Shown here piece by piece: positions 1 to 64,000 of a DNA stretch of 64,000 nucleotides. A model generated the notes under the pieces. It was given only the letters and a program-made list of their open reading frames with translations, had not been told where the DNA came from and searched no databases. A program made the translations under genes and the position numbers. How positions within the stretch are numbered: the first letter of the stretch is position 1; each line of letters opens with the position of its first letter. The DNA lies in the NCBI GenBank assembly GCA_945860205.1, contig CAMARK010000014.1, positions 1-64,000 of the forward strand, in the 5' to 3' direction. This DNA comes from Reyranella massiliensis 521. Its GTDB lineage: Bacteria; Pseudomonadota; Alphaproteobacteria; Reyranellales; Reyranellaceae.

Positions 1-185
1 TCCCGCATGCCTCGGGCGAGATCAAGCAGCGCATGGCCGACCTCGCCGGCGCCTCGGTGCATGGCTTCATCAGCCTGCTGCTGGACGGCCAGATCGGCGG
101 CAAGGATTCGTCCCGGGCGCTGAAGGCCCGGGGATTGTCCCTGTTGTCGGCGATGGCCGAAACCGTCGTCCGCGTTGGTAGCTAG
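1..185 (+). CDS. C-terminal end of an unidentified protein (possibly TetR-type regulator)
   Basis: The reading frame is open from the left edge and stops with TAG at 183-185. About 60 residues are visible. They look helical and amphipathic, with an LLLDGQIGGKDSS turn followed by a long hydrophobic helix. This resembles the C-terminal ligand or dimer region of TetR-family regulators, but no DNA-binding domain is inside the window, so that name is a guess. The stop overlaps the stop of the convergent acetyltransferase gene in a CTAG tetranucleotide. Confidence 0.55.
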   Translation, partial: PHASGEIKQRMADLAGASVHGFISLLLDGQIGGKDSSRALKARGLSLLSAMAETVVRVGS

Positions 186-736
186 AGCGGGATCCGGAAC
201 AGCAGGCTCTCGGTCGCCCCGTAGGCGGCATCCTTGCGGAAGCGCTCCACCAGGGCGCCGCCATTGGCGGTGATGACCTTCTGCGACGGCAGATTGTCGG
301 GATCCGTGGTGAGGTCGATGTGCTCGAGGCCGAGCTTGCGCGCCTCCGACAGCATCAACGCCAACGCTTTCGTGGCGTAGCCCCGCCGTTGCTTCCACGG
401 CACCACGGCATAGCCTAGATGCCCCAACACATGTTTCGGCAGGTCGGACGTGCCGGGCTGCCAGCGGAAGTTCACCGAGCCGCAGAACCCGTCGTCCCAC
501 ATCCAGCGGCGGTAGCCCGGGAGACGTGGCACGGTGCTGCCGTCGGGCAGCACGATGGGCGGGCGCTTGCCCTCGGGATCGTCGAGCGCCGCCACGAAAT
601 CTTTCGGATCGGCCGCGATCATCGCCAGTTCCTCGCGGGCAGACTCCTCGCGGCGGAGATTGTCCGACCAGAAGCCGCGCCGGAGCGCATCGGCATAGGC
701 ATCGAGGTATTCGAGGGCAGGGACGACGAGCTTCAT
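182..736 (-). CDS. GNAT family N-acetyltransferase
   Basis: The 184-residue protein carries the acetyl-CoA pyrophosphate-binding signature of the GNAT fold (Q116-R-R-G-Y-A-T) after a beta strand ending VVPW. A later strand, LGLEHIDLTTDPDN, and the segment SQKVITANGGALV match the RimJ/RimL-like pattern in which the acceptor side ends with an asparagine-glycine turn. The substrate is not predictable. I chose the ATG at 736. A longer frame exists, but it would overlap the start of the divergent HAD gene, and the residues before 736 are unlike the family. The stop codon is shared with the gene at the left edge. Confidence 0.8.
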   Translation of the reverse strand: MKLVVPALEYLDAYADALRRGFWSDNLRREESAREELAMIAADPKDFVAALDDPEGKRPPIVLPDGSTVPRLPGYRRWMWDDGFCGSVNFRWQPGTSDLPKHVLGHLGYAVVPWKQRRGYATKALALMLSEARKLGLEHIDLTTDPDNLPSQKVITANGGALVERFRKDAAYGATESLLFRIPL

Positions 737-761
737 GGATTTTGCTGTAGCATGACGAACC

Positions 762-1379
762 ATGAGTTCCAGCCCCGTCCTCGTCCTCGACATCGATGGC
801 GTCGTCTCGCTCGCCCAGCCCGGCTCGGCGCACCCCTGGTACGCCACGCTGCAGGCGGACATGGGTATCGACTATCAGGCCCTGGAGCGCGACTTCTTCC
901 GCGGTGAATTCCTGGAAGTGTTGCGTGGCCGGCTCGATCTCTACGTCGCCCTGCAGGACTATTTCACGCCGCTTGGTCTCGCCGACCGGCTGGAAGGGTT
1001 CGTCGCCTACTGGTTCGACAAGGACTGCGTCATCGACCGCGACGTGCTGGCCCGGGCCGACGAGTGGCGACAGCGCACCGGCGGCCGCTGCTTTGCCGGC
1101 GCGAACCAGGAGCATCACCGCGTCGCCTACCTGCGCGATCATGCCGGCCTTGGGGCCCATTTCGACGAGATCATCTATTCGGCGGCGCTGGGTGTCTGCA
1201 AGCCGGAGCGGGTGTTCTTCACCAATGCCCAGGCGCGCATGGGTGTGACGGTGGCGCAGTCGATCCTGTTCGTCGACGACAAGGCGGAGAATGTCGATGC
1301 CGCCCGCGCCTGCGGCTGGCGGGCCATGCTCTATCGTGGACCCGAGAGCCTGGCCGGCGCGTTGGCGCAGTGGAGTTAG
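762..1379 (+). CDS. HAD superfamily hydrolase
   Basis: The 205-residue protein begins with the HAD motif I strand VLVLDIDG, with the nucleophile pair D10 and D12. A cap region of about 75 residues follows, then lysine K147 in GVCKPER (motif III) and V171-D-D-K-A-E-N (motif IV, magnesium-binding acidic pair). This is a subclass IA phosphatase or dehalogenase architecture of normal length. The motif II position, usually Ser or Thr in a T-N-Q context, reads G-A-N-Q at about residues 113-116, so the phosphoryl-contacting hydroxyl seems replaced by alanine. Substrate unknown. The end overlaps the convergent TVP38 gene by four bases. Confidence 0.82.
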   Translation: MSSSPVLVLDIDGVVSLAQPGSAHPWYATLQADMGIDYQALERDFFRGEFLEVLRGRLDLYVALQDYFTPLGLADRLEGFVAYWFDKDCVIDRDVLARADEWRQRTGGRCFAGANQEHHRVAYLRDHAGLGAHFDEIIYSAALGVCKPERVFFTNAQARMGVTVAQSILFVDDKAENVDAARACGWRAMLYRGPESLAGALAQWS

Positions 1380-2056
1380 GTTCGCTGCCGGCGGCGATGG
1401 CGCGACAAAAGGACCTGCGCCACGAAGGCCAGGCCGAGGTAGCTGGCGATGCACAACACCAACACGCCGACTTCGCCAAGGGTTGGATTGGTGATGAGTG
1501 CCACAAGGCGGTCGCCCATGATGCAGACGAGCAGCAGCCCCGGCGTCATGCCGACCACCGAGCCGATGGCGAAGTCGGAGAGCCGGATGCCGCTCGCGCC
1601 CAGGGCCAGGTTGACGAAGGTACCCGGGGCCACCGGCACCACCCTGAAGGCGACGACGACCAGGAGGCCACGTTCCCTGATGCCTTCGAGGACATGCTGG
1701 AACTTCGGGCCGAGCAAGCGGGCCAACGCCGCCTTTCCGATCCAGGCGCCGACGAAGTACATGAGAAACGCGCTGGAGAAGACGCCGAGCATCGAGTAGG
1801 CGAAGCCGTACCAGGGTCCGTAAACCGCGGCCGTCGCCAGCACGAGCGCATTGACCGGGAAAGCCACGACGGCGGCCACCAGGAACGCCGCCAGGACCAG
1901 AAGGGGCGCCCAGGCGTTGCCTCTGGCACTGGCCAGGAATGCCTGGATCCGGTCGGCGGTGACGATTTCGGCAAGCCCCGTGAAGTGCCAGGCGGCCGCG
2001 ATTGCCAGCATTCCGAGCAAGAGGACAGCGACGGCCAGGAGGGCTTTTATCTGCAT
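1376..2056 (-). CDS. TVP38/TMEM64 (VTT domain) family membrane protein
   Basis: The 226-residue protein is strongly hydrophobic, with a first membrane segment at residues 4-24 and several more. The conserved VTT/SNARE-associated core is visible as FPVNALVLATAAVYG, followed by AFLMYFVGAWIGKAAL and then FRVVPVAPGTFVNLALGASGI. Family members are inner-membrane proteins of the DedA-like superfamily linked to lipid scrambling or membrane homeostasis. The exact role here is unknown. The gene is divergent from the cupin gene and shares a 46-base spacer with it. Confidence 0.85.
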   Translation of the reverse strand: MQIKALLAVAVLLLGMLAIAAAWHFTGLAEIVTADRIQAFLASARGNAWAPLLVLAAFLVAAVVAFPVNALVLATAAVYGPWYGFAYSMLGVFSSAFLMYFVGAWIGKAALARLLGPKFQHVLEGIRERGLLVVVAFRVVPVAPGTFVNLALGASGIRLSDFAIGSVVGMTPGLLLVCIMGDRLVALITNPTLGEVGVLVLCIASYLGLAFVAQVLLSRHRRRQRT

Positions 2057-2102
2057 GCAGGCGCACAGTACGGCAAATTGGGAATCGTGCTAGATCGAAC
2101 GC

Positions 2103-2432
2103 ATGCTGATGTTCGACATACCTTTCGGGACGACCGACTGGGGCGACGTGGCCCCGACGGAACACCCCGGCGAGACCGGCAAGGCGTTCTGGCGGACCAG
2201 GACGTTCAACAACATCCGCGTGCGGATGGTCGAGTACACGCCGGGCTATCTCGCCGACCACTGGTGCCTGAAAGGCCACGTCCTGCTGGTGCTGGAAGGC
2301 GAACTGCACACCGAACTGGCCGACGGGCGCACCGTCGTGCTGAGGCCGGGCCAAAGCTATCAGGTGGCCGACGGCGACCTCGCCCACCGCTCGCGCACCG
2401 CGGGCGGGGCCAAACTTTTCATAGTGGACTGA
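2103..2432 (+). CDS. DHCW-motif cupin protein
   Basis: The 109-residue single-domain cupin contains the D-H-C-W tetrad (ADHWCLKG context, first cupin motif) and a second motif around VLRPGQSYQVADGDLAHRS. The histidines are suited to bind one divalent metal. No enzymatic role is established for this family. It ends one base before the start of the dehydrogenase gene, so the two are very probably co-transcribed and translationally linked. The cupin may act as an isomerase or sensor for the same metabolite, which is inference. Confidence 0.82.
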   Translation: MLMFDIPFGTTDWGDVAPTEHPGETGKAFWRTRTFNNIRVRMVEYTPGYLADHWCLKGHVLLVLEGELHTELADGRTVVLRPGQSYQVADGDLAHRSRTAGGAKLFIVD

Positions 2433-2433
2433 C

Positions 2434-3321
2434 ATGACTGACATGATTGGATTTATCGGCGTCGGCACCATGGGCGAGCCGATGTGCCGCAACCTGGCGA
2501 AGAAGAGCGGCATGACGGTGCTGGCCGCCGACCGCGATCCGGCGCCGCTGAAGCGCCTCGAGGCCGACGGCGTAAAAGCCGCCTCGCTCGACGAGATCGC
2601 CACGACCTGCCGCACGATCTTCCTGTCGCTGCCCGGCGGCAAGGAAGTGGCGCAGGTCTGCCTGGGCGAGGGCGGGCTGGTCGACAAGGCCAAGCTCGGC
2701 TGGACGGTGATCGATCTCAGCACCGCGCCGCCGCGCCTCGCGCAACGGCTCTACGAGGAGTTCGAGGGCAGGGCCTCGGCCTTTGCCGACGCGCCGGTCG
2801 CGCGCACCCGACAGGCAGCGATCGACGGCACGCTCTCCATCATGGTCGGCGCCACGCCGCTCACCTTCGAGCGTATCGAGCCACTGCTGCGTCACATGGC
2901 GAGCGAGGTCACCCACTGCGGCGCCGCCGGCGCGGGCCAGACGGTGAAGATCCTGAACAACATGGTGCTGTTCCAGACCGTGGTGGCACTGGCTGAGGCG
3001 CTCACGATCGCTCGCGCTCAGGGCGTCGACGGCAAGGTTCTGTTCGAGACGCTCGCCAAGGGCTCGGCCGATTCCTTCGCGCTGCGCAACCACGGCATGA
3101 AGGCGATGCTGCCGGGTGTCTTCCCCGAGCGCGCCTTCTCGAGCGAGTACGCGCTGAAGGACCTGAGTTACGCCATCGAGATGGGCGAGCAGCACGGCGT
3201 GCCCGGTCTCGGCGCCGACGTCGCCCGTGAAGTGATGGAGCGGGCGGTGGAACTCGGCCACGGCAAGGAATACTGGCCGGTGCTGCTCAAGGCCATCGAG
3301 GACGCCAAGGGCAAGGGCTGA
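2434..3321 (+). CDS. NAD(P)-dependent 3-hydroxyisobutyrate dehydrogenase-family oxidoreductase
   Basis: The 295-residue protein opens with the Rossmann fingerprint IGFIGVGTMGEPM (residues 4-16). It has the substrate-binding DAPVARTRQAA segment and the catalytic lysine in GAGQTVKILNNM, typical of beta-hydroxyacid dehydrogenases (GarR, MmsB, GlxR-like). Members oxidise short hydroxyacids or reduce semialdehydes. The precise substrate cannot be read from the sequence. It follows the cupin gene by one base. Its TGA stop lies in a 15-base tandem duplication. Confidence 0.87.
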   Translation: MTDMIGFIGVGTMGEPMCRNLAKKSGMTVLAADRDPAPLKRLEADGVKAASLDEIATTCRTIFLSLPGGKEVAQVCLGEGGLVDKAKLGWTVIDLSTAPPRLAQRLYEEFEGRASAFADAPVARTRQAAIDGTLSIMVGATPLTFERIEPLLRHMASEVTHCGAAGAGQTVKILNNMVLFQTVVALAEALTIARAQGVDGKVLFETLAKGSADSFALRNHGMKAMLPGVFPERAFSSEYALKDLSYAIEMGEQHGVPGLGADVAREVMERAVELGHGKEYWPVLLKAIEDAKGKG

Positions 3322-3364
3322 ACTTGCGAGGGCTGAACTTCTAGACCTTCGGCGCCTAGACCTT
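3314..3364. repeat. Two adjacent 15-bp-period tandem duplications spanning both stop codons
   Basis: AGGGCTGAACTT occurs at 3314-3325 and 3329-3340, with period 15. It includes the stop of the rightward dehydrogenase gene. CTAGACCTT follows at 3341-3349 and 3356-3364, also with period 15, and includes the stop of the leftward lipoprotein gene. Both terminal codons of a convergent pair are thus duplicated in the same spacer. Confidence 0.9.
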
Positions 3365-3682
3365 TGACGAGGCGCGCTCGTAGCCCTTGCCGCGCATGCA
3401 GTCGGCGGTGAACCAGCTCTCGGCGCGGGCCCGGTCGGCTTCCACGCTGCGGCTCGCGAGGTCTCGGGTCGTCCGCCACGAGCCCGCGAAGAAGGGCGGG
3501 CTGCTGAACGGAAAAGTGAGCAGATCCGAATAAGCCCGCAACGCTTCCTGTGTGCCGACGTGACGGCAGTGCAGGGTGTCGCTGTCCAGCGCCGCCCGCT
3601 CGACACCCGGCTTCTCCCATTGGCTCGGCATATCGCAGCCAGCGAGGAGCAGCATCGTGATGAAGGGCAGGATTCTGCGCAC
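3356..3682 (-). CDS. Small putative lipoprotein
   Basis: From the GTG at 3682 the protein has 108 residues and begins with a short lipoprotein signal: basic VRR, hydrophobic ILPFITMLLLAG, then the lipobox cysteine in LAGC. The mature part is polar, with three further cysteines and many arginines (for example SWFTADCMRGKGYERA near the end). I recognise no family. The frame extends upstream to 3802, but that part would cover the start of the divergent M81 gene and lacks a signal. An ATG at 3655 lies inside the signal peptide and is less likely. Confidence 0.6.
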   Translation of the reverse strand: MRRILPFITMLLLAGCDMPSQWEKPGVERAALDSDTLHCRHVGTQEALRAYSDLLTFPFSSPPFFAGSWRTTRDLASRSVEADRARAESWFTADCMRGKGYERASSKV

Positions 3683-3735
3683 GGCGGTGATATGGTCGCC
3701 GCCGCCGATGGGGTTGTGAAGAGGGAGACGTTCGG

Positions 3736-5256
3736 ATGGCGCGTATTGCTGTGGGTGGATTTCAGCACGAGACCAATACTTTTGCTCCGCAGCAGGCGAC
3801 ATGGGACGAGTTCGTACGCGCCGATGCCTGGCCGCCGCTGCTGCGCGGGCCGGAGATGATCGCGGGCGTGGAAGGCTTCAACATTCCGATCGCCGGTGCC
3901 GTGAAGCGCCTGGCCGAGCTCGGCCACGAGATCGTGCCACTGGCCTGGGCCGCGGCGGCGCCGGCTTCCTACGTGACCGAAGACGCCTACGAGAAGATGT
4001 GGGCGCTGTTCGACGAGGACCTGAGGAAGTTCGGGCCGTTCGACGCGGTCTATCTCGATCTGCACGGCGCCATGGTGGCGGAGAACACCGAGGACGGCGA
4101 AGGCGAGCTGCTGCGCCGCATCCGCGGCATCGTCGGCAACGACCTGCCGATCGTGGCCAGCCTCGACTATCACGCCAACCTGACGCCCGAGATGGCCAGC
4201 CTCTCGACGGCACTGGTGGGCTATCGCACCTATCCGCACATCGACATGGCGGTGACCGGCAAGCGCGCCGTCGAGCTGCTGGACAAGCTTCTGAAGGAGA
4301 AGCGCCCGATCTATCGCGCCTATCGCCAGCTCGATTTCCTGATCCCGCTGGTCTGGCAGTGCACCTTCATTGAACCGGCCAAGGCGATCTTCGATCTCGT
4401 GGGCGAACTGGAAGCCGGCGAGAAGAGCCACAACCAGGGCATCGTGAGCGTCACGCACACGCCGGGCTTCCCGCCGGCCGACATCGCCCAGTGTGGCCCG
4501 GCGCTGGTGGTCTACGGGCACGACAAGGAGGCGGTCGAGGCCGCCGCCGACAAGCTCGCGGCCACGGTGAAGGCGCAGGAGAAGGCCTTCAACGGCGAGC
4601 TGCTCGACCCCGATCAGGCGGCGTTGCGCGCCATCGAGCTTTCGAAGAAGGCGAAGAAGCCGATCGTGCTGGCCGACGTTCAGGACAATCCCGGCGCCGG
4701 CGGCACATCCGACACGATCGGCCTGCTGGCGGCATTGATGCGCCACAAGGCGAGGGGCGCCGTGATCGGCATGATTGTCGACGAGGGCGCCGCGAAGGCG
4801 GCTGTCGAAACGGGCGAGGGCAACATCATGCGCCGGGGCATCGGTGCGGTGGTGGGCTATGCCGGCGAGAAGCCGGTCGAGGCCGACTGGCGCGTCGTGA
4901 AGCTGAGCGACGGTATCTTCACCGGCACCGGGCCGTTTTACGGCGGCGCCAAATTCCAGATCGGTCCGATGGCGCTCGTCACCGATGAGGCCTCTGGCGT
5001 TTCGGCGGTGCTGGCGTGCAAGCGCGTACAGGCGGCCGACCAGGAGATGTTCCGCACCGTCGGCGTCGAGCCGTCCAAGGTGCCGATCCTGGCACTCAAA
5101 TCGACGGTCCATTTCCGTGCCGACTTCCAGCCCATCGCCGAGACCATTCTCGTGGTGCAGTCGCCCGGCGCCCACATCACCGACCCCGTGGACATGCCCT
5201 ACAAGCACCTGCGCAAGGGCATTCGGCTCCGGCCGATGGGGCCAGTGCACGCGTAG
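3736..5256 (+). CDS. M81 family metallopeptidase (MlrC-like)
   Basis: The 506-residue protein matches the MlrC/microcystinase C family. It starts with MARIAVGGFQHETNTF, where H11 is a likely zinc ligand. It continues with the YLDLHGAMVAE strand, the DYHANLTPEM motif with a second metal-binding Asp-His pair, and a C-terminal domain containing ADVQDNPGAGGTSDT. Family members are cytoplasmic zinc hydrolases. Only a few act on linearised microcystin, and most environmental members have unknown substrates. Length and motif order are typical. It is a single gene, divergent from the small lipoprotein gene. Confidence 0.88.
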   Translation: MARIAVGGFQHETNTFAPQQATWDEFVRADAWPPLLRGPEMIAGVEGFNIPIAGAVKRLAELGHEIVPLAWAAAAPASYVTEDAYEKMWALFDEDLRKFGPFDAVYLDLHGAMVAENTEDGEGELLRRIRGIVGNDLPIVASLDYHANLTPEMASLSTALVGYRTYPHIDMAVTGKRAVELLDKLLKEKRPIYRAYRQLDFLIPLVWQCTFIEPAKAIFDLVGELEAGEKSHNQGIVSVTHTPGFPPADIAQCGPALVVYGHDKEAVEAAADKLAATVKAQEKAFNGELLDPDQAALRAIELSKKAKKPIVLADVQDNPGAGGTSDTIGLLAALMRHKARGAVIGMIVDEGAAKAAVETGEGNIMRRGIGAVVGYAGEKPVEADWRVVKLSDGIFTGTGPFYGGAKFQIGPMALVTDEASGVSAVLACKRVQAADQEMFRTVGVEPSKVPILALKSTVHFRADFQPIAETILVVQSPGAHITDPVDMPYKHLRKGIRLRPMGPVHA

Positions 5257-5657
5257 AACTTCTCTTTCGGACCGCGAGTCAGTTGGACAGGGGTTCACGT
5301 CGCCGGCCCGTCACGCAGCAGCAGCCAAGCCTTTGTTTCTATTGGCCGAATCCGAAGTCCGCCGAGCGGGGCATTGGACACCGGATGACTCGTTTCACGT
5401 CGGTGTCCCGCGGCGCGCGACGTCTCATGGCTCTCCTGTCCATAGCTCTCCTGGAAGGTGAGGATTTTGCGTGCGGGCATGAGAGGTCGTCCCGTGAGTC
5501 GTCGTTTCAGCGATATGCCTATCAGAAGGATAGGATAGTGTAAATAGGCCTATTTAGAAGTCGCCGCCGCCGCGTGCTGTCATTTTGATGGCATCGCTTC
5601 CCAGCAAATACGTCACGTCCGAAACGTATCGTCCGCCCCGGGGAAGAGGGGCAATCG
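5257..5657. other. Gene-free stretch with several inverted and direct repeats
   Basis: I find no supportable gene in these 401 bases. They hold an inverted pair GGACACCG / CGGTGTCC (5376-5383 and 5401-5408), a direct repeat GCTCTCCTG at 5430-5438 and 5445-5453 (period 15), and two dyads nearer the porin gene that are listed separately. The opening TTTCGGACCGCGAG resembles one arm of the repeat at 22643-22703 and may be a remnant of it. A 61-codon leftward frame lies here but has no recognisable content. Confidence 0.6.
5518..5556. promoter_or_regulatory. Paired dyads upstream of the porin gene, candidate operator
   Basis: CCTATC and GATAGG form a dyad at 5518-5523 and 5529-5534 around a 5-base centre. 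Seven bases on is the perfect 16-base palindrome TAAATAGGCCTATTTA at 5541-5556. Both contain CCTAT/ATAGG half-sites and are AT-rich compared with the surroundings. They lie 100-140 bases before the porin start, where a repressor or activator site would be expected. The binding protein is unknown. Confidence 0.45.
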
Positions 5658-6968
5658 ATGGGGACGACGCTCGGCCGCGCATGGGCGGGATTGCTCGCCC
5701 TGCTGCTGATCGCTTTTTCCCCGCCCGCCTCGGCCGAGGAGCTGCCGACGTCCACCCTGGGAAGTGAACTCCGCCGCTTCCTCCACGACGAGGCGACGGC
5801 AACTGTTCATGTCCGCAGCTATCTCTTCGATCGCGTGAACCAGAGGCCGCCCAACTTCACGGCCCTGGCCGCCGGCGGCTGGGTAGGTCTCCAGAGTGGA
5901 TGGTTTTACGACACGTTCCAGGTTGGCGCCGTGGGCTACACCACCCAGCCCGTCTGGGGACCGCAAAATCCCTGGGACACGTCCAATGGAACATCGCTGC
6001 TGAAGCCGGGAGGGTATGGCTTCTTCACGCTCGGTCAGGCCTACGCCTCGGCGCGGTGGAAAGGGCAGACGGCCACCGGCTATCGCCAGTACATCGACGA
6101 GCTCGAGGTCAATCCGCGCGACGATCGCGAACTGCCGCAGACCTTCGAAGCCTATGCGTTGCGGGGCGGGTTCGGCCCGGTCAACTATTTCGCCGGTTAT
6201 GTCGCGGCCATGAAGCCGCGCGACTACTCGGCTTTCATCAACATGGGCGAGGCGGCCGGTGCGCCCAACTTCAATGCCGGACTAGCGCTGGGCAGCCTCA
6301 AGTACGGCAGCATGGACACGCTCCAGCTCCGTGCCTCGACCTACTACGTGCCGGACATCCTTTGGTCGAGCTACGGCGACGCCGGGGGGACGATCCCTAT
6401 CAACGAAAGCTTCAAAGTCCGGCTTGCCAGCCAGTTTGCAGCCCAGGGCAGCAACGGCCTCAATGTTCTCGCGGGACAACCCTTCGGCACCTTCTGGGGC
6501 GGCGGCCGCGCCGATGCGGTCTGGGGACCGATGACGCTGTCGGCAGTCTTCACACAGACCGGCAGTGCGGCAGCCTGGCGCTCGCCCTACGGCATCTGGA
6601 TTGGCTACACGAAGCAGCAGGTCCTGGATTTCGACCGGGCAGGGGAAAGAGCCTACCAGGTCGGTGCCGCCTACGACTTCAAGGGCGCCGGCCTTCCCGG
6701 CATCGTCTTTCTCGCATCGGCCACTTATGGCGCGAACGCCGTCAACGCGACCACTGGCCAGGCCCTGCCCGAAAGCTGGGAGTACGATCTCGACCTGCAG
6801 TTCCGCGCAGATCCCTTGCCGGTGCCCGATTGGCTGAAGCCGCTTCAACTGCGGGGGCGTGTCGCCTTCGTCAATCAGTACCTCAACAACACGCTCAGCA
6901 ATTCGCTGACCGAATACCGCGTCGTCCTCAATTACGAGGTGAGTTGGAAGGGACCACGTCGTCGTTAG
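5658..6968 (+). CDS. OprD-family outer membrane porin
   Basis: The 436-residue protein has a Sec signal peptide (residues 1-27, cleavage near ASA-EE). The mature part consists of alternating amphipathic strands rich in aromatic residues. It contains FLHDEATATVHVRSYLFDR at the start of the barrel, an AYASARWKG turn, and the C-terminal NQYLNNTLSNSLTEYR segment ending in the final strand. This matches the OprD superfamily of 18-strand porins that pass small carboxylates, amino acids or peptides. An AGAGG Shine-Dalgarno sequence precedes the ATG. It stands alone with its own probable control region. Confidence 0.83.
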   Translation: MGTTLGRAWAGLLALLLIAFSPPASAEELPTSTLGSELRRFLHDEATATVHVRSYLFDRVNQRPPNFTALAAGGWVGLQSGWFYDTFQVGAVGYTTQPVWGPQNPWDTSNGTSLLKPGGYGFFTLGQAYASARWKGQTATGYRQYIDELEVNPRDDRELPQTFEAYALRGGFGPVNYFAGYVAAMKPRDYSAFINMGEAAGAPNFNAGLALGSLKYGSMDTLQLRASTYYVPDILWSSYGDAGGTIPINESFKVRLASQFAAQGSNGLNVLAGQPFGTFWGGGRADAVWGPMTLSAVFTQTGSAAAWRSPYGIWIGYTKQQVLDFDRAGERAYQVGAAYDFKGAGLPGIVFLASATYGANAVNATTGQALPESWEYDLDLQFRADPLPVPDWLKPLQLRGRVAFVNQYLNNTLSNSLTEYRVVLNYEVSWKGPRRR

Positions 6969-6982
6969 CGCAGGCGACGTGG
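6954..6982 (+). terminator. Hairpin at the end of the porin gene
   Basis: CCACGTCG (6954-6961) and CGACGTGG (6975-6982) form an 8-bp stem with a 13-base loop that includes the porin stop codon. There is no following T-tract, so it is at best a weak or Rho-assisted terminator. Confidence 0.3.
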
Positions 6983-6985
6983 CGG

Positions 6986-7457
6986 CTACTCCGTATCGCG
7001 GTGAACATCGTGAACGACGATGCCCTCGCCCTCCGGCGGCATCTCGTCCTGGATGTCGCGCGGCAGGGCACCGCGCGCGCTGAACAGGTCGACCTGGAAG
7101 ACCATCGTGTTGATGTGGTCGTCCTGATCGAGCAGATGCTGGAGCGGCGTGTTGGAGACGATGCCGCCGTTCCAGAAGTGATCCGTTCCGATTTCACCAT
7201 CGGCAGGGCCGGCGACAGGGTGCCGCTCGCCATCACGTGCTCGGGCTCGATCATGTCGGTCGCATTGTCGAAATATATATGAAGTTGTCGTTCAGCACGT
7301 TGACGGCGCCGACGGCCAGCCTGGTCTCCTTCTCGTTGATCAGTGAGAAATTGGCCAGTTCCAGCAGGGTCTCGCGTAATGCCGCATTGTCGTAGTAGCT
7401 GGTTGCCGTGGTCGCGCCCGGCTGTCCAGAACGCCGGCCGGAGCGCGCGGCATGCAT
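6986..7457 (-). pseudogene. Decayed patatin-like phospholipase (DUF3734 type), two frameshifts and missing N-terminus
   Basis: Three frames read leftward reconstruct one protein. The first gives YYDNAALRETLLELANFSLIN and then RLAVGAVNVLNDNFIY. After a frame change inside an ATATATAT run (near 7271-7280) comes NATDMIEPEHVMASGTLSPALP. After a second change near 7191-7195 comes GTDHFWNGGIVSNTPLQHLLD and then MVFQVDLFSARGALPRDIQ. This is the C-terminal half of bacterial patatin-like phospholipases carrying DUF3734, including the catalytic aspartate region DGGIVSNTP, here read as NGG. The serine-containing N-terminal half is absent, and the frame stops early at 6986. The gene cannot make a functional enzyme. 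Confidence 0.8.
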
Positions 7458-7482
7458 TTACGGCAAATTGGGTCGTTTCATT

Positions 7483-7508
7483 GGAACGGAACGGGGACTC
7501 CGGGCGTT
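7483..7508 (+). promoter_or_regulatory. Candidate EcfG (general stress sigma) promoter
   Basis: GGAAC at 7483-7487 and CGTT at 7505-7508 are separated by exactly 17 bases. This is the consensus spacing of alphaproteobacterial EcfG promoters. It lies 62 bases before the start of a small hydrophobic protein gene with a good ribosome binding site. The same pattern occurs elsewhere in the window in less convincing places, so this remains a candidate. Confidence 0.5.
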
Positions 7509-7570
7509 AGCTTGAAGTTGGAGTGTCACAGTCAGAGCAATCGCGCTGTCGGGCACTCTCAGGAGCTAAC

Positions 7571-7657
7571 ATGGATACCACCACATTACTTATCATACTG
7601 GTTGTCATTCTGCTGATCGGCGGCGGCGGCTGGTACGGCCGTGGACGCTGGTACTAA
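7571..7657 (+). CDS. 28-residue membrane peptide with GGGGWYGRGRW tail
   Basis: A perfect AGGAG Shine-Dalgarno sequence (7561-7565) sits five bases before ATG. The frame encodes MDTTTLLIILVVILLIGGGG and then WYGRGRWY: one transmembrane helix followed by a glycine run and an aromatic/arginine tail. I recall near-identical tiny proteins annotated as hypothetical across Alphaproteobacteria, so I regard it as a real gene. The function is unknown. A location in the inner membrane with the charged tail at the interface is likely. Its upstream GGAAC-N17-CGTT suggests induction in the general stress response. Confidence 0.75.
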   Translation: MDTTTLLIILVVILLIGGGGWYGRGRWY

Positions 7658-7686
7658 GCCCAGGTCGGACAAGCAGGGATTGGTGT

Positions 7687-8862
7687 TCACGCCTCGCGCC
7701 GAAACGCCGGCCTGAGCGCCCACACCATCGGCACGGTCGTGAGTGCCACGCAAGCGACGACCGCGAGCGCCGTCGTGAGGCCGATCACGTCGCCCAGCAG
7801 GCCGAACAGCAGCGGGCCGGTGGCGCCGGCCACGGAGCCGCCGGTATAGAAGACGGCGAAGGCGTGGGTGCGCTTCTCGGGGCTGACGAACTCGGGAATG
7901 GTGCCGTAGAGCACCGACGAGGTGCCGTTCAGCATCAGGCCGATGGCCGGCAGCAGCAGGAGCGCGACGTCGAGCGACTGTGGCAGGACGGCGAGGATGA
8001 GCAGCGTCGTGGCGACCTCGGTGAGGATGACCGAGGGCACGACGCCGAGCTTCTGGCCGACCCAGCCCATCACCAGTTTGCCGGCAGCACCTCCGGCGAA
8101 GAGCAGCGACAGGCCGAGGCCGATGGTCGGCAGGTCGGTGCCTTTGTCTCGGAGGAGAAACGGCAGGAAAATCAGGAAGCCGGTGCGCACCAGGTCGTCG
8201 GCGATGTGGATCGAGAACAGGAGCCAGTAGGCCCAGGGCCGGTCCTGGCCGGCGACGGCCTTCGATGGTTCGGCCGTGCCGTGCGTCACGATGGGTTTCA
8301 GCGAGGCCAGGATGATGCTGGCGCCGACGACGGCCAGTGCCGCCATCACGACCATCGCCTGCTGCCAGCCGAGCGAGGCGGCGACCAGCGCGAACAGCGC
8401 TGGCAGCATGACCTTTCCGACATCGCCGGTGAAATTGTAGGTACCGAGCGCGGTGCGCGAGCGCGGTCCGTGATAGGCCGCGGCGACCAGGCTGGAGGCG
8501 ATCGGGTGCTGCGTGCTGCCGCCGAGGCCGGCGAGCAGAAGCCCCGCGATCACGCCGTACAGCGAGCCGGTAAAGCCCGCGAGGCAATATCCGACCGCAA
8601 TCAGGCCCGTGCCCAGCGCCAGCACGCGCACGCCACCAAAGCGTTCAGCCAGCTTGCCCGACGGGATCTGGCCGATAGCCATGGCGCCGGAATAGACGGT
8701 TTTCAGCGCGCCAATGGCGCCGTAGCTCAAGCCGAACTGCGATTGCAGCAGCGGATAGAGGACATTCAGGAGGTCGGTGAAGCCGTCATGGAGCGCATGG
8801 GCGCCGCCGCATACGGTGAGCGTTCGACGTTCGGAGGGGGCAGAGGAGACGGCGACTGTCAT
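7687..8862 (-). CDS. MFS transporter, Fsr-like
   Basis: The 391-residue protein has about twelve hydrophobic segments in two halves. The first half contains AHALHDGFTDLLNVLYPLLQ and LSYGAIGALKTVYSGAMAIGQ, a pattern I associate with fosmidomycin-resistance-like efflux proteins. The loop after helix 2 reads GKLAERFGGVRVL, a variant of the MFS motif A. The substrate is not predictable. No regulator is adjacent. The start has no competing upstream ATG in frame. Confidence 0.83.
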   Translation of the reverse strand: MTVAVSSAPSERRTLTVCGGAHALHDGFTDLLNVLYPLLQSQFGLSYGAIGALKTVYSGAMAIGQIPSGKLAERFGGVRVLALGTGLIAVGYCLAGFTGSLYGVIAGLLLAGLGGSTQHPIASSLVAAAYHGPRSRTALGTYNFTGDVGKVMLPALFALVAASLGWQQAMVVMAALAVVGASIILASLKPIVTHGTAEPSKAVAGQDRPWAYWLLFSIHIADDLVRTGFLIFLPFLLRDKGTDLPTIGLGLSLLFAGGAAGKLVMGWVGQKLGVVPSVILTEVATTLLILAVLPQSLDVALLLLPAIGLMLNGTSSVLYGTIPEFVSPEKRTHAFAVFYTGGSVAGATGPLLFGLLGDVIGLTTALAVVACVALTTVPMVWALRPAFRREA

Positions 8863-8916
8863 CGCGCTGTCACATTACAAGACTTCTCCGCGTCCGTCTT
8901 GTTTTCCGGATGAGAG

Positions 8917-9387
8917 CTACCGTCCCGGTATCTGGGTGTACCAGAAGGAGAGCTGCTGCTCGTAATCGGCGTCAGCGACGGCCACGTCGGTGATGACCAT
9001 GGGCTTGCCGGTCCGCGGATAGCGCACGCTCTGCAATCTGCTGAACTTGGTGTCGGCGAGATGCAACATCAGCACGTCGCCCTGGCGGCGGTGGAAGATG
9101 AACTCGTGGATCTTCCGGATGTTGACCAGGCTGACGACGTAACGCCCGCCTGTGCCTTCGCCCGAGAGTTGGCGCACGGGAATGTCGCGGCCCTCGTTGG
9201 TGATGCCCATCAGCGCCGGCGCTTCCGGCGCCATCATATTGTCGATGCCGGTCCTCTGGATCATCCGCACCAGCCGGTCGCCGCGCGGCGACAGGGTGGT
9301 GATCTTCGCGGGACTCTGGCAGGCGCCGAGCGGGAGCAGGAGGCTGGCACCGAGGAACGCGCGCCGTAAAAGTACGCTGTTGGACAA
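8917..9387 (-). CDS. Putative lipoprotein of unknown function
   Basis: From the TTG at 9387 the protein has 156 residues. It starts with a lipoprotein signal: LLRR, hydrophobic AFLGASLLLPL, and the lipobox cysteine in LGAC at residue 23. The mature domain contains MAPEAPALMGITNEGRDIPVR and a conserved-looking RYVVSLVNIRKIHEFIFHR segment. I recognise no family. The TTG is seven bases after GGAAGG, which lies in the last codons of hisI, so the two genes are probably translated as a coupled pair. Another TTG at 9393 overlaps the hisI stop and is possible. Confidence 0.65.
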   Translation of the reverse strand: MSNSVLLRRAFLGASLLLPLGACQSPAKITTLSPRGDRLVRMIQRTGIDNMMAPEAPALMGITNEGRDIPVRQLSGEGTGGRYVVSLVNIRKIHEFIFHRRQGDVLMLHLADTKFSRLQSVRYPRTGKPMVITDVAVADADYEQQLSFWYTQIPGR

Positions 9388-9389
9388 AC

Positions 9390-9815
9390 TCAATCCTTCC
9401 CGATGCTGTTCATGTCGACGACGACCGACGCGATGGTCTCGAGCTTGCCGTTGCGGAGCGCCCGGAAAAAGCAATTGTGCCGTCCGGTGTGGCAGGCGAC
9501 GCCGGTCTGGTCGACCAGCGCCACCAGCGTGTCGCCGTCGCAATCGATACGCAGGTCGACCAAGGTCTGGATGTGTCCGGAGGTATCGCCCTTGCGCCAG
9601 GGCGCCTGGCGCGAGCGCGACCAGTAGCAGACACGGCCCGTGCGCAGGGTTTCGACCAACGCATCGCGATCCATCCAGGCCATCATCAGGATTTCGCCGG
9701 TGTCGTGTTGCTGGGCGATCGCGGGCACCAGGCCCTGGGCGTCGAAGCGGACTTCGGCGAGCATCGCGTCGATCTCGGCGGGCGAATAGGTCACTGGGGT
9801 GGTTACTGGGGTCAT
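9390..9815 (-). CDS. hisI: Phosphoribosyl-AMP cyclohydrolase
   Basis: The 141-residue protein is the third enzyme of histidine synthesis. It opens the adenine ring of PR-AMP using zinc and magnesium. Signature segments are DTGEILMMAWMDRDAL, TGRVCYWSRSRQ, WRKGDTSGH, DCDGDTL (acidic magnesium site plus one cysteine) and ACHTGRHNCFF (two more zinc cysteines). It is the stand-alone form without a fused HisE domain. I chose the ATG at 9815. The first residues contain a near-tandem TPVTTPVT from a 12-base repeat. The gene is divergent from zur. Confidence 0.92.
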   Translation of the reverse strand: MTPVTTPVTYSPAEIDAMLAEVRFDAQGLVPAIAQQHDTGEILMMAWMDRDALVETLRTGRVCYWSRSRQAPWRKGDTSGHIQTLVDLRIDCDGDTLVALVDQTGVACHTGRHNCFFRALRNGKLETIASVVVDMNSIGKD

Positions 9816-9900
9816 GGGGGGCGAGCCTTGGCCTCCGGAAGGAACGGGGCGTATAGTCGCCTCGTTTCTGCTTGGCAAATATGGGCAAAATCGGGACCTC

Positions 9901-10383
9901 GTGAAGAAGACGGCGAAAGCGGCTGTCCACAGCCACGATCATCAGCACTGCGTCGAAGATGCCCTGGCGGCGGCAGAGAAGCTGTGCGCGGCGAAGGACC
10001 TCCGGTTCACGCCGCTACGCCGGCGGGTGCTCGAATTCGTCTGGTCGAGCCACAAGCCGGTCGGTGCCTATGCACTCCTCGACAAGCTGCGCAGCGAGGA
10101 TCTCGGCTCGGCGCCACCCACGGTCTATCGCGCGCTCGACTTCCTGATCGAAAATGGCCTGATCCACCGCATCGAGCGCATGAATGCCTTCGTAGGCTGC
10201 AGCCATCCCGGCGAGGCGCACCGCGGCTTCTTCCTGATCTGCGCCGAGTGCGGCAACGCCGAGGAATTGCAGGCGACCGATCTCGGCGACGCGATCGCCG
10301 CCGGCGCCGCCAAACGCGGCTTCACCGCCCGCGAGATGACCCTCGAAGTAACGGGCGTCTGCGGAGACTGCGGGAAGTCTTAA
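9901..10383 (+). CDS. zur: Fur family transcriptional regulator, Zur type
   Basis: From the GTG at 9901 the protein has 160 residues. The winged helix contains FTPLRRRVLEFVW and the recognition region PPTVYRALDFLIENGLIHRIE. The C-terminal part holds the structural zinc pairs C114-x2-C117 and C154-x2-C157, plus the sensor-site segment GCSHPGEAHRG. A short, Cys/His-containing protein of this kind is closest to the zinc-sensing Zur branch rather than Fur or Irr, with an N-terminal extension rich in His. It would repress zinc-uptake genes, none of which are in the window. An in-frame start further upstream exists but would overlap hisI. Confidence 0.82.
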   Translation: MKKTAKAAVHSHDHQHCVEDALAAAEKLCAAKDLRFTPLRRRVLEFVWSSHKPVGAYALLDKLRSEDLGSAPPTVYRALDFLIENGLIHRIERMNAFVGCSHPGEAHRGFFLICAECGNAEELQATDLGDAIAAGAAKRGFTAREMTLEVTGVCGDCGKS

Positions 10384-10417
10384 TTTCTTCCGAACGAAGC
10401 TGAGACCAAACCCACCC

Positions 10418-10528
10418 CCTCATCCTGAGGAGCCGCGCGAAGCGCGGCGTCTCGAAGGATGGGCAACGGACGAGGTGCGCATGGCCCATGCTTCGAGACA
10501 CTCGCTACGCTCGTTCCCCAGCATGAGG
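10418..10528. repeat. Nested inverted repeat (REP/BIME-like) between convergent genes
   Basis: The left arm runs from CCTCATCCTGAGGAGC to GTCTCGAAGGATGGG and the right arm from CCCATGCTTCGAGAC to CCCCAGCATGAGG. They pair over about 46 bases with scattered mismatches. Each arm also folds on itself (CCGCGCGAAGCGCGG on the left, CGAGCGTAGCGAG on the right). Repeats beginning CCTCATCCTGAGGAG and ending TCTCGAAGGATG are well known as dispersed elements in Bradyrhizobium and relatives. It fills the gap between zur and metC and may act as a two-way terminator. Confidence 0.85.
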
Positions 10529-10557
10529 TGTCGTTGTGGGCTCTGTCGAGAAGAGGG

Positions 10558-11754
10558 TCAGGCGTTATGGGCGCGGTTGAGGCGTTCGAAACCTTCGGCG
10601 AGGTCGGTCTTGAGGTCTTCGACGTCTTCGAGGCCGATGTGCACGCGCAGGAGCTGCTTGCCCTGCGGCCACGGCACGGCGGTGCGGTACTGGTCGGGAT
10701 GGGCGGGGATCATCAGGCTCTCGTAGCCGCCCCAGCTCGCGCCCATGCCGAAGATGTCCATGCCGTCGAGCATCGCGGCCACCGCGGGACGCTTGATGCC
10801 GTCGCGCAAGGTGAAGGAGAAGAGGCCGGACGAACCCTTGAATTGCTTCTTCCAATTCTCGTGGCCCGGGCAGTCGGGCAGGGCGGGGTGCAGCACCTTG
10901 TCGACTTCGGGGCGCGACTTCAGCCAGTTAGCGATCTCGAGGCCGCTTTTCTCGTGATGGCGCAGCCGCACACCCATGGTGCGCAGGCCGCGAAGGGCCA
11001 GGTAGCAATCGTCGGGCGCGGCGTGGAAGCCGAACGACTGGCAGGCCGTCTTTGCCGTTTCGAACATGGCGCGCGTGGCGCAGGAGATGATGCCCATCAT
11101 CGCATCGGAGTGGCCGACGATGTACTTGGTGCCGGCATGCACGGAGATGTCGCAGCCGTGATCGAATGGCTTGAAATAGAGCGGCGTCGCCCAGGTGTTG
11201 TCGATGAGGACGGCGGCGCCGCCCTTCTTGGCAACGGCGGCCATGCCCGCCACGTCCTGCACCTCGAAGGTCTGCGAGCCCGGCGCTTCCAGATAGACGA
11301 CCTTGGTGTTGGGCCGCATCAGCTTGGCGAGGCCTTCGCCGCCGATCATCGGATCGAAGTAGGTGGTCTCGACGCCGAAGTTCTTCAGCGTGGTGTTGGC
11401 GAAGCGGCGCGCCGGACCGTAGGCATTGTCAGTCAGCAGCATGTGGTCGCCGGTCTTGAGGAAGCCCACGATGGCGCCGGTAACGGCGGCCAGTCCCGAC
11501 TGTACGGCGATGGAGCGGTGCGCGCCCTCGATGGCGGCGACGGCGTCTTCCAAGGCCTTCTGCGTCGGCGTTCCGTTGCGCCCGTAGCCGTATCCCTCGA
11601 ACGGGATGCGGTTCTCGAACTTGTCCATCGTCGGCGAGAGGATCGTCGAGGCGTGATAGACGGGCGGATTGACGATGCCGAAGTTGTTGTCGGGATCGCG
11701 GCCGGCAACAGCCAAAACAGTGTCGGGTCTGGTATAAGTTTTCTTGGAGGTCAT
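10558..11754 (-). CDS. metC: Cystathionine beta-lyase
   Basis: The 398-residue PLP enzyme splits cystathionine into homocysteine, pyruvate and ammonia for methionine synthesis. The Cys/Met metabolism fold is clear: NPPVYHASTILSPT near the start, YGYGRNGTPTQKALE (tyrosine and arginine contacting PLP phosphate), AVQSGLAAVTGAI, VLIDNTWATP (aspartate contacting the pyridine nitrogen), and the PLP lysine in HAGTKYIVGHSD. SWGGYESLMIPAHP is typical of MetC rather than MetB/MetZ. The start at ATG 11754 follows family length. It ends a leftward sulfur-metabolism run. Confidence 0.9.
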   Translation of the reverse strand: MTSKKTYTRPDTVLAVAGRDPDNNFGIVNPPVYHASTILSPTMDKFENRIPFEGYGYGRNGTPTQKALEDAVAAIEGAHRSIAVQSGLAAVTGAIVGFLKTGDHMLLTDNAYGPARRFANTTLKNFGVETTYFDPMIGGEGLAKLMRPNTKVVYLEAPGSQTFEVQDVAGMAAVAKKGGAAVLIDNTWATPLYFKPFDHGCDISVHAGTKYIVGHSDAMMGIISCATRAMFETAKTACQSFGFHAAPDDCYLALRGLRTMGVRLRHHEKSGLEIANWLKSRPEVDKVLHPALPDCPGHENWKKQFKGSSGLFSFTLRDGIKRPAVAAMLDGMDIFGMGASWGGYESLMIPAHPDQYRTAVPWPQGKQLLRVHIGLEDVEDLKTDLAEGFERLNRAHNA

Positions 11755-11776
11755 GCCTTCGACTATGGCACAGGCC

Positions 11777-12364
11777 TCACGCCGGCGGCCAGCGATAGAC
11801 CTCCGGCCAGAGCACACGCGGGTCCTGCAATTCCCTGGTTTCGCTACGCACGGGCTGAAATCCTGCCTTGCGATAAGTGTCGAGCGCCTTGGGATGGTCG
11901 AGCGTGTTGGTATTCAGGATTACCCGCGCTGATTCGCAGGTAAAAGCCCGCTCGATCGCGCGGTCGAGCAGCCAGGGTCCGATCCGCCGGCCGATGTAGT
12001 CGAGCATGAGACCGAAGAAGACGATCTCGTCGCCCTGCAATTCGAAATAGCCGACCAGCGCGCCGTCATGACGGGCGATGTGGAGTTCGTGGCCGGGAGC
12101 AGCCAGCAGCGCGGCGAGGGCATCGTCGGACAGCAGCCGCCGTTCGTACCAGAGCCACGGACGGCCGACGCGATCGTAGAGCTCGCGATAGAGCGCAACG
12201 GTCGGCGCCTCCACCCAGTCGAGGGTAACGTCGAGATCGGGCGGCAGGCCGCGCCGCGTCCAGTCGAGCGGCTTCAATTCGAGATAGGTGATGCGGACCA
12301 GCAGGCGGCCGTCGCTGCGCGGCGACGGCTGATGCGCGAACAGGTCGGAGGCTGCCTTAGGCAC
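11777..12364 (-). CDS. GNAT family N-acetyltransferase
   Basis: The 195-residue protein has the GNAT core: a substrate-side segment WLWYERRLLSDDALAALL, the strands ELHIARHDGALVGYFEL and IVFFGLMLDYIGRRIGPWLLDRA (pyrophosphate loop around GRRIGPWLL), and the C-terminal ALDTYRKAGFQPV, where the tyrosine is a plausible general acid. The substrate is unknown. The GTG at 12364 overlaps the end of sseA by eight bases, which supports co-expression. The first 20 residues are unlike the family, and the true start could be internal. Confidence 0.75.
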   Translation of the reverse strand: MPKAASDLFAHQPSPRSDGRLLVRITYLELKPLDWTRRGLPPDLDVTLDWVEAPTVALYRELYDRVGRPWLWYERRLLSDDALAALLAAPGHELHIARHDGALVGYFELQGDEIVFFGLMLDYIGRRIGPWLLDRAIERAFTCESARVILNTNTLDHPKALDTYRKAGFQPVRSETRELQDPRVLWPEVYRWPPA

Positions 12365-13214
12365 CGGTGACGATGGGCGTGTCGGCCCGGCCGCCCCATT
12401 CGGTCCACGAGCCGTCGTAGATCGCGGCCTCCGGCGCGCCGGTCAGGTAGAGGCCGAGGCCCACGACGCAGGCCGTGACTCCCGAACCGCAGCTTGCCGT
12501 CACCTTCTTCGCCGGATCGATGCCGGAGGCCTTGATGCGGGCGGCGAGCTTGTCGGCCGGCAGCATGGTGCCGGTCGCGGGATCGATCAGCTCGTTGTAG
12601 GGCAGGTTGTAGGCGCCCGGCATGTGGCCGCCGCGCAGACCGGCGCGCGGCTCCGGCGCCTCGCCGCGAAAGCGGGCGGCGGCGCGGGCATCGACGATCT
12701 GCTCGCGCTTGCTCTCGATCAGTCCGAACATATCGTCGACCGAGCGCACCAGCGTGTTGTCGAGCCGGGCGGTGAAGTGACGGTCGCGCGGCGGTGTCGA
12801 GTCGTCCGTCACCGGGCGGTTTTCACGCAGCCATTTCGGCAGGCCGCCGTCCAGGATGGCCACATCCTTGTGACCCATGGTGCGGAACATCCACCAGACG
12901 CGGCAGGCGCCGGTCATCGGCGTGGTGTCGTAGATCACGATCTTGTTGCCGTCGCCGAGGCCAAGCTTGCGTACGCGCGAGGCAAATTTCTCGGGCGGCG
13001 GCAGCATGTGGGGCAGGGAGCTCTTCTCGTCGGCGATCTCGTCGATGTCGAAGAACACCGCGCCCGGGATGTGCTGCTGGGCGAATTCGGCCTTGGGGTC
13101 GCGCTTCTGCGCCGGCAGATAGAACGAGCCGTCGACGATGCGCACGTCGGGCGCATCGAGGCGGGCGGCGAGCCAGTCGCTGCTGACGAGCGCGTCGGGT
13201 CTTGCGTAGTCCAT
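12357..13214 (-). CDS. sseA: 3-mercaptopyruvate sulfurtransferase
   Basis: The 285-residue protein has two rhodanese domains. The N-terminal one includes VRIVDGSFYLPAQKRDP and HIPGAVFFDID. The C-terminal one carries the active-site loop beginning CGSGVTA, whose cysteine takes up sulfur. CGSGVT is the mercaptopyruvate-type loop, and thiosulfate rhodaneses differ. It moves sulfur from 3-mercaptopyruvate to thiol acceptors or cyanide in the cytoplasm. It sits between alaX (11-base gap) and an acetyltransferase in a run with cysK and metC. Confidence 0.9.
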   Translation of the reverse strand: MDYARPDALVSSDWLAARLDAPDVRIVDGSFYLPAQKRDPKAEFAQQHIPGAVFFDIDEIADEKSSLPHMLPPPEKFASRVRKLGLGDGNKIVIYDTTPMTGACRVWWMFRTMGHKDVAILDGGLPKWLRENRPVTDDSTPPRDRHFTARLDNTLVRSVDDMFGLIESKREQIVDARAAARFRGEAPEPRAGLRGGHMPGAYNLPYNELIDPATGTMLPADKLAARIKASGIDPAKKVTASCGSGVTACVVGLGLYLTGAPEAAIYDGSWTEWGGRADTPIVTGA

Positions 13215-13225
13215 CTTGCGTTTCC

Positions 13226-13942
13226 TCAGGTCAGTGCAATGACGAACCGGCGGTTCATCTTGCCCTTGTTTTCAATTTTGATGCATTCGACGCGGCCGAT
13301 CTCGCCGGTGCGCGCGACGTGGGTGCCGCCGCAGGCCTGCAGGTCGACGCCCTCGATCGCGAGCAGGCGCCCGCGGCCGGCGCCCATCGGCGGGCGCACG
13401 CTCATGGTCTTCACCAGTTCGGGCCGGGCATTCAGTTCCTCGTCGGTGATCCATTGCGGCGTCACCGGCCGGTCGAGGGCGATCAGCTTGTTGACCTCCT
13501 CGGTGACCCATTCCTTGGCCGGCACCTCGCCCTCGAGGTTGAAGTCGAGGCGGCTCTTGTCGGCGCCAACCTGGCCGCCGGTGACGTTGCCCTTGATCAC
13601 CGCCGACATGACATGCAGCGCGGTGTGCATGCGCATGTGGAGATAACGCCGCTCCCAGTCGAGCGCGCTCTGGACCTTGGCGCCGAGCGCCGGCCGCGCC
13701 GCATCGGGTGCCAGCACATGCAGCACGTCGCCGCCACTCCCATCTGCAGAGGGGGCTTTTAGCGCATCGACGATGCGGGCCTCGCCGCCGTCCCAGCGCA
13801 ACACGCCGGTGTCGCCGGGCTGACCGCCGCCGGTCGGATAGAAGATGGAGCGGTCCAGCCGCACGCCGCGCTCGTCGAGCGCGGTCACGGTGGCCTCGGC
13901 TTCCTTGAGATAGGCGTCCTGACGGAAGAGTTCTTCGACCAT
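13226..13942 (-). CDS. alaX: Alanyl-tRNA editing protein AlaX
   Basis: The 238-residue protein is a free-standing relative of the AlaRS editing domain. It hydrolyses Ser- or Gly-tRNA(Ala). The zinc ligands are visible as HxxxH in RMHTALHVMSAV and as CxxxH in CGGTHVART. The DRSIFYPTGGGQPGDTG segment near residue 30 is the conserved glycine-rich strand of the class II (AlaX-M) type, and the length fits. It lies inside a leftward sulfur and cysteine gene run, an unusual but not unique location. Confidence 0.9.
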   Translation of the reverse strand: MVEELFRQDAYLKEAEATVTALDERGVRLDRSIFYPTGGGQPGDTGVLRWDGGEARIVDALKAPSADGSGGDVLHVLAPDAARPALGAKVQSALDWERRYLHMRMHTALHVMSAVIKGNVTGGQVGADKSRLDFNLEGEVPAKEWVTEEVNKLIALDRPVTPQWITDEELNARPELVKTMSVRPPMGAGRGRLLAIEGVDLQACGGTHVARTGEIGRVECIKIENKGKMNRRFVIALT

Positions 13943-13951
13943 GGAGGGGAT

Positions 13952-14863
13952 TTAGGCCCTCGCCAGACGCGCCGCAACTTCCCTTGATGTTGGCATCGAG
14001 GGCGCCGCGCCCAATCGCTCGACGGAACAGGCGGCGGCGGCATTGGCGTAGCGGGCGGCCTCGACCGGCGTTGCGCCGGCGGCCAGGCGGGCGGCGAGGG
14101 CGCCCACGAAACAGTCGCCGGCGCCCGTCGTGTCCACGACCTTGGCTCTCAGCGCCGGGATGCGAGTTGCGCCCTCGGCGGTGACCACGACGGCACCGCG
14201 CTTTCCGAGCGTCGCGACCACGGTGCAGGCGCCTTTCAAGCGCAGTGCTTCGCAGGCAGCGACGATCGACTCGAGCGGGCTAGAGGAGGTGAGTTCCGTC
14301 TTGGTCGCCTGCGACAGTTCGATCTCGTTCAGGACCGCGATGTCCACCGACTTCAGCAGCCGGCTGGGATGGCGCACGAACGGCGCCAGGTTGAGGATGG
14401 TGCGGGCGCCGGCGGCGTGCGCCCGCTGCAGGACGGCTTCCGTCGCGGCGAGCGGCGTCTCGAACTGCGCAACCCAGACTTCGTCGCGATGCGGTGCCTG
14501 GCGGACCATTTCTGTCGTCAGATGCAGGTTGGCGCCCGAGGCGACGGTGATCGCGTTGTCGCCCCCGGCCACCTGGATCAGCGCCACGCCGGTGGCATGT
14601 CCGTCGATTTCCCTAACGCCCGAGCTGTCGACATCGTTGTCGGCGAGGAAGCTGCGCAAGCCATCGGCGAAGGCATCCTTGCCGACGGCGCCGACCATGG
14701 CCGTTGCCGCGCCAAGACGGACCGCGGCGATGGCCTGGTTGAGGCCCTTGCCGCCGGGCAGGAACGAGACCTTGCCGCCGAGGAGCGTTTCACCCGCTGC
14801 CGGGCGCCGCGCACTCTGCACGACGACGTCCATATTGAGGCTGCCGCAAACGACGACTCTCAT
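13952..14863 (-). CDS. rbsK: PfkB-family sugar kinase, ribokinase-like
   Basis: The 303-residue protein has the two PfkB signatures. The N-terminal one is GSLNMDVVV with GGKGLNQAIAAVRLGA. The C-terminal one is VDTTGAGDCFVGALAARLA, with the catalytic aspartate in GAGD. Order and length match ribokinase, which phosphorylates ribose at O5, although relatives use deoxyribose or nucleosides. No ribose transporter or rbsD lies nearby. The ATG overlaps the cysK stop as ATGA (14860-14863), so translation is coupled to cysK. I chose that ATG over a longer frame running into cysK. Confidence 0.82.
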   Translation of the reverse strand: MRVVVCGSLNMDVVVQSARRPAAGETLLGGKVSFLPGGKGLNQAIAAVRLGAATAMVGAVGKDAFADGLRSFLADNDVDSSGVREIDGHATGVALIQVAGGDNAITVASGANLHLTTEMVRQAPHRDEVWVAQFETPLAATEAVLQRAHAAGARTILNLAPFVRHPSRLLKSVDIAVLNEIELSQATKTELTSSSPLESIVAACEALRLKGACTVVATLGKRGAVVVTAEGATRIPALRAKVVDTTGAGDCFVGALAARLAAGATPVEAARYANAAAACSVERLGAAPSMPTSREVAARLARA

Positions 14864-15861
14864 GTCATCCAGGACGGCAACGGCAGCTTCTTCTCGCGCA
14901 GGAACGCCGGGTTGAACAGTTTCGACTGATAGCGCGAACCGCCGTCGCACAGCACCGTGACCACGGTCTTGCCCGGCCCAAGGTCACGTGCGAGGCGCAT
15001 GGCGCCCACGATGTTGATGGCCGTCGAGCCGCCCAGCACGAGGCCCTCGTGCTGGATGAGGTCGAACAGAACCGGCAGCGCTTCCTCGTCGGTGACCCGG
15101 TAGGCGAGATCGATCGGTGCGCCTTCGAGGTTCTTGGTGATGCGGCCCTGGCCAATGCCTTCGGTGACCGAATTGCCTTCGGCCTTCAGCTCGCCCTTGG
15201 CGTAGAAGTTGTAAAGCGCCGAGCCCATCGGATCGGCGATCGCGATCTTCACGCCCGCATTGCGTTCCTTCAGCGCCATCGCGACGCCGGCCAGCGTGCC
15301 GCCGCTGCCGACCGAGCAGGTGAAGCCGTCGATCTTGCCGTCGGTCTGGTCCCAGATCTCAGGCCCCGTCGTGCGGTAGTGGCCGTCGCGATTGGCGACG
15401 TTGTCGAATTGATTCGCCCAGATCGCGCCGTTCGGTTCGGTGGCGGCGATCTCCTTGGCCAGCGTCTCGGAATAGCGGACGTAGTTGCCGGGATTGGCAT
15501 AGGGGAGCGCAGGCACGAGGCGGAGATCGGCGCCACACAGGCGCAGCATGTCCTTCTTCTCCTGACTCTGCGTCTCGGGCATCACGATCACCGAGCGGTA
15601 GCCCAGCGCGTTGGCGACCAGGGCAATGCCGATGCCGGTGTTGCCGGCCGTGCCTTCGACCACCACGCCGCCTTTGCGAAGCGTGCCACGCGCCTCGGCG
15701 TCGCGGATCATCGCGAGCGCGGCGCGGTCCTTTACCGAGCCGCCGGGATTGAGGAATTCCGCCTTGCCGTAGATCTCGCAGCCCGTCGCCTTGGAGGCTG
15801 CGCGCAACTTGATCAGCGGCGTGTTGCCGATGCTTTCGATGAAACCCGATCGGACGTTCAT
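14860..15861 (-). CDS. cysK: Cysteine synthase A
   Basis: The 333-residue PLP enzyme makes cysteine from O-acetylserine and sulfide. It shows IGNTPLIKL near residue 10, the PLP lysine in NPGGSVKDRAAL, the substrate loop GTAGNTGIGIAL, and the phosphate-binding SVGSGGTLAGVA. The VMPETQSQEKKDML segment and the length fit a fold-type II O-acetylserine sulfhydrylase. I chose the ATG at 15861, where the family signature begins. The longer frame upstream is arginine-rich nonsense. It is the likely first gene of the cysK-rbsK-alaX-sseA-GNAT-metC run. Confidence 0.88.
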   Translation of the reverse strand: MNVRSGFIESIGNTPLIKLRAASKATGCEIYGKAEFLNPGGSVKDRAALAMIRDAEARGTLRKGGVVVEGTAGNTGIGIALVANALGYRSVIVMPETQSQEKKDMLRLCGADLRLVPALPYANPGNYVRYSETLAKEIAATEPNGAIWANQFDNVANRDGHYRTTGPEIWDQTDGKIDGFTCSVGSGGTLAGVAMALKERNAGVKIAIADPMGSALYNFYAKGELKAEGNSVTEGIGQGRITKNLEGAPIDLAYRVTDEEALPVLFDLIQHEGLVLGGSTAINIVGAMRLARDLGPGKTVVTVLCDGGSRYQSKLFNPAFLREKKLPLPSWMT

Positions 15862-15947
15862 GACCTGCTCACTGTGCTGACCCTGCGCTCCCGGGCGGAC
15901 GGTAGACAGGGAGAAGCCCCCCCTGCAAGCACGCTGGCGCAACCGGC

Positions 15948-16562
15948 TTAGCGCCAGCGGCCTCGCACGTCGGCGCGATGAAGCGCCAGCCACTGCAGGG
16001 CGATCACGGCCGTCGCATTGTCGATATCGCCGCGGTCGAGCATCGCGCGAGCTTCGGCGAACGGCACGACCTTGACCAGGATATCCTCGCCTTCCGACTC
16101 GAGGCCGAACACGCCGCCGGCTTTGGTCGTGTCGGCGCGGCCGACAAAGAGCGCGCACGTCTCAGACATCGCGCCGGGACTGGCGATGACGTTGTGCATC
16201 GGGATCAAGTCACCGATCGCGAGCCCTGCTTCCTCGACCGATTCGCGGCGCACCAGATCCTCGGGCGTCTCGCCCTGTTCGATGATGCCGGCGACCGTCT
16301 CCCAGCCCCAGGGGTGGATCCCGGCGACGTACGATCCGGCCCGGAACTGACGAATGAGGACGACCTCGTCGCGCCGCGGATCATAGGGCAGCACGGCCGC
16401 GGCATGGCCGCGCTCGAAGACCTCGCGAACGACGAGGGGACTTTGGCCCCCCTTGAAGAGGCTGTGGCGGAAGGAATAGCGGCCGACTTTGAAGTACCCC
16501 TGGAAAGCCACGACGTGGTCGATCAGTTCGACCTTTTCGTCGGGCAGAGGAGGGCTAGCCAT
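15948..16562 (-). CDS. Nudix hydrolase, ADP-ribose pyrophosphatase type
   Basis: The 204-residue protein contains a perfect Nudix box, from GIIEQGETPEDLVRRES to VEEAGL, which binds magnesium and catalyses attack on the diphosphate. RHAAAV-like and VLIRQFRAGSY segments before the box and SPGAMSETCALFVGRAD after it are typical of NudF-type ADP-ribose pyrophosphatases. It turns over ADP-ribose and related nucleotide sugars in the cytoplasm. It lies 86 bases upstream of cysK on the same strand and may be its co-transcribed leader gene. Confidence 0.87.
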   Translation of the reverse strand: MASPPLPDEKVELIDHVVAFQGYFKVGRYSFRHSLFKGGQSPLVVREVFERGHAAAVLPYDPRRDEVVLIRQFRAGSYVAGIHPWGWETVAGIIEQGETPEDLVRRESVEEAGLAIGDLIPMHNVIASPGAMSETCALFVGRADTTKAGGVFGLESEGEDILVKVVPFAEARAMLDRGDIDNATAVIALQWLALHRADVRGRWR

Positions 16563-16580
16563 GGGGACAACTCCACAGGC

Positions 16581-16613
16581 AAAAAGGGGCCGCTCTCTTC
16601 CGAGAACGGCCCC
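16581..16613 (-). terminator. Intrinsic terminator after tRNA-Asn
   Basis: On the leftward strand a stem of GGGGCCG/CGGCCCC is extended by a further four paired bases around a 4-base loop (16586-16613). It is followed directly by TTTTT (16581-16585 as AAAAA on the plus strand). This is a textbook Rho-independent terminator placed four bases beyond the tRNA end. Confidence 0.82.
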
Positions 16614-16616
16614 GAT

Positions 16617-16691
16617 TGGCTCCGGAGGTAGGACTCGAACCTACGACCGGGCGATTAACAGTCGCCTGCTCTACCGCTGAGCTACTCCGGA
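16617..16691 (-). tRNA. tRNA-Asn (GTT)
   Basis: Read leftward, the acceptor stem TCCGGAG pairs with CTCCGGA. The D-arm is GCTC..GAGC. The anticodon stem GGCGA/TCGCC encloses CTGTTAA with anticodon GTT. The T-arm GTAGG/CCTAC encloses TTCGAGT. The discriminator is G and CCA is encoded. A strong terminator follows. No other asparagine tRNA gene is in the window. Confidence 0.96.
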
Positions 16692-16757
16692 ATGGAAATC
16701 GGCGCGGGCGGCGGTATCCAGCCCGCGAAGGCGCGATGTTTTGACAGAGCATGCCTG

Positions 16758-16783
16758 CCCACGCAAGGGCCCCACGCAAGGGC
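16758..16783. repeat. Perfect 13-bp tandem duplication between the two tRNA genes
   Basis: CCCACGCAAGGGC is present twice back to back (16758-16770 and 16771-16783) in the 110-base spacer between tRNA-Asn and tRNA-Cys. Confidence 0.9.
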
Positions 16784-16801
16784 ATCGCTCGTCGCAGTTC
16801 G

Positions 16802-16875
16802 TGGAGGCCTGGGCCGGAATCGAACCGGCATACGCGGATTTGCAGTCCGCTGCATCACCACTCTGCCACCAGGCC
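16802..16875 (-). tRNA. tRNA-Cys (GCA)
   Basis: Read leftward, the acceptor stem GGCCTGG pairs with CCAGGCC. The anticodon stem GCGGA/TCCGC encloses CTGCAAA with anticodon GCA. The T-arm CCGG..CCGG encloses TTCGAAT. The discriminator is T (usual for Cys) and CCA is encoded. It has the same orientation as tRNA-Asn and is possibly transcribed with it, since no terminator is seen between them. Confidence 0.96.
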
Positions 16876-17035
16876 GCGCGAGGAACGGCGGCTGCTATAC
16901 TCATGCTGCGACAGAACGGTCAAGCCGAGCGGTCGGAGCAGGCACAAGGCAAGGACCAAGGGGCCGCGACGGAGCGCCCTTTGACGCTGTCGCCGCGTGC
17001 CGCCTATAAACACCGCTATATGTAGAGGTTGCTTG

Positions 17036-17695
17036 ATGACGGATTTCGCTCTCGCACGGCGCAACATGGTCGAAGGCCAGCTCCGGCCGAACCGGGTGAC
17101 CAATACGGCGCTGCTGGCCGCGCTGGGCGAGTTGCCGCGGGAGCGATTCCTGCCCGATTCCGTCCGGTCCGTGGCCTATGCCGACGAGGATGTGCCGCTG
17201 GGCGGCGGCCGCTACCTGATGGAACCCATGGTTCTGGCCCGGCTGATCCAGACGCTTCAACCCCAGCCCGAGGACAGGGGTCTGGTGGTCGGAGCCGCCC
17301 GGGGCTACGGCGCGGCCCTTCTGGCACGGCTCGTGAAAGCAGTGACGGCCCTCGAAAGCGACCCTGTACTGGCGGCCGCGGGCGAGCAGACGACCAAGGA
17401 TCTTGGCCTAGCCGACGTCCAGTGGATCACCGGCAAGCTGGAGCAGGGTGTCCCGGGCTCGGCGCCGTATGACGTCATCCTGATCGAGGGGGCGGTTCGG
17501 CAGGTTCCTCAAGCGCTCTTCGATCAATTGGCCGAAGGCGGCAGGCTTGCGGTCACCCTCTCCGGGGCCCCAGGCGCGATGGGCGTCGCCCAGATCTTCG
17601 TGAAGGATGGCGGCGTGACGTCGGGCCGCCCGCTGTTCGAGGCAGGCACGCCGCTCCTGCCGGGGTTCGCATCGCCGCCGCGCTTCACTTTTTGA
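17036..17695 (+). CDS. pcm: Protein-L-isoaspartate O-methyltransferase
   Basis: The 219-residue SAM-dependent enzyme methylates isoaspartyl residues for repair of damaged proteins. It begins ARRNMVEGQLRPNRVTN, the usual opening of the alphaproteobacterial form. The PRERFLPD and YADEDVPLGGGRYLMEP segments form the substrate side, and VVGAARGYGAALLARL is the SAM-binding glycine loop. The loop is less glycine-rich than in E. coli Pcm. A TATAAA hexamer and AGAGG precede the ATG. This gene commonly precedes tolC in this class, as here. Confidence 0.85.
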   Translation: MTDFALARRNMVEGQLRPNRVTNTALLAALGELPRERFLPDSVRSVAYADEDVPLGGGRYLMEPMVLARLIQTLQPQPEDRGLVVGAARGYGAALLARLVKAVTALESDPVLAAAGEQTTKDLGLADVQWITGKLEQGVPGSAPYDVILIEGAVRQVPQALFDQLAEGGRLAVTLSGAPGAMGVAQIFVKDGGVTSGRPLFEAGTPLLPGFASPPRFTF

Positions 17696-17771
17696 TGAAA
17701 CGCCGGCCAGCCTGAGCACTGCATCGGGGGCTACCAATGCTCGTTGCCGCAGTGCTAGGCTCCGTTCCCAT

Positions 17772-19250
17772 ATGAGAGTCAGTCCCATGCGTATCCCGCC
17801 CGGTTTGAGTCATGCCTGCATAGCCGCAGGGCTCGCGCTTGCGGTCGGGCTGGGGGCGCCACTGGAGGCACGCTCGCAGAGCCTGATCGAGGTCCTGTCG
17901 ACGACCTACAATTCCAATCCCGATCTTCTGGCCAGCCGCGCTTTGCTGCGGCAGACCGACGAGACGCTGGCGCAGGCGGTGGCAAACTGGCGACCGCGGG
18001 TGACCTTGTCGCTGAACTACAACAAGAACATCGACGCCAACTACGCGATGCAGGCACCGGGCCAGCCCCTGGCGCCGACCTTCTTTACCCTGAACGGCAA
18101 GTCCACCGTGCTCCAGCTGACCCAGCCGATCTTTCTCGGCGGCCAGACCGTCGCCAACACGAAGCAGGCGCAGGCCAACATCCAGGCGCAGCGCGCCGCC
18201 CTCGCCGATACCGAGCAGAGCGTGCTCCTGTCGGCGGTGACGTCCTACGCCGATCTGGTTCAGAACATCGCCATTGCCGATGCGCGGCGGAATAACGTCA
18301 ACGTTCTCGTCCAGCAGCTCGATGCAACGCGCGAGCGTTTCCGCGTCGGCGAACTCACGATCACCGACGTGTCGCAGGCCGAAGCAAGGCTTGAACTGGC
18401 CAAGGCCGACCTCGTGCAGGCCGACACCCAGGTTCGCATCGCCGAAGCCGCCTTCCAGCGCACAGTGGGCATCAGGCCGGCCAAGCTGGGCGAGATTCCC
18501 TTGGTCGGTGGCCTACCGGGCAGCGAAGAAGAGGCCGTGGCGCTTGCCATGGACGGCGGCGCCCGATCGGTCACCGCCCAGTATCGCATCTCGGCGGCAA
18601 CTTACGGCGTGAACAGCGCGGTCGGTGCACTGCTGCCCCAGATCAACCTCGTGGGCACTGTCCAGCAGCAATTCGACGTGCAGGTCCCCGGCGACAGGTT
18701 CTACAACTATATTCTCGGCTTTCAGGCCACGATCCCGATCTACCAGGGCGGCGGCGAGTGGTCGCGCATACGGCAGGCAAAGGAATTGGTCGGCCAGCGG
18801 CGCAACGAGCTCGACAGCGCGCGCCGGGCCGTGGCGGAGAACGTAATCCGCGCCTGGCGGCAGCTCGACTCGTCGCGTTCCAGGGTGACGTCGTTCGAAG
18901 CCCAGGTCCGCGCCAACGAAGTGGCCCTGAACGGCGTGCGGCAGGAAGCCCTGGTCGGATCGCGTACCACCCTCGACGTGCTGAACGCCGAGCAGGAACT
19001 GCTGAACTCACAGGTCAACTTGATCCAGGCGCGCCACGACGTGCAGGTTTCGTACTACGGAGTTCTCGCCGGCATCGGCCGCCTGACGGCCCGGAGCCTC
19101 ACTCTTCCGGTCGAATATTACGACGAAGAGAGGTACTATAACGACGTGGGTTCCCGCTGGATCGGCTGGGGCAACGGCGACACCGCAGCCCCTGCCGCAT
19201 CGGGTAACGTTTCCACGGGCAGTCCCGCCGCGGGGGGCAGTAGCAGATGA
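17772..19250 (+). CDS. tolC: TolC-family outer membrane efflux channel
   Basis: The 492-residue protein has a signal peptide (about residues 1-36, ending ARSQS). Its two repeated halves of long helices and strands are typical of TolC. Examples are NSNPDLLASRALLRQTDETL near the start, PIFLGGQTVANTKQAQANIQ, RFRVGELTITDVSQAEARLE and RQEALVGSRTTLDVLNAEQE, where the last two are matching helical-barrel segments. It forms the trimeric exit duct for type I secretion and RND pumps. The final 30 residues are a Gly/Ser/Ala tail. Its stop overlaps the popZ start (ATGA). Confidence 0.92.
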   Translation: MRVSPMRIPPGLSHACIAAGLALAVGLGAPLEARSQSLIEVLSTTYNSNPDLLASRALLRQTDETLAQAVANWRPRVTLSLNYNKNIDANYAMQAPGQPLAPTFFTLNGKSTVLQLTQPIFLGGQTVANTKQAQANIQAQRAALADTEQSVLLSAVTSYADLVQNIAIADARRNNVNVLVQQLDATRERFRVGELTITDVSQAEARLELAKADLVQADTQVRIAEAAFQRTVGIRPAKLGEIPLVGGLPGSEEEAVALAMDGGARSVTAQYRISAATYGVNSAVGALLPQINLVGTVQQQFDVQVPGDRFYNYILGFQATIPIYQGGGEWSRIRQAKELVGQRRNELDSARRAVAENVIRAWRQLDSSRSRVTSFEAQVRANEVALNGVRQEALVGSRTTLDVLNAEQELLNSQVNLIQARHDVQVSYYGVLAGIGRLTARSLTLPVEYYDEERYYNDVGSRWIGWGNGDTAAPAASGNVSTGSPAAGGSSR

Positions 19251-19867
19251 GCGATGCCAGGAACGCGAACAACGATCCGTCGATGGACGATATCCTCGCC
19301 TCCATCCGCAAGATCATTTCCGATGACGAAGCGCGCGCCCAGGTCGGCAATCAACAGGCGTTGAGCCAGTCGCCCCGCCCGACCGTCGTTCCCCCGGTCG
19401 AACCGCGGCTGCCGCCGGCAACCGGCGGCGCGGGCCGCGACGACGTTCTCATGCTGACCGACCTCATAGAGGAGCCCAAGTCCGGCGCCACAGGGAACAG
19501 GCCCGTTCCAATTCCGCTGCCCCGGATCGATCCGGCGCGGGCGGCGGAGATGCCGCAGCCTTCCTTCGAACAGCCGTCGTTCGAACAGCCGCCCCTCGAC
19601 CAGGCGCATGATGGCGCGCTCGTCGGCTCGGGCGCGGTCGGTGCCGCCAGCTCGGCTTTTGCGCGGCTCAATCAGGCCGTGCAGGAAAGCGTGCCGGCGC
19701 CGGCTGCCCACAATCCCGGCCCGGCCATCGACGCCAACGGCAAGACCGTCGAAGACCTGGTCAAGGAAATGCTGCGGCCGATGCTGAAGGAGTGGCTCGA
19801 CCGCAACCTGCCGCCCATGGTCGAGCGGTTCGTCGAACGTGAGATCGTCCGGCTGACCCGCCGCTGA
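19247..19867 (+). CDS. popZ: Polar organizing protein PopZ (DUF2497)
   Basis: The 206-residue protein has the three-part PopZ plan. The N-terminal helix SMDDILASIRKIISDDEA binds client proteins. A long acidic, proline-rich linker follows (residues about 35-150). The C-terminal helices, VEDLVKEMLRPMLKEWLDRN and PMVERFVEREIVRLT, drive oligomerisation into a polar hub. PopZ anchors the chromosome origin and cell-cycle proteins at the pole. The linker contains a 15-base coding repeat giving SFEQP twice. It is coupled to tolC and followed by a strong terminator. Confidence 0.9.
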   Translation: MSDARNANNDPSMDDILASIRKIISDDEARAQVGNQQALSQSPRPTVVPPVEPRLPPATGGAGRDDVLMLTDLIEEPKSGATGNRPVPIPLPRIDPARAAEMPQPSFEQPSFEQPPLDQAHDGALVGSGAVGAASSAFARLNQAVQESVPAPAAHNPGPAIDANGKTVEDLVKEMLRPMLKEWLDRNLPPMVERFVEREIVRLTRR

Positions 19868-19893
19868 CCAAGAGGCGCCCTCCGTAATCCAAC

Positions 19894-19918
19894 GCCACGG
19901 CGCTCGCCGTGGCTTTTT
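19894..19918 (+). terminator. Intrinsic terminator after popZ
   Basis: A perfect 9-bp stem, GCCACGGCG / CGCCGTGGC, is followed by TTTTT (19914-19918). It separates the pcm-tolC-popZ unit from valS, which has a TTTATAAGG element just upstream of its own start. Confidence 0.9.
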
Positions 19919-19952
19919 CATTGAGGGGGCGTTTTCGTTTATAAGGCAAGAG

Positions 19953-22634
<2,682 letters not shown>

Positions 22635-22642
22635 GGATTTTT

Positions 22643-22703
22643 CCGGACCGCGAGCCTCCGGCTCGCTTCAGAATCAAGAGCGGGCCGGAGGCCCGCGGTC
22701 CGG
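22643..22703. repeat. Inverted repeat with self-complementary arms between convergent genes
   Basis: Two 24-base arms (22643-22666 and 22680-22703) pair at 22 of 24 positions. Each begins with CCGGACCGCG as seen from outside. The two differences fall inside arms that are themselves hairpins (GCGAGCC-TCCG-GCTCGC and GCGGGCC-GGA-GGCCCGC), so both folds are kept. It lies eight bases after valS and six before the end of the acetyltransferase gene, and could stop transcription both ways. Confidence 0.85.
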
Positions 22704-22708
22704 GAGAC

Positions 22709-23182
22709 TCACTTCAGCGGCTTCGTCCACCAGTTGGAGGCGATGCTCAGTTCCGACCGGCGCAGCACTTCGGTCTTGGCGAGGTCGCGATCGGCGCAGG
22801 TCACGAGGATCTGCACCGCGCCATGTTCGTGGATCAGTGTCGTGGCATGGGAGAGCAGCGCTTCGCCGATCGTCAGCCAGTGACGGGGCTCGATCACGCA
22901 GAAATCGTCGATGAGATAGGTGGCGCCTCCCGGATCGAAGACAGGCGATGCCGGAAACTGTCGCGCGATCAGGAATCCGAGAAACTGGCCGCCCTCGGTC
23001 GCGACCAGGAAGTACGAGCCGGGCTCCGTCAGCAGCCGCATGAAGAACAGCTTCGTCATCGCCGCCGATTGCGAGTGCTTGCGCCAGAAGGTTGACTGGT
23101 ACTTCTGGTACTGCTGCCGGTTGCGTTCCGCGAGGTCTACGGTTGCTTCAATGTCGGACGCGGCGGCTTTGCGGACGTCCAT
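22709..23182 (-). CDS. GNAT family N-acetyltransferase
   Basis: The 157-residue protein begins MDVRKAAASDIEATVDLAE, the standard opening strand and helix of GNAT proteins. It continues with FLVATEGGQFLGFLIARQF and TYLIDDFCVIEPRHWLTIGEALLSHA, where the strand DFCV and following loop form the CoA site. The usual R/Q-x-x-G-x-G/A loop is degenerate (EPRHWLTIG), so activity is uncertain. It is the last gene of a leftward acyl-CoA-related run. Confidence 0.7.
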   Translation of the reverse strand: MDVRKAAASDIEATVDLAERNRQQYQKYQSTFWRKHSQSAAMTKLFFMRLLTEPGSYFLVATEGGQFLGFLIARQFPASPVFDPGGATYLIDDFCVIEPRHWLTIGEALLSHATTLIHEHGAVQILVTCADRDLAKTEVLRRSELSIASNWWTKPLK

Positions 23183-23197
23183 GGCAACCCCATCCGG

Positions 23198-24028
23198 CTA
23201 AGATGCTTTGCGCAGGTCCGGAACGTAGGGCTTGCTGGCGAAATGCTCCTGATCACCTGAAGCGAAGCGCAGGCCGGCCCGGCGAATCGCCTCGTCGTCG
23301 ACCCGATCGAGCGGCACGTAGTAACGGTCGTCGACCCGGGTGAAGGTGTCGTTGTCGACGCGATTATAACAGATCAGCAGGGTCCAGCGCCGGTTGGGCG
23401 AGCGGTTGGCGTCGGAGCGGTGGATGGCGTTGCAGTGGAAGACCAGCGCATCCCCGGCCTCGAGTTCGCAATACTCGACCGGGCACTTCTCCAGGATATG
23501 CGGCATACGCTTGGGGTCGACCTCGTTCTGGGTCGGCGACAGCGGCGTGTGGTCGATGCGGCCGAGCCTGTGCGATCCCGTGGCAATCTGCAGGCAGCCG
23601 TTGTTCCGGTCGGTCTTGTCGAGGGCGATCATGACCGAGAGCAGGTCGGGCCTGAGGCAGCCGTTGTAATACCAGTAGCCGTAATCCTGATGCCACTCCC
23701 AGGCGCCGCCGACCTCTGGTTCCTTGGCCGTGAGCTTCGATTGGTAGTGGTAGACCGGACCGCCGAGCAGGGCGGCCGACGTATCGACCATCCGGTGCGT
23801 GCGGGCGGCGAGGCCGTAGACGCTGTCGCCGGCGCGGTTCCACAGCGCGATGCGGGTCGAACGGCCCTCGCCATCGCGGCGGTCGAGGATGCTGTCGCGG
23901 ACGGCGGGATCTTCCTCCATCGCGCGCGTGAGAAGCTTCACCTCGTCGGGAGCGAAGAGACCGCGCGCGTAAGTGAATCCCTTCTCGTTGAATTCGGCCA
24001 TCTGGGCCGCGCTCAGGATATTGGACAT
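23198..24028 (-). CDS. Phytanoyl-CoA dioxygenase (PhyH) family protein
   Basis: The 276-residue protein is a non-haem iron(II)/2-oxoglutarate dioxygenase. The facial triad is visible as His-x-Asp in WEWHQDYGYW and the distal His in FHCNAIHRSDAN. The following RRWTLLICYNR arginine would hold 2-oxoglutarate. LDKTDRNNGCLQIATGSHRLG is a family hallmark. The substrate is unknown. The location 11 bases from a thiolase-like gene and beyond a CoA-transferase suggests hydroxylation of an acyl-CoA or related acid. Confidence 0.87.
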   Translation of the reverse strand: MSNILSAAQMAEFNEKGFTYARGLFAPDEVKLLTRAMEEDPAVRDSILDRRDGEGRSTRIALWNRAGDSVYGLAARTHRMVDTSAALLGGPVYHYQSKLTAKEPEVGGAWEWHQDYGYWYYNGCLRPDLLSVMIALDKTDRNNGCLQIATGSHRLGRIDHTPLSPTQNEVDPKRMPHILEKCPVEYCELEAGDALVFHCNAIHRSDANRSPNRRWTLLICYNRVDNDTFTRVDDRYYVPLDRVDDEAIRRAGLRFASGDQEHFASKPYVPDLRKAS

Positions 24029-24039
24029 CCGTTCCTCAC

Positions 24040-25602
24040 CTAAATCGGGCGGAAGACGTTGCGACCGCCCTCATCGGAGACCGCCACCTTACGCCCAAGC
24101 TGTTCGCGCGTCAGCATGTCGGCCAGGATGGCCGGCTCCTGGGGGGCCATGGCGACGAAGCGGTCGCCTGTGGCATCCAGCCGGCCCAGAATATACCCGC
24201 GCTCCGGGGCATCCTTGCCGTAGGTGACGCAGTAGGTTTCGATCATGCCGGTGCCGGACGGCCTGGTCTCCACCTTCCACTTCGGCCGGACGTCGAGCTC
24301 GGCCTGAAATTTCTTGGGGTCCTGCCGCTTCCAGGCGCCCTTGGTCGGCTCCGTCGAGTAGAGGCCGGCCGAATGCTTGGTGAGGTAGTTGCCGTTGGCC
24401 GTCACCATGCCGAACGAGCCCGGCTTCTGGCGCACCACGTTCATCATCTCGGCGATGGAATGGGTGACGTAATTGTTCCCGGGACCGCCGAAGAACGGCA
24501 GGCCACCGGTGACGCTGATCGGCCTAGGATCGTCCTCGGCGATGCCGATTTCCGTCATCGCGACTTCGACCGCCGACGGGAAGCAGCTGTAGAGGTCGAA
24601 GGCCGCGACGTCGGCCACCTTCTTGTCGGCCATGTCGAGCGCGATGCGCGCGCAGCCCCGGATGGCGGGCGAGGCATCGAGCTTCTCGCGCTCGGAAACA
24701 ACCCAGGTGTCGGTACCATCGGCGCAGCCGTGCAGGAACACCCAGCGGTCCTGCGGGATGCCCCATTCGCGCGCCTTCTCGACGGAGGTCATCAGCACGG
24801 CGGCCGATTGATCGATGATGGCGTTGGCGTTCATCAGCCTGGGATAAGGAAAGCAGATCCAGCGGTTGTCGTCGGAGATCGTCGACAGGGCATCGGCGCT
24901 ATAGCCTTCGCGCCGCGTCGCCAGCGGATTGGCCTTGGCGACGCCGGCAAGCTTCTCGAACAGCCGGCCCATCGCCTTCATGTGGCTGTCGACGTCGCGC
25001 CCGAGCCCGCCGCGGATCGCATTCTCCAGCAGCGGGTAGAAATGGATGGCGGCGCGCAGTTCGTGGCGAGCTTCCTCTTCGCTGAAACCCCAGCGCGAGT
25101 CGCCGATGCGGACAGGATCGCCGCCGCCCGGATCCTCGTTCCAGTCGATCTTTTGCCCGGCCCTGCGCGCGATCTGCGTGCTGCGCAGCAGTTCGGCACC
25201 GCAGATCAGCGCGAGCTGGGTCTCGCCGTTCGCGATCTCCTCGGCGAAGCGGTTCACCAGGTACTGGGGCATGTTGCCGCCGGAGTGGCTGTAGAGCAGC
25301 TGCCGCGGATGGGCATGCAGGCGATTGGCGACACTTTGCGGCGGATTGCTCGATCGGCCGTAGGGCGAGGCGAAGCGCGGGCTGATGTCGCTGAAGAACT
25401 CCATCACGGCGATGGCGTCGATCATGTGGCCGAGGCCGTGGCCGCCGATCGCCGCGCCGGTATCGTCGAGCGCGAGGGCTGCTGCTTCGGCACAGAAGGC
25501 GACGCGCGAACGATCGCTCGACGGTGCGCCCGTCGTGTCGGTGATCTGGCCGCAGCCGACGAGGATGGGCGTGCGCGGATCGATCATTTTAGCCTGGATC
25601 AT
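24040..25602 (-). CDS. Thiolase-like acetyl-CoA acetyltransferase family protein
   Basis: The 520-residue protein has the thiolase fold: a Met-rich N-terminus with PRTPILVGCGQI, ALICGAELLRSTQ, AAVLMTSVEKAREWG and VAAFDLYSCFPSAVEVAM. The glycine-rich GGLPFFGGPGNNYVTHSIAEM follows, containing the active-site-side NYVTHS. A C-terminal beta domain (about residues 410-520) extends it beyond classical thiolases, as in the long SCP-x-like subgroup. The nucleophilic cysteine is hard to place by eye, and ALICGAELL is the best candidate. The ATG overlaps the CoA-transferase stop, and the start is duplicated by a 15-base tandem repeat. Confidence 0.8.
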   Translation of the reverse strand: MIQAKMIDPRTPILVGCGQITDTTGAPSSDRSRVAFCAEAAALALDDTGAAIGGHGLGHMIDAIAVMEFFSDISPRFASPYGRSSNPPQSVANRLHAHPRQLLYSHSGGNMPQYLVNRFAEEIANGETQLALICGAELLRSTQIARRAGQKIDWNEDPGGGDPVRIGDSRWGFSEEEARHELRAAIHFYPLLENAIRGGLGRDVDSHMKAMGRLFEKLAGVAKANPLATRREGYSADALSTISDDNRWICFPYPRLMNANAIIDQSAAVLMTSVEKAREWGIPQDRWVFLHGCADGTDTWVVSEREKLDASPAIRGCARIALDMADKKVADVAAFDLYSCFPSAVEVAMTEIGIAEDDPRPISVTGGLPFFGGPGNNYVTHSIAEMMNVVRQKPGSFGMVTANGNYLTKHSAGLYSTEPTKGAWKRQDPKKFQAELDVRPKWKVETRPSGTGMIETYCVTYGKDAPERGYILGRLDATGDRFVAMAPQEPAILADMLTREQLGRKVAVSDEGGRNVFRPI

Positions 25603-25606
25603 TTTA
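25582..25606. repeat. 15-bp tandem duplication of a stop/start junction
   Basis: GATCATTTTA occurs at 25582-25591 and 25597-25606, period 15. Read leftward, the unit holds AAAATGATC: the CoA-transferase stop and thiolase ATG in the outer copy, and a second in-frame ATGATC in the inner copy. The thiolase therefore has two possible starts, five codons apart. Confidence 0.88.
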
Positions 25607-26759
25607 CGAGAGCCTCGATCTCTGCCGCGCCGAGTCCCGCTTCGGCCAACACGCTCCTGGTGTCCTCACCCAGTGCTGCCACCTTCGGCCCGCTTTGCAG
25701 GGGCGAGCCCGAGAAACGGAAGGGTGGCGCCGGCGACTTATAGCTGCCGGCGCTGTCCTCGATGGTGCAGAGCGACCCGCGATGGGCGACCTGCGGGTCC
25801 TTCAGCGCCTCGGTGACGGTGAGATAGGGCGAGCAGGGCACGCCGTGCTTCTCGAGGATCGCGACGCATTCCTTGACGGTCATGGTCTTGGACCAGGCCT
25901 CGAACTCGTCGACGAACTTGTCCCAGTTCATGCGGCGGTCGGCATACTTCTCGAAGCGCGGGTCGGTCAGCCAGTCGCGCCGCCCGGCGGCCGTCGCCAT
26001 GTCCTGGAAAGTCTTCTCGCTCGCCGTCGCCAGCATGACATAGCCGTCGCTGGCCTCGACCGGCCCATACATCGGCCGCGACGGCATGTCGAAGTCGAAC
26101 TGCGCACGATTGACCTCGCCCAGCAGCATGCCGACCAGGGTCTCGAACATCGAGACATCGACCATCTGGCCCTTGCCCGTGACGTGGCGCTGATGGAGCG
26201 CTGCCAGGATGCCGCCCATCGCATAGGCGCCGCTGGCATAGTCGGCGACGAAGATGCCGCAATTGTCAGGCCGCTCGCGGCCCTGCTGGTAGAAGGCGTG
26301 CGCCATGTCGTAGCCGGTCGAGGCGTGGATCACCGGCGCATAGGCCGGCCGGCCGGCGCCGGGGCCGGTCTGGCCATAGCCCGAGATCGCGCCGTAGATG
26401 AGCCGGGGGTTGATCTTGGCAAGCTCGGGATAGTCGAGGCCCAGCCGCTTCATCACGCCCGGCCTGTAGTTCTCGACCACGATATCGACCTTGGCGATCA
26501 GCTTCTTCACGGCGGCGATCGCTTCGGGGCGCTTGAGGTCGAGCACGATGGATCTCTTGCCGGCATTGAGCTGGCCGAACATCGTGCCGGCACCGTCGCG
26601 CTGCACCGGCCTGGAGCGCATCAGGTCGCCGTCCGGCGATTCGATCTTGATCACGTCGGCGCCCATGTCGGCCAGGAGGCGTGTGCAGTGCGGGCCGGCA
26701 ATGGTGGTCGAGAAGTCGAGGACGCGCAGGCCGTGAAGCGGCCTTGTCTGTTCGGTCAT
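25599..26759 (-). CDS. CaiB/BaiF family (class III) CoA-transferase
   Basis: The 386-residue protein opens LHGLRVLDFSTTIAGPHCTRLLADMGADVIKIE and has RSIVLDLKRPEAI, NYRPGVMKRLGLDY, ISGYGQTGPGAGRPAYAP and MVDVSMFETLVGML, all family landmarks. It moves CoA between an acyl-CoA and a carboxylic acid. At the place where the catalytic aspartate normally follows the P-x-Y/F, this protein reads RPAYAPVIHA, with alanine. It may therefore work by another route or belong to a divergent subgroup. It is coupled by ATGA to the thiolase-like gene. Confidence 0.87.
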   Translation of the reverse strand: MTEQTRPLHGLRVLDFSTTIAGPHCTRLLADMGADVIKIESPDGDLMRSRPVQRDGAGTMFGQLNAGKRSIVLDLKRPEAIAAVKKLIAKVDIVVENYRPGVMKRLGLDYPELAKINPRLIYGAISGYGQTGPGAGRPAYAPVIHASTGYDMAHAFYQQGRERPDNCGIFVADYASGAYAMGGILAALHQRHVTGKGQMVDVSMFETLVGMLLGEVNRAQFDFDMPSRPMYGPVEASDGYVMLATASEKTFQDMATAAGRRDWLTDPRFEKYADRRMNWDKFVDEFEAWSKTMTVKECVAILEKHGVPCSPYLTVTEALKDPQVAHRGSLCTIEDSAGSYKSPAPPFRFSGSPLQSGPKVAALGEDTRSVLAEAGLGAAEIEALVK

Positions 26760-26763
26760 GAGG

Positions 26764-27669
26764 TCACCGCGTTACGAGGATGAGAACGACGCCGCCGATC
26801 ACGAGGATGCTGCCGATCCATTCGCCGATCGACGGCTTCTCCTTGAGGACGAGGCGCGAGGAAATGAAGGTGAACACGAGTTCGATCTGCCCGACGGCAC
26901 GCACCAGCGCGGCATTTTCGAGCGTCATGGCCAGTGCCCAACCGGCCGATCCGAGGACGCTGAAGATGCCGACCCAGATGGAGGAACGCCAATTGACCCA
27001 GACCTTGCCCAGTTGCGGCCGGTCGCGTCGAGCAAGGTACAAGGCCATCAGCACGACCTGGATGGTGTTCATGCAGGCGAGCACCGTGATGCCGCGGATC
27101 AGGAAATCGCCCTCGGTCAGGAGCTTCGACGCCTCGCGGATCGTGCCGGCGGCGATGGCGAAGACCGCACCGGACAGGATGCCGTAGACCGCGCCCTTGT
27201 GCGTGAGGTCGGCAAGGATACCGCGTATGTCGGAGAGCTTGCCGCGCACGCTCAGGATCGCCACGCCACCCAGGCAGACGAAGATGCCGATCCAGGAGCC
27301 GAAGGCCAGCGGTTCGCCGGCGATGTAGGTCGCGAACAGCGCCACGAACACCGTCTCGGTCTTGGAGTAGACCGTGCCGACGGTGAAGTTGCGCAGCGAG
27401 AAAGAGTGGATCATCAGTGACGTCGCCACGATCTGGGCGACGCCCGCGATGGTGACGAGGCCGAGGAAGGCCAGCGTGATCGTGGGCACCGTCCGCCCGG
27501 TCCCCCAGACGAGGAAGGCGAGGGCGGCCAGCGCCAGGGGCGCGCCGTAGAGGTAGCGGACGAAATTCGCGCCATCGACGCTGAGTAGACCGCGGATCTT
27601 CTGCTGCATCGTCGTCCGGATGTTCTGGCACAGCGCGGCGGCGATGGTGATCGGTATCCAGAGCGGCAA
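26764..27669 (-). CDS. EamA/DMT-superfamily transporter
   Basis: The 301-residue protein has ten hydrophobic segments in two EamA repeats. The first ends around GSWIGIFVCLGGVAIL and the second around IGEWIGSILVIGGVVLILV, with the typical conserved E-x-x-x-x-x-G-x-x-L-I-x-G-G pattern. The start is a TTG at 27669, preceded by GGGAG about nine bases upstream. An ATG in the neighbouring frame does not continue. The substrate is unknown. It ends five bases before the CoA-transferase start, so it probably begins the operon and may import or export the acid metabolised downstream. Confidence 0.82.
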   Translation of the reverse strand: MPLWIPITIAAALCQNIRTTMQQKIRGLLSVDGANFVRYLYGAPLALAALAFLVWGTGRTVPTITLAFLGLVTIAGVAQIVATSLMIHSFSLRNFTVGTVYSKTETVFVALFATYIAGEPLAFGSWIGIFVCLGGVAILSVRGKLSDIRGILADLTHKGAVYGILSGAVFAIAAGTIREASKLLTEGDFLIRGITVLACMNTIQVVLMALYLARRDRPQLGKVWVNWRSSIWVGIFSVLGSAGWALAMTLENAALVRAVGQIELVFTFISSRLVLKEKPSIGEWIGSILVIGGVVLILVTR

Positions 27670-27833
27670 GGCATTTTCTCCCTGGGTGGGAGTGTATGGG
27701 TTCCCTACAGGCGCGTCTGCCGCCCAGATTTCCGCGATGCAGGCCTCATTCCGGCAGCAGGTGACCTATCCATCGGCCACGGGCGTGGCTAAGTTTCAGC
27801 GAAGACTAAGGCGGCCATCCAGGGGGAAAGCCA

Positions 27834-28835
27834 ATGCTGCGAAAAGCGCTCGGTCGGCGAAGCATCGTCGGGGCGGCACTTTCCGCTCCCCTGTTCGGAT
27901 CAGCGGGGTTCAGTGGGGCGGGCTGGGCGCAAGCCGCCTGGCCCGCCAAGCCCATCCGCATCGTCGTGCCGTTCAATCCCGGAGGAGCGATCGATGCCCT
28001 GGTGCGGGTGATCGCCGACGGGTTGACGACGCGGCTGGGCCAGCAGGTTCTGGTCGATCCCAAGCCGGGCGCCAATACGATTGTGGTCGCGGAGATCGTC
28101 GCGAGAGCGCCGCCTGATGGCTACACGTTCCTGATCACGACGAATTCGACCCATACCAACAATCCATCGCTCTACGCCAAGCTGCCGTTCGATCCCGACA
28201 AGGATCTGATCCCGGTCTCGCTGGTCTCGCTCGGCACCATCCTGGTGCTGGTGAAGGCCGATGCGCCGTTCAGCGATCTCAGGGGCATGGCCGCATGGGT
28301 GAAGGGGCTGGGACGGCCCGCGACCTACGGCAGCTGGGGCATCGGCTCCAGCGCCCATCTCTATGGGCTGATGTTCGAGAAATCGTTAGGCGGTCAATAT
28401 ACCCACGTGCCCTATCGCGGCGACGTGCCGGCCCTGCAGGACGTGGCCAACGGGACACTCGACATCACCTGGGCCAGCCCGACCAGCGCCAAGCCGCAGA
28501 TCGCCGCCGGCCGGGTGAAGCCGCTGGCCGTTGCCGGCGCCAAGCGCTCGGCATCGATGCCCGAGCTTGGGACCTTTGCCGAGCAGCTGGTCGCGGGCTT
28601 CGACCTCAGCCTTTTTGTGGCAGCCTACGCGCCGGCCGGAACGCCGGCCGACATCGTGGGCCGCCTGCAGCGGGAGATCAAAGCGGTCATCTCCCAGCCC
28701 GAGGTTGCGGAGAAGATGATCGCCCAGGGCCAGACGCCGGTCGGCTCCACCCCGGCCGAGCTCGCGGCCGTCCTGGCGCGCGAGACGCCGATCTGGGCCG
28801 ACCTCATCAAGCAATCCGGCGCCAAGGTGGAGTAG
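27834..28835 (+). CDS. Bug-family (TctC) tripartite tricarboxylate transporter substrate-binding protein
   Basis: The 333-residue periplasmic binding protein has a twin-arginine-like signal (residues 8-33, LGRRSIVGAAL to GWAQA). The Bug core reads WPAKPIRIVVPFNPGGAIDAL (ligand loop), IVVAEIVARAPPDGYTFL, HVPYRGDVPALQDVANGTLDI and LAVAGAKRSASMPELGTFAEQ. Bug proteins capture carboxylates, amides or aromatic acids. The TctA/TctB membrane genes are not nearby. It is ten bases upstream of a Rieske oxygenase, so an aromatic or carboxylic substrate of that enzyme is likely. Confidence 0.88.
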   Translation: MLRKALGRRSIVGAALSAPLFGSAGFSGAGWAQAAWPAKPIRIVVPFNPGGAIDALVRVIADGLTTRLGQQVLVDPKPGANTIVVAEIVARAPPDGYTFLITTNSTHTNNPSLYAKLPFDPDKDLIPVSLVSLGTILVLVKADAPFSDLRGMAAWVKGLGRPATYGSWGIGSSAHLYGLMFEKSLGGQYTHVPYRGDVPALQDVANGTLDITWASPTSAKPQIAAGRVKPLAVAGAKRSASMPELGTFAEQLVAGFDLSLFVAAYAPAGTPADIVGRLQREIKAVISQPEVAEKMIAQGQTPVGSTPAELAAVLARETPIWADLIKQSGAKVE

Positions 28836-28845
28836 GGAGTCCCGC

Positions 28846-30036
28846 ATGAGTGCAACCACCGATATCCGCTCTGCCTACAATCTGGCGCCGCCGACCTACA
28901 ATCCGCGGCTCACCGAGGTCGGGCGCGGGACACCGATGGGCGAACTGCTGCGGCGGTACTGGCATCCGGTCGGCATGGCGGCGGACGCTGGCGCGACGCC
29001 GCGCGCGGTCAAGATCCTCGGCGAGGAACTGATCTTGTTTCGCGACGGGCAAGGCAAGACCGGCGTGGTCTATCCACGCTGCTGCCATCGCGGCACGACG
29101 CTCTACTACGGCAAGGTCGAGGAGCGCGGCATCCGCTGCTGCTATCACGGCTGGCTGTTCGACGTCGAAGGGCGCTGCCTGGAAATGCCGTGTGAGCCCA
29201 ACCCGACCGGTGCGCAGTGCCAGCGCGTGCGCCAGCCCTGGTATCCGGTCGAGGAACGGTACGGGCTGGTCTTCGCCTATCTCGGCCCGCCGGAGAGGAA
29301 GCCGCTGCTGCCGCGCTACGAATGCCTGGAGGTGCTGAAACCCGGCGAGTTCGTCGAGGCCGACGATTCCAGCATCGGCAGCGGCGGCATCGCCATCGCG
29401 CCCTGCAACTGGCTGCAGCATTTCGAGAACGTGGTCGATCCCTACCACGTGCCGATCCTGCACGGTTCGTTCAGCGGGCCGCAGTTCGCGGCGCAAATGA
29501 ACGCCTTTCCGAAGGTGAAATTCGAGTACGGCCGCCAGGGCGTGAAATCGACCTCGATCCGGCCCGGTTCAGACGGCAAGAAGTTTCGCCGCGTCACCGA
29601 AGCCGTGGTGCCGACCCTGCGCGTCGTGCCCAACCCGCAGGTGGCGCAGTACGGCATGGTCGAGTCGATCGGCTGGACGCTGCCGATCGACGACACGCAT
29701 TACCGCATCTACGTTGCCGGCCGCGTGCGCGAGAAGGGCGAGCTCACCAAGTTCAAGTCGCGCTACAACGGCAAGACTTGGGCGGAACTCACGCCCGAGG
29801 AACACCAGAAATTCCCCGGCGACACCGAGGCCCAGGTGGGCCAGGGCGCGATCACCTTCCATTCGGAAGAGCATCTGATGTCGTCCGACCAGGGCGTCTC
29901 GATGCTGCGCATCCTGTTGCAGAAGCAGATCGACGTCGTCGTGTCAGGCGGCGATCCGATCGGTGTGGCCTTCGACGAGGCAGGCGCCTACGTCAAGTTC
30001 GACGCCGGCCAGTATCTCGACGAGGCGTCAGCGTAG
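28846..30036 (+). CDS. Rieske 2Fe-2S aromatic-ring-hydroxylating oxygenase, large subunit
   Basis: The 396-residue protein has an N-terminal Rieske domain (about residues 20-135) with cluster ligands C-x-H in RCCHRGTTLYYG and C-x2-H in RCCYHGWLFD. The catalytic domain has the mononuclear iron site in HFENVVDPYHVPILHGSF (Asp and two His). This single-subunit layout is like phthalate 4,5-dioxygenase, vanillate demethylase and carnitine-oxygenase-type enzymes. Electrons would come from a separate reductase, not encoded here. It forms a pair with the upstream Bug receptor. Its 3' end overlaps pyrD by nine bases. Confidence 0.88.
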   Translation: MSATTDIRSAYNLAPPTYNPRLTEVGRGTPMGELLRRYWHPVGMAADAGATPRAVKILGEELILFRDGQGKTGVVYPRCCHRGTTLYYGKVEERGIRCCYHGWLFDVEGRCLEMPCEPNPTGAQCQRVRQPWYPVEERYGLVFAYLGPPERKPLLPRYECLEVLKPGEFVEADDSSIGSGGIAIAPCNWLQHFENVVDPYHVPILHGSFSGPQFAAQMNAFPKVKFEYGRQGVKSTSIRPGSDGKKFRRVTEAVVPTLRVVPNPQVAQYGMVESIGWTLPIDDTHYRIYVAGRVREKGELTKFKSRYNGKTWAELTPEEHQKFPGDTEAQVGQGAITFHSEEHLMSSDQGVSMLRILLQKQIDVVVSGGDPIGVAFDEAGAYVKFDAGQYLDEASA

Positions 30037-31074
30037 GTCGGCGCCCATTGCGTCCGCCACAGAAGCGAAACCGTCGCGAACGAGAAGGGCGGCCAGTTCG
30101 TCCTTGATGCGGCGGACGAGCGGCGGACCTTCGTAGACCATGGCCGAATAGAGCTGCACCAACGTGGCGCCGGCGCGGATCTTGGCATAAGCGTCGGCGC
30201 CCGAGCCGATGCCGCCACAGCCTACCAGCGGAAACTGCCGCTCCACGCGTTGCGCGGTTTTGCGCAGAACCTCGGTCGATAAGGACGTCAACGGTGCGCC
30301 CGAGAGGCCACCGGTCTCGCCGCGCCGCTCGGATCGCAACGACGCCGGCCGCGACAGCGTCGTGTTGCCGATGATGATGCCGTCCATCCGCAGATCGCGG
30401 CAGACCGCGACGATGTCGTCTAGATCGTCGTCCGTCGCATCCGGCGCGATCTTCACGAGGAGCGGTACTGGCTTGCTGGCAATCGCGTCCTGTACGCGCT
30501 TCAGCAGGCCGGACAGCTCCGTGCGGCCCTGGAGATTGCGGAGGCCCGGCGTGTTGGGAGAGGAAACGTTGCAGACCAGGTAGTCGGCGTATGGCGCCAG
30601 AGCCACGCAGCAGGCAACGTAGTCGGCCGCCCGGTCGGTGCTGTCCTTGTTGGCGCCGACATTGACGCCGACGAAGCCGCGCCGGGGGCGAATGGCCAGC
30701 CTGGAGCGGGCGGCCTCCAGTCCCTGTCCCGGGAAGCCCATGCGGTTGATGACGCCGCGGTCCTCGCTCAGGCGGAACAGTCGCGGCCGCGGGTTGCCGT
30801 CCTGGGGCCGTGGGGTGACGCTGCCGATTTCGACGAAGCCGAAGCCCAGGCCGAGCATGGCGTCGGGCACCTCAGCGTTCTTGTCGAAGCCGGCGGCCAG
30901 GCCGATCGGATTGGGAAGCTGGCGGCCCCAGACGGTGACCAGGAGCGACGATGGGTCGGGCTTCCTGTCTCCCGGCAGCAACCCGCTTTTCAGCGCACGG
31001 ATCGCCAGTCCATGCGCGGTCTCCGCATCGAGGCGGCAGAGAACCTTGTCGGCGAGGGAATACCAGACGGCCAT
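30028..31074 (-). CDS. pyrD: Dihydroorotate dehydrogenase (quinone), class 2
   Basis: The 348-residue FMN enzyme oxidises dihydroorotate in pyrimidine synthesis and passes electrons to quinone. The N-terminal amphipathic helices (DKVLCRLDAETAHGLAIRAL) dock to the inner membrane, which marks class 2. The core shows NPIGLAAGFDKNAEVPDAM, GSVTPRPQDGNPRPRLFRL, NVGANKD, CNVSSPNTPGLR (the catalytic serine region) and VGCGGIGSGADAYAKIRAGA (FMN phosphate site). It follows parE and a secreted-protein gene on the same strand. Confidence 0.95.
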   Translation of the reverse strand: MAVWYSLADKVLCRLDAETAHGLAIRALKSGLLPGDRKPDPSSLLVTVWGRQLPNPIGLAAGFDKNAEVPDAMLGLGFGFVEIGSVTPRPQDGNPRPRLFRLSEDRGVINRMGFPGQGLEAARSRLAIRPRRGFVGVNVGANKDSTDRAADYVACCVALAPYADYLVCNVSSPNTPGLRNLQGRTELSGLLKRVQDAIASKPVPLLVKIAPDATDDDLDDIVAVCRDLRMDGIIIGNTTLSRPASLRSERRGETGGLSGAPLTSLSTEVLRKTAQRVERQFPLVGCGGIGSGADAYAKIRAGATLVQLYSAMVYEGPPLVRRIKDELAALLVRDGFASVADAMGADLR

Positions 31075-31116
31075 GGCCGTCTGGTTAGCAGAGAGTCCCT
31101 GTGGAGCGCTTTGCTC

Positions 31117-31680
31117 CTAGCGGCGGTCGAAGCCGTTCTGCGGGCGGACCGCCATCGAATCGGTGAACACGACCATGAACAGCTCCCGGAAAAGCTGTTG
31201 TACGCGCGGGTCGTCCGGGCCGGTCGCCGGCGTCCAAGCGGTCGTCTGCGACAGCGACAGGTCGTTGCGGCAATAGATGGCGAAGAGCTTGAAAAGGCCG
31301 GGTGCCGGAGGGGCGGTTCGCATCTTGCCCTCGCAGACCGCATCGGCACGCAGATCGTTGGCGTAGTCGAACACCAGCACCAACCGGTAGTAGGGGCGCG
31401 GCATTTCCACCGGCTTGGCATAGGTGAAAGTGAGGTTCGGACGCGGCTTGCCAATCTGCATCACCGGCAACAGGCGCTGTGCCAATTCGTCGGCGGCCAT
31501 GTTGGGAAAGGGATTGCCTTCCAGGACGACCTGAAAGGTCTTGTTGTCGCTCACCGCCCAGAAATCGGTGTAGTCGTACTGCGGCGCGTAATAGACACCG
31601 CCGATGGTTGCCGCGCAGGCGATGGCCGGTACCGCGATAACGGCCGCGATCACCACGGCGACCTTCTTCGCAAAACGCAT
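31117..31680 (-). CDS. Secreted or periplasmic protein of unknown function
   Basis: From the ATG at 31680, preceded by a G-run, the protein has 187 residues. A signal peptide (MRFAKKVAVVIAAVIAVPAIACA) precedes a mature domain with QVVLEGNPFPNMAADELAQR, LTFTYAKPVEMPRPYYRLVLVFDYAN, and a pair of cysteines flanking CEGKMR and YCRNDLS. I recognise no named family, although similar small proteins are annotated as hypothetical in Rhodospirillales-type genomes. An earlier ATG at 31707 overlaps the parE end and gives a less normal signal. Confidence 0.7.
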   Translation of the reverse strand: MRFAKKVAVVIAAVIAVPAIACAATIGGVYYAPQYDYTDFWAVSDNKTFQVVLEGNPFPNMAADELAQRLLPVMQIGKPRPNLTFTYAKPVEMPRPYYRLVLVFDYANDLRADAVCEGKMRTAPPAPGLFKLFAIYCRNDLSLSQTTAWTPATGPDDPRVQQLFRELFMVVFTDSMAVRPQNGFDRR

Positions 31681-31703
31681 GCGAGCCCCCCAGATAAGTC
31701 GGA

Positions 31704-33722
<2,019 letters not shown>

Positions 33723-33829
33723 GTTTGCTTCTTTTGTTACCGGCCGCGCGAGGGGATCACTTGATGGCCGGTGGAGCATGGGTATGGTAGCAAAATTGGC
33801 CGAAATCAACCATATCCGGTGGGGAATCG

Positions 33830-34219
33830 ATGTCTGAAAGTCGCCGTGATCCCATCGTAAGGACTGTGCCGCAGCCCGCGGATATGAACGGGAACGGCGA
33901 TATTTTCGGCGGCTGGGTGCTCTCCCAGATGGACATCGCGGGCGGCTCCCTGGCTGCCCGGGCGGCGAAGGGCAGGGTGGCGACCGTGGCGATCACGGCC
34001 ATGACCTTCGTCCAACCGATCAAGGTGGGAGACATGGTGTCGATCTATGGGGACGTCGTGAAGATAGGCCGAACCTCGATCACCATCGCGCTCGAGACGA
34101 TGGTGCAGCGCCGTCATGAGCAGGTGGACCTGCGCGTGACCCACGGCACCTATGTTTTCGTGGCCATCGACGATCACGGCAAGCCGCGGCCCGTGCCGCC
34201 ACAGGAGGCTACTGCATGA
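33830..34219 (+). CDS. Acyl-CoA thioesterase, YciA-like hotdog protein
   Basis: The 129-residue single hotdog domain reads MNGNGDIFGGWVLSQMDIAGG, with the catalytic aspartate on the central helix. It continues with TVAITAMTFVQPIKVGDMVSIYG and the RTSITIALETMVQR strand. This is the acyl-CoA hydrolase pattern of the hexameric YciA/BACH group, which hydrolyses a range of acyl-CoAs. Its stop overlaps the DUF1007 gene start (ATGA), tying it to the metal-export genes, a coupling with no obvious biochemical reason. Confidence 0.88.
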   Translation: MSESRRDPIVRTVPQPADMNGNGDIFGGWVLSQMDIAGGSLAARAAKGRVATVAITAMTFVQPIKVGDMVSIYGDVVKIGRTSITIALETMVQRRHEQVDLRVTHGTYVFVAIDDHGKPRPVPPQEATA

Positions 34220-34890
34220 AGGCCGCCGTCGGACTGCTCCTGGCGATCGCCGGAACCCTGGTTTCCCCCGTGGCGTTCGCCCATCCCCATATCTGGATCC
34301 AGGAAGTGGTCCGGGTCGTGGCCAAGGATGGCAAATACACCCATGTCGAAGTCGAGTGGCGATTCGATCCGTTCTCCAGCGAGATCGAGATCCCCCTGAT
34401 CGACGAGAACCAGGACGGCAAGTTCTCGGCCAAGGAGACCAAGACGCTTGCCGATGAGATGATGCCTGAGCTCAAGAACTACGGGTACCTGACGTGGCTC
34501 AATACCGGCGGCAAGGATTTCCGGCCGACCCAGCGGCCGGCGTTTTCGGCGCGGATCGACGACCCGGCAAGCTTCATCCCGCCGGAATGGGACCGTATGG
34601 CCGGTGACAATGCTGGCATGGCGATGCCGCCCAACAAGAGAGCGGCGCAGCCCGATGTGCCGCGCAAGAAGGGGCCGCGCAATCTCGTCTACATTTTTCG
34701 CTTCGCCTTGCCCGAGCCCAGCAAGTCGGTCTCGATCGTGACCTACGATCCGGAAGATTTCATGCGGCTCGAGCTCGACAAGGCCTCCATTCCAGCGGGC
34801 TGCACGCTCTCCAAGAATCCGACGCACAAGACCGAATTCGTGCGCGGCCACCCGGTCTTTGCCGACATCGTGACGTGTCAGCATCCATGA
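34216..34890 (+). CDS. DUF1007 periplasmic protein linked to Ni/Co transport
   Basis: The 224-residue protein has a signal peptide (residues 1-22, ending AFA). Mature features are HPHIWIQEVVRVV at the N-terminus (a possible metal-binding H-P-H), WRFDPFSSEIEI, and an EF-hand-like loop DENQDGKFSAKE. The DUF1007 family is found next to NicO/RcnA transporters, and that is the next gene here (ATGA overlap). It probably delivers or senses Ni, Co or a related ion in the periplasm, which is inference from context. Confidence 0.85.
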   Translation: MKAAVGLLLAIAGTLVSPVAFAHPHIWIQEVVRVVAKDGKYTHVEVEWRFDPFSSEIEIPLIDENQDGKFSAKETKTLADEMMPELKNYGYLTWLNTGGKDFRPTQRPAFSARIDDPASFIPPEWDRMAGDNAGMAMPPNKRAAQPDVPRKKGPRNLVYIFRFALPEPSKSVSIVTYDPEDFMRLELDKASIPAGCTLSKNPTHKTEFVRGHPVFADIVTCQHP

Positions 34891-35816
34891 GGCCTGTTTC
34901 CGTGAGAGCCACCGTCCTGCGCTCGCCGTTCCTCTGGATCGGCGTGCTGCTTCTGCTGGCGCTGGTCGGCGCACTGGTGTTCACCGACGGCGTTGCCGAA
35001 CTGGCGCGGTATTCCGCCGACTATCAGCGCCGCATCCAGCAGGTCTTGTCGACGTCGCTGCGCGACATCCAGTCCGGCTCGGGATCGCTGGCGCTCTGGA
35101 CGCTTGCCACCGTGTGCTTCGGCTATGGCGTGGTGCATACGTTGGGGCCGGGGCATGGCAAGGCTGTTGTGGTGGCGTACTTCCTGGACAGCACCAAGCC
35201 CCGGGCGTGGATCGAAGGCATCTTCGCCGGCGCCTGGATCGCCTTCACGCACACGCTGGCAGCCCTTCTGCTCGCCGGCGCACTCAAACTCTTCTACAGC
35301 GTCGGGCTGCTGGGCGCGTTGCGTGAAGTGCGCAACGTCGAGATCGTCTCCTATGTCCTCATTCTTCTGGTCGGTTTCTGGCGGCTGTGGGCAGGGATCA
35401 CGGGGCGGCTTCACGAGCATGCCCATGGCGACGGGCATGACCACCATGGACACGATCACCACGGTCACGACCAGCATCATGCGCCCCACGGCGCACCGCC
35501 TCGCCGGACGGTCGCGGGCTGGCTGCTGCTGACGGCTGCCGGCATCGCGCCGTGTGCCGGGGCACTGGTGGTAATCCTGCTGTCGGCCGCGCTCGGCGTC
35601 CTGTGGGCCGGCGTCGTCGGCGTCGTCGCCATCGCGCTCGGCATGGCCATCACCCTGGCCGCCATCGGCATGGCCTCGATGGTCGCGCATCGCCTGATCA
35701 TCGGCGACGGCCGCTCGAAGGAGATCGGCCGCTTCACCACGATTGCCGCGGCGCTGATCGTGATCGCGACGGCCGGAACGCTGCTGCTGGGCGCGCTCGA
35801 ACGCTTCTTCCGCTGA
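34887..35816 (+). CDS. Nickel/cobalt transporter, NicO/RcnA family
   Basis: From the ATG at 34887 the protein has 309 residues and about six membrane segments. The family motifs are visible in VCFGYGVVHTLGPGHGKAVV and GIFAGAWIAFTHTLAA, plus TAAGIAPCAGALVVILLSA. A histidine-rich loop, HEHAHGDGHDHHGHDHHGHD and onward (35416-35490), lies between the two halves and should bind metal ions. RcnA-type proteins export Ni and Co, while NicO proteins may import. The direction is not decided by sequence. No rcnR regulator or nickel riboswitch is visible. Confidence 0.88.
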   Translation: MRPVSVRATVLRSPFLWIGVLLLLALVGALVFTDGVAELARYSADYQRRIQQVLSTSLRDIQSGSGSLALWTLATVCFGYGVVHTLGPGHGKAVVVAYFLDSTKPRAWIEGIFAGAWIAFTHTLAALLLAGALKLFYSVGLLGALREVRNVEIVSYVLILLVGFWRLWAGITGRLHEHAHGDGHDHHGHDHHGHDQHHAPHGAPPRRTVAGWLLLTAAGIAPCAGALVVILLSAALGVLWAGVVGVVAIALGMAITLAAIGMASMVAHRLIIGDGRSKEIGRFTTIAAALIVIATAGTLLLGALERFFR

Positions 35817-35824
35817 GCGCCCGA

Positions 35825-36715
35825 GTGGCGGAGATCGCGGCCCCGAACCGGACCTCCCGGCCGCTGCGCGGTGTGCTCTTCATGTGCATCGCCTGCGCCC
35901 TGTTCCCGGTCATGAACGGGATCGTGAAGCTGCTGGCGGCAACCTACGAGCCGCAGCAGATCGTCTGGTTCCGCATTGTCTCGCATCTGGTGCTGGTCGC
36001 GGCCGTGTTCATGCCGCGCATGGGGTTGGGCCTGTTGCGCACGCGGCGGATCGGCACGCAGTTAGTCAGCTCGGTCATGATGCTGCTCTCGACGCTGTTC
36101 TTCTTCTCGGCGGTGAAGTCGATCCCGGTCGCCGAGGCGATCTCTGTCACCTTCGTGGCACCGCTCGCGGTGGTTTTGCTGGCCTGGCCGCTGCTCGGCG
36201 AGCGCATCACCTGGTTCCGGATGGCCGCGGTCATCGTGGGCTTCAGCGGCGTGCTGATCGTGATCCGGCCCGGTAGCGCGGTGTTCCAGTGGGCGTCGCT
36301 GCTGCTGCTGTGCAGCGCCATGTGCTACGCGATCTACCAGATCCTGATCCGGCGCCTGGCCGGGGTCGACGCCCCGGCGACCTCGATCTTCTACAGCGTG
36401 TTGCTGGGCGCGATCATCATGTCGATCTGGCTGCCCCTGGTGTGGAAGATGCCGGCGAACTGGAGCGACTGGGCGCTTCTTTGTTCGCTGGGCGTCTTCG
36501 GCGCGCTCGGCCACTATTGCGTCGCCAAGGCGATGACCTATGCCTCGGCCAATTTCGTGGCGCCGTTCAACTATACGCAGATGATCGGGTCGGTCATCGT
36601 GGGTTACTTCATGTTCGCCGAGGTGCCGGACTTCTACACCTGGCTCGGCACGGCCGTGGTGGTCGGCGCGGGCCTCATGGTCGGCTGGCAGGGCAGGCGG
36701 ACATCCAAGGTCTGA
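35825..36715 (+). CDS. EamA/DMT-superfamily transporter
   Basis: From the GTG at 35825, eight bases after the Ni/Co transporter, the protein has 296 residues with ten hydrophobic segments. The first EamA repeat shows TLFFFSAVKSIPVAEAISVT and LLGERITWFRMAAVIVGFSGV. The second shows GHYCVAKAMTYASANFVAPF and TWLGTAVVVGAGLMV. This is the common drug/metabolite exporter type. The substrate is unknown. An ATG at 35881 lies inside the first helix and is less likely as start. Confidence 0.82.
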   Translation: MAEIAAPNRTSRPLRGVLFMCIACALFPVMNGIVKLLAATYEPQQIVWFRIVSHLVLVAAVFMPRMGLGLLRTRRIGTQLVSSVMMLLSTLFFFSAVKSIPVAEAISVTFVAPLAVVLLAWPLLGERITWFRMAAVIVGFSGVLIVIRPGSAVFQWASLLLLCSAMCYAIYQILIRRLAGVDAPATSIFYSVLLGAIIMSIWLPLVWKMPANWSDWALLCSLGVFGALGHYCVAKAMTYASANFVAPFNYTQMIGSVIVGYFMFAEVPDFYTWLGTAVVVGAGLMVGWQGRRTSKV

Positions 36716-36725
36716 GGAGAGCAAC

Positions 36726-37649
36726 ATGCCGTATCTCGTCGCCGCCGATCTGCCGACCACGTCGGCGGGCGCACGCTTCCGGGCCTTGCTGGAGCGCCCC
36801 GGCATCCTGCAGATGCCCGGCACGCATAACGGCATGGCGGCCCTCCAGGCCCGCAACGCGGGCTTCGACGCGCTCTATCTTTCAGGCGCCGGCATGTCGG
36901 CATCGATGGGATTGCCGGACCTGGGTGTGATCACGGTCGACGAGGTCTGCTTCTTCGTTCGTCAGGTCGCCCGGGCATCGGGCCTGCCGGTCCTGGTCGA
37001 TGGCGACACGGGTTACGGCGAAGCGCTCAACGTTATGCATATGGTGCGGGCCTTCGAGGAGGCTGGTGCTGGCGCGGTCCATATCGAGGACCAGATTCTT
37101 CCCAAGAAGTGCGGCCATCTCAACAACAAGAAGCTGGCAGATCCAAACGACATGGCCGCCAAGGTCCATGCCGCGTCACGTGCCCGCCGTGATTTGTTCA
37201 TCATCGCCCGCACCGATGCGGCGGCAAGCGAAGGCATCGATGGCGCCGTGGCGCGGGCCCGGAAATACATCGAGGCCGGCGCCGACGCGATATTTCCCGA
37301 AGCCCTGCACAGTGCCGAGATGTTCAAGGCCTTCGCCAAGGCAATGCCTGATGTAAAGCTGCTCGCCAACATGACTGAGTTTGGCCGCACGCCGTTCTTT
37401 ACGGCGAGCGAGTTCGAGGCCATGGGCTACCGCATGGTGATCTGGCCGGTTTCGGCCTTCAGGGTCGCCAACAAAGCACAGGAGAAACTGTACGCCGCGC
37501 TGCGGCGCGATGGCGGCGCGCAGAACATGCTCGACCACATGCAGACCCGCGCCGAACTCTACGCCACCATCCGCTATCACGAATACGAGGCGCTCGACGC
37601 TTCGATCGTCCAGACGATCGTGCCGCAGGGAATGCCGCAGCGCGACTAA
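36726..37649 (+). CDS. Isocitrate lyase/PEP mutase family enzyme, PrpB-like
   Basis: The 307-residue protein has the family active site K127-K-C-G-H, the magnesium site DGDTGYG (92-98), VHIEDQILPKKCGH and IIARTDAAA. It resembles methylisocitrate lyase and the oxaloacetate decarboxylase subgroup, which cleave C-C bonds next to carboxylates. No prpC or prpD is nearby, so a role in the methylcitrate cycle is not supported by context. The stop shares CTAA with the convergent amidase stop. Confidence 0.85.
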   Translation: MPYLVAADLPTTSAGARFRALLERPGILQMPGTHNGMAALQARNAGFDALYLSGAGMSASMGLPDLGVITVDEVCFFVRQVARASGLPVLVDGDTGYGEALNVMHMVRAFEEAGAGAVHIEDQILPKKCGHLNNKKLADPNDMAAKVHAASRARRDLFIIARTDAAASEGIDGAVARARKYIEAGADAIFPEALHSAEMFKAFAKAMPDVKLLANMTEFGRTPFFTASEFEAMGYRMVIWPVSAFRVANKAQEKLYAALRRDGGAQNMLDHMQTRAELYATIRYHEYEALDASIVQTIVPQGMPQRD

Positions 37650-39052
37650 AGACCCAATGCCGAAAGGTCGGGGGCGCGGCGGTGGAAGTCGGTCGCGTCC
37701 TGGAAGGCTTTGCCCAGGCGCAGCACATCGCGCTCGGCGAAGGGTTTGCCGACGATCTGGATACCGATGGGCAGGCCGTCCGACTGGCCGGACGGCATGG
37801 CGAGGCTGCAAAGGCCGAGGTAGTTGCCCGGGCGTGTCAGATAGCCCGGGATCGGCGAGGTCTCGTCGACCTCGGCGAGCGGGATCGCAGGAATCGCCAT
37901 GGTTGGCATCACGATGGCATCGTAGGGCCGGAACCAGTCGGCGAAGATCTGTCGGCGCTCGGCCATCATGCGGATCTCCTCGGCGTAGGCGCCGGGCAGC
38001 AGCAATTTTGCGGCCTGGGCGCGCGCCCGCACGCCGGGGCCGATCGCCTTGCTCATGTCCTCGATGTAATCGCGATGCAGGGAATAGGCCTCCGACGAGA
38101 TCATCGTTCCCGCCGGCCGCGAAAGATCGAAATACCAGTCGGGCAGGCGCACCGCTTCGACCGTGGCGCCCAGGCTCTCGAACGTCCGTGCCGCCGTCTG
38201 CCAGGCCTTGGTCACGTCGGGGTGCATGAAGTTCGGCAATTGCTTCGTATCGGGAATGGCGATCCGCATGCCCTCGATCGAGCCCGGCAGCGTGGCAAGG
38301 GTGAAATCCTCCAGCGGCTGGCCGAGCGTCGTCGGGTCGCGCGGGTCGGGGGCGGCCAGCGCATTCAGCATCAGCGCGCAATCCTCGACCGAGCGGGCCA
38401 TCGGTCCGATCGAATCGAGAGTCCAGCTCAACATGATGGTGCCGGAGAGTCCGATGCGCCCGAACGTGACCTTCAGGCCGACCAGACCGTTAAAGGCCGA
38501 GGGGATGCGCACGGAGCCGCCGGTGTCGCTGCCGATGCCGGCCGGCGTCAGCCGTGCCGCGACGGCGACGCCGGTGCCGCTCGAGGAGCCGCCCGGCACG
38601 CGATGAGTTGCCAAATCCCACGGATTCCAGGGCGCACCCATCAACGGATTGGTGCCCCAGCCGCCGAAGGCGAATTCGACCATGTGCAATTTGCCGAGCG
38701 GGATCATGCCGGCAGCGGTGAGTCGCTCGACGGTGTTGGAGGTCTCGGTAGCGATGCGGCCTTCGAACATCTTCGAACCGCCGGTACCGACCTTGCCGGC
38801 GATGTCGCAGAGATCCTTGTAGGCGATCGGCAGCCCGTGGAGCGGCGGCAGGGGAAAGCCCCCGGCGCGCGCCCGGTCGGCGCCGTCGGCCATCGCCTTC
38901 GCGGTGTCGGCATAGACCTCGGTGAAGGCGTGAAGCTTGCCGTTGGCCTTGGCGATCCGGCCGAGCAGACCATCGACGATTTCGCGCGAAGAAAATTGCT
39001 TGGCGGCGAGGCCGGCAGCGAGTTCGGTCAGGGTGAGGGTATGAAGAGTCAT
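37646..39052 (-). CDS. Amidase signature family enzyme
   Basis: The 468-residue protein has the Ser-cis-Ser-Lys triad segments: lysine in LPIAYKDLCD, the glycine/serine motif GGSSSGTG, and GSDTGGSVRIPSAF, which holds the cis-serine and nucleophile. It hydrolyses an amide, or could be a GatA paralogue. The lack of gatB/gatC nearby and the divergent C-terminus favour a catabolic amidase. The start at 39052 overlaps the SDR stop in TGATG, so the pair is translated together. Confidence 0.88.
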   Translation of the reverse strand: MTLHTLTLTELAAGLAAKQFSSREIVDGLLGRIAKANGKLHAFTEVYADTAKAMADGADRARAGGFPLPPLHGLPIAYKDLCDIAGKVGTGGSKMFEGRIATETSNTVERLTAAGMIPLGKLHMVEFAFGGWGTNPLMGAPWNPWDLATHRVPGGSSSGTGVAVAARLTPAGIGSDTGGSVRIPSAFNGLVGLKVTFGRIGLSGTIMLSWTLDSIGPMARSVEDCALMLNALAAPDPRDPTTLGQPLEDFTLATLPGSIEGMRIAIPDTKQLPNFMHPDVTKAWQTAARTFESLGATVEAVRLPDWYFDLSRPAGTMISSEAYSLHRDYIEDMSKAIGPGVRARAQAAKLLLPGAYAEEIRMMAERRQIFADWFRPYDAIVMPTMAIPAIPLAEVDETSPIPGYLTRPGNYLGLCSLAMPSGQSDGLPIGIQIVGKPFAERDVLRLGKAFQDATDFHRRAPDLSALGL

Positions 39053-39795
39053 CAGTAGGTCGCCCTTCCACCGGAGAGATCGAAGGTCGCGCCTGTTGCG
39101 AACGTGCAGTGGCTGGAAGCGAGCCACGCGACCATCTCGGCCACTTCTTCCATGTCGCCGAAGCGGTTCATGGGGATTTTCGACAGCATGTAGTTGATGT
39201 GCTGCTCGGTCATCTGGCTGAACATCTCCGTTTTCACCGCTGCTGGCGCCACGCAATTCACCAGCACCCCGGTCGTAGCAAGTTCCTTGCCGAGCGACTT
39301 GGTGAGGCCGATGACGCCGGCCTTGGAGGCCGAGTAGGCCGAGGCATTGGGGTTGCCTTCCTTGCCGGCCACTGACGCGATGTTGACGATGCGGCCCCAG
39401 CCGCGCTTGGCCATGCCGTCGGCGACGGCGCGATTGCAGAGGAACACCCCGGTCAGGTTGATGTCGATTACCTGCCGCCAGGCGTCGACGGGATAGGCAA
39501 CCACGGTCGCATTGGGTCCGGTGATGCCGGCGCTGGCCACCAGGATATGGGGGGGCGCCAGCCGCTTCTCGGTGCTGGCGAGGGCTTCGGCCACCGACGT
39601 TTCGCTGGTCACATCGACCGACACGGCGATGGCGCCTTTTAAGGCAGCGGCCGACTGCTCGGCGCGGGCGAGGTCGCGATCCCACAGCGCGACACTACCA
39701 CCGCCGGCCGTGATTTTCGCAGCGCAGGCCAGGCCGATCCCGCGCGCGCCGCCGGTCACGATCGCCGTCCGATCCTTGAACAAATCCGCTGCCAT
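39052..39795 (-). CDS. SDR family oxidoreductase, FabG-like
   Basis: The 247-residue classical short-chain dehydrogenase has TGGARGIG (cofactor loop), NLTG and ASAGITG in the expected places, and catalytic Ser with Tyr-x-x-x-Lys in NIASVAGKEG and YSASKAGVIG. It ends in a GATFDLSGG strand like acetoacetyl-CoA reductase and FabG paralogues. The substrate is unknown. Together with the amidase it probably forms a small catabolic operon. I chose the ATG at 39795. Confidence 0.88.
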   Translation of the reverse strand: MAADLFKDRTAIVTGGARGIGLACAAKITAGGGSVALWDRDLARAEQSAAALKGAIAVSVDVTSETSVAEALASTEKRLAPPHILVASAGITGPNATVVAYPVDAWRQVIDINLTGVFLCNRAVADGMAKRGWGRIVNIASVAGKEGNPNASAYSASKAGVIGLTKSLGKELATTGVLVNCVAPAAVKTEMFSQMTEQHINYMLSKIPMNRFGDMEEVAEMVAWLASSHCTFATGATFDLSGGRATY

Positions 39796-39874
39796 GCTTG
39801 TCTCCCAAGCGCTTGAACTGCCTAGCGATTCGCACCATATCGGCGCCCTGCGCCATCCGCTACACTGGCGCTTC

Positions 39875-39899
39875 AGCGTTTCCCCAGTAGCGTTTCCCC
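39875..39899. repeat. 11-base unit duplicated at period 14 in a divergent spacer
   Basis: AGCGTTTCCCC occurs at 39875-39885 and 39889-39899, in the spacer between the leftward SDR and rightward MoxR genes. AGT follows the first copy directly, and TAGT lies just beyond the second. Confidence 0.85.
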
Positions 39900-39920
39900 C
39901 TAGTGTTCTTTGGGAGTTGC

Positions 39921-40844
39921 ATGTCCTCCGCCACGCCGGCATCCATCGACGCCACCGTCGAGCTTCTGAAGAGCGGCGACTATATCGCCGATCGCAGCCT
40001 CGCCACCGTTCTCTATCTTGCCTTGAAGCTCGGCCGTCCTCTTTTCTGCGAAGGCGAAGCCGGAGTCGGCAAGACCGAGATCGCCAAGGTGCTAGCCACT
40101 ACGCTGAAGCGCCCGCTGATTCGCCTGCAATGCTACGAGGGGCTCGACATCGCATCCGCCGTGTACGAGTGGAACTATGCAAGGCAGATGATCGAGATCA
40201 GGCTGGCCGAAGCGCAGGGCGTGCATGATCGCGGACAGTTGGCCGCCGATATTTTCGACGAGCGATTCCTGATCCGCCGCCCCTTGCTCGAGGCGCTCAG
40301 CCCGCATGCCGAAGGTGCGCCGATCCTGCTGATCGATGAGCTGGACCGGACCGACGAGCCCTTCGAGGCCTATCTGCTGGAGCTGCTGTCCGATTTTCAG
40401 GTCACGATTCCCGAACTCGGCACCGTGAAGGCCGCAGAGACTCCGATCGTCATCGTGACCTCCAATCGCACGCGCGAAATCCATGACGCGCTGAAGCGCC
40501 GCTGCTTCTATCACTGGGTCGACTATCCCGACCTGAAGCGCGAACTGGAAATCCTCAAGGTGAAGGCGCCGGGATCGAGTGAGCGCCTGTCGCGGCAGGT
40601 CGTGGGCTTCGTCCAGGAATTGCGCAAGCTCGACCTCTTCAAGGCGCCAGGCGTGGCGGAGTCGATCGACTGGGCCACCGCGCTTTCGGAACTGAACGCG
40701 CTCGACCTCGATCCCAGGACCATCAACGATACGCTGGGCGTGTTGCTGAAGTACCAGGACGACATCCAGCGCTTGCAAGGCACGGAAGCAGCCGAAATCC
40801 TGCGCAAGGTGAAGTCCGATATCGCCGCCGAGCCGCTGGGCTAG
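39921..40844 (+). CDS. MoxR-type AAA+ ATPase, CoxD-like
   Basis: The 307-residue ATPase has Walker A G45-EAGVGKT and Walker B PILLIDELDR (about 134-143), then VTSNRTREIHDALKRRC with sensor and arginine-finger residues. It is the MoxR branch. In carboxydotrophs its relative CoxD remodels apo-CO dehydrogenase during assembly of the sulfido-molybdenum site. Here it heads an operon with VWA, XdhC, molybdopterin-binding and SufS/U genes, supporting that role. GGGAG precedes the ATG at 39921. An earlier frame start is less good. Confidence 0.86.
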   Translation: MSSATPASIDATVELLKSGDYIADRSLATVLYLALKLGRPLFCEGEAGVGKTEIAKVLATTLKRPLIRLQCYEGLDIASAVYEWNYARQMIEIRLAEAQGVHDRGQLAADIFDERFLIRRPLLEALSPHAEGAPILLIDELDRTDEPFEAYLLELLSDFQVTIPELGTVKAAETPIVIVTSNRTREIHDALKRRCFYHWVDYPDLKRELEILKVKAPGSSERLSRQVVGFVQELRKLDLFKAPGVAESIDWATALSELNALDLDPRTINDTLGVLLKYQDDIQRLQGTEAAEILRKVKSDIAAEPLG

Positions 40845-40852
40845 GTCGGGTG

Positions 40853-42103
40853 ATGGACGCGCTGCCCGACTCGGCACCGGTGCCTGACCCCCGCGAGGGC
40901 AAGCTCGCCACCAATATCGTGCACTTTGCCCGCACGCTACGGACCGCCGGGTTGCGCGTCGGGCCCGGGCAGGTGCTGCGTGCCATCGAGGCGGTCGAGG
41001 CGGCAGGTCTGCGGAAGAGGGACGACTTCTACTGGACGCTGCATTCGGTGTTGGTGAACCGGCGCGACCAGCGCGAGATCTTCGATCAGGCATTTCACGT
41101 CTACTGGCGCAATCCGCGGCTCCTGGAAAAGATGATGGAGATGTTGCTGCCGCAGGTTGGCGTGCCGGTGGAGCAGGATCAGCGCAAGCAGCTCAGCCGC
41201 CGCCTGCAGGAGGCCCTGCAGCCCGGCCGGGGCGAGGCGCCGCCCGATGAAGGCGAGCCGCCGGAAGTCGAGGTCGAGGCGACCTTTACCGTTTCCGATC
41301 GCGAGATCCTGCAGCACCGGGACTTCGAGCAGATGTCGCAGGCGGAGATCGACGACGCCTTGCGGGCCATCGCCCGGATGCGCCTCCCGGTCCCGGAGCG
41401 GCGGACCCGGCGCTATCGTGCGGCCCGACGTGGCCCCAGGGTGGATTTCCGCGCCTCGCTGCGCCGGGCGCTGCGGCCGGAAGGGCTGACCGAGTTGCGC
41501 CGCCGGGAGCCGCGGCGCCGGCCGCCGCCTCTGGTCGTGCTGTGCGACATTTCAGGGTCGATGGCGCGCTACACCCGCATGTTCCTGCACTTCATGCATA
41601 CGATTACCAACGATCGGGACAGGGTCTTCTGCTTCACCTTCGGCACGCGCCTGACCAATGTGACGCGCTCGCTGCGTTATAGGGATGTGGATATAGCGCT
41701 GGCCAAAGCCTCGGCGCAGGTCGAAGATTGGTCGGGTGGCACACGGATCGGACAGTCGTTGCACGAGTTCAACAACAAATGGTCGCGCCGCGTCCTGGGG
41801 CAGGGGGCCGTGGTCGTGCTGATAACCGACGGGCTCGATCGCGAAGGCGGTGACGGCCTCGCGGCGGAAATGGAGCGCCTGCACAAGTCGTGCTCGCGGC
41901 TGGTTTGGCTGAACCCGCTCTTGCGCTACGGTGCCTACGAACCCAAATCCCAGGGCAACAAGGCCATGTTGCCCCATGTCGATGAATTCCGACCCGTTCA
42001 CAACCTCGAAAGCCTGGCCGGGTTGATCACGGCCCTCGGCGCGGTGACGCCCGGCGCCGATCGACGGCTGGCCACATGGCAGACAGAACTGCGCAAGGAG
42101 TAG
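40853..42103 (+). CDS. VWA domain protein, CoxE-like
   Basis: The 416-residue protein has a helical N-terminus, a charged, arginine-rich middle (about 125-225) and a C-terminal von Willebrand A domain. The MIDAS metal site is D232-I-S-G-S, and LITDGLDREGGDG follows later. CoxE-type VWA proteins work with a MoxR/CoxD ATPase as an insertase pair. The gene starts nine bases after the ATPase gene. A GTG three bases upstream is an equal start choice. Confidence 0.86.
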   Translation: MDALPDSAPVPDPREGKLATNIVHFARTLRTAGLRVGPGQVLRAIEAVEAAGLRKRDDFYWTLHSVLVNRRDQREIFDQAFHVYWRNPRLLEKMMEMLLPQVGVPVEQDQRKQLSRRLQEALQPGRGEAPPDEGEPPEVEVEATFTVSDREILQHRDFEQMSQAEIDDALRAIARMRLPVPERRTRRYRAARRGPRVDFRASLRRALRPEGLTELRRREPRRRPPPLVVLCDISGSMARYTRMFLHFMHTITNDRDRVFCFTFGTRLTNVTRSLRYRDVDIALAKASAQVEDWSGGTRIGQSLHEFNNKWSRRVLGQGAVVVLITDGLDREGGDGLAAEMERLHKSCSRLVWLNPLLRYGAYEPKSQGNKAMLPHVDEFRPVHNLESLAGLITALGAVTPGADRRLATWQTELRKE

Positions 42104-42108
42104 ATATC

Positions 42109-42429
42109 ATGAGCGACGCCCTCGATGTGCTGGATCAGGTCGGCAAGTGGAAGAGCTCGGGCAAAGGTGTCGCCATCGCCACGGTGATCACGACCTGGGG
42201 GTCCTCGCCGCGCCCGGTCGGCAGCCAGCTCGGCGTCGATGACTCGGGCGCCATGGTCGGCTCCGTGTCGGGCGGCTGCATCGAAGGCGCCGTCGTCAAG
42301 GAAGCACTCGACGCGATCAAGGACGGCAAGCCGCGGCTGCTCGATTTCGGCGTCACCGACGAGCAGGCCTGGGACGTGGGCCTGGCCTGCGGCGGCAAGG
42401 TCCAGGTGTTCGTCGAAAAGGTAAACTGA
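42109..42429 (+). CDS. XdhC/CoxI family protein, N-terminal half only
   Basis: The 106-residue protein covers only the XdhC_CoxI domain: VAIATVITTWGSSPRPVGSQ, then MVGSVSGGCIEGAVVKEAL (the conserved S-G-G-C cysteine that holds the molybdenum cofactor sulfur) and FGVTDEQAWDVGLACGGKV. In E. coli-type and Rhodobacter XdhC this domain is fused to a Rossmann domain. Here the Rossmann part is the next gene, four bases on. The two probably form one functional XdhC that binds and sulfurates Moco. Confidence 0.88.
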   Translation: MSDALDVLDQVGKWKSSGKGVAIATVITTWGSSPRPVGSQLGVDDSGAMVGSVSGGCIEGAVVKEALDAIKDGKPRLLDFGVTDEQAWDVGLACGGKVQVFVEKVN

Positions 42430-42433
42430 TCCG

Positions 42434-43162
42434 ATGAAGACCGAGACCCTCGCGGCTCTCCAGCAGGCCCGCACCGAGCGCACCGCCGTCACCTTGGCGA
42501 CGCGCCTCAGCGACGCCGCCGAAACCATGATCTATCTCGACAGAGTCGACGGCGCGATGGCGGGCGATGCCACGCTGGTGTCCGCCGCGCGCCGCGCCAT
42601 GGCGATCGGCCGCAGCGAGACGATCGATCTCGGCGGCCAGAAGATCTTTCTCAACGTCTATGTGCCGCCGCCGCGCCTGATCATCGTGGGCGCGGTCCAT
42701 ATCGCCCAGAGCCTGGCGCCGATGGCGACCATGCTCGACTTCGACGTCACCGTCGTCGATCCGCGCGGCGCCTGGGCCACCAGCGCGCGCTTTCCCGGCG
42801 TGAAGGTAATTCAAGATTGGGCCGACGAGGCGTTCCAGGCGATGGGGCTCGACGTTTCGACCGCCGTCGTCACCTTGACTCACGATCCCAAGCTCGACGA
42901 TCCGGCGCTCGAAGCGGCGCTGAAGTCCGATGCCTTCTATATCGGCGCGCTCGGCAGCCGGAAGACCCATGCCAAGCGCAAGGAGCGGCTATCCGAGGTG
43001 GGGATCACCGACGACATGTTCGCGCGCGTCCATGGCCCGGTCGGCCTCAACATCGGTGCCAAGTCGCCGGCCGAGATCGCGGTGTCCATCCTGGGCCAGA
43101 TCGTCGAGGTCCGGGCGCGCCGTCTGGAAATTCTGGCGGGACCGAAGGTGGTCGCAGCGTGA
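42434..43162 (+). CDS. XdhC family protein, C-terminal Rossmann half
   Basis: The 242-residue protein begins with a remnant CoxI-like segment (AVTLATRLSDAAETMIYLD) and then carries the XdhC_C Rossmann domain: PRLIIVGAVHIAQSLAPMA, TVVDPRGAWATSARFPG, VVTLTHDPKLDDPALEAAL, YIGALGSRKTHAKRKERL and GLNIGAKSPAEIAVSI. It pairs with the preceding half to load the molybdenum cofactor, as XdhC/CoxF do. Its stop overlaps the next gene as GTGA. Confidence 0.88.
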   Translation: MKTETLAALQQARTERTAVTLATRLSDAAETMIYLDRVDGAMAGDATLVSAARRAMAIGRSETIDLGGQKIFLNVYVPPPRLIIVGAVHIAQSLAPMATMLDFDVTVVDPRGAWATSARFPGVKVIQDWADEAFQAMGLDVSTAVVTLTHDPKLDDPALEAALKSDAFYIGALGSRKTHAKRKERLSEVGITDDMFARVHGPVGLNIGAKSPAEIAVSILGQIVEVRARRLEILAGPKVVAA

Positions 43163-44811
43163 GATTCGGCGACACTCCCATCGACGAGGCTACGGGCGCG
43201 ATCCTGGGCCATGGCTGGCGTTCGGGCGGGGTCAATTTCTCCAAGGGCAGGACGCTTTCGGCCGACGATGTCGCCAAGCTCAAGGCCGCTGGCGTCTCGA
43301 CGGTGGTGGCCGCGCGGCTCGATGCCGACGACGTTCATGAAGACGAGGCAGCGGCGACCGTCGCCAAGGCGTTGGCAGGCGAGGGCATAGAGGTCACGGC
43401 GCCTTTTACGGGGCGTTGCAACCATTTTGCCCGCGGCTCGGGGCTCGCCGTCGTCGATCACGCCCGCATCGACGCGCTGAACGAGCTCCACGAGTCGGTC
43501 ACCGTGGCGACCTTGCCGCCCTTCGCGCGAGTAGAACCGCGCCAGATGGTGGCGACGGTAAAAATCATCCCCTATGGCGCGCCGAAGTCGGCGGTGGCGC
43601 GCGCCGTCGAGGTCGCGCATTCGGCCAACCTGCCGCTCATTTCCGTGGCGCCGTTCCGGGCGATGCGGGCCGGATTGGTGCAGACCAGGCTGCCGGGCAC
43701 GCGTGACAAGGTGCTCGACAAGGCGGTCGGCACGACGACCAAGCGCCTGACATCGCTCGGCAGCACCTTGAACGGCGAGCGCCGCGTTGCGCACGATGCC
43801 GTGGCCATCGCGGGAGCACTGAAGGAATTGAAGGCGGAGGGCTGCGACCTCTTCCTGATCGCCGGCGCGTCGGCGATCGTCGACCGAAACGACGTGGTGC
43901 CGCTCGGCATCGCGGCGGCCGGCGGCAAGATCCATCATTTCGGCATGCCGGTCGATCCGGGCAATCTTCTGTTGACGGCCGAACTCGACGGCAAGCCCGT
44001 GCTGGGCCTGCCGGGGTGCGCCAAGTCGCCGAAGTACAACGGCTTCGACATGGTGCTGGAGCGGCTGGCCGCAGGACTCATCGTGGGCCGGGCGGAGATC
44101 GTCCGCATGGGCGCGGGCGGCCTGCTGGCCGAGATCGCAAGCCGGCCGCAGCCGCGCGACGATGAGCCGTCGGACGGCGAGGGCCCGCAGCAGGTGCCGC
44201 GCGTCGCGGTCCTGGTCCTGGCCGCCGGCCGGTCGACGCGGATGGGCGGGCCCAACAAGATGCTGGCCGATGCCAATGGCGCGCCACTGGTCGTCCATGC
44301 TGTGAAGTCGGCGCTCGAATCGCAGGCCGTCGAGATCGTGGTCGTGCTCGGTCACATGGCGGAGCAGGTGAGGGCAGGCATCGAAAGCGCCATTCCCGGC
44401 CGGTCGCGCCTGCGCTTCGTCACCAATCCGGATTTCGTCGATGGCCTCAGCACGTCCGTGCGGACCGGCATCGGCGCACTCAGCTCCAATATCGATGCCG
44501 CCGTCGTGCAGCTGGGCGACATGCCAGGTGTCGGCGCCGGCCTGCTCAATCGGCTGATCGCGGCTTTTAGCCCGGTCGAGGGCCGCGCGATCTGCGTGCC
44601 GACGGTGGGCGGCAAGCGCGGCAATCCCGTGCTGTGGGCGCGGCGCTTCTTTTCCGAGATGGTCACGCTCTCCGGCGACAGCGGCGCCAAACACCTGATC
44701 GGCGAGCACGCCGATCTCGTCTGCGAGGTCGAGATGGCGGGTGAGGCGGCGATCACCGACATCGACACGCCCGAGGCGCTTCAGGCCTGGCGGGAGCGGA
44801 GTCCGGTATGA
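43159..44811 (+). CDS. Fusion: molybdopterin-binding (MoeA/MogA-like) domain plus MocA-type nucleotidyltransferase
   Basis: From the GTG at 43159 the protein has 550 residues. The first part (about 1-340) is molybdopterin-binding, with CDLFLIAGASAIVDRNDVVP and PGNLLLTAELDGKPVLGLPGCAKSPK. The second part (about 347-550) is a nucleotidyltransferase: VLVLAAGRSTRMGGPNKML (LAAGxSxRMG is the CTP-using MocA form rather than GTP-using MobA), VVQLGDMPGV and GKRGNPVLW. It would make molybdopterin cytosine dinucleotide, the cofactor form of xanthine-oxidase-type and CO dehydrogenases. It is coupled to XdhC upstream and SufS downstream. Confidence 0.87.
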   Translation: MRFGDTPIDEATGAILGHGWRSGGVNFSKGRTLSADDVAKLKAAGVSTVVAARLDADDVHEDEAAATVAKALAGEGIEVTAPFTGRCNHFARGSGLAVVDHARIDALNELHESVTVATLPPFARVEPRQMVATVKIIPYGAPKSAVARAVEVAHSANLPLISVAPFRAMRAGLVQTRLPGTRDKVLDKAVGTTTKRLTSLGSTLNGERRVAHDAVAIAGALKELKAEGCDLFLIAGASAIVDRNDVVPLGIAAAGGKIHHFGMPVDPGNLLLTAELDGKPVLGLPGCAKSPKYNGFDMVLERLAAGLIVGRAEIVRMGAGGLLAEIASRPQPRDDEPSDGEGPQQVPRVAVLVLAAGRSTRMGGPNKMLADANGAPLVVHAVKSALESQAVEIVVVLGHMAEQVRAGIESAIPGRSRLRFVTNPDFVDGLSTSVRTGIGALSSNIDAAVVQLGDMPGVGAGLLNRLIAAFSPVEGRAICVPTVGGKRGNPVLWARRFFSEMVTLSGDSGAKHLIGEHADLVCEVEMAGEAAITDIDTPEALQAWRERSPV

Positions 44812-46028
44812 GCTTCGATGTCAGAGCGGTTAGAAGCCAGTTCCCGATCCTGTCCGAAATCATCGACGGCCGGCCGGTTCACTATCTCGACAACGGCGCC
44901 TCGGCGCAGACGCCCGATGCCGTGCTCGATGCCGTGCGGACCTATGAAACCACCGGCCGCGCCAATGTGTTGCGCGGCGTCCATCGCCTCGCCGAGCGGG
45001 CAACCGATGCCTACGAGAATGCCCGCACCGAAGTCGCGACCTTCCTCGGTGTCGCACCCATGGAGATCATCTTCACGGGCGGCTGCACGGCAGCGATCAA
45101 CCTGGTGGCCTATTCCTACGGCTCGCTCCTGAAGCCGGATGATCGCATCCTGCTGTCGGAGCTCGAGCACCATTCCAACATCGTGCCGTGGCAAATGCTG
45201 CGTGCGCGCGCCGGCATCGAGATCGACATGGTGCCGGTGACGGTGGACGGCCGGATCGATCTCGAGAAGCTACCGGAACTGATCACGCCGCGGACCAAAC
45301 TGATCTCGCTGGCACACGTTTCCAACGTGACGGGGGCGATGGTCGATGTCGGCACCGTGGTTGCTGCCGCCAAGACCGTCGGCGCCAAGGTCATGCTCGA
45401 TGGCGCCCAGAAGGCCCCGCATGGTCCCATCGACCTGCCGGCGCTCGGCGTCGATTTCTACGCCTTCGCCGGCCACAAGGCCTATGGGCCGAACGGCATC
45501 GGCGTGCTGTGGGCGAAGGCCGAGCTGCTCGAAGCCATGCCGCCCTTCATGGGTGGCGGCTCGATGATCGGCCGCGTGACATTCGCCGAAACCACCTGGG
45601 CACCGCCGCCGCGACGGTTCGAGGCCGGCACGCCGCCGATCGGTCCCGCGATCGGCCTGGGGGCTGCCTGCAAATGGATGCGGGCGCTCGACTGGACCGG
45701 CGCGCACGCGCACGAGATGATGATGGTGCAGCATCTGATGGACGGGCTGCAGAAGATCGACGGCGCCCGGATTTTTGGCCCGGCCGGACTGCAGAACCGC
45801 TATCCGGTCGTGTCATTCATGCTGGACGGCGTCCATCCTCACGACGTCGCCCAGACGCTCGACTCGTTCGGCGTCGCGGTCCGCGCCGGCCATCATTGCG
45901 CACAGCCGCTGATGGACCGCTTCGATCTCGACGGCACGACGCGTGTTTCCATGGCGCCGTACAATGATCGCAGCGACATCGATGCCTTGCTGACCGGCGT
46001 GCGGCACGCCGCCAAGACGCTTCGATGA
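44808..46028 (+). CDS. sufS: Cysteine desulfurase, SufS type
   Basis: The 406-residue PLP enzyme removes sulfur from cysteine as a persulfide. The PLP lysine is K224 (FAGHKAYGPNGIGVLW). HHSNIVPWQML and SLAHVSNVTGAM are SufS/CsdA hallmarks. The catalytic cysteine is C364 in RAGHHCAQPLMDRF, with the short group II loop. The start overlaps the molybdopterin fusion gene (ATGA) and SufU follows. sufB, sufC and sufD are absent, so a dedicated role in sulfurating the molybdenum cofactor is plausible. Confidence 0.92.
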   Translation: MSFDVRAVRSQFPILSEIIDGRPVHYLDNGASAQTPDAVLDAVRTYETTGRANVLRGVHRLAERATDAYENARTEVATFLGVAPMEIIFTGGCTAAINLVAYSYGSLLKPDDRILLSELEHHSNIVPWQMLRARAGIEIDMVPVTVDGRIDLEKLPELITPRTKLISLAHVSNVTGAMVDVGTVVAAAKTVGAKVMLDGAQKAPHGPIDLPALGVDFYAFAGHKAYGPNGIGVLWAKAELLEAMPPFMGGGSMIGRVTFAETTWAPPPRRFEAGTPPIGPAIGLGAACKWMRALDWTGAHAHEMMMVQHLMDGLQKIDGARIFGPAGLQNRYPVVSFMLDGVHPHDVAQTLDSFGVAVRAGHHCAQPLMDRFDLDGTTRVSMAPYNDRSDIDALLTGVRHAAKTLR

Positions 46029-46038
46029 GAATGGGGTG

Positions 46039-46446
46039 ATGAGCGACCAACTCTACCAGGAACAGATCGTAGCGCTCGCCAAGGCCAGGACAGGTGCGGG
46101 CAAGCTGGCGAACCCGACCAAGTCGGCCCGCCGGGACAACCCACTGTGCGGCGACCGGGTGACGATGGACGTCCGGTTGGACGGGCAGGGCAAGATTGCC
46201 GAGATCGCCCATCAGGTGCGCGGCTGCCTACTCTGCCAGGCATCGGCCTCGGCGCTGTCCTCGATTGCGATCGGTCGTGACGCCGTGGGCATCGCGGCGG
46301 CGCGTCACGAAGCCGAACGGGCGGTCGGGCGGGAAGAGGGGGGAGCTGCCGGGCCGTTCGCCGCTTTCGCGCCCGTTGCCGCCCACAAGTCGCGGCAGGA
46401 ATGCGTGCTGCTGCCGTTCGAAGCGCTAAAAGACGCGCTCGCGTAG
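46039..46446 (+). CDS. sufU: SufU-type zinc sulfurtransferase
   Basis: The 135-residue protein has the SufU zinc ligands: C37 and D39 in NPLCGDRVTMD, C63 in RGCLLCQASASAL, and C122 in RQECVLLPF. An extra cysteine, C66, stands where many SufU proteins have serine. SufU receives the persulfide from SufS. The insertion between ligands two and three is of the SufU rather than IscU kind. The stop codon lies in the first copy of a 16-base triplicate repeat. It is the last gene of the operon. Confidence 0.87.
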   Translation: MSDQLYQEQIVALAKARTGAGKLANPTKSARRDNPLCGDRVTMDVRLDGQGKIAEIAHQVRGCLLCQASASALSSIAIGRDAVGIAAARHEAERAVGREEGGAAGPFAAFAPVAAHKSRQECVLLPFEALKDALA

Positions 46447-46488
46447 ATTCGTCGCCGCGTAGATTCGTCGCCGCCTAGATTCGTCGCA
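46441..46488. repeat. 16-bp unit in three tandem copies over the sufU stop codon
   Basis: GCGTAGATTCGTCGCC is present at 46441-46456 and 46457-46472, with a third copy at 46473-46488 that differs at two positions (GCCTAGATTCGTCGCA). The first copy contains the last codon and TAG stop of sufU, so the stop is repeated downstream. Confidence 0.92.
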
Positions 46489-46550
46489 CGGGCGCCCCGG
46501 TTGCGTCATAGTCCGCGCTCACGGTGCGTGGGCAGCGCCGGGGAGGCCTC

Positions 46551-48578
46551 ATGCGATATCTTCTGACCAGTCTGGCTCTTCTGAGCCTTTTCACCTTTCC
46601 GACTCTCGCCGTTGCCCAGGACCTAGCCCTGAAGCGGGTGATGCTGTCGTCGGGCGGCATGGGCTACTTCGAATATGAAGCCGCCGTCGATGGCGACGCG
46701 ACATTGAAGCTCACGGTCTCGCTGCAACAGGTTGACGACGTGCTGAAGAGCCTGGTCGTCTACGACGACAAGGGTGGCGTCGGCGGCCTCAGCCTGCCGG
46801 GGCGCGAGCCGCTGGCCCAGGCTTTCAAGGACCTGCCGTTCGACCAGGCCTCCCTAGGATCACCGGCCGAGTTGCTGGCGACCCTGAAGGGCGCGCAGGT
46901 CACCGTCGGCGGCAGCCGTGCAATCTCGGGCCGTATCGTTTCGGTCCAGGAAGAGACCGTCGCTCTCGGCGCCGACAAGGGAACGACCACGCGCACGCGC
47001 GTCACCCTGTTCACCGGCCTCGGCCTGCAACAGTTCATCCTGGAAGATGCGGAGAACCTGCAGTTCGCCGATGCGGCGCTGCGCGACAAGGTCAGTCAGG
47101 CCCTGGTCGCCATCCAGGGCAACCGCGCCAAGGATGCCCGCACCATCGAACTGTCGACGCGCGGCACGGGCAAGCGCGTCGTGCGGGTTGCCTACATCGT
47201 CGAAGCGCCGGTGTGGAAGGCGTCTTATCGCCTGACCATGGGCGCGGACCCGGCGGCGCCGCGCTCGGCGCTACAGGGCTGGGCTACGATCGAGAATCTG
47301 AGCGGCCAGGACTGGAAGGACGTCGAGCTCACCTTGGTATCGGGCCGGCCGGTCGCCTTTCGTCAGGCTCTCTACAACGCCTACTACGTCACGCGCCCGG
47401 AAGTGCCGGTCGAAGTCGCCGGCCGCCTCGTGCCCGGCGTCGACCGTGGCGGTGTCGAAGCCGATCAACGCAGCAAGGCCTCGGTACCGTCGATGCCCGC
47501 ACCGGCACCGTATCGCGCACAGCAGGAGCGCACCATGTCACCGGCCGCCGCGCCGCCACCGCCTCCGCCGCCAATCGCCGCCGCAGCCGAGCAGATCGAA
47601 GCCTCGGATGCCGCGACCCAGGTGGTGTTCAAGTTCCCGCGCGCCGTCAGCGTCGACAACGGTCGCACGCTGTCGATTCCGATCATCGACCGCCAGGTGC
47701 CGGCGCTGCGGATGGCGCTCTATCAGGCCGACGCCGCGCCGCGCAATCCGCTGGCCGCCATCCGCCTCACCAACGACGGCGAGAGCGGTCTGCCGCCGGG
47801 CCTGATCACGATCTACGAGCGCGACAAGGCCGACAGCGTGGCCTATGTCGGCGACGCCCGGCTCTCGGGCTTCCCGGTCGGCGAGACGCGGCTGCTGGCC
47901 TATGCGCTCGACGAGAAGATCACCATCGAGCGCGACGTCGCCCAGACCGACCGGCTTGCCACGGGAACCATCTCCCAGGGCGTGCTCAAACTCTCGCGCA
48001 TCGTACGCCAGACCGCGGTCTACCGCGTGCGCGGCCCGGCCAAGGAGCCGCGCCAGCTCATCGTCGTGCAGCGCCGGCTGCCGGGCTGGACGCTCACCAA
48101 GCCCGACGCCAAGGGCATCGACATCAGCGAGGGCAACTACCGCATCCCGTTCACCCTGCCGGGCGGCGACCAGACCCAGACGTTGGAAGTCGTTCAGGAG
48201 CAGACACAGCAGCAGGAGCTGCGTCTGGTCGATGGGGCCGCCGACCAGATCCGCGTCTATGCCCAGGCGCGCGAGTTCGATGCCAAGACCCGCGATGCGC
48301 TCACCAAGGTGCTGCAACTGCAGCAGTCCGTTGCCGAGGCCCAGCGCAAGGGTACGCAGGTCGATGCCGAGCGGCAGGCGATCGCGCAGGAGCAGGCGCG
48401 ACTGCGTGAGAACCTTGCCCGCGTGCCGGCCAACAGCGACCTGCAGCGCCGCTACCTCGCCACGCTCGACAAGCAGGAGAGCGACCTGGAAGCGCTGGCC
48501 AAGCGCAAGATCGAGGCGGAGAAGGGCGTCGAGACGGCGCGCGACGCGCTCAGGACGTACGTGGCGCAGCTCGGTTAA
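46551..48578 (+). CDS. DUF4139 domain protein, secreted
   Basis: The 675-residue protein follows GGGGAGG and has a signal peptide (MRYLLTSLALLSLFTFPTLAVA). The N-terminal part includes KRVMLSSGGMGYFEYEAAVDG. The DUF4139 region follows, with RVVRVAYIVEAPVWKASYRL and WATIENLSGQDWKDVELTLV, interrupted by a proline/alanine-rich linker (about 330-360). The C-terminal 120 residues are a long charged coiled coil. The family has no proven function, and relatives in other bacteria are called mucoidy inhibitor A-like. It stands alone, and its stop shares TTAA with recG. Confidence 0.83.
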   Translation: MRYLLTSLALLSLFTFPTLAVAQDLALKRVMLSSGGMGYFEYEAAVDGDATLKLTVSLQQVDDVLKSLVVYDDKGGVGGLSLPGREPLAQAFKDLPFDQASLGSPAELLATLKGAQVTVGGSRAISGRIVSVQEETVALGADKGTTTRTRVTLFTGLGLQQFILEDAENLQFADAALRDKVSQALVAIQGNRAKDARTIELSTRGTGKRVVRVAYIVEAPVWKASYRLTMGADPAAPRSALQGWATIENLSGQDWKDVELTLVSGRPVAFRQALYNAYYVTRPEVPVEVAGRLVPGVDRGGVEADQRSKASVPSMPAPAPYRAQQERTMSPAAAPPPPPPPIAAAAEQIEASDAATQVVFKFPRAVSVDNGRTLSIPIIDRQVPALRMALYQADAAPRNPLAAIRLTNDGESGLPPGLITIYERDKADSVAYVGDARLSGFPVGETRLLAYALDEKITIERDVAQTDRLATGTISQGVLKLSRIVRQTAVYRVRGPAKEPRQLIVVQRRLPGWTLTKPDAKGIDISEGNYRIPFTLPGGDQTQTLEVVQEQTQQQELRLVDGAADQIRVYAQAREFDAKTRDALTKVLQLQQSVAEAQRKGTQVDAERQAIAQEQARLRENLARVPANSDLQRRYLATLDKQESDLEALAKRKIEAEKGVETARDALRTYVAQLG

Positions 48579-50656
48579 CCGGCGCGGAGCGTCCTCACCG
48601 CGTCGTCGCGGCGGAAGAGGTAGAGAAGGGTTCGGAGCGCCGCGCCGCGGTCCGACTTGAGATCGGGATCGCGATCGATCACCAAGCGTGCATCGTCCCG
48701 GGCGGCCTGCAGCAGTTCGCCATGGGCCGCAAGGTCGGCAAGGCGCATGTCGGGCAGGCCGCTCTGTCGCGTGCCTAAAAGCTCACCGGCGCCGCGCAGG
48801 CGTAGATCTTCCTCGGCGATGCGGAAGCCGTCCTCGGTCTCGCGCATGATCGCGAGCCGTGCCTTGGCGGTCTCGCCGAGTGGTTGGGCATAGAGCAGCA
48901 GGCAGCTCGATTTGCCGGCGCCGCGCCCGACCCGACCACGAAGCTGATGAAGCTGTGCCAAACCGAAGCGCTCCGCGTGTTCGATGACCATGACAGTGGC
49001 CGCGGGCACATCGACGCCGACTTCGATCACCGTCGTCGCCACCAGGACCGACAGGCGCCCATCGGCGAAGGCCGCCATGGTCGCCTCGCGTTCAGCAGTC
49101 TTGAGCCTTCCATGCAGCAGGCCGACCTTGCCGGGAAAGCGGGCGCTGAGCAGCTGGAAGCGTTCCTCGACATTGGCGAGGTCGACTTCCTCCGATTCCT
49201 CGATCAATGGGCAGACCCAGTAGACTTGGGCGCCGGTCCCGATCATGCGGCCGACGCCCGGCACGACCTCGCCGACCCGCTCCAGGGGAAGCGTGCGGGT
49301 GTCGATGGGCAGGCGACCGGCCGGCTTCTCGGTGAGTTTCGACACGTCGAGATCGCCATAGGCCGCCAGCATCAAAGTGCGCGGGATAGGCGTCGCGGTC
49401 ATCACCAGCAGGTCGACGGCATGGCCCTTGGAGGAAAGCGCCATGCGCTGATGGACGCCGAAGCGATGCTGCTCGTCGACGACGGCCAGCGCCAGATCGG
49501 CGAACTCGACTTCTTCCTGGACCAGCGCGTGCGTGCCGATGACCAGACCGATCGAGCCGTCGGCCAGGCCGCGCATCGTCTCCTTCTTCTGCTTCTGGCC
49601 GTCACGCCCGGTGAGGAGCGCGAGGCGAACGCCCGTGGCCTCGGCCAGCGGCGCGATGGTGGCGTAGTGCTGGCGCGCCAACAGCTCCGTCGGCGCCATC
49701 AGGGCGGCCTGGGCACCGGCTTCGACGGCGATCAACATGGCGAGGAAGGCGACCAGCGTCTTGCCGCTGCCGACATCGCCCTGCAGCAAGCGGATCATCC
49801 GCTCCGGCTTGGCCATGTCGGCCGCAATCTCCTCGACCGCGCCTTTCTGACTGGCCGTCAATTCGAACGGCAGCGCCTCGAGCGTGACCTTGTGCAGGCG
49901 CCGGTCACCCTTGGTGGCGCGCCCGGCGACCGTGCGATTGTGATGTCGCACCAATGCGATGGCGAGTTGGCTCGCCAGCAACTCATCGAAGGCGAGGCGG
50001 GCCCGCGCCGGATGCAGCGGTGCGAGGTCGGACTCTTCCGCAGGCGCTTGAGCCTGCGCGAGCGACGATTTCCAGCCGGCCCATCCATTGCGCGCGAGGT
50101 ACGCAGCGTCCTGCCATTCCGGCAATTCAGGTGCACGTTCGACGCCGGCCGCAATGGCTTTCTGGATCGGGCGTTGGGTGAGGCCCGCAGTGAGGCCGTA
50201 GACCGGCTCGACCCGCAGGATCGACTCGCGCTGGTCGAGCGGCACGACATGGTCGGGGTGCGTGATCTGGACTTCGCCCTGGTAGAGATCGATCCGGCCA
50301 CTGACGACGCGGATCTCGCCCGGCGGCAACAGCTTCTTCAGGTAATCCTCACGGCCGTTGAAGAAGGTGAGGCAGAGCCGGCCGGTCTCGTCACTGCACC
50401 AGATGCGGTAGGGCTGGCGCGGGTTGCGCGGCACCAGATGCTCGTCGACCGTCACCGTGAGCGTGGCGATTTCGCCTGCCTGGGCGCCCGCGATCTCGGG
50501 TGCGTTGCGGCGGTCGATGAGGGCGGAGGGCAGGTGCCACAGCAGGTCGACGACCAGCGGCCCCGTTAGTTTCTCCACGAGCTTGCCCAACCGCGGCCCA
50601 ATTCCGGGCAGCGACGTCACTTGGGCGAATAGAGGGGTCAGGCTTTGCGGGCGCAT
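48575..50656 (-). CDS. recG: ATP-dependent DNA helicase RecG
   Basis: The 693-residue branch-migration helicase remodels stalled forks. It has the N-terminal wedge domain (LTVTVDEHLVPRNPRQPYRI), Walker A GDVGSGKT, MAPTELLARQHY, the DEQH box VVDEQHRFGVHQR, MTATPIPRTL, ATTVIEVGVDVP, QLRGRVGRG and the TRG-type end DLRLRGAGELLGTRQSG. All motifs are intact. I chose the ATG at 50656. It is divergent from sdhE-mfd. Confidence 0.96.
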   Translation of the reverse strand: MRPQSLTPLFAQVTSLPGIGPRLGKLVEKLTGPLVVDLLWHLPSALIDRRNAPEIAGAQAGEIATLTVTVDEHLVPRNPRQPYRIWCSDETGRLCLTFFNGREDYLKKLLPPGEIRVVSGRIDLYQGEVQITHPDHVVPLDQRESILRVEPVYGLTAGLTQRPIQKAIAAGVERAPELPEWQDAAYLARNGWAGWKSSLAQAQAPAEESDLAPLHPARARLAFDELLASQLAIALVRHHNRTVAGRATKGDRRLHKVTLEALPFELTASQKGAVEEIAADMAKPERMIRLLQGDVGSGKTLVAFLAMLIAVEAGAQAALMAPTELLARQHYATIAPLAEATGVRLALLTGRDGQKQKKETMRGLADGSIGLVIGTHALVQEEVEFADLALAVVDEQHRFGVHQRMALSSKGHAVDLLVMTATPIPRTLMLAAYGDLDVSKLTEKPAGRLPIDTRTLPLERVGEVVPGVGRMIGTGAQVYWVCPLIEESEEVDLANVEERFQLLSARFPGKVGLLHGRLKTAEREATMAAFADGRLSVLVATTVIEVGVDVPAATVMVIEHAERFGLAQLHQLRGRVGRGAGKSSCLLLYAQPLGETAKARLAIMRETEDGFRIAEEDLRLRGAGELLGTRQSGLPDMRLADLAAHGELLQAARDDARLVIDRDPDLKSDRGAALRTLLYLFRRDDAVRTLRAG

Positions 50657-50757
50657 TTGTGAGGTATGGGCGTGTAGCAGGCGTGTGGGGCCGCGTGACT
50701 CCGCCATCGCCGCCGCCTATATGCTACGCCCCTTTTCGGGTCGGACCTGGGGAAAAG

Positions 50758-51030
50758 ATGAGCGGCGAGGCGGATATCGAGACCCGGCGCAAGCGGCTGC
50801 TCTATCGCAGCATCTACCGTGGCAACAAGGAGAACGACATTCTCCTTGGCCAATTCGCGCGCGCGCATATCGCCTCGTTCCATTCGGCCGAACTGGACCA
50901 GTACGAACGCCTGCTGGATACCGGGGACAACGATATCTTCGACTGGGTTTCGGGCAAGGCCGACGTTCCGCCTGAGGCCGATACGCCCGTTCTGCGCCTG
51001 GTTATGGCGTTCCGGGTGAGTTTCCAATGA
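50758..51030 (+). CDS. sdhE: FAD assembly factor SdhE
   Basis: The 90-residue protein carries the R21-G-N-K-E-N-D motif (RGxxE) of SdhE/SDH5, which attaches FAD covalently to succinate dehydrogenase. The five-helix pattern and length fit. GGGGAAAAG precedes ATG 50758. The stop overlaps the mfd start in ATGA. Its position between recG and mfd is common in Alphaproteobacteria. Confidence 0.9.
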   Translation: MSGEADIETRRKRLLYRSIYRGNKENDILLGQFARAHIASFHSAELDQYERLLDTGDNDIFDWVSGKADVPPEADTPVLRLVMAFRVSFQ

Positions 51031-54000
51031 CCATGCCGCTCGCCGACACGCTTGCAGCGATCCATCGCAAGGCAGGCCGCTGGACCATCGCCGGCCTGCC
51101 GGAAGGCGCGGATTCGCTGGCGCTCGCAGATTTGGCGCGCACGAGTGGCGGGCAGGACATTCTGCATGTGGCGCGCGACGGTCAGCGCCTGGAGCGGCTT
51201 CAGGACGGGCTGCGCTTCTTCGCGCCGGAGCGCGAGGTGCTGGTCTTCCCGGCGTGGGATTGCCTGCCTTACGACCGGCTGTCGCCGCACCCGGACATCG
51301 TGGCGGAACGGCTGACGACGCTGGTCAAGCTCGCAGCGACCAGGAAACCCGGTGCGCCGGGCAGGATCATCCTGGCATCGGTGGGAGCTGCCCTGCAGAA
51401 GGTCCCGCCACGCAGCCTCTATGCCGATGCCGCGGTCGTCCTGCGCAAGGGTCAGACGGTCGACGTCAATTGGCTGGCGAAGTTCCTCGGCGAGAACGGC
51501 TACGGCCGCGCCGAGACTGTGATGGAGCCCGGCGAGTTCGCGATCCGCGGCGGCCTGATCGATCTCTTCCCGCCGGGCACGGACGAGCCCCTGCGCCTCG
51601 ACCTGTTTGGCGATACGCTGGAGGAAATCCGCTCCTTCGATGCCATGAGCCAGCGCTCGACCGGCCCGCGTGACGAAGTCGTGCTGTTGCCGGTGAGCGA
51701 AGTGCTGCTTACCACCGAAGGCATCGCTCGTTTCCGCAGCGGCTATCGCGAGCTGTTCGGCAATGTCGGCGGCGATGACATCCTGTACGAGGCGGTGTCG
51801 GCCGGTCAGCGCCACGTCGGCATGGAGCATTGGCTGCCGTTGTTCCACGAGAAGATGGAGACGATCCTCGACTATTGCCCTGACGCGACAGTGACCTCGG
51901 ACCACCAGATCGCCGAGGCGTTCCAGGCGCGGCACGAGTTGATCGCCGATTACTACGATGCCCGGCGCAAGACCGGCGGCAAGGGTGGCATGAGCGGTGC
52001 CGCAGACTACAAGCCGATCGCACCTGAATTGCTTTATCTCGATCCGAAAGTGTGGGATGGCCTGCTCGGTGGGCGGACCGTTGCCGCCTTCACGACTTTC
52101 GACGCTTCTCCGTCAGCCACCAATACGATCGATCTTCGCGGTCGCCGCCATGAAGGCTTTGCCCAGGCGCGCACCGCGCAGGGCGTCAATCTATTCGACA
52201 AGGTGGCCGAGCATGTGAAGGCCGCCAACGGCGGCGGACGCCGGGTGGTGGTCGCGGGCTACACCGAGGGTTCGGCAAGCCGGCTGCAACATCTCCTGCA
52301 GGAGCATGGGGCGACGACGCCCGTTCCCGTACCCGATCTCGCCACCATGCTCGGACTGCCCCAGGGCGTGATCGGCGTCGCGATCTGGCCGCTCGAGCAT
52401 GGTTTCGTGCTGGATGGGCTGGAGGTCATCGGCGAGGAGGACATCCTCGGTGATCGCCTGTCGCGGCCGGCCAAGAAGCGGCGGCCGTCGGAACGCTTCA
52501 TCGCGGAGGCCTCGGCGCTCAGCGAAGGCGATCTTGTCGTTCATCGCGAGCATGGCGTCGGCCGTTACGAGGGGCTGGTGACGCTGGAGATCCAGAACGC
52601 CCGTCACGACTGTCTGAGGCTGACCTACGAAGGCGGCGACAAGCTCTTCCTGCCGGTCGAGAACATCGACGTGCTGAGCCGCTACGGCGCGTCGGAAGAG
52701 GGTGCCGTCCTCGATCGTCTGGGCGGCGTCGCCTGGCAATCGCGCAAGGCGCGGCTGAAGCAGCGCATTGCCGACATGGCCGACCGGCTGATCAAGATCG
52801 CGGCCGAGCGCGCGATCCGGCGCGGCGAGACGATGGTGCCGCAGGACGGGCTCTACGAGGAATTCTGCGCCCGTTTCCCCTATGCCGAGACCGAGGACCA
52901 GCTCCAGGCGATCTCGGACGTGCTGGAAGACCTTTCCTCCGGCAAGCCGATGGACCGGCTGATCTGCGGCGACGTCGGCTTCGGCAAGACCGAGGTGGCG
53001 CTGCGCGCCGCCTTTGTTGCCGCGCTCTCCGGCAAGCAGGTGGCGATCATCGGCCCGACGACCCTGCTGGCGCGACAGCATCACCGGACCTTCCTGGAGC
53101 GCTTTCAGGGACTGCCGGTCCGGATCGGGCGCCTGTCGCGTCTGGTTACCGCGAAGGAGTCGAAGGAAACCAAGGCGGCGCTCAAGGAAGGCACGGTCGA
53201 CATCGTCATCGGCACCCATGCGCTGCTGGCCAAGAGCATCGACTTCAAGGACCTTGGCCTCTTGATTGTGGACGAGGAGCAGCATTTCGGCGTCGGTCAC
53301 AAGGAGCGGCTGAAGGAACTGCGGGCCGATGTCCATGTGCTCACGCTGACGGCGACGCCGATCCCGCGGACGCTCCAGCTTGCACTCACCGGCGTGCGCG
53401 ACATGAGCCTGATTGCCACGCCTCCCGTCGATCGCCTCGCCGTGCGCACCTTCGTGACCCCATTCGACGCCGTCGCCATTCGCGAGGCGCTGCTGCGCGA
53501 GCAGTATCGCGGCGGCCAGAGCTTCTACGTCTGCCCGCGCATCGAGGACCTGGCCACGGTCGCGGCCGAGTTGCGCGAGCTGGTGCCCGAGATGCGCATG
53601 GCCATGGCGCATGGCCGCCTGGCGCCGACCCAGATCGAGAACACGATGCAGGATTTCGTTGACGGCAAGTTCGACGTTCTGCTGTCGACCAACATCGTCG
53701 AGAGCGGTCTCGACATCCGCAACGCCAACACGATGATCATCCATCGCGCCGACATGTTTGGCTTGGCCCAGCTCTACCAGCTGCGCGGCCGCATCGGCCG
53801 CGGCAAGACCCGGGCCTATGCCTATCTGACGGTGCCGCCGGGCAAGGCGCTCAACGAGGCGGCCTCGAAACGGCTCGACGTGATGCAGACCTTGGACACG
53901 CTGGGCGCGGGCTTCCAGCTCGCGAGCTACGATCTCGACATTCGCGGCGCCGGCAATCTTTTAGGCGAGGAGCAGTCCGGCCATATCCGCGAGGTCGGCA

Positions 54001-54524
54001 TCGAACTTTACCAACAGCTCCTCGACGAGGCCGTGGCCTCGGCGCGGGGCAGGGCAGAGGAGGCCGAGAAGGCCGATTGGTCACCGCAGATCAACCTCGG
54101 CATCCCGGTGCTCATCCCCGAGGAATACGTCGGCGAGCTCAGCGTGCGGATGGGGCTCTATCGCCGGATCGGCGCGCTGGAGAGCCAGGCGGAGATCGAT
54201 TCCTTCGCGGCCGAAATGGTCGACCGGTTCGGCAAGATGCCGGTGGAGGCCGAGTTCCTGCTCAACACGGTGGCTCTGAAGATGCTCTGCCGCGCCTCGG
54301 GGGTCGAGCGGATCGATGCCGGCGAGAAGGCGTTGGTCCTGTCGTTCCACGACAACAAGTTCGCCCGGCCCGACAAGCTCATCGCCTGGATCCAGAAGAA
54401 CGCGCCTTTGGTGAAGCTGCGGCCCGACCACCGCGTGATCGTGCAGCGAGTTTGGGCCGACGAGCGGCAGCGGATTTCCGGCGTGACTTCGATTTTGGCC
54501 GGGCTGGCGAAACTCGCGGCTTGA
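51027..54524 (+). CDS. mfd: Transcription-repair coupling factor Mfd
   Basis: The 1165-residue protein removes stalled RNA polymerase and recruits UvrA. It has the N-terminal UvrB-like module (VFPAWDCLPYDRLSPHPD) and the RNA polymerase interaction domain (GDLVVHREHGVGRYEGLVTL). The RecG-like motor has Walker A GDVGFGKTE at about residue 650, LIVDEEQHFGVGHKE, LTATPIPRTLQLA, QLRGRIGRGKTRAYAYL and GAGNLLGEEQSGHI. The C-terminal TRCF domain is present. The last 146 bases are overlapped antisense by the tetR reading frame. Confidence 0.96.
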   Translation: MTMPLADTLAAIHRKAGRWTIAGLPEGADSLALADLARTSGGQDILHVARDGQRLERLQDGLRFFAPEREVLVFPAWDCLPYDRLSPHPDIVAERLTTLVKLAATRKPGAPGRIILASVGAALQKVPPRSLYADAAVVLRKGQTVDVNWLAKFLGENGYGRAETVMEPGEFAIRGGLIDLFPPGTDEPLRLDLFGDTLEEIRSFDAMSQRSTGPRDEVVLLPVSEVLLTTEGIARFRSGYRELFGNVGGDDILYEAVSAGQRHVGMEHWLPLFHEKMETILDYCPDATVTSDHQIAEAFQARHELIADYYDARRKTGGKGGMSGAADYKPIAPELLYLDPKVWDGLLGGRTVAAFTTFDASPSATNTIDLRGRRHEGFAQARTAQGVNLFDKVAEHVKAANGGGRRVVVAGYTEGSASRLQHLLQEHGATTPVPVPDLATMLGLPQGVIGVAIWPLEHGFVLDGLEVIGEEDILGDRLSRPAKKRRPSERFIAEASALSEGDLVVHREHGVGRYEGLVTLEIQNARHDCLRLTYEGGDKLFLPVENIDVLSRYGASEEGAVLDRLGGVAWQSRKARLKQRIADMADRLIKIAAERAIRRGETMVPQDGLYEEFCARFPYAETEDQLQAISDVLEDLSSGKPMDRLICGDVGFGKTEVALRAAFVAALSGKQVAIIGPTTLLARQHHRTFLERFQGLPVRIGRLSRLVTAKESKETKAALKEGTVDIVIGTHALLAKSIDFKDLGLLIVDEEQHFGVGHKERLKELRADVHVLTLTATPIPRTLQLALTGVRDMSLIATPPVDRLAVRTFVTPFDAVAIREALLREQYRGGQSFYVCPRIEDLATVAAELRELVPEMRMAMAHGRLAPTQIENTMQDFVDGKFDVLLSTNIVESGLDIRNANTMIIHRADMFGLAQLYQLRGRIGRGKTRAYAYLTVPPGKALNEAASKRLDVMQTLDTLGAGFQLASYDLDIRGAGNLLGEEQSGHIREVGIELYQQLLDEAVASARGRAEEAEKADWSPQINLGIPVLIPEEYVGELSVRMGLYRRIGALESQAEIDSFAAEMVDRFGKMPVEAEFLLNTVALKMLCRASGVERIDAGEKALVLSFHDNKFARPDKLIAWIQKNAPLVKLRPDHRVIVQRVWADERQRISGVTSILAGLAKLAA

Positions 54525-55056
54525 GAAGCGTCTTCGCCGTCCGGCGTGCGCAACGCAGCAGCCAGTCGCCGAGCCGCCTGTCGCCGGAGGCGCGGGCGAG
54601 AATGACGGCGCCGATCGCGAGGATTGCCGCGGCCGTGGCATCGGCATCGAGCTTGCGCCGCCGGCCGCGCGCCAATTCACCGATCGCGGCATGAAGCTGG
54701 TTGGCATATTCGAGTTGGGCCGCCAGGGGGCCGCGCGCGACGTCGCCGGGCAGGGTGGCCAGGGCGCAGGCAAGCGCGGTCGCTGCCAATGAGTCCTTGT
54801 CGAGATACTCATCCAGGACGGCTTCGACTTTGCCGGCCCGCAGCCGGCTCGTCAGCCCGTTCCCGGCCCCTATCGTCTCGGCGAACAGATCGTCCTTCGA
54901 GGTGAAATGGGCATAGAAGGCGCCGCGGGTGAGGCCGGCCGCCAGCATGATGTCGTCGATGTTGGTGCCGGCGTGGCCACGCAGGCGGAACAGACGGGCG
55001 GCGTGTTCGACGATTTCGACCCGGGTGCGGGCCTTGCGAGCGGGGCTTATGGGCAT
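54379..55056 (-). CDS. TetR/AcrR family regulator with a basic C-terminal extension
   Basis: The 225-residue protein has an N-terminal helix-turn-helix (VEIVEHAARLFRLRGHAGTN, then DIMLAAGLTRGAFYAHFTSK, which is the recognition helix region). The ligand-binding part contains ALACALATLPGDVARGPLAA. The normal domain ends near residue 175. The rest is a Lys/Arg/Ser/Ala-rich tail (SPARPKSKSRRKSAAARR and onward), encoded antisense to the end of mfd. Two tandem inverted repeats 12-49 bases before the start suggest autoregulation. The divergent or upstream target is not certain. Confidence 0.85.
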   Translation of the reverse strand: MPISPARKARTRVEIVEHAARLFRLRGHAGTNIDDIMLAAGLTRGAFYAHFTSKDDLFAETIGAGNGLTSRLRAGKVEAVLDEYLDKDSLAATALACALATLPGDVARGPLAAQLEYANQLHAAIGELARGRRRKLDADATAAAILAIGAVILARASGDRRLGDWLLRCARRTAKTLLKPRVSPARPKSKSRRKSAAARRPKLAARSRGGRAAASPKARSSGSRR

Positions 55057-55068
55057 TCCGGCCTCAAA

Positions 55069-55105
55069 ATATGTCGATCAACATATCATATGTTAATAGA
55101 CATAT
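55069..55105. promoter_or_regulatory. Twin TetR-type operators upstream of tetR
   Basis: Two dyads have identical arms, ATATGT-N6-ACATAT. They lie at 55069-55086 and 55088-55105, one base apart, so their centres are 19 bp apart. They sit between the end of the frnE-like gene and the tetR ATG, overlapping the expected promoter. They are strikingly AT-rich against a GC-rich background. This layout is typical of cooperative TetR dimer binding and predicts self-repression. Confidence 0.8.
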
Positions 55106-55112
55106 CACCCGA

Positions 55113-55772
55113 TCAGACTGTCGATTGGGCCGCACTGGTGGCCGCATCGCGCTCGGCGAGATTGAAGACCTCGACGAAGGCGGACGGCGGCTGGGCGCCG
55201 GAGACGGCGTACTTGCGGTTCACGATGAAGCAGGGGACGCCGTTGATGCCGAGGCGCCGGGCGTAAACGTCGGAGGCCACGACCTCCTGGCGGCCCTCGT
55301 CGCTATCGAGGTAGCGCTGCGCCAGTGTCTCGTCGATCCCGGCGCGTACGGCGCACTCGACCAGCGTATCGAGATCGCCGATGTCGAGGCCTTCCTCGAA
55401 ATAGGCCTTGAAGAGTTCGGCCACGACCTCGTCCTGAACCTCGCTCTTGGCGCTCCAGTGGACCAGCCGGTGCGACAGGACGGTGTTGGGCGTGCGCTTG
55501 ATGCGCGAGAACTGGAATTCGATGCCCGCCTCGCGGCCGCTCTCGGCGATGGCCTGGTAGATCTGGCGCGGCCGGTCGCCGCCGCCGAACTTGGCGCGGA
55601 CATAATCGTCGCGGGTCATGCCCTCGGCCGGCATGTCGGGGTTGAGCTGGAATGGCCGCCAGGAAATGGCCACGTCGTTGCGCCCGCTTAGCGCCAGGGC
55701 ACGCTCGAAGCGGCGTTTGCCGATGTAGCACCAGGGGCAGATCGTGTCGGAGACGATGTCGACGTAGATCAT
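55113..55772 (-). CDS. DsbA-family oxidoreductase, FrnE-like
   Basis: The 219-residue cytoplasmic thioredoxin-fold protein starts MIYVDIVSDTICPWCYIGK, where C-P-W-C is the redox motif. It continues with RPFQLNPDMPAEGMTRDDY, NTVLSHRLVHWS, and the cis-proline segment GINGVPCFIVNRKYAVSGAQ. This is the FrnE/2-hydroxychromene-2-carboxylate isomerase-like group, linked to redox or polyketide chemistry. No signal peptide. Its start overlaps the MFS gene stop (ATGA). Confidence 0.9.
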   Translation of the reverse strand: MIYVDIVSDTICPWCYIGKRRFERALALSGRNDVAISWRPFQLNPDMPAEGMTRDDYVRAKFGGGDRPRQIYQAIAESGREAGIEFQFSRIKRTPNTVLSHRLVHWSAKSEVQDEVVAELFKAYFEEGLDIGDLDTLVECAVRAGIDETLAQRYLDSDEGRQEVVASDVYARRLGINGVPCFIVNRKYAVSGAQPPSAFVEVFNLAERDAATSAAQSTV

Positions 55773-56959
55773 GGTGAGAGTTTACGCTTTTCACGCCAAT
55801 GCAGGAAGAGACCGGCCGCCGCGGCGACGCCCAGCGCAATGGAGGTGAGCCAGGCTGCACTTGGCCAGCCCGCCGCGGCGACCAGCGCACCGGTGATCGG
55901 CGGCCCCATGAGGCTGCCGATGTTCGAGCCCTGCATGAGCAGGCCGGTGGCAGCGCCGGCGAGCTGCGGCCGCGGGGCGTGGACCGGGATGGCCGTGAAC
56001 AGAGAGCCCGGAATGACGCCGATCACGGCGGAGTAGATGCCGGCCAGCACCAGCCGCAGGACGTCGGGTACGCCGTCGACGAAGATGCCGGCGGCGCAGA
56101 ACGACATGGAGACCGCGGCGCCCACGATCACGACGACGCGCGGCACGCCGTGATGCAGCAGCCAGCCCGCCGAGAGATTGCCGGTGACGTTCACCATGGC
56201 GACCAGCGCGGTGACGATCGCAGCGGTTGAGGTCGAGACGCCGAGCCGGTCGATCTGGAGTGTGGGCAGGAAGCCCACGACGGCGAACCAGCAACAGGAA
56301 TAGGCGCCAAAACAGAGAGCGATGGCGAGCGGCCCGCCGCTGGTCGCCACTTCCTTCATTTCACCCAGCACGGGACGATGGGCGACCGGAACGGGATCGA
56401 GTTCGCGGCGCCGGAGCGCGCCGATGAGCAAGGCGACGACCATGAGGACCGAGGCAGCCGAGGCCACCAGCCAGACGATGCGCCACGAGGCGCCGGGCAG
56501 GATCATGGCGGCGATCAGCATCATCGTGCCCGCACCCGCCGGCATATAGGTCGTCCAGATCGCCATGGCGATGCGCTGGCTGGCCGGCGTGCAGATCCGC
56601 AGCAGCAGGGTCGGGGCGGCAACGGCGACGGCGATGAAGCCCAGCCCCTCGACCACGCGCGTCACCAGCAGGAGATCGACGCTGCCGGCGAAGGCGCCGA
56701 ACAGGCTCGCGAGCGCGCAGAGGCCGGTCCCGAGCAGGACGAGGCGGCGGTGCCCAAAGCGGTCGGCAGTCAGCGCGATCGCCATGCCGCCCAAGGCCGT
56801 GACCAGGTTGATGGTCGAGAGCAGCCAGCCGGCCTGGCGCAGGCTCGCATCCAGCTCCTCTCGGATCGACGGGATCGATGGGGGCATCTTGCCGACATGG
56901 AAGGCGGCAACGACACCGGCCGCGACCAGCAGGCCGACCAGCGGCCACGGCGTGCGCAT
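55769..56959 (-). CDS. MFS transporter, CynX/NimT-like
   Basis: The 396-residue protein has twelve hydrophobic segments. It starts with a cytoplasmic RTPWPLVGLLVAAGVVAAF helix. Motif A appears as ALTADRFGHRRLVLLG after helix 2. AAPTLLLRICTPASQRIAMA and LQIDRLGVSTSTAAIVTALV in the second half resemble the cyanate/nitroimidazole transporter group. Substrate unknown. It is co-expressed with the FrnE-like protein and tetR downstream, so the regulator may sense the transported compound. Confidence 0.83.
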   Translation of the reverse strand: MRTPWPLVGLLVAAGVVAAFHVGKMPPSIPSIREELDASLRQAGWLLSTINLVTALGGMAIALTADRFGHRRLVLLGTGLCALASLFGAFAGSVDLLLVTRVVEGLGFIAVAVAAPTLLLRICTPASQRIAMAIWTTYMPAGAGTMMLIAAMILPGASWRIVWLVASAASVLMVVALLIGALRRRELDPVPVAHRPVLGEMKEVATSGGPLAIALCFGAYSCCWFAVVGFLPTLQIDRLGVSTSTAAIVTALVAMVNVTGNLSAGWLLHHGVPRVVVIVGAAVSMSFCAAGIFVDGVPDVLRLVLAGIYSAVIGVIPGSLFTAIPVHAPRPQLAGAATGLLMQGSNIGSLMGPPITGALVAAAGWPSAAWLTSIALGVAAAAGLFLHWREKRKLSP

Positions 56960-57018
56960 GTTTCCTCTCGCAACGGCTCTCGCCTATAAGGCGGCCATGA
57001 AACAAGGGAGCCGCGGCG

Positions 57019-57774
57019 ATGTCCAAGCTATTCGACCTTAGCGGCAAGGTGGCCCTGGTCACCGGCGCATCGTCAGGGCTTGGTGCGCATTTCGCCCATT
57101 GCCTCGGCGCCGCCGGCGCTTCGGTCGTGCTGGCGGCGCGCCGTGCCGACCGGCTGGCATCGCTGCAGGCGGAACTCAGCGCCAAGGGCGTGAAGGCGAC
57201 CGCGGTCGATCTTGATGTGCAGTCCGGCGCGTCGGTCTCCGCTGCGCTCGATGCGGCGGGGCCACTCGACATCGTGGTCAACAATGCCGGTATCTCGATC
57301 GTGAAGCCCGCGCTCGATATGCCGGAAGAGGATTGGGATTCCGTCGTCGATACCAACCTGCGCGGTGCGTGGCTGGTGGCGCAGGGCGCCGCCAAGCGCT
57401 GGGTCGCCGACAAGCGGCCGGGCAGCCTCGTCAATATCGCCTCGATCCTGGGCCTGCGCACCATCGGCCAGGTGGCGCCCTACAACGCCTCGAAGGCCGG
57501 CCTCATTCATCTGACACGCGCGCTGGCGATGGAGTGGGCGCGCCACGACATCCGGGTCAATGCGATCTGCCCCGGCTACATCGAGACCGAGATGAACGGT
57601 CCGTTCTGGAGAACACCGGGCGGCCAGCGATTGATCGACCGCATCCCGCAGCGGCGCATCGGCCAGCCCGGTCATCTCGACGGCGCCCTGCTGCTGCTGG
57701 CGTCCGAGGCCGGCGCATTCATGACCGGCAGCGTCGTGACCGTCGACGGCGGTCACACCGTCAATTCGCTGTAG
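57019..57774 (+). CDS. SDR family oxidoreductase
   Basis: The 251-residue classical SDR has TGASSGLG (cofactor loop), NNAGIS, catalytic serine in NIASILGLRT, and Tyr-x-x-x-Lys in YNASKAGLIHL. It continues with ICPGYIETEMNGPFW and SVVTVDGGHTVNSL. It is similar in order to 3-oxoacyl or gluconate-type reductases, and the substrate is open. It is divergent from the MFS gene. Its stop lies three bases from the convergent D-threonine-aldolase-like gene. Confidence 0.88.
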   Translation: MSKLFDLSGKVALVTGASSGLGAHFAHCLGAAGASVVLAARRADRLASLQAELSAKGVKATAVDLDVQSGASVSAALDAAGPLDIVVNNAGISIVKPALDMPEEDWDSVVDTNLRGAWLVAQGAAKRWVADKRPGSLVNIASILGLRTIGQVAPYNASKAGLIHLTRALAMEWARHDIRVNAICPGYIETEMNGPFWRTPGGQRLIDRIPQRRIGQPGHLDGALLLLASEAGAFMTGSVVTVDGGHTVNSL

Positions 57775-57777
57775 CGC

Positions 57778-58917
57778 TCACCAGCCGTTGATGCGGTCGT
57801 AGACGTCGACCACCGACTTGCCGCCATCGAGGTCGCTGTCGACGACGTAGTAGCGGTCGTAGGCCGCCGCGGTGATGCAGGCATGGTTGGGCAGGATGCG
57901 GACCCGCGAGCCGACCGGCAGATCGGCGTAAGGGAGCGGGCTGTCCGAGCCGACGAAGCCGTGCTCCTGCGAGCAGTCCACCACCGCCATGCCAGGTGTC
58001 GAGCTGCCGGCGATCGTGCCGAAGCCGACCTTGGGCTGGAACTCCTGGGCGCTGATGTCCTTGGACAGCGCCAGCGCACCGGCATCGACCAGGAGCTGAT
58101 TGCGGTGCGGGTAATGGCCGATCACCGAGGCCAGCACCGAAAGCGCGAGGTCGCCCGCGCCGCAGGAGCCGATGAACTCCTGGTCGAGATCGTTGAAGAC
58201 GTAGACGCCCGGCCGCATCTCGGTGATGCCGGTGAAATCCCTCGAGTGCGTGGCGGTCGGTGTCGAGCCGCCGGAGACGATCGGGCAGGGGATGCCGGCA
58301 GCGCGCAGCGCCTCGGCCGCGCCCACGATGGCGCGCCGTTCCTGCTCGGCCACGGCGGCAATGCCGTCGGGCGTACTGTGATGATAGGAGTGGCCGGCAT
58401 GGGTCATGACGCCGGCCAGATCGACGCCGGGTGCCTCGTGCAGCACCCTGGCGATATCCAGCAGGCCGGGCAGTGCCGGGAACGGCAGGCCGGCGCGGCC
58501 GGCGCCGCTGTCGATCTCGATGAAGACGGAGAACGTGTCGCCTGACGTGGCGGCCGCAGCGATGGCTTTGGCAACGGCCAGATTGTCCGTCACCACCCGG
58601 AGGTTGACGCCCTTGCGGCGCAGTTCCGTGATGGCCGGCAGCTTGGCGGGCACGATGCCGACGCCGTAGAGAATGTCCTTGAAGCCGCCGTCGGTGAAAT
58701 AGCGCGCTTCTGCGAGTGTCGACACGGTGATGCGGCCGTCATGGCCCTCGACGGCCATGCGGCCGACCTGGACGGATTTCGCGGTCTTGAGGTGGGGGCG
58801 CAGCGTCACACCGGCGTCACGGAGCCGCTCGCTCATGCGCTTGAGGTTGCGGCGGAGGATCGCCCGGTCGAGAATGAGAGAGGGCGTCGGGAGTTGGTCG
58901 ATCGTCTGTATGGCCAT
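57778..58917 (-). CDS. DSD1-family PLP enzyme, D-threonine aldolase-like
   Basis: The 379-residue alanine-racemase-fold protein has the PLP lysine in RPHLKTAKSVQ near residue 43. Other segments are EIDSGAGRAGLPF, THAGHSYHHS, VSGGSTPTA (phosphate site) and EMRPGVYVFND. The metal-binding His-x-Cys pair NHACIT near the C-terminus is typical of D-serine dehydratase and D-threonine aldolase. It acts on a D-beta-hydroxy amino acid in the cytoplasm. The exact substrate is unclear. Confidence 0.87.
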   Translation of the reverse strand: MAIQTIDQLPTPSLILDRAILRRNLKRMSERLRDAGVTLRPHLKTAKSVQVGRMAVEGHDGRITVSTLAEARYFTDGGFKDILYGVGIVPAKLPAITELRRKGVNLRVVTDNLAVAKAIAAAATSGDTFSVFIEIDSGAGRAGLPFPALPGLLDIARVLHEAPGVDLAGVMTHAGHSYHHSTPDGIAAVAEQERRAIVGAAEALRAAGIPCPIVSGGSTPTATHSRDFTGITEMRPGVYVFNDLDQEFIGSCGAGDLALSVLASVIGHYPHRNQLLVDAGALALSKDISAQEFQPKVGFGTIAGSSTPGMAVVDCSQEHGFVGSDSPLPYADLPVGSRVRILPNHACITAAAYDRYYVVDSDLDGGKSVVDVYDRINGW

Positions 58918-58932
58918 GGTGACAATTCTAGC

Positions 58933-59472
58933 ATGCCGATCGAAAACGAACGCAAATTTGTCCTGGACGATGATGGCAAGCTCGAAGCGCGTCTGGCGGA
59001 GATGCCCGGCGTCACGCGCACGGTCGTGCAGCAGGCTTACCTAGACGCCCCGGGTCTGCGCATCCGCTCGATCGAGACGAGCGCCAAGCGCACCCATATC
59101 TTTACCTACAAGCGGGAGATCGACCGCAAGGTGGTGGAGATCGAGACCGAGATCGCCGCGTCCGACTTCGATCGCCTGTGGAGCCAGCGCCGCGAGTCGC
59201 TCCGCAAGACGCGCTATTCGTGGCCGGACGGGCACTTCCACTGGGACGTCGACTTTTTCAAGACCGCGGACGGCCGGACCTACTTCGCCATGGCCGAGGT
59301 CGAGATGCCGGAGAACGACGTCGCACCGCCGCCGCTCTCAGCCCGGCTCGCCAGCCACTTCCTGGCCGACACGCCCCATCGCGATCCGCGCTTCACGTCC
59401 AAGCGCCTGTCGGACCCGGTGTTTGCCGCGGAGCTGTTGGCCGACATTCGCCTAAAAGGGAAAGTCGTATGA
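58933..59472 (+). CDS. CYTH-domain phosphohydrolase
   Basis: The 179-residue single CYTH domain starts MPIENERKFVL, giving the E-x-E-x-K signature. RIRSIETSAKRTHIFTYKRE and VVEIETEIAASDFDRLW carry the alternating charged strands of the triphosphate tunnel. Such proteins are triphosphatases or adenylyl cyclases, and bacterial singles are usually tripolyphosphatases. The start at 58933 is 15 bases from the divergent PLP enzyme gene. It is coupled by ATGA to the enolase-superfamily gene, an odd partner. Confidence 0.85.
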   Translation: MPIENERKFVLDDDGKLEARLAEMPGVTRTVVQQAYLDAPGLRIRSIETSAKRTHIFTYKREIDRKVVEIETEIAASDFDRLWSQRRESLRKTRYSWPDGHFHWDVDFFKTADGRTYFAMAEVEMPENDVAPPPLSARLASHFLADTPHRDPRFTSKRLSDPVFAAELLADIRLKGKVV

Positions 59473-60563
59473 AGATCGCCAGGATCGACAGCCATTCGGT
59501 AAAAGTGCCCTTCACCTTCGGTGGCAATCCGACGGGTTATGGCGGGCGCAACTGGACGACCAACAACATTCTGCTCGTGCGCGTCGAGACCGACACCGGA
59601 CTGGTCGGCTGGGGCGAGGCGTTCTGCTACGGCTGCACCGACGCCGTGCGGGCGGCGCTCGACCACATGATTGCGCCCATCGCCATCGGCCGCGACGCCG
59701 GCGACATCGGCCGCCTGTCGCGCGACCTGCAGCAGATGCTGCATCTGTTCGGCCGCTACGGCATCACCACCTTCGCCCTGTCGGGCCTCGACATCGCGCT
59801 GTGGGACATCGCCGGCAAGGCCGCGAACCTGCCGCTCCACCGGCTGCTGGGCGGCGCCGGCCGAGACAACTTGCCGGCCTATGCCAGCCTGTTGAAATAC
59901 CGCGATCCCGAGCGCGTGGCGGCACGGGCCAGGCAGGCGCTCGACCAGGGCTATCGCCATATCAAGCTGCACGAGACGGAGGAGGCCGAGGTGAAGGCTG
60001 CGCGCGAGGCGGTGGGCAACGGTGTGGCGATCATGGTCGACACGAATTGTCCGTGGACGCCCGAGCAGGCGCGCCACATGACCCTGAAGCTGCGGCCTTA
60101 CGATCTGCACTGGCTGGAGGAGCCGATCTTTCCGCCCGAGGATTTTACCGCGATCGCCAAGCTGCGCGCCGGGACCGGTGTCGCCATGGCGGCGGGCGAG
60201 AACAACTGCACGTCGTTTCAGTTCCGCGAGATGTTCGCCGCCGGCGCGGTCGACTATGCCCAGCCCAGCGTCACCAAGGTGGGCGGCGTGACGGAATTCC
60301 AGAAGGTGGCGGTGCTGGCCGATGCCGCCGGCGTGACGCTGATGCCGCACTCGCCCTATTTCGGGCCGGGCTTCCTCGCCACGCTGCAGCTCATGGCCGC
60401 CCGGGCAGAGCCGGATGGCATGATCGAGCGCTATCACATGGATCTGGAAGCCAACCTCTATGGCGAGCTGGTGAACCCTGTGAGTGGACGCTTCACCGTG
60501 CCGACAGGTCCGGGGCTGGGATGCGATCCCGACCCCGACGTGATCAAGACTTACGGGGCCTGA
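59469..60563 (+). CDS. Mandelate racemase/muconate lactonizing enzyme family protein
   Basis: The 364-residue enolase-superfamily enzyme has a capping domain with LLVRVETDTGLVGWGEAF. The barrel contains the metal ligands Asp (VDTNCPW, about 190), Glu (WLEEPIF) and Glu (GENNC). The usual K-x-K base pair reads K-L-H (HIKLHETE, about 165), and a histidine lies in LMPHSPYF. It abstracts a proton next to a carboxylate, as in sugar-acid dehydratases or racemases. The substrate is unknown. Its end overlaps the ThDP-enzyme gene by 20 bases. Confidence 0.87.
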   Translation: MKIARIDSHSVKVPFTFGGNPTGYGGRNWTTNNILLVRVETDTGLVGWGEAFCYGCTDAVRAALDHMIAPIAIGRDAGDIGRLSRDLQQMLHLFGRYGITTFALSGLDIALWDIAGKAANLPLHRLLGGAGRDNLPAYASLLKYRDPERVAARARQALDQGYRHIKLHETEEAEVKAAREAVGNGVAIMVDTNCPWTPEQARHMTLKLRPYDLHWLEEPIFPPEDFTAIAKLRAGTGVAMAAGENNCTSFQFREMFAAGAVDYAQPSVTKVGGVTEFQKVAVLADAAGVTLMPHSPYFGPGFLATLQLMAARAEPDGMIERYHMDLEANLYGELVNPVSGRFTVPTGPGLGCDPDPDVIKTYGA

Positions 60564-62181
60564 TCCGAGGCACCTGGACCAGCGGCCACGGATCGGGAAG
60601 CTGGCCGACCGGGCAGTCGATCAGCATCGGGCCACCCTTGGCGATGCCGCGCGAGATCGCGGCGCCCAGTTCCTCTGGCGACTTCACCCGCACGGCATCG
60701 AGGCCGAAGCTCTCGGCCAGTTTGACGAAGTCCGGATTGCGCAGGTCGCTGGCGATGGTGCGGTTGTTGAACGACTGCTGCTGGATGCGGCGGACGTTGC
60801 CATAGGCACCGTCGCTGAACACCACAGCCACGACGCCGATGCCGTGCTGCGCCGCTGTCGCCATCTCCATGGCCGTGAACAGGAACCCGCCGTCACCGCT
60901 GATCGACACGACAGGCGTGTCGGGCCTGGCGCTCTTGGCGCCGAGCGACGTGGCATAGCCCCAGCCCAAGGTGCCCTGATAGCCCGTCGAGAGGAAAGTG
61001 CGCGGCTTGTAGGTCGGGTAGGCGAGGCGGGCAGCGTAGCCCATTTGCGTCAGCTCATCGACCAGGATGCCGTCTTCTGGCAGCGCCTTGCGGATCGCCT
61101 CGAGGTAGGCGATCTGCGGCGCGATCGTGTCGTGGATCCTCTTCGAGGCTGCCGCCTTCGTCTCGGCGACCGACTCGGCGCGGCCGTTGCGCTTGGTGTT
61201 GTGCTTGGCCAGCCGGTTGGCCAGAGCCTTCAGCGTTGCGGCCGCGTCGCCCACGATGCCGATTTCAGGTTTGCGCTGACGGTCGAGTTCCTCGCTGTCG
61301 ACATCGATGCGGATGATCTTCAGCTGGTCGTCGAGGCCCCAGTTCTGTTGCTGCGGCTGCAGGCGCGTGCCGACCGCAAGGACGACATCGGCCTCGCCCC
61401 AGAAGCGGTAGCCGGCCGGCATGGTGACGGAAAGCCTGTGCCGCCCGTCGATCACGCCCTGGCCCATGCGGCCGGTCATGACCGGCGCGTCGAGCATCTC
61501 GGCGATCAGCCGGACATATTCGCCAGCGGCCTGTGCGCCGCCACCGACGACGATCATCGGACGCTCCGCGGCACCCAGCAGCTTGGCCGCGCGCTCCACC
61601 GCCTCCTCGTCGACAGGGCAGGGATCGGCCTGCGCTGGAGTGGCGATCAGTTCGACCGGCGCCCGCCGTGCCCAAGTATCCAGGGCGCATTCCAGGCCAA
61701 CCGGACGCGGCCGGCCGGAAAGCAGGCGCCGGAACGCCTCGTTGATCATGCCCGGCGCTTCCGCGGGCGACCGCAGACGATCGGCCCATTTGGTGAGGCC
61801 GCGCATGATGGAGAGTTGATCCGGCAATTCGTGCAACTGGCCGAGATTGCGGCCGATCATGGCCTGCTGAATCTGTCCCGTGAGGGCGAACACCGGCGCA
61901 TTGGCGGCGTAGGCCGTCGACAGTGCCGCCGTGGTGTTCAGGAACCCCGGCCCGGGCACGACGACATAGGCCGAAGGCTTGCCCGTCGCCATGGCGTGGC
62001 CGAGGGCCATGTAGGCGCAGGCCTGTTCATGCCGCGCATGGATGGGGCGGATCGCATTGGTGCGGTCGTACAAGGCGTCGAAGAACGGATCGTTCTGGAC
62101 GCCGGGCAGGCAGTAGAGCGTGTCGATGCCGTTCACTTCCAGCATCGACACGACGGCTTGGGCTGTAGAGAGGGTTTGCAT
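60544..62181 (-). CDS. Thiamine-diphosphate-dependent enzyme, acetolactate synthase-like
   Basis: The 545-residue protein has the three-domain ThDP plan: the catalytic glutamate in HARHEQACAYMA, VVPGPGFLNTTAALSTAY, the central domain GEADVVLAVGTRLQ, and the ThDP site GDGGFLFTAMEMATAAQHG with asparagine in DGAYGNVRRIQ. It could be a decarboxylase or carboligase, and the lack of a regulatory subunit gene argues against the biosynthetic acetolactate synthase. I chose ATG 62181, just after the Bug stop. It pairs with the Bug receptor gene upstream and faces the enolase-superfamily gene. Confidence 0.87.
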   Translation of the reverse strand: MQTLSTAQAVVSMLEVNGIDTLYCLPGVQNDPFFDALYDRTNAIRPIHARHEQACAYMALGHAMATGKPSAYVVVPGPGFLNTTAALSTAYAANAPVFALTGQIQQAMIGRNLGQLHELPDQLSIMRGLTKWADRLRSPAEAPGMINEAFRRLLSGRPRPVGLECALDTWARRAPVELIATPAQADPCPVDEEAVERAAKLLGAAERPMIVVGGGAQAAGEYVRLIAEMLDAPVMTGRMGQGVIDGRHRLSVTMPAGYRFWGEADVVLAVGTRLQPQQQNWGLDDQLKIIRIDVDSEELDRQRKPEIGIVGDAAATLKALANRLAKHNTKRNGRAESVAETKAAASKRIHDTIAPQIAYLEAIRKALPEDGILVDELTQMGYAARLAYPTYKPRTFLSTGYQGTLGWGYATSLGAKSARPDTPVVSISGDGGFLFTAMEMATAAQHGIGVVAVVFSDGAYGNVRRIQQQSFNNRTIASDLRNPDFVKLAESFGLDAVRVKSPEELGAAISRGIAKGGPMLIDCPVGQLPDPWPLVQVPRIRPRKS

Positions 62182-62185
62182 TATC

Positions 62186-63175
62186 CTAGTCCACACGAGC
62201 TCCGGACTTGCGGATCACCGGCGCCAGGCGAGCCTCCTCGGCGTCGCGGAAGGCCAGGGTGTCGGCCGGCGATTGCCACCAGGCCGTGGCGCCGAGGTCG
62301 AGGAATTTGGCTTTCAGATCGTCGCTTTCCAGCGCCTTCTTGGAGAGCTCGGAAAGGCGGGACACGACATTGGGCGGCAGCTTCGCCGGCCCCGTGAGAG
62401 TGGTCCACGACACGATGTCGAACTCGGCCAGCGTCTCCGAGATGGTCGGCACTTCCGGCGCGACCGGCGTACGCTTGGCCGAGGTGACGGCAATCGGGCG
62501 AACCTTGTTGGCGCGAACCTGGGCCAGGGAACCGGGAATGTTGTCGAAGATCATATGAACCTGTCCGGCGAGCAGATCCTGCATGCCTGGCGCGGCGCCG
62601 CGATAGGGGACATGCACCATGTCCACGCCGGCGAGAATCTTGAAGAGTTCACCCGACAGATGCAGCGTCGTGCCGGAACCGGCCGACGCATAGGAATACT
62701 TGCCCGGGTTTTTCTTCAGGAGTGCGATCAGCTCCGGCACGTTCTTCACCGGCACCTCGAGATTGACCACCAGCATGTTGGGCAGCCACCACATGGTGGA
62801 GATGAAAGTGAAATCCGCGCGGGCGTTGAACGGCATCTTGGCATAGAGCGTCGGGGCGATCGCGTGGCTGGCGACGCCGCCCAGGCCGAGCGTGTAGCCG
62901 TCCGGATCCGATTTCGCGAGGACATCCATGCCGACATTGCCGCCGGAGCCGCCCTTGTTCTCGACGATCCACTGCTGCCCGGAGAGTTCCGACATCTTGG
63001 CGCAGAAGATGCGCGAGAGAGTGTCGGTGGCGCCGCCCGCCGGGAAAGGGTTGATGTAGCGCACGGTCTTGTTGGGGTAGATCCCCTGGGCACGAACAAC
63101 AGCAGGGGCGGCAAGGGCACCGACCAAGCCAGCCACGATCGTCCGGCGCCCGATGGCGCTCTTGAATTCGTCCAT
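62186..63175 (-). CDS. Bug-family (TctC) substrate-binding protein
   Basis: The 329-residue periplasmic receptor has a twin-arginine-like signal (IGRRTIVAGLVGALAAP to VRAQ, residues 8-30). The Bug core has NKTVRYINPFPAGGATDTLS, NKGGSGGNVGMDVLAKSDPD, HVPYRGAAPGMQDLLAGQVH and IAVTSAKRTPVAPEVPTISE. GGGAGG lies just before the ATG at 63175. TctA/B genes are absent. The next gene downstream is the ThDP enzyme, four bases away, suggesting uptake of its 2-oxo acid or related substrate. Confidence 0.88.
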   Translation of the reverse strand: MDEFKSAIGRRTIVAGLVGALAAPAVVRAQGIYPNKTVRYINPFPAGGATDTLSRIFCAKMSELSGQQWIVENKGGSGGNVGMDVLAKSDPDGYTLGLGGVASHAIAPTLYAKMPFNARADFTFISTMWWLPNMLVVNLEVPVKNVPELIALLKKNPGKYSYASAGSGTTLHLSGELFKILAGVDMVHVPYRGAAPGMQDLLAGQVHMIFDNIPGSLAQVRANKVRPIAVTSAKRTPVAPEVPTISETLAEFDIVSWTTLTGPAKLPPNVVSRLSELSKKALESDDLKAKFLDLGATAWWQSPADTLAFRDAEEARLAPVIRKSGARVD

Positions 63176-63295
63176 TTCATTTCCTCCCAATTTTTGCGAC
63201 GTGAGCTTGCCAAAGACGGGGCTCGCCGTCGATTGCTCTCCCCGAATCCTGCCCAGATGTGGCGCGATTGTGTCCGACGACGCCATCATAGGCTC

Positions 63296-63317
63296 TCCTG
63301 GCGCTTTCCTGGCGCTT
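63296..63317. repeat. Perfect 11-bp tandem duplication
   Basis: TCCTGGCGCTT is present twice back to back (63296-63306 and 63307-63317) in the divergent spacer between the Bug gene and the TPR gene. Confidence 0.9.
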
Positions 63318-63400
63318 GAAAAGTCGGAAAATGCTGTCACTTATGGGGCCGAACCGCAGGTCGGCATTGGGGTCCGTCCGCGGCGCCACGAGGTACGATC

Positions 63401-64000
63401 ATGCGGGGTTTTGTCGGGCGCATTATGCTTGGCGCGGTTGCCTGTGCGGCAAGTGCCAGCCTGCTTGGGTGGGCGCTGCAGCCGGCCTATGGTCAGGCGC
63501 CGGCCAAGCCGCCGCAGGCTATAGCCAAACCAGCGCCGCCGGTGCAGACGGAAGAGCCGGCCAAGCCCGCGCAGCAGGGCGGGCCTCCCGCAATCGATGT
63601 CTGCAACGGTCTGACGGGTGCGGACGCGGCCCAGAAGGTCATCGCTTGCACGGAGGCGATCAAGACCGGCTCGCTCGTCGGCGGCCCGCTGGCCCTAGCC
63701 TATCTCAATCGCGGCCTGTCGGAGAGCGGGGCGGGCAGCCCCGCGCGTTCCAAGGCCGATTTCAGGGAAGCGATTCGGATCTTCAACGAGGCGATCAACG
63801 CCCAGCCGACCAATCCCTATCTCTATACGCAGCGCGGCGTCGTCTACCAGACCATCGGCGAGGCCGACCGGGCGATCATCGACTACAGCGATGCCATCCG
63901 CCTCGCGCCGCGGGAAACCTACCCGCTGATCAATCGCGCCGTCGTCCTCTACACCCGAAAGGACAACAATGAGGGCGCGATCGCCGATCTCACCGCAGCG
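63401..64000 (+). CDS. Tetratricopeptide-repeat protein, secreted (runs past the window)
   Basis: The frame opens at ATG 63401 and is still open at the right edge after 200 codons. It has a signal peptide (MRGFVGRIMLGAVACAASAS to AYGQ), then a Pro/Ala/Lys-rich linker, a CNGLTGADAAQKVIACTEAI segment, and at least two TPR units (YLYTQRGVVYQTIGEADRAI and YPLINRAVVLYTRKDNNEGA). It resembles periplasmic TPR proteins that often carry a Sel1-like cysteine segment. Its role is unknown and its C-terminus is not seen. Confidence 0.82.
   Translation, partial: MRGFVGRIMLGAVACAASASLLGWALQPAYGQAPAKPPQAIAKPAPPVQTEEPAKPAQQGGPPAIDVCNGLTGADAAQKVIACTEAIKTGSLVGGPLALAYLNRGLSESGAGSPARSKADFREAIRIFNEAINAQPTNPYLYTQRGVVYQTIGEADRAIIDYSDAIRLAPRETYPLINRAVVLYTRKDNNEGAIADLTAA

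Follow-up and report, generated by a model that had tools for sequence, protein, structure and literature searches.

A molybdenum-hydroxylase maturation operon with its own SufS and SufU-type protein in Reyranella massiliensis 521: a candidate sulfur line for hydroxylases in trans

Seven tightly spaced genes occupy positions 39921 to 46446 of the 64,000-nucleotide stretch of Reyranella massiliensis 521 DNA that was analysed (contig CAMARK010000014.1, hereafter the window), all on the + strand, and encode a MoxR/CoxD-like ATPase, a VWA/CoxE protein, an XdhC in two pieces, a MocA fusion, a SufS and a SufU-type protein. Successive junctions are 5, -28, 4, -4, -4 and 7 bases (negative values are overlaps), in agreement with a first-pass annotation of this DNA, which had described seven genes separated by at most ten bases or overlapping. 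The first gene (39921..40844, +) encodes an AAA+ ATPase with an AAA_5 domain over cut-off (38 bits), scoring below the cut-off of the NCBIfam model MadB_ATPase (266 bits against 475), and the second (40850..42103, +) encodes a CoxE-like VWA protein (VWA_CoxE, PF05762, 237 bits). The MoxR-type ATPase gene adjoins the CoxE VWA gene, as expected of the CoxDEF type. XdhC is split over the next two genes, the N-terminal part carrying the XdhC_CoxI domain (42076..42429, +; PF02625, 87 bits) and the C-terminal part the Rossmann domain (42434..43162, +; XdhC_C, PF13478, 154 bits), both over cut-off as in the XdhC family; the two pieces score 29 and 73 bits against the 162 bits of TIGR02964, the NCBIfam equivalog for the XdhC of xanthine dehydrogenase. 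The 28-base overlap of the N-terminal part depends on choosing the first ATG, at 42076, and its start may instead be 42109, because the alignments of many homologues begin only at residue 11 or 12.

The fifth gene (43159..44811, +) encodes a 550-aa fusion of about 340 N-terminal amino acids, weakly MoeA/MoaB-like, with a C-terminal MocA-type cytidylyltransferase domain (NTP_transf_3, 113 bits, residues 351-518), which scores 146 bits against the TIGR03310 cut-off of 186. In a fold search with its AF2 model (pLDDT 89), the C-terminal domain resembled Rv0371c and a homologue of it (Z 25, rmsd 2.1-2.2 over 189-195 residues); the matches were filled by this domain, and the search hardly probes the N-terminal 340 aa. 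The gene identities and coordinates given by the first-pass annotation were right, with one name left tentative: for the N-terminal part, called molybdopterin-binding, a weak match to MoeA 1uz5 (E 0.0045) hints at such a role.

The last two genes encode the proteins of greatest interest here. SufS (44808..46028, +) scores 508 bits against TIGR01979 (cut-off 475), and a tree places it in a maturation-linked group of SufS-family cysteine desulfurases. The SufU-type protein (46036..46446, +; start at GTG 46036 or ATG 46039) has a NifU_N/SufU domain and reaches 70 bits against TIGR01994, below the SufU cut-off of 92.5, which within the host's order is passed only by the SUF-linked protein of one genome, G025. 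Its AF2 model (pLDDT 96.3) has the SufU/IscU fold and superimposes on Bacillus subtilis SufU (6jzw_B) with an rmsd of 1.8 and a TM of 0.88. C38, D40, C64 and C123, which we take to be the Cys-Asp-Cys-Cys metal site of SufU, are invariant in all 43 type i/ii SufU sequences, that of the window included. An extra cysteine, Cys67, is usual in maturation SufU, the position being serine in 4 of 5 SUF SufU proteins.

As had been claimed from the sequence of the window, neither a hydroxylase subunit nor sufBCD lies within the 64 kb. No hit at E 0.01 was obtained by tblastn of the window with SufB, SufC or SufD, nor with the hydroxylase subunits of this genome, the latter queries being 17 large subunits, 2 small-subunit domains and 4 candidate medium-subunit ORFs, one of which (L155_12) does not resemble a medium subunit; MoCoBD_2 likewise had no match on the window's contig. 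Elsewhere in the genome, the proposed search for hydroxylase genes yielded 17 molybdenum-hydroxylase large subunits, all on other contigs and including a true XdhB (1101 bits), and none of the seven operon proteins was found within the 9-18 kb fetched around them. XdhC_C passes its cut-off in this genome only in the operon; the sole other match, of 23 bits on C3, falls below it and was rejected as a second XdhC. The search for other cysteine desulfurases similarly gave a single SufS over cut-off, that of the operon, beside the IscS of an ISC operon in which IscS, IscU and HscA all pass their cut-offs. With the sole XdhC_C and SufS over cut-off in the operon and the 17 large subunits elsewhere, service in trans, as first proposed, is upheld for this genome. 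CO dehydrogenase was rejected as the client of the operon: AYRCSFR, presumably the loop motif of the form I enzyme, is in none of the 17 large subunits read, one of which has AYRCPNK.

The first-pass annotation had named a sufBCD operon lacking sufS elsewhere in the genome as evidence that would speak against its reading. PF01458 (SufB/SufD) had no match in the genome, with 14 of 14 controls positive, which leaves no sufBCD operon from which the sufS found here could have been lost. The pair shares with the SUF system (SufBCD-SufS-SufU) the same two sulfur-mobilising families and the same SufS-SufU adjacency, but differs from it in the absence of SufBD, in a SufU-type protein below the SufU cut-off that carries Cys67, and in the descent of SufS. 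In the SufS tree, a branch with an SH-aLRT of 100 separates maturation SufS from SUF SufS, and L329, a maturation-operon SufS, groups with the former. Among 76 genomes of the host's order, SufBD was found only in G025, which has a separate sufBCDSU together with a maturation operon with its own SufS-SufU. The separate position of SufS and the presence of both sets in G025 led us to reject the idea that SufS-SufU is the remnant of a SUF operon. It could still be argued that the pair builds or repairs the [2Fe-2S] clusters of hydroxylase small subunits, or works alongside ISC as a second general Fe-S system, given that SufS and SufU take part in Fe-S assembly in other systems and that there is a [2Fe-2S] SufU structure (9dcl). 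This is very unlikely in view of the lack of SufBD here and in 75 of the 76 genomes, the presence of ISC, and the nature of the linked genes, which encode XdhC, a chaperone of the Mo site, and MocA, an enzyme of the cofactor.

The arrangement is conserved. When gene order was compared in relatives, as had been suggested, SufS was found directly upstream of SufU in every one of the 56 maturation-type loci that were examined within the order, which indicates that the arrangement is not due to chance. MocA and/or SufS precede SufU in 75 of 80 named loci, neither being beside it in the other five, and the linkage persists across many families, extending to records with the titles Rhodocyclales, Thiothrix and Gammaproteobacteria. 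Such a cluster is short, and expression alone can form clusters of this kind, so that the neighbourhood might reflect co-regulation only, with a SufS that has no special partner; however, the breadth of the linkage, the separate group formed by maturation SufS in the tree and the way in which SufS retention tracks maturation SufU make this extremely improbable.

This retention is seen in the host's class, where SufBD is missing in 127 of 385 genomes and SufS is present in 40 of those 127. Maturation-type SufU, defined by a threshold of our choice (E<=1e-30) that takes in five SufU loci with neither XdhC nor MocA (G127, with SufS beside its SufU, G312, G373, G450 and G452) and misses G110, which carries the full operon, occurs in 36 of the 40 SufBD-negative genomes with SufS and in none of the 87 without it. 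The five atypical loci lie outside the 36, since all five genomes have SufBD. SufS directly precedes SufU in 32 of the 36, and none of the 66 genomes of the class in which SufU passes the E<=1e-30 threshold lacks SufS. In four SufBD-negative genomes SufS occurs without maturation-type SufU: two of them, G110 and G256, carry the operon, the third, G077, is 81% complete, and the fourth, G092, measures 0.6 Mb. SufS retention thus follows maturation SufU. That 87 of the 127 genomes show no SufS, despite tRNA thiolation being, to our knowledge, near-universal, bears on a further alternative, namely that SufS-SufU provide sulfur for earlier Moco synthesis (MoaD thiocarboxylate), tRNA or thiamine and owe their place in the operon to regulation. 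Cysteine desulfurases do feed molybdopterin synthesis in other bacteria (PMC8300815, excerpt), but this operon has no identified moa or thi gene and IscS is present for such tasks, and we regard the alternative as very improbable.

The first-pass annotation had also called the cluster self-contained, which holds for this genome and fails as a general rule, given that SufS is missing from the operon in 21 of the 43 relatives classified. Of these 21, 17 have SufBD with a single SufS beside it; SufBD is also present in 4 of the 22 classified genomes with SufS beside SufU. By raw counts, operons with SufS are in 29 genomes without SufBD and 7 with it, and operons without SufS in 4 and 20, respectively; once the tree is corrected for, well-supported branches provide only 3 independent pairs for the association of operon SufS with SufBD absence (p 0.25). 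Operon SufS and SufBD are both missing from the four f39 genomes, and in genus g43, which lacks SufBD and has a maturation operon without SufS, one SufS is kept that groups with SUF SufS. In family f44, three genomes have adjacent SufS-SufU with no other operon genes in the stretch fetched.

The operons without SufS bear on whether SufS alone passes sulfur to XdhC, SufU being an activator of SufS or a metal or redox guard rather than a carrier. Rhodobacter capsulatus NifS4 interacts directly with XdhC (PMC2997495, excerpt), and the operon of G256 has MocA-SufS without a linked SufU, which suggests that SufU may be dispensable. Against this, SufU remains behind MocA where the operon of the 21 relatives has no SufS, making it the part that stays linked, and its presumed metal-site residues are invariant; we therefore consider a SufS-only route unlikely.

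The sulfido ligand is indispensable to xanthine-oxidase-type enzymes. The reading that we prefer, to which we give a probability of about 75%, is that SufS and SufU form a dedicated branch for the sulfuration of Moco on XdhC, on behalf of hydroxylases in trans. The operon would then be a maturation module for molybdenum hydroxylases that includes a sulfur line of its own, in which SufS would draw sulfur from cysteine as persulfide, and SufU, as a zinc-type sulfur acceptor, would activate SufS and carry the persulfide. The MocA-type cytidylyltransferase, with the putative molybdopterin-binding domain to which it is fused, would complete the molybdenum cofactor; XdhC, here two proteins, would hold this cofactor and accept the sulfur that becomes the terminal Mo=S ligand. 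In a last step, MoxR/CoxD and CoxE could work together as an ATP-driven chaperone, opening the apo-hydroxylases to insertion or sulfuration, roles that we infer for these two proteins, and the module may serve all 17 hydroxylases of the genome, xanthine dehydrogenase included.

The transfer from SufS through SufU to XdhC-bound Moco is extrapolated from R. capsulatus, where NifS4 binds XdhC and sulfurates the Moco bound to it before insertion (PMC2997495, excerpt). A pairing of XdhC with a desulfurase is therefore already known, and the putative pairing here resembles it, with a carrier of the SufU type instead of SufE, said to be the physiological partner of NifS4 (PMC6239281, excerpt). NifS4 appears essential, as it could not be inactivated, and another sulfur-transfer role has been supposed for it (PMC2997495, excerpt); SufS and SufU, unlike NifS4, look dedicated, because their genes belong to the maturation operon and the genome has no SufBD. 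No account of such a dedicated SufS-SufU version of the pairing was found in the literature searched. In Oligotropha carboxidovorans, a CoxD-type ATPase, a CoxE VWA protein and an XdhC-domain protein, all with counterparts in the present operon, jointly mature the molybdenum site, and the CoxDEFG operon serves one Mo-Cu enzyme, with a sulfur source stated to be unknown (PMC4240915, excerpt). The present operon differs in having its own desulfurase and in the lack of the AYRCSFR loop among its possible clients. The same account proposes that sulfuration takes place on the folded apoenzyme and that CoxF brings copper, not sulfur, which counts against a SufS-SufU-XdhC route (PMC4240915, excerpt). 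Comparative genomics has tied an XdhC-homologous accessory family and a TIGR01977 desulfurase/selenocysteine-lyase homologue to molybdenum hydroxylases; in the Se-dependent clusters the PLP enzyme is interpreted as a selenocysteine lyase, and the system accompanies selD (PMC2276186, excerpt), whereas the PLP enzyme of the present operon belongs to the SufS family of desulfurases and has a partner of the SufU type. ABA3/MOCOS, the Moco sulfurase of eukaryotes, like the branch proposed here, is a dedicated desulfurase giving the Mo sulfido ligand to more than one enzyme, but is a single polypeptide with a MOSC domain (PMC2997495, excerpt) instead of separate SufS, SufU and XdhC.

Beyond this genome, we lean, with less assurance, towards an Fe-S-independent SufS-SufU pair being a standing sulfur line of molybdenum hydroxylases in Alphaproteobacteria and some other proteobacteria, in which SufS would form a separate lineage and maturation SufU, usually with Cys67 beside its metal site, would relay persulfide to XdhC-bound Moco, SUF SufS apparently being borrowed where the operon lacks SufS, as in g43. 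Because SufS has no SufBD to serve in genomes of this kind, the sufS of the operon could probably be deleted cleanly. A candidate sulfur donor for the CoxD/CoxE-type route is encoded in the same operon as CoxD/CoxE-type genes and, if the proposal is true, SufS-SufU would be the missing sulfur source for CoxD-dependent sulfuration. For annotation, the presence of SufS and SufU genes does not imply a SUF Fe-S system.

Domain and family searches agreed with the first-pass annotation in placing seven genes at 39921-46446, encoding a MoxR/CoxD-like ATPase, a CoxE-like VWA protein, XdhC-N, XdhC-C, a MocA fusion, SufS and a SufU-type protein, and the tight packing described there was borne out by junctions of 5, -28, 4, -4, -4 and 7 bases; the observation of a seven-gene operon is thus confirmed. 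XdhC is indeed split, with its N-terminal and Rossmann parts on separate genes, as it also is in 99 of 99 maturation loci that yielded both parts. The proposed fusion of a molybdopterin-binding domain to MocA held in part, given that the MocA portion is clear whereas the N-terminal 340 aa are just weakly MoeA-like (E 0.0045). SufS scored over its family cut-off (508 bits vs 475). The SufU-type protein fell below that of the SufU model (70 bits vs 92.5), with an alignment extending nearly end to end, and its AF2 model (pLDDT 96.3) has the SufU fold, with an rmsd of 1.8 to B. subtilis SufU (6jzw_B). As first reported, no hydroxylase subunit and no sufBCD were found in the search of the 64 kb window. 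A DUF4139/MuiA-like gene (window 46551-48578), below the cut-off of the MuiA model, lies downstream of the operon and adjoins it in most loci of the order Reyranellales.

The genome that contains the window (4.98 Mb, 210 contigs, 100% complete) gave no match to the SufB/SufD core (SufBD, PF01458), which was detected in 14 out of 14 control genomes. A sufBCD operon without sufS elsewhere in the genome, the case that had been set against the original interpretation, is therefore absent. Instead there is an ISC operon, in which IscS, IscU and HscA are over their cut-offs and IscR-, IscA- and ferredoxin-like proteins are under the equivalog cut-offs. The isc operon (L113, 4653-7025 of contig C74) carries two consecutive desulfurase genes, the first encoding a NifS-like protein of 372 aa, under all cut-offs listed, and the second a regular IscS. 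The only SufS over the cut-off in this genome is the copy in the maturation operon; the second-best match reached 184 bits, and the same protein scored 177 bits against the ergothioneine enzyme EgtE, under the EgtE cut-off.

Searches with PF20256 (MoCoBD_2) returned 20 matches in the genome, read as 17 hydroxylase large-subunit genes, none of them on the contig of the window. Each of these genes was recognised by a hydroxylase large-subunit model (10 via NCBIfam, the rest via Pfam), and one encodes a true xanthine dehydrogenase XdhB (1101 bits vs 850). None of the seven operon proteins is encoded in the 9-18 kb stretches around them. Since the only XdhC Rossmann domain over the cut-off in the genome is that of the operon, the earlier proposal of service in trans is upheld, and this one operon has to supply many enzymes in trans, except for any that can do without XdhC.

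Within the order, a full-length SufU-type match, separated from short IscU matches by reading, was present in 69 of 76 genomes, the remaining seven each being at most 90% complete, and SufBD was found in only one. Among the 57 loci examined, 56 are of the maturation type, and in all 56 SufS directly precedes SufU, with the order MoxR, CoxE, XdhC-N, XdhC-C, MocA, SufS, SufU maintained as far as the contigs reach; in a few genera there is additional space of approximately 0.7-1.5 kb between MocA and SufS. The remaining locus (L096, 6618-11907 of contig C101) is the sufBCDSU operon of genome G025, the one SufBD-positive genome out of 76, and its SufU is over the family cut-off. This genome is a natural control: its sufBCDSU and its maturation operon, the latter with a SufS-SufU pair of its own, lie on different contigs, and sufBCDSU has apparently been added to a lineage that is otherwise devoid of SufBD.

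In the class Alphaproteobacteria, a profile built on the SufU of the order matched in 251 of 385 genomes, and 60 loci from among these matches were classified. SufS lies between MocA and SufU, or SufS-SufU stands at a contig end, in 21 loci (type i), a few of these stretches yielding no MoxR-CoxE or no XdhC; SufU lies directly behind MocA, with no SufS, in another 21 (type ii). The others comprise four SUF operons, one SufS-SufU pair without other operon genes and 13 other homologues. SufS is present in all 43 genomes with either SufS beside SufU (22, of which 18 lack and four possess SufBD) or a type ii locus (21, of which 17 possess SufBD and four, all of genus g43, lack it). Each of the 17 SufBD-positive type ii genomes has its single SufS next to sufBD (16 read, G454 judged by coordinates), and in 10 of the 16 read a SUF-type SufU is also found at that site; the four without SufBD have one unlinked SufS each, with ABC-ATPase-like matches within 10 kb (L228-L231). 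In three genomes of family f44 that lack SufBD (L207, L331, L332), SufS and SufU form an adjacent pair. Its SufS groups with the maturation SufS, and the DNA fetched around the pair showed no XdhC, MocA or Cox gene. In genome G256 (L232) the maturation operon, which has SufS and no SufU, is followed by a gene that is, by eye, lytic transglycosylase-like.

A count over all 385 class genomes (SufS at E<=1e-120, maturation-type SufU at E<=1e-30) indicated that 127 lack SufBD, and that 40 of these have SufS. Maturation-type SufU occurs in 36 of these 40, distributed among 17 families, vs none of the 87 without SufS (Fisher p 1.5e-27, a statistic that ignores kinship and genome size). Among these 36 genomes, 32 have SufS directly ahead of SufU: 29 within the operon or where a contig ends, and three as the f44 pair. 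The other four are those of g43. Of the four SufS-bearing genomes without such a SufU, two (G110 and G256) do have the operon. SufS is also present in all 66 class genomes with maturation-type SufU. Thus, genomes devoid of the SUF core retain SufS almost only together with the maturation operon.

A quick tree, built without bootstrap from 65 SufS proteins, has one branch of SH-aLRT 100 that separates all 36 rows labelled as maturation-operon SufS, the three pair SufS, L329 and the long-branched L211 from 20 SUF SufS and the four lone SufS of g43. Because the latter fall with SUF SufS, this genus, now without SufBD, seems to have retained a SufS of SUF descent. On the MocA tree the presence of the operon SufS changes about ten times; since only three independent pairs lie on well-supported branches, operon SufS shows no significant tree-corrected association with the lack of SufBD (p 0.25).

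Among the best 80 loci from a scan of named genomes, 75 have at least one of MocA and SufS ahead of SufU and on its strand: 45 have the two together, 27 only MocA and three only SufS. The remaining five have neither. The depositors' titles among these 80 include Nisaea, Dongia mobilis, Pelagibius, Inquilinus, Rhodocyclales, Sulfuritalea, Thiothrix and gammaproteobacterial MAGs. In L282, titled Deltaproteobacteria, MocA, XdhC-N and XdhC-C matches precede SufU, with CoxE and MoxR on the opposite strand.

C38, D40, C64 and C123 are invariant in all 43 type i and ii SufU sequences, that of the window included, and an extra Cys67 is found in 39 of them, the remainder having Thr; the same position is Ser in four and Cys in one of five SUF SufU. 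Among the 13 other class homologues, CGS replaces CGD in 10 and the last cysteine is absent in 10. Ten solo homologues with both changes (L210, L214, L215, L216, L219, L220, L221, L223, L224 and L225), beside which no SUF or XdhC genes were found, may therefore bind no metal, judging from these residues.

We postulate that sulfur would pass from cysteine to SufS, from SufS to SufU, from SufU to Moco on XdhC and finally, with Moco, from XdhC to the apo-hydroxylase. Gene content, linkage, uniqueness and co-retention are computational results, and each of these handovers is inferred. The passage through SufU is the least secure of them, as the G256 operon has SufS without a linked SufU. In R. capsulatus, the desulfurase NifS4 is a binding partner of XdhC and sulfurates the Moco that XdhC holds, inactivation of its gene having been unsuccessful (PMC2997495), and its physiological partner has been named as SufE (PMC6239281). 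The present operon brings together CoxD/CoxE-type proteins and XdhC with the cofactor enzyme MocA and with a SufS-SufU pair that is dedicated. In the literature searched, which covered few subscription papers, no report of SufU together with XdhC was found, nor was a dedicated SufS-SufU in a maturation operon described in the portions available of PMC2997495, PMC6424863, PMC4240915, PMC10434068, PMC8300815, PMC2276186, PMC6239281 and PMC10609526. A desulfurase that partners XdhC is a known concept; what is new, within that literature, is a dedicated SufS-SufU within the maturation operon of genomes that lack SufBD.
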